Shown in pieces: positions 1-9,637 of a stretch of DNA of 9,637 nt (the first letter of the stretch is position 1; the number at the start of each line of letters is the position of its first letter). The stretch spans positions 1 to 9,637 of the forward strand of contig WLFB01000029.1 in NCBI GenBank assembly GCA_009703975.1, in the 5' to 3' direction. The notes under the pieces were generated by a model that saw nothing but the letters and a program-made list of their open reading frames with translations, was not told the origin of the DNA and did not search any database. This stretch comes from Actinomycetota bacterium. GTDB taxonomy: Bacteria; Actinomycetota; Acidimicrobiia; Acidimicrobiales; Ilumatobacteraceae. The position numbers and the translations under genes are program-made.

Positions 1-405
1 GTCTTTTCTTATTTCCGCGACCCATACAGCGACGAAATCGAAAAAACGTACGCCGAACATTGGGAGCAGTACCTTAAGAATCCAAAAGTCAAAAATCTGA
101 TTGTTTTTCTGGACAATCCATATATGCAAGGTTCAAGATTCCCATCTTTGATCAGTGGGCCGTCGGATCAATCACGCTCTCGTTCAGAACAATTGCGTAA
201 CGAATTGCGATTTACATACCTTCAAGATCTTCAGAGAAAGTACAGCAACCTCACAATCGTTGATCCTTTTGACTCGTTGTGTGATCAAGAAACTTGCTTT
301 GGTGGCAAGAACGGAAAGGTTTGGTATCTAGACGAGGATCACTTAACAGTCTCGGGTGCAGCCCAACTTGAATCCGTCCTCTTCAAACTCCTGTCAAAGA
401 TCTGA
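1..405 (+). CDS. C-terminal part of an SGNH-type acyltransferase (partial, 5' end outside window)
   Basis: The frame is open from base 1 and ends at the TGA at 403-405, giving 134 visible residues. The end carries a pattern typical of the C-terminal SGNH hydrolase-like domain of OafA/YrhL-type O-acyltransferases: a 'D-x-L-C' segment (DSLCDQETC), then a Tyr-Leu-Asp stretch and 'DEDHLTVSGA', where the Asp and His of a DxxH pair would belong to the catalytic triad and the Gly-Ala follows. Such enzymes acetylate or acylate cell-surface polysaccharides and usually have an N-terminal acyltransferase-3 membrane domain, which would lie upstream of this window. The catalytic Ser block is also outside. 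The stop codon coincides with the break in the minus-strand nucleotidyltransferase remnant, so the gene's 3' edge may be a recombination junction. Family assignment is fairly secure; substrate is unknown. Confidence 0.72.
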   Translation, partial: VFSYFRDPYSDEIEKTYAEHWEQYLKNPKVKNLIVFLDNPYMQGSRFPSLISGPSDQSRSRSEQLRNELRFTYLQDLQRKYSNLTIVDPFDSLCDQETCFGGKNGKVWYLDEDHLTVSGAAQLESVLFKLLSKI

Positions 406-499
406 TGACAACAAAATCGACAGCGTTGCGCGTTAACGCCGCAATCAGTTCAGTGAGACGTAGTTGTGGCTCAGCGGCCAAGTCGAGCGAGGCGAACAC
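383..499 (-). pseudogene. 5' remnant of a nucleotidyltransferase-type toxin gene overlapping the HTH gene
   Basis: A GTG at 499-497 opens a 38-codon frame that overlaps the end of the HTH gene by 29 bp and stops at TGA 385-383. Its residues 16-32 read LTELIAALTRNAVDFVV. This closely resembles the opening helix and first beta strand of nucleotidyltransferase-fold proteins (consensus like 'L..L..ALnrhgVdFVVIGGLA'), the type found as the second gene of many actinobacterial HTH-antitoxin / nucleotidyltransferase-toxin pairs. Similarity ends at the codon for Ile32 (ATC at 406-404). The expected Gly-Gly and the catalytic GSxxxxxD region are absent, and the frame runs seven more codons through the antisense of the acyltransferase end. 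I infer a truncated, non-functional toxin. The family call rests on only about 17 residues. Confidence 0.5.
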
Positions 500-791
500 G
501 CTCTCGCTCTTTGGCATTGAACTCTTCTAAAACTTTCGGATCAAGAGTTTTTTCAAACCGCTCACGAGTAATCGTGTGGGTATCAGGGCCCGACAAACCG
601 ATGCGCAGGTCAGAACCTGCAGCACGAATGATGCGCAACAAAGTATCTAAAGTCGGCGACCGTGTGCCCGCTTCATACATTGAAATCGCTGCTTGGCTGG
701 GCTTCGCTCTTCGCACAAGTTCGGCCTGTGAGATATTCGCATCGCGTCGTGCCCGACTAATGAGACTTCGCGAAAACAATTCTTTCGGCAC
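471..791 (-). CDS. XRE-family helix-turn-helix regulator, probable orphan antitoxin
   Basis: This is a DNA-binding protein of 106 residues when started at the GTG 791-789. An HTH_3/XRE domain occupies about residues 9-65: 'ISQAELVRRA' is helix 2, 'SQAAISMYEAGTRSPTLDTL' covers the recognition helix and the following helix. A charged C-terminal tail is rich in Arg and Glu. The frame is open further upstream to a TTG at 872 (133 aa), with an ATG at 833. I prefer 791 because a perfect TATAAT sits 6 nt before it, as expected for a leaderless actinobacterial gene; the longer N-terminal segment looks unlike a folded domain. The overlapping downstream frame is a truncated nucleotidyltransferase, so this is best read as the antitoxin/autorepressor of a decayed toxin-antitoxin pair, now possibly acting only as a repressor. 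Standalone regulator is the alternative. Confidence 0.72.
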   Translation of the reverse strand: MPKELFSRSLISRARRDANISQAELVRRAKPSQAAISMYEAGTRSPTLDTLLRIIRAAGSDLRIGLSGPDTHTITRERFEKTLDPKVLEEFNAKERERVRLARLGR

Positions 792-797
792 TTTATT

Positions 798-803
798 ATT
801 ATA
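798..803 (-). promoter_or_regulatory. -10 box (TATAAT) of a probable leaderless promoter for the HTH gene
   Basis: Read on the minus strand, TATAAT is followed by AATAAA and then the GTG of the HTH gene, so transcription would begin at or next to the G of the start codon. There is no convincing Shine-Dalgarno for this start. A possible -35, TTGAAA, lies 20 bp upstream, which is longer than ideal. If the TTG 872 start were used instead, this box would lie inside the coding region. Confidence 0.45.
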
Positions 804-881
804 TCGGATTAGATATACCGCATTTTCAATCATGCCCGCAATGTGTGAAACTTTTGCCGCAGTGGATGTCAAGTTTTGTGA

Positions 882-908
882 CGATTTCGCCAGCTGGCGA
901 CTAAATCG
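882..908. repeat. Long interrupted palindrome between the HTH gene and the dioxygenase gene
   Basis: The core TCGCCAGCTGGCGA (887-900) is a perfect 14-bp palindrome. It is flanked by CGATTT (882-887) on the left and AAATCG (903-908) on the right, which pair again across a 3-nt bulge. As RNA from the minus strand it would form a strong hairpin just after the dioxygenase gene, but no U-tract follows, so it is not a classic intrinsic terminator. As DNA it could be an operator for a dimeric regulator such as the adjacent XRE protein. A second, weaker inverted repeat (AGCTAA 924-929 / TTAGCT 934-939) overlaps the dioxygenase stop codon. Confidence 0.55.
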
Positions 909-937
909 CCAAGTGGATTGCCCAGCTAACGGTTTAG

Positions 938-2167
938 CTAGAGGCGGCGTAGGTATTCTGCGGCGGCTTCTGCACCAAGTTCGGCGAGTTGCTCTGCCTT
1001 GAATGCTTCGCGCATTTTTGATTTCGGATGAATGTAACCGGCACCAATTACAACTTCATCTTTACCGCACATCACATATCTAGAAATTCGTTGGCCATGC
1101 GGTGATAACGACTTCCATTGCTCATACGGCATCGAGCGAACAACTGCTTCGCTACGAAACCATGGCGCGAAATATTCGATGTTTGGCATCGCGCGCACAT
1201 CACGCGACAAATTTGGCGTTCCACCATGCCAGCAACGCAGGTCGCGAATGATTGCTGACCCGGCGGGTGCTGGGCAAAGTGTGCTGAGTTTCATCCACTC
1301 TGGTTCGTTGTACAAACTTGGGATTGGCTCACGCGAATTTTGAGTGCCAGGAATTTGTCGTATCGGACCATTCTCTGTTGTCAGATCAATCATTGGAAAA
1401 TTAATCGTCACTGCGGGGACTGGCATCTCGCGCATAGTTATTCGCCCGCTCGGATCGTGCGGCTCTGCCCAAGTGTTATCTGAATGTAGACCTTGATATT
1501 CGATTGACCCTGGCATCGCGATGTCGCCACCGCCGCCAATCACGATGTAATTTGGCGAACCGAAAATTGCTGTAATAATCGGAGTCGTCGTCGGCATATC
1601 AATTAATTCAACCCATTCATTTTTGTGCAACATGTGGCGCGATGCAGAACTGCTACCAAATGAATATCGATGAGGTAATCCACCGGCACCACCACCGACT
1701 GAGCAATCTGGATCAACTGCCAACATCTCGTCAATCGCACGGTTAGCAGCACTTCGCATTCGTACAAGTTGCTCAGGCCGAATTGCATCGGCGACTACAA
1801 CAAAACCATCGCGATGAAATAATTCAGCAGCACGTTCAACCTCAGATGGCGAAACAATTTCAAGACCACGAATGCCGTTGTGGTTCTTTAATCTCTCACG
1901 AAGTTTCGCCACATTTGGATCATTGAATTCACGTACCCAACCTGCACACGACGGGTCTCCTGCAACTAAATTTCTGTGCTCTGGAGTCGTTTCAATTTCG
2001 TTTTCTGGAGTATCAAGCCCGAGCGGATTGTCGTTGTACTTAATGTTTTCAGCGGATGCCCGATTGGCATGACCGTTCGGTGGCACCGATGAGTGCCAAC
2101 CCTGTCGACCGAATTCGATCGACTGCTTAGTTGCGGCATCCCACTTATCATCAACTTTGTAATCCAC
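938..2167 (-). CDS. Phytanoyl-CoA dioxygenase (PhyH) family Fe(II)/2-oxoglutarate oxygenase
   Basis: Predicted non-haem iron oxygenase hydroxylating an unknown substrate at the expense of 2-oxoglutarate and O2. The PhyH fold begins around 'ELFHRDGFVVVADAI', typical of family N-termini. The iron facial triad can be read as H-x-D in 'GLHSDNTWAE' and the distal His in 'CWHGGTPN', followed by 'SRDVRAMPNIEYFAPW', where an Arg would bind 2-oxoglutarate. The frame is open back to a TTG at 2257 (439 aa), which would overlap the upstream gene by 41 bp. Other candidates are a TTG at 2209 and a GTG at 2167 (409 aa). I chose 2167 because GAGG lies 5 nt before it, but the start is uncertain. It is last in the minus-strand cluster. 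The roughly 100-residue N-terminal extension before the core is of unknown role. Confidence 0.78.
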   Translation of the reverse strand: MDYKVDDKWDAATKQSIEFGRQGWHSSVPPNGHANRASAENIKYNDNPLGLDTPENEIETTPEHRNLVAGDPSCAGWVREFNDPNVAKLRERLKNHNGIRGLEIVSPSEVERAAELFHRDGFVVVADAIRPEQLVRMRSAANRAIDEMLAVDPDCSVGGGAGGLPHRYSFGSSSASRHMLHKNEWVELIDMPTTTPIITAIFGSPNYIVIGGGGDIAMPGSIEYQGLHSDNTWAEPHDPSGRITMREMPVPAVTINFPMIDLTTENGPIRQIPGTQNSREPIPSLYNEPEWMKLSTLCPAPAGSAIIRDLRCWHGGTPNLSRDVRAMPNIEYFAPWFRSEAVVRSMPYEQWKSLSPHGQRISRYVMCGKDEVVIGAGYIHPKSKMREAFKAEQLAELGAEAAAEYLRRL

Positions 2168-2216
2168 AACCACCTCGCCGATAGTAGACGAAATTAAATT
2201 TTCTGCCAATTTATAA

Positions 2217-2942
2217 TTAAAGCGCGAGAGTTGCCCGTGCGACGAGATCTGTACCAAAGGCTGTAAGAATCGCCAAATAACTTAAGCCTGTTGCCGCCAT
2301 CACTGCTGAGTAACTTCGCTCTTTCAATGCCGCGCGAGTCAACCACGCGAGGATGCCAGTAAGCGATGCACATCCAACCCAGAAATAACCAAGAACGCCA
2401 TTCCAGCCATCATCAATCGTGCCGTTGAGAACACTGATCATTCCAGTTGGCAAAATCATTACGAATATTTCGAGTGGCCAAATAACCAGCAACATATTTG
2501 TCAACTCATTAAGTAATTTGCGCGTCATTCCTGGCTGAACTAAATACCAATGGCCCAGCAGCATCAAATCTGTGACAGCACCGAGAAAAGCCGCACTAAC
2601 GAGCACACGCAATAGATCAACCAAATTCGCATCGTTGCTTGTGACTACCGAAGCAACTGAACCAATTGCGCCGATTGCCACTGCGACTAAATCAAATTTT
2701 GAAGATTTTTTGGCCAATGTCGCAAAGGCAATTAACGCAACTCCGATGCTGGCGATTTCGCGGATTAGAACTTTGTCAAAATAGAAACCCGCGGCAACTG
2801 CGAAAATCGCAAGCGAGCCAAAAACCCCACGCAAAAGTTTTGAATAGCCAATTGAGATTTCTTGACTACGAAGCGTGAACCAAAGAAATGCAATACCGCC
2901 GGTTGCCCACTGCAATAAAAATGTCGCGGCGTCTAGGCGCAT
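2217..2942 (-). CDS. Uncharacterised polytopic membrane protein with about 8 helices
   Basis: A 241-residue, very hydrophobic protein with about eight predicted membrane segments spread over its full length, short loops, and a Lys/Ser-rich loop near residue 80. A notable segment is 'LMLLGHWYLVQPGM', a Gly-His-Trp-Tyr motif inside or at the end of a helix, which may bind a ligand or metal but has no assigned function here. The ATG at 2942-2940 overlaps the TGA of the upstream peptidase gene (TGATG), so translation is probably coupled; an in-frame TTG immediately before it (2945) is less likely. The dioxygenase gene follows closely. I do not recognise the family with confidence. No signal peptide separate from the first helix is evident. 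Confidence 0.7.
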   Translation of the reverse strand: MRLDAATFLLQWATGGIAFLWFTLRSQEISIGYSKLLRGVFGSLAIFAVAAGFYFDKVLIREIASIGVALIAFATLAKKSSKFDLVAVAIGAIGSVASVVTSNDANLVDLLRVLVSAAFLGAVTDLMLLGHWYLVQPGMTRKLLNELTNMLLVIWPLEIFVMILPTGMISVLNGTIDDGWNGVLGYFWVGCASLTGILAWLTRAALKERSYSAVMAATGLSYLAILTAFGTDLVARATLAL

Positions 2943-4081
2943 CAACCGACAACAACTAGTGAGTGATCGACATTGTTCATTGAAATTGGGCCGGCATCAG
3001 TTGCGACGACAATGTCTTCAAGACGCATTCCCCATTTGCCTGGCAAATAAATGCCCGGCTCAACACTGAACGCGTGACCTGCGGCAATCGTTAACTTATT
3101 GCCACTGACCATGTAAGGCTCTTCATGCGCTTCCATTCCAATGCCATGACCTGTGCGGTGAATGAAAAAATCGCCAAACCCAGCATCATCAATAATTCTG
3201 CGCGCGGCAGCATCAACTGATTCGCAAGTTGCACCAACAACACCAGCTTTAACACCTGCAGCTTGTGCTGCGTGCAAAACAGAATATGCACTAGTAATTT
3301 TCCGAGACGGCGTACCGACAAATACACATCGAGTGATGTCGCTGCAATATCCGTTCATCGTGCCGCCAAAATCGCACAGCACTATTTCATTTTTTTGAAT
3401 AACTCGTGGGCCGGCATGGTGATGCGGGCTTGCAGCATTTTCGCCTGCGGCGACAATTGCGAAGTTGACGACATCATGACCTTGCTCAAGTAAGCGCGCC
3501 GAAATATCTGCGGAAACTTGTGCTTCGGTGCGACCAACGAGATCAATTTCGCCAGCCTGAAGTTGCATCGCTACACGATCGGCTGCTGCACCAGCTAGAC
3601 GAAGCGCCTCAATCTCATTTAAATCTTTGGCCATGCGCATTGTCCCGACAACATCAACTGCGCGAACAAATTTTGCATTCGTTACGAAACTCATCAACTC
3701 AACCAAGAACCTTGCCCACATTTGATCGCCAACTGCAATAGTTTTGGCGCCGACAAGAAGTTTGGCGACGATTGAAACTGGGTTTTCAGTTTCGCCCCAA
3801 GGCACGATGCGAAACACATCATCAAATGGCGTCACTCGAGGAGCTTCAAGCCTTGGAACAACTAACGCCGCCACCGACTCGTGAGTTACAACAAGCATTG
3901 TTAAACGCTCGAGTGGCATCGCGTAATAACCAGTCAGATACGGCAGATCATGACCGACACTAAGTATCGCGGCATCTATTGAAAGCCGTTGCATCTCTTG
4001 ACGCACGCGCGAGATTCGCGACGCATAAAGCGCACTCGAACTGAGAGTTTTGCTGCTGGTCATTTGCTGTCGAGTTTCCAT
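2942..4081 (-). CDS. M24-family Xaa-Pro aminopeptidase/dipeptidase
   Basis: Cytosolic dinuclear-metal peptidase cleaving Xaa-Pro bonds, of the PepQ/PepP type. It has an N-terminal creatinase-like domain ('ILSVGHDLPYLTGYYAMPLERL') and a C-terminal pita-bread domain. Taking the ATG at 4081 (379 aa), all five metal ligands are visible: D237 in 'LCDFGGT', D248 in 'CSDITR', H312 in 'HRTGHGIG', E341 in 'SVEPGIY' and E355 in 'RLEDIVV'. The 'SPHHHAGPR' segment carries the substrate-binding His. Length is normal. A TTG at 4102 and an ATG at 4063 are alternative starts; none has a clear Shine-Dalgarno. It lies 43 bp after the lipoate gene and is joined to the membrane protein gene by TGATG. The exact dipeptidase versus aminopeptidase specificity cannot be decided from sequence, and no direct link to lipoate metabolism is visible. 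Confidence 0.88.
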   Translation of the reverse strand: METRQQMTSSKTLSSSALYASRISRVRQEMQRLSIDAAILSVGHDLPYLTGYYAMPLERLTMLVVTHESVAALVVPRLEAPRVTPFDDVFRIVPWGETENPVSIVAKLLVGAKTIAVGDQMWARFLVELMSFVTNAKFVRAVDVVGTMRMAKDLNEIEALRLAGAAADRVAMQLQAGEIDLVGRTEAQVSADISARLLEQGHDVVNFAIVAAGENAASPHHHAGPRVIQKNEIVLCDFGGTMNGYCSDITRCVFVGTPSRKITSAYSVLHAAQAAGVKAGVVGATCESVDAAARRIIDDAGFGDFFIHRTGHGIGMEAHEEPYMVSGNKLTIAAGHAFSVEPGIYLPGKWGMRLEDIVVATDAGPISMNNVDHSLVVVG

Positions 4082-4124
4082 TGCAAATTGACCGTTATGC
4101 AATTTATTTTACGCATCGTGATGC

Positions 4125-5744
4125 TCATGATCGGATACTGACAAGTTGAACAGAAACAGTTTGCTCGGCGGCATGCTTGGCATGATAACTAGATCTTGTC
4201 AACGGACTCGCTTCAACATGCTTAATGCCAAGTTTTTCACCGAACTCTGCGTATGCCGAAAACTCTGAAGGGTCTGCCCACCGCACAACAGGCAGATGAT
4301 CTTGCGTTGGCCGTAAATATTGACCAATTGTGACAATCTGCACACCAACAGATGCCAGGTCGATCAGCGTTGCTTCAACTTCATCTTTGCTTTCGCCTAG
4401 ACCCAACATGAAACCAGATTTCGTGACTAGACCTGCGGCATGAGCACGAGCCAATACAGACAAACTTCGCGCGTAGCCGGCCGATGGGCGAACTTGGCGT
4501 TGCAAACGCGCGACTGTCTCAATGTTGTGATTCAAAACATCTGGTCGCTCAAGAAAAATTGACTCAAGCGCGTCAGAGCCTTTGGCGTCTGAAATTAAAG
4601 TTTCAACACGTGTCTTCGGCGAGATGCGTCGAATTTCACGAACGCATTGTGCGACATGCGCCATTCCGCCATCGGGTAAATCATCGCGCGCAACCATTGT
4701 CAAAACTGCGTGTTCGAGATTCATTTTAAGAACAGCTTGAGCAACACGAAGTGGCTCGCTCACATCGGGCGCAAGTGGTTTGCGTGTGTCAATTAAACAA
4801 AAGCCACATGCGCGCGTGCAACGCTCGCCGAGCACCATCATCGTTGCTGTGCCATCAGCCCAACACTCTGACAAATTCGGGCAACCTGCTTCTTCACAAA
4901 CTGTTACAAGATTCAAATCACGCAAAGTCTTTTTCGTTGCCAAGACTTCGGCACCATGACTCACATGAGGACGCAACCATTCGGGCTTACGTTCAGTGAT
5001 CTGGATTTTTGACTCAGCGTTGAAGTTTTCAGTTACTGCCGCCAACGCAACATCATGGCGATCAAAATTTCCGTTTGTCCAACGCTCAGCCGCCAATTGC
5101 GCAACCACATCTGCAACTTGCTGAACCGAAAAGTTGAAGCCAAGTTCGGCGAGCGACGTGACCGGGTAATCGGCGATGCCACAAGGCACGATGTGCTCGC
5201 GCATATAACTCAGATCTGTCGAAACGTTTAATGCAAGCCCATGCATTGTGCGCCCACGAGAAACTCGAACACCGATTGCACAAATCTTTTTCGGAGTTGC
5301 CGACTGATGATCAATCCAAACACCTGGGTAGCCGGCGAAACGTCCGGCATTAACAACACCAAGATGAGCAAGTGTGTCAATCACTAGTTGCTCAACACCG
5401 CAAACATAAGCCTGCATATCGGCCGGCCCACCAACACCATGTTTTGCCTCAAGCGAAAGTATTGGGTAGATAACTAGTTGGCCTGGGCCGTGATAAGTAA
5501 TATCACCGCCACGGTTGACTTTTACAAGTTCTGCGCCAACTTGCTCTGGGTCGCACTTAAGATTATTTTTCAGATCAGCACTCGGCCCATACGTGAAAAC
5601 ATGTGGATGCTCAAGCATCAACAAATGCTGGTTTGATGACTGCGAGAACATCGCAGTTTGTACTGCTAGCGCTTCGCGATAAGGCACTTTGCCAAGCCAA
5701 CGAATATTAAGTTTCGTTGTAACTTTTGTATCTACTCGCGACAC
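4125..5744 (-). CDS. lipBA: Fused octanoyltransferase-lipoyl synthase (LipB-LipA in one chain)
   Basis: A single uninterrupted 539-residue frame carries both steps of de novo lipoate synthesis. Residues about 10-225 are LipB, which moves octanoate from ACP to the lipoyl-domain lysine: 'RGGDITYHGPGQL' (78-90), the catalytic Lys in 'PKKICAIGVRVSR' (K153) and acyl-thioester Cys in 'IVPCGI' (C188). After a linker of about 25 residues, residues about 250-539 are the radical-SAM enzyme LipA: auxiliary-cluster cysteines C283, C288 and C294, the CxxxCxxC radical-SAM cluster at C309, C313 and C316, and the terminal 'RSSYHA' (517-522), whose Ser ligates the auxiliary cluster. The GTG start lies 3 nt after the E2 stop, with GGAG 9 nt upstream. 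Normally these are two adjacent genes. No catalytic residue appears lost, so both halves should be active. Confidence 0.93.
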   Translation of the reverse strand: MSRVDTKVTTKLNIRWLGKVPYREALAVQTAMFSQSSNQHLLMLEHPHVFTYGPSADLKNNLKCDPEQVGAELVKVNRGGDITYHGPGQLVIYPILSLEAKHGVGGPADMQAYVCGVEQLVIDTLAHLGVVNAGRFAGYPGVWIDHQSATPKKICAIGVRVSRGRTMHGLALNVSTDLSYMREHIVPCGIADYPVTSLAELGFNFSVQQVADVVAQLAAERWTNGNFDRHDVALAAVTENFNAESKIQITERKPEWLRPHVSHGAEVLATKKTLRDLNLVTVCEEAGCPNLSECWADGTATMMVLGERCTRACGFCLIDTRKPLAPDVSEPLRVAQAVLKMNLEHAVLTMVARDDLPDGGMAHVAQCVREIRRISPKTRVETLISDAKGSDALESIFLERPDVLNHNIETVARLQRQVRPSAGYARSLSVLARAHAAGLVTKSGFMLGLGESKDEVEATLIDLASVGVQIVTIGQYLRPTQDHLPVVRWADPSEFSAYAEFGEKLGIKHVEASPLTRSSYHAKHAAEQTVSVQLVSIRS

Positions 5745-5747
5745 GAA

Positions 5748-7151
5748 TTAGATCTCCGCTGACCAATCCTGTGTTTCAAGAACTCGCTTCACTTTTGCGA
5801 GAAATCCGGCTGCGTATGCTCCATCGAACGCACGGTGATCCCAACTCATTGCAAGATTACCAACTGGATGAATTGCAATACTCTCAGAACCATCGCTAAG
5901 TCGAGCGACAACTGGCTTGCGAATAATCGCATCGGTCGAAATAATTGCAACCTGTGGCTGATTAATGATTGGCATCGTAAGAACAGAGCCAGCAGATCCG
6001 TTATTTGAAATCGTAAATGTTCCACCTTGAATTTCGTCTGGGGTTAATTTCCGGCCGCGAGCACGCGTTGCAAGATCAGAAATTTCGCGAGCGATCGCAC
6101 GCAACCGCTTACCGTCTGCACTACGCACAACAGGCACCAACAAACCATTGAATTCAATATCAACCGCAATGCCTAGGTCGACATAATTGTGAACAACTAA
6201 CTTGTCGTCTTCGATACTCGCATTGAGATTTGGATATTCTGCCAATGCGTCAACAATTGCTCGAGCAATGAACGGAAGATAAGTCAGAGCAAAACCTTCT
6301 GATTGCTTCCATTGATCTTTAACTTGGTTTCTTGTTGCATCAACATTTGCATAGTCAACTTCGACAACGCTGAAAGCATGAGCACTGACCGCCTGCGACA
6401 TAATCATGTGCGCTGCAGTGAGTTTGCGAATTTTTGTGAGCGGAATAATTGTTTCGCGCTCTGAACTTTGCGTTAACTTTGGCGCTTGAACAACCGGTGG
6501 CTGCGAAGCTGGCGCAACAGCCTTTGCTGTTTGAACTACTGGCGCCGGCGCTTGAATTACTGGCGCTGTCGGCGCTGCGGCAACAGGTGCCAAAATTTGC
6601 GGCGCTGATCCATTTTTATCGATGTAGTCCAAAACATCTTCACGAGTAATTCGACTACCAGGACCGGTTCCGACAAGCGTGTTGACATCAATGCCGTGAT
6701 CCGCGACAAGTCGACGTACAACTGGCGAAAGTAATTTATTTGATGCGTTCGCCGGTAATTGAGTTCGTGTTGCGGTTGCAACATTTACAACTGGTAGTGC
6801 GGCGCGAATTGGCTCGGGTTGCACTACGGGTGCTTGAGCTACCGGCGCAGGCGCAACCGGCGCGACTATCGGCGCAGGCGCAACAACAGGCGCAGCCCCA
6901 GCACTTGCACTTGCACTTGCCGAACCAACAACTGCAATTACGGTGCCTACAGAAACCGTTTCACCTTCTTTGACACGAATCTCAGTCAGAGTGCCAGCAA
7001 CTGGAGATGGAACTTCAGTATCGACTTTGTCAGTTGAAACTTCAAACAATGGTTCGTCAGCAGCGACAGTATCGCCAACTTTTTTAAACCATCGTGTGAT
7101 TGTTCCCTCGGTGACAGTTTCGCCAAGTTGTGGAAGTGTGATATCAGCCAT
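5748..7151 (-). CDS. Dihydrolipoamide acyltransferase, E2 of a 2-oxoacid dehydrogenase complex (DlaT/SucB-like)
   Basis: Core of a pyruvate or 2-oxoglutarate dehydrogenase complex; transfers the acyl group from lipoyl-lysine to CoA. Domains in order: one lipoyl domain (1-75) with the modified lysine K42 in 'STDKVDTEVPSP'; a long Ala/Pro/Val-rich flexible linker (about 76-135); a peripheral-subunit-binding domain (about 138-177, 'SPVVRRLVADHGID'); a second Ala/Pro linker; and the catalytic domain ending with 'DHRAFDGAYAAGFL', which supplies H439 and D443. The catalytic C-terminus resembles mycobacterial DlaT, where E2 is also followed by lipB and lipA. There is one lipoyl domain, as in DlaT, rather than two or three. 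ATG start with GAAAGAG 6 nt upstream. Which oxoacid complex it serves cannot be settled, because E1 is not in the window. Confidence 0.92.
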   Translation of the reverse strand: MADITLPQLGETVTEGTITRWFKKVGDTVAADEPLFEVSTDKVDTEVPSPVAGTLTEIRVKEGETVSVGTVIAVVGSASASASAGAAPVVAPAPIVAPVAPAPVAQAPVVQPEPIRAALPVVNVATATRTQLPANASNKLLSPVVRRLVADHGIDVNTLVGTGPGSRITREDVLDYIDKNGSAPQILAPVAAAPTAPVIQAPAPVVQTAKAVAPASQPPVVQAPKLTQSSERETIIPLTKIRKLTAAHMIMSQAVSAHAFSVVEVDYANVDATRNQVKDQWKQSEGFALTYLPFIARAIVDALAEYPNLNASIEDDKLVVHNYVDLGIAVDIEFNGLLVPVVRSADGKRLRAIAREISDLATRARGRKLTPDEIQGGTFTISNNGSAGSVLTMPIINQPQVAIISTDAIIRKPVVARLSDGSESIAIHPVGNLAMSWDHRAFDGAYAAGFLAKVKRVLETQDWSAEI

Positions 7152-7157
7152 TTGATT

Positions 7158-7164
7158 CTCTTTC
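7158..7164 (-). promoter_or_regulatory. Ribosome binding site of the E2 gene (GAAAGAG)
   Basis: On the minus strand GAAAGAG ends 6 nt before the ATG at 7151. The identical heptamer precedes the E3 gene. The 58-bp gap between E3 and E2 is A/T-rich and holds an 8-bp direct repeat TTAAGATT (7179-7186 and 7190-7197, period 11) but no terminator hairpin, so the genes are probably co-transcribed. Confidence 0.6.
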
Positions 7165-7209
7165 TAACTAGTCATGATTTAAGATTAAATTAAGATTGTT
7201 TTTGGATCG

Positions 7210-8610
7210 TCACGCATTGAAACTTCTGCCAGTCAACGAGAGAATTGTCTCGCCAAACAATTCGCTAAGACTTGGATGAGGCATTACAAATTCGGCGATC
7301 TCATCAACTGAAGCTTCCCAGTTCACAGCCAAATACCCTGCCGCTAGTTGCTCGGTCACCCAAGGCCCGACCATGTGAACTCCGAGAACTTGACCCGCAG
7401 TGCCATCTGCATTTTTTTTCGCGATCACTTTTACTAGCCCATCAATTTCACCAAGAATCATCGCGCGAGAGTTGGCACGAAATTGATGCTTTGCGACAAC
7501 AACATCATGACCAGCCGCGCGTGCTTGCTCTTCTGATGGACCAGCCCATGCAACCTCTGGGTGACAATAAATCGCCCATGGCACACGGTCATACATAATT
7601 GGATACGCATTTTCGCCTCGCAAATGCTTAATCGACAAAATTGCTTCGGCATATGCAACGTGTGCAAGTTGCGGAGTATTGATTAGATCACCGATCGCGT
7701 AAACGCCAGGTTCACCGGTTTGGCAATATTCATCTACTGCGACGAATCCGCGATCGTCGACTTTAACTGCTGTGCCACTCAGCCCTAGTGCATCAGAAAA
7801 CGCACGACGCCCAATTGACATGATCACGACATCAATAATCAGCGGATCACCGGTCGCAAAAGTAATCTGCGTTGAACCATCTGGCAACGAACTTTGACCA
7901 GTAACGACAATGCCAGTTTTGATACTGATTTTCTTTTTTGTGAAACTCTTAACAACGACGTTTGCAACGTCAGGGTCTAGACCAGGCAAAATCTTTGGTG
8001 CACCTTCAAGAATCGTGACCTGCGAACCAAGATCTGCAAAAGTCGACGCGAACTCGCAACCGATTGCACCACCACCAATTACTGCAATCCGCTTTGGAAT
8101 CGTATTTAACATCAAAACTTCATCAGAGGTCATGATTGATCCACCGATCGGAAAGCCTTTGATCGTGCGAGGCACTGAACCACTTGCCAAAATCACATTC
8201 TTGGCTTGAATTTTTGTTGCAGTGCCGTCAGCAAGTTGAACATTTACAACTCGGTTTGCTTCAAGCGATCCAGTGCCGAGCAAATACGTAACTTTCTTTG
8301 ACTTTGTCAAACCGGTCAAACCTTTAACCAAGCCATCAATAATGCGCGCTTTACGCGCTTGGCTAACTGAAAAATCGACACCCGACGAAGTTGCGTTGAT
8401 CCCAAACTCTGAAGCATGAGCGACATGGCGATTGGCGGCTGCTGTTTCTAAAAATGCCTTTGCCGGGATACAACCACGATTTAGACAGGTTCCGCCGATT
8501 GTGTCGCGCTCAACCAACGCCACGCTCATGCCACAAGAGGCTGCATAAAAAGCTGATGCGTAGCCACCAGGACCTCCGCCGATTACAACGAGATCAAATT
8601 GGTCTGTCAA
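7210..8610 (-). CDS. lpdA: Dihydrolipoamide dehydrogenase (E3)
   Basis: FAD-dependent disulfide oxidoreductase that reoxidises dihydrolipoyl-E2 with NAD+. The 466 residues match the family length. The N-terminal FAD-binding motif is GGGPGG (11-16), the redox disulfide is C42/C47 in 'GGTCLNRGCIPAK', an NAD-binding 'GGGAIGCEFA' lies in the middle domain, 'YAIGDL' is the second FAD motif, and the C-terminal dimerisation domain supplies the catalytic His-Glu pair H445/E450 in 'HPSLSELFGE'. The start is a TTG at 8610, supported by GAAAGAG 5 nt upstream. It heads the E3-E2-LipBA group, so its product and the next two act on the same lipoyl-lysine. It is divergent from the selenoprotein lipoprotein gene, and E3 can in some actinobacteria also feed electrons to peroxidase systems through DlaT. 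Confidence 0.95.
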   Translation of the reverse strand: MTDQFDLVVIGGGPGGYASAFYAASCGMSVALVERDTIGGTCLNRGCIPAKAFLETAAANRHVAHASEFGINATSSGVDFSVSQARKARIIDGLVKGLTGLTKSKKVTYLLGTGSLEANRVVNVQLADGTATKIQAKNVILASGSVPRTIKGFPIGGSIMTSDEVLMLNTIPKRIAVIGGGAIGCEFASTFADLGSQVTILEGAPKILPGLDPDVANVVVKSFTKKKISIKTGIVVTGQSSLPDGSTQITFATGDPLIIDVVIMSIGRRAFSDALGLSGTAVKVDDRGFVAVDEYCQTGEPGVYAIGDLINTPQLAHVAYAEAILSIKHLRGENAYPIMYDRVPWAIYCHPEVAWAGPSEEQARAAGHDVVVAKHQFRANSRAMILGEIDGLVKVIAKKNADGTAGQVLGVHMVGPWVTEQLAAGYLAVNWEASVDEIAEFVMPHPSLSELFGETILSLTGRSFNA

Positions 8611-8615
8611 GGTTT

Positions 8616-8622
8616 CTCTTTC
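8616..8622 (-). promoter_or_regulatory. Ribosome binding site deciding the TTG start of the E3 gene
   Basis: GAAAGAG on the minus strand lies 5 nt before the TTG at 8610-8608. The next residues lead directly into the FAD-binding strand, so this rare start codon is well supported. Confidence 0.6.
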
Positions 8623-8658
8623 TTCTGAATACCTGCTTTATCGTAGCGGTTCAGCCTC

Positions 8659-8689
8659 GTGACAGAACTATAAATTTGCGACAGAACTG
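8659..8689. repeat. Pair of direct repeats upstream of the E3 gene
   Basis: GTGACAGAACTA (8659-8670) and GCGACAGAACTG (8678-8689) share GACAGAACT and 10 of 12 bases, with a 19-bp period, close to two helical turns. They lie 49-79 bp upstream of the E3 start, in a region with promoter-like TATAGT and TATAAC strings on the minus strand. They could be tandem operator half-sites, but the number of repeats is small and no regulator is identified. Confidence 0.35.
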
Positions 8690-8704
8690 TACGTTATAGC
8701 CGAC

Positions 8705-8797
8705 TTATCGTGACATTAAGAACAGTTGCAACGAACCTGCGAACAAAATAGCCAAGCCACAAAGTAATGCAAAAAAAATCAACTTTCGGGTGCTCAT
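8705..8797 (-). CDS. Possible 30-residue single-span membrane peptide
   Basis: An ATG at 8797-8795 opens a 30-codon frame ending in TAA at 8707-8705. It begins with a positively charged MSTRK, continues as one uninterrupted hydrophobic stretch of about 22 residues (LIFFALLCGLAILFAG and on) and ends in Ser-Arg. This is the layout of a small type-II or N-in inner-membrane protein. A TANNNT box (TAGCCT, 8811-8806) lies 8 nt before the ATG, compatible with a leaderless transcript; no Shine-Dalgarno is seen. It would be the first gene of the minus-strand cluster, 94 bp before E3. Chance occurrence in an intergenic region is the main alternative; its well-formed membrane-span pattern is the only internal support. 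Confidence 0.45.
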   Translation of the reverse strand: MSTRKLIFFALLCGLAILFAGSLQLFLMSR

Positions 8798-8845
8798 AGA
8801 GAATCAGGCTACGGCTGATCTCAGATTATTTCGCCCTAAATGAGT

Positions 8846-8851
8846 TACTCT
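8846..8851 (+). promoter_or_regulatory. -10-like box (TACTCT) for the thioredoxin-like lipoprotein gene
   Basis: TACTCT fits TANNNT and is followed by 7 nt and then the GTG start at 8859, again compatible with a leaderless transcript. No good Shine-Dalgarno precedes the GTG. No clear -35 is seen. Confidence 0.35.
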
Positions 8852-8858
8852 TGTCAAA

Positions 8859-9458
8859 GTGAACAAGTCATTAAAACTAAGTGGACAAATTTTCGCTTCC
8901 ATTTTAATACTTACAGTTGTTGGTTGCGGTTCAGATTCTGCAAAACAAACTGACCCATCAAACACTTTAGAACAAGCGACACCGGCAACAGAGTCGACAC
9001 AAGCGACACGATCGACACGGTCGACACAGTCGACACAGTCGACACAGGCATCATCGCCAGCGATTTTTTCGGCGACGCTGTTGAGTGGTGCAACATTTGA
9101 AAGCACAAAAGTTTTAGAGTCGCAGCCACTTGCGCTCTGGTTTTGGGCACCGGGTTGACGGGCATGCAAATCAGAGTCTTCCTCGGTCGAGGCTGCATAC
9201 AAAACTTTTAAGGGCAAAGTTCAAGTCACTGGCGTCGCATGGAACGGCAGCGGCGGAGACATGCAAGATTTTGTAAATGAAAACGGTCTTTCGTTCACGA
9301 ACATCAACGACTCGAACGGTGAAGTTTTCGCGCGATTCAATGTGCCGTACCAACCAGCGTGGGTGTTTATCGCCAAAGATGGCATTGTCACGACAAGAAT
9401 CGGTGTGCTTTCAGATTTAGAATTAGAACAAGAATTAAACAGACTGGCGAGCAACTAA
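8859..9458 (+). CDS. Thioredoxin-like lipoprotein with in-frame UGA at the CxxC site: probable selenoprotein (Sec100)
   Basis: Read through the UGA at 9156-9158, this is a 199-residue exported thiol-disulfide protein of the TlpA/thioredoxin-like type. Residues 1-23 are a lipoprotein signal ending in the lipobox VVGC (C23 lipidated). Residues about 24-68 form a Ser/Thr/Gln linker with a tandem repeat. The thioredoxin fold follows: strand 'LALWFWAPG' leads to U100-R-A-C103, replacing the usual Cys-x-x-Cys, and 'NVPYQPAWVFIAKDG' holds the cis-Pro segment. The UGA is the only interruption and the frame stays the same on both sides for 99 more codons to TAA. Standard gene callers would report a truncated 99-residue lipoprotein and a separate fragment from 9261. 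A nonsense mutation or sequencing error (TGC to TGA) is the alternative. The next gene starts within its stop codon (TAATG). Confidence 0.8.
8994..9047 (+). repeat. Six tandem 9-bp units (TCGACACAG-like) in the lipoprotein linker
   Basis: Units at 8994, 9003, 9012, 9021, 9030 and 9039; the last three are identical TCGACACAG and the earlier ones differ by one to three bases. Each unit encodes Ser/Ala-Thr-Gln/Arg, so copy-number changes stay in frame and only lengthen or shorten the tether between the lipid anchor and the thioredoxin domain. Confidence 0.85.
9162..9200 (+). promoter_or_regulatory. Candidate bacterial SECIS hairpin downstream of the in-frame UGA
   Basis: CCUC (9181-9184) pairs with GAGG (9189-9192) around a GGUC tetraloop (9185-9188). 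CAG (9172-9174) pairs with CUG (9193-9195) below a 5' bulge rich in U, and GCAUG (9162-9166) pairs with CAUAC (9196-9200) with one mismatch. The loop begins 27 nt after the UGA, within the usual bacterial range of roughly 16-37 nt, and GGUC is the same loop as I recall for the E. coli fdhF element that SelB recognises. The lower stem is irregular, so the fold is tentative. Confidence 0.5.
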
Positions 9459-9637
9459 TGGGTATTCGTGACTACGGCAAGCGGCTTAACGCTGACACCC
9501 AAGAGATTGACACACAGCGACTTTGTCAGCGGTTTAAAGACACTGGTTTTACTTCACTTGAAGACTTGCAATTGCGAACGCGCACAAAAATTGCTGGAGA
9601 AGTTAAACGCATGCGCACCAAACCACGCAGTGGGATA
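9458..9637 (+). CDS. N-terminal part of an OB-fold nucleic-acid-binding domain protein (partial)
   Basis: The ATG at 9458-9460 overlaps the TAA of the selenoprotein gene, so translation is likely coupled. The 60 visible residues begin MGIRDYGKRLNA and end with 'LRTRTKIAGEVKRMRTKPRSGI', matching the start and first OB strands of a small actinobacterial family annotated as OB-fold nucleic acid binding domain proteins (pattern 'v.vaG.vrs.rvrPraG.p.le'). The remainder lies beyond the window. Its function in these bacteria is poorly defined; its link with the thioredoxin-like gene rests on the overlap only. The call is from pattern memory over a short stretch. Confidence 0.6.
   Translation, partial: MGIRDYGKRLNADTQEIDTQRLCQRFKDTGFTSLEDLQLRTRTKIAGEVKRMRTKPRSGI

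What the first reader, a model, noticed from the sequence alone, without database searches (positions are those of the whole stretch)
8859..9458. Exported thioredoxin-like lipoprotein with selenocysteine in a UxxC redox motif
Seen: a lipobox signal, then a thioredoxin-like strand ending WFWAPG, then TGA, then Arg-Ala-Cys. The TGA sits exactly where the first Cys of CxxC belongs, and the same frame continues 99 codons with the cis-Pro segment and ends at a TAA that overlaps the next start. Known: Sec commonly replaces the catalytic Cys of thioredoxin-fold proteins. Known stops in this window (lpdA, lipBA, the peptidase, the HTH gene) use TGA, so UGA is not globally reassigned. Inference: a surface-anchored selenoprotein, otherwise annotated as two broken genes. 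The residue before Sec is Gly rather than the usual Trp, so a simple Cys codon mutation does not account for the whole site.
Basis: partly seen in the sequence, partly recalled or inferred. Interest (0 to 1): 0.93.

Follow-up and report, generated by a model that had tools for sequence, protein, structure and literature searches.

The report
Selenocysteine-using lipoprotein redox enzyme
An actinobacterial gene that looks cut in two by a stop codon is likely one whole gene for a membrane-anchored redox enzyme predicted to carry the rare amino acid selenocysteine at its active site, because the same in-frame stop codon, almost always followed by the same small RNA hairpin sequence, recurs in 137 of 221 genomes of its family.

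Summary
Window 8859-9458 is one frame with a single in-frame TGA (9156-9158) at the first Cys of a DsbE/DsbF-like CxxC. The same column is TGA at 139 loci in 137 of 221 family genomes (20 genera), and in 56 of 58 homologue rows read from other families of the order. A 12-nt hairpin, CCUC-GGUC-GAGG (9181-9192), begins 22 nt after the TGA, with its loop 26 nt after it: the Ser codon is TCG at 138 and the Val codon GTC at 139 of 139 loci, and its stem changes by compensatory pairs across the order (67 double-changed cells, shuffled mean 22.3). The genome has tRNA-Sec, SelD and a SelB C-terminal fragment; selA was not found in this 76%-complete assembly but matches 25 of 28 other same-genus genomes. 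Among 79 high-quality family genomes, all 53 with the TGA gene have selA or tRNA-Sec; none of the 15 lacking both has it. UGA is not reassigned: 91 of 137 of these genes also end in TGA. Best reading: a lipid-anchored UxxC thiol-disulfide oxidoreductase. Selenocysteine is inferred, not measured; redox direction is unknown. UxxC redoxin selenoproteins are a known kind.

The parts
8859..9458 (+). predicted selenoprotein gene: lipoprotein thiol-disulfide oxidoreductase, GTG start to TAA stop, 199 residues with TGA read through
8859..8927 (+). predicted lipoprotein signal peptide ending in the lipobox VVG-Cys23 (Cys codon 8925-8927)
   Evidence: Cys23 is kept in 90% or more of the rows of A3; lipobox rule recalled
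9156..9158 (+). in-frame TGA, codon 100, read as Sec in this report; first position of UxxC
   Evidence: TGA at 139 family loci in 137 of 221 genomes and in 56 of 58 order rows
9165..9167 (+). TGC, Cys103, the resolving Cys of UxxC
   Evidence: Cys at 138 of 139 TGA loci, Phe in L034
9181..9192 (+). SECIS hairpin CCUC-GGUC-GAGG, loop 9185-9188, 26 nt between the TGA and the loop
9351..9356 (+). Gln165-Pro166, predicted cis-Pro segment facing the active site
   Evidence: both invariant in the 49 rows of A3; the cis-Pro role is recalled
9458..9637 (+). neighbour: start of the next ORF, one-base overlap with the TAA, runs off the window; OB-fold protein by its relative
   Evidence: Pfam PF01336 27.6 bits, cut-off 27, for the relative L231:5645-5998
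   Evidence: the same ORF cluster lies upstream at 85 of 139 loci, many of which are cut by contig ends

Best explanation
The gene at 8859-9458 is predicted to encode one lipid-anchored thiol-disulfide oxidoreductase of the DsbE/DsbF type, in which the UGA at 9156-9158 is likely read as selenocysteine by SelB and tRNA-Sec, with help from what would be a 12-nt GGUC-loop SECIS hairpin at 9181-9192. Shown here: one frame, the conserved TGA column, the conserved hairpin sequence whose stem covaries across the order, and tRNA-Sec, SelD and a SelB C-terminal fragment in the genome. Inferred: that SelB binds this hairpin, that Sec100 and Cys103 form a selenylsulfide pair, and that the protein sits on the outer face of the membrane and exchanges disulfides with exported proteins. 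The oxidising direction is only weakly favoured, by the closest characterised homologues; Sec would mainly add speed and resistance to over-oxidation (general knowledge, recalled).
Against: No protein or selenium data. selA not found and the N-terminal part of SelB not seen in the own incomplete genome. Free folding of pieces of 33-73 nt mostly does not choose the hairpin and their energies are no better than shuffles; enforced, the window's element reaches only -7.8 kcal/mol. L223 keeps the TGA but not this hairpin; L034 keeps TGA but has lost the second Cys. In 3 of 137 TGA genomes neither selA nor tRNA-Sec was found. 18 of 56 order rows lack the full GGUC four-pair hairpin at this place. 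Neighbours do not name a redox partner.
Confidence: 0.88

Rival explanations
1. Same selenoprotein, other job: a reductant (ResA/TlpA type, fed by a CcdA-like membrane protein) or a peroxide- or sulfoxide-reducing enzyme rather than a disulfide-forming one. This rival shares the selenocysteine part of the best explanation, so the odds overlap.
Against: Identity to ResA is about 22% against 35-38% to DsbF and DsbE, which oxidise hirudin and do not reduce insulin (PMC3853704, passages). The ResA and DsbE NCBIfam cut-offs (170 and 123.15 bits) are not met. The CcdA-like ORF lies on another contig next to its own CxxC partner.
Confidence: 0.4
2. Dual product: under low selenium the UGA acts as a stop and a short 99-residue lipoprotein is a second, useful product.
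For: UGA is an ordinary stop in these genomes, so some termination at codon 100 is expected.
Against: The part before the UGA holds only the start of the fold (strands up to residue 96) behind a disordered linker. Nothing here points to a use for it.
Confidence: 0.05
3. UGA is read as another amino acid, by a code change or a suppressor tRNA.
For: Two database proteins, P0002 and P0003, show Trp at the column.
Against: 91 of 137 of these genes end in TGA. Closely related loci have TGA in the DNA (L019, L033), so Trp there is most simply a table-4 translation; I did not see the DNA of P0002 and P0003. Cys, not Trp, is found in the non-TGA homologues.
Confidence: 0.02
4. A nonsense mutation, sequencing error or pseudogene.
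For: A stop inside a conserved domain is what decay looks like in one genome.
Against: The same stop in 137 of 221 genomes with the frame open on both sides, and a hairpin with compensatory changes at synonymous sites.
Confidence: 0.01

Closest known systems
Mycobacterium tuberculosis DsbF (3ios) and DsbE/MPT53 (1lu4)
   Different: They have CxxC, not UxxC. No SECIS was tested there.
ResA and other TlpA/CcmG-like reductants
   Different: Lower identity (21-25%), below the ResA and DsbE NCBIfam cut-offs (47 of 170 and 22.6 of 123.15 bits)
Known UxxC (and UxxU) selenoprotein families: redoxin family PF08534, thiol-disulfide isomerase-like cd02966, Prx-like PF00578, GOS Trx-like and Prx-like families
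   Same: Sec at the first position of a UxxC in a thioredoxin-fold protein; computational families (PMC13188914 Table 1; PMC2398784 passages)
   Different: No lipoprotein of the DsbE/DsbF type and no family of this lineage is named there. Their representative sequences were not at hand, so overlap is possible.
Bacterial SECIS model (bSECIS)
   Same: 4-nt loop starting GG, 4-pair stem, 26 nt from UGA: within the published ranges (PMC13188914 section 5)
   Different: Minimal stem; energy of the window's element is borderline

Membership tests
Bacterial selenoprotein | In-frame UGA at a catalytic Cys column conserved in relatives | tested here: met
   139 loci, 137 of 221 genomes; Cys in 8 other rows
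Bacterial selenoprotein | SECIS hairpin 16-37 nt behind the UGA, loop with G in the first two places, stem of 4 or more pairs | tested here: met
   GGUC loop at 26 nt, 4 pairs; covariation; ranges from PMC13188914 section 5
Bacterial selenoprotein | SECIS energy -7.5 kcal/mol or lower | tested here: inconclusive
   -7.8 with the hairpin enforced in the best sub-piece; 136 of 137 loci pass that way; free folding of longer pieces mostly does not choose it
Bacterial selenoprotein | tRNA-Sec, SelA, SelB and SelD in the genome | tested here: inconclusive
   tRNA-Sec and SelD present, SelB C-terminal fragment present, SelA not found in the 75.7%-complete genome; selA in 25 of 28 other same-genus genomes
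Bacterial selenoprotein | Selenium in the protein | not testable with these tools
   needs 75Se label or mass spectrometry
Actinobacterial DsbE/DsbF | Thioredoxin fold closest to DsbE/DsbF | tested here: met
Actinobacterial DsbE/DsbF | CxxC active site | tested here: not met
   UxxC in the reading given here
Actinobacterial DsbE/DsbF | Oxidises proteins, does not reduce insulin | not testable with these tools
   needs purified protein
ResA / DsbE(CcmG) reductant | Score over the curated NCBIfam cut-off | tested here: not met
   47 of 170 and 22.6 of 123.15 bits
A named NCBIfam selenoprotein family | Score over the curated cut-off of such a model | tested here: not met
   none of the 5 families listed for P0001 at E 0.001 or better reaches its cut-off

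The most novel reading that the evidence does not exclude
A DsbE/DsbF-type lipoprotein selenoprotein is old and widespread across a whole actinobacterial order of probably aerobic plankton and helps keep selenocysteine decoding alive there. It is driven by an exceptionally small, near-fixed SECIS, a four-pair GGUC hairpin. In UxxU versions the single hairpin serves two UGAs, 26 and 17 nt upstream of its loop. Cys copies arise secondarily and lose the hairpin.
Probability: 0.5. Interest if true: 0.75.

Novelty: new member of a known kind. Interest (0 to 1): 0.62.

Why it matters
If right, standard gene calling cuts a conserved exported redox enzyme in two in well over a hundred species of one actinobacterial family, and hides selenium use in a lineage for which the searches made found no selenoprotein described. 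The almost invariant 12-nt hairpin, with a natural set of compensatory variants and a Cys copy that lost it, is a ready test bed for how little RNA SelB needs. It also bears on whether aerobes avoid selenocysteine: PMC13188914 (section 10) says they rarely keep selenoproteins, while PMC5029168 (passages) reports 40.4% of Sec users as aerobic.

Tried and rejected
Rfam scan of the window found no SECIS family; three matches, all below the curated gathering scores. Free-energy folding alone gave no support. A longer lower stem (AUGCA/UGCAU, within 9164-9198), which I saw at first, was dropped: RNAalifold keeps only the four-pair hairpin across 137 loci. One search used a pattern mis-spaced by one base; even the own genome scored 0, so its result (4 of 397) says nothing and is not used. 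The exact hairpin 10-30 nt behind a TGA was sought in the own genome for further selenoproteins: only this gene matched; other SECIS sequences were not sought there. PF02683 (CcdA/DsbD) was found in 0 of 29 same-genus genomes, with 10 of 14 control genomes positive, but I then saw a CcdA-like ORF in the own genome that has no Pfam or NCBIfam match and only a weak match to CcdA 5vkv (E 0.43), so that absence proves little. Pseudogene, code change and suppressor readings were considered and rejected (rival explanations). A phage search was negative.

Weaker measures of the covariation tests: the number of pairs with a change on both sides (1) is reached by 88 of 500 shuffles and the further pair types (3) by 87; the number of pairs changed on both sides (3) is reached by 446 of 500 and the further pair types (9) by 9. 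The shuffles do not keep relatedness.

Not in print: searches, of open-access PMC only, judged from listings and the passages named below. I saw no listed paper that describes selenoproteins of this lineage. Subscription papers and the representative sequences of PMC13188914 Table 1 were not at hand. Papers: PMC13188914 outline and sections 5, 7 (parts 1 and 2 of 3) and 10; PMC3853704, PMC2398784, PMC5029168 and PMC1794560 passages only; the rest search listings.

Rows dropped: L231 (same gene as L019) from the counts, giving 139 (in one search L019 was dropped instead). L221 (cut short) and L223 (deviant hairpin) were left out of the 137-row sets. The 139 loci include two contig pieces of G009 that may be one gene and two copies in G123. 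One search had more matches than it listed, so 137 of 221 is a lower bound and the TGA-negative genomes are only not seen. The tRNA-Sec search used E 1e-8 and stricter filters. Order loci are the automatic ones plus 40 stretches I picked from its list, seven of them for having two TGAs, so 56 of 58 is no unbiased rate. A4 joins those 56 rows with 20 family loci chosen by hand to include the four U-A variants. The tree used about one in four family TGA loci.

Full report
WHAT IS THERE. The frame 8859-9458 holds a GTG start, a lipobox (VVG-Cys23), a low-complexity TQS linker, a thioredoxin-like domain with WFWAPG-TGA-RAC, a Gln-Pro segment and a TAA that overlaps the next ATG by one base. Pfam AhpC-TSA (46.9 bits, cut-off 26) matches across the TGA. 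The window is contig C180 of a 1.49 Mb, 257-contig assembly, 75.7% complete. Record titles of near relatives include Ilumatobacteraceae, acIV, Acidimicrobiaceae and plain Actinobacteria; some titles (Bifidobacterium breve, Ferrithrix) look mislabelled.

THE TGA IS CONSERVED. In 221 genomes of the same family, 211 have some match to the protein. I fetched the listed matches that bear a TGA, and some without, and read their DNA. 139 loci in 137 genomes and 20 of 27 genera have TGA in exactly the same column; 7 TGC rows and 1 TGT row are Cys forms, and one row has a gap. In the window's own genus 25 of 29 genomes have it. The second Cys is kept at 138 of 139 loci; L034 has Phe. In the wider order, 127 of 397 genomes drawn have a match at E 1e-25 or better, 15 of the 127 being of the window's own family, and most matches listed have one TGA inside. 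Of 58 rows from other families that I read, 56 are TGA and 2 TGC; the TGA rows come from 16 other families by the labels. The rows were partly picked by me.

IT IS NOT A CODE CHANGE OR DECAY. Of 137 of these genes, 91 end in TGA as their true stop, 27 in TAA and 18 in TAG; one runs off its contig. Two database proteins show Trp at the column, but closely related loci have TGA in the DNA, so the Trp is most simply a table-4 translation; I did not see their DNA.

THE SECIS. CCUC-GGUC-GAGG stands at 9181-9192, its loop 26 nt behind the UGA. It runs through the codons xCC TCG GTC GAG Gxx. TCG is used at 138 of 139 loci and GTC at 139 of 139, whereas in the neighbouring part of the same genes TCG is 31% of Ser and GTC 38% of Val codons. 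The third positions of the first and fourth of these codons pair with each other and are synonymous. They are C-G 132, U-A 4 and U-G 3, never unpaired, and the four U-A cases are in four different genera (G206 g25, G214 g27, G043 g4, G123 g14; places, genera). RNAalifold on 137 loci keeps just this hairpin, and 99.8% of cells pair. In the 56 order rows the loop is GGUC at 49 and the stem complete at 38. On 76 rows (A4) the stem letters change by compensation: 67 cells with both sides changed against a shuffled mean of 22.3, 88.3% of cells paired against 67.6%, covariation 0.539 against 0.163 (sd 0.024), and at most 0.195 in slid controls. Some cruder measures do not exceed their shuffles; they are told under Tried and rejected. 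The hairpin meets the loop, stem and spacing rules of the published bSECIS model (PMC13188914 section 5). The fourth rule, energy at or below -7.5 kcal/mol, is borderline for the window: -7.8 with the hairpin enforced in the best sub-piece. Free folding chooses it only in short pieces and in one of 40 nt, with energies no better than shuffles. Comparison of sequences, not energy, carries the claim.

NATURAL CONTROLS. The tree of 110 proteins needs three changes between Sec and Cys forms (few columns, root arbitrary). In G120 a TGC copy pairs with its tandem TGA neighbour at 100/91 support and has lost the hairpin (L149). The Cys proteins P0004-P0010 sit beside Sec forms of this family (97/80 for the group that holds both; 95/66 for the nearest fork), and instead of the SVE that the hairpin imposes they have TVE, TIE, AIE or VVE. 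Both fit Sec-to-Cys change with release of the RNA constraint. That is inference.

MACHINERY. Own genome: tRNA-Sec with anticodon tca (63.5 bits, cut-off 47); SelD (308.9 bits, cut-off 125), with Cys rather than Sec by eye; and the SelB C-terminal domain at a contig end (PF09107, 63.6 bits, cut-off 23.2; the whole-protein selB model gives 41.5 of 242.25 bits, as a fragment would). The best N-terminal SelB hit looks like EF-Tu and is not counted. selA was not found. In the family, selA matches 166 of 221 genomes (153 over cut-off) and tRNA-Sec 147 of 221. Among 79 genomes at least 90% complete and at most 5% contaminated, 53 have the TGA gene and all 53 have selA or tRNA-Sec (50 have both); 26 are without it, of which 11 have selA or tRNA-Sec and 15 have neither. 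Over all 221, 134 of 137 TGA genomes have selA or tRNA-Sec; in G017, G036 and G167 neither was found. Relatedness inflates the P values, so I rest on the counts.

KNOWN OR NEW. UxxC thioredoxin-fold selenoproteins, including redoxin, TlpA and Prx-like ones and also UxxU forms, are known (PMC13188914 Table 1; PMC2398784 passages), so the kind is not new. I found no description of this DsbE/DsbF-type lipoprotein, of selenoproteins in this lineage, or of so uniform a four-pair SECIS, in searches of open-access papers. None of the NCBIfam models matched by P0001 reaches its cut-off. An unnamed overlap with the redoxin or TlpA rows of Table 1 is quite possible. Verdict: a real, well supported new member of a known kind. 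Selenium itself remains to be measured.

Noticed in passing
L263-L268 (G595, G410, G500, G361, G386, G487), seven copies: Homologues with two TGAs, motif UPFU (UxxU). One GGUC hairpin lies 26 nt behind the first and 17 nt behind the second UGA, both within the published spacing range.
   Followed up: partly
L149 (G120) and L223 (G205): Tandem copies, one TGA and one Cys (TGC or TGT). In G120 the Cys copy has lost the hairpin.
   Followed up: partly
L223, L269, L281, L285: A clade of TGA homologues without the GGUC loop at the usual place; a longer hairpin about 35 nt behind the UGA is a possible second SECIS type in some of them.
   Followed up: no
L034 (G014): TGA and hairpin kept, but the second Cys of UxxC is Phe. 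The assembly is 9% contaminated; real variant or error is not known.
   Followed up: no
L002:1351-1926 and 1923-2768: In the own genome a TlpA-like CEPC gene overlaps a CcdA-like membrane ORF that matches no Pfam or NCBIfam model at E 1 and only weakly CcdA 5vkv, E 0.43.
   Followed up: partly
P0002, P0003: Database versions of this protein show Trp at the TGA column, likely from translation with table 4.
   Followed up: partly
L091-L096: Public MAG titles such as Bifidobacterium breve and Ferrithrix thermotolerans on contigs of this lineage look mislabelled.
   Followed up: no
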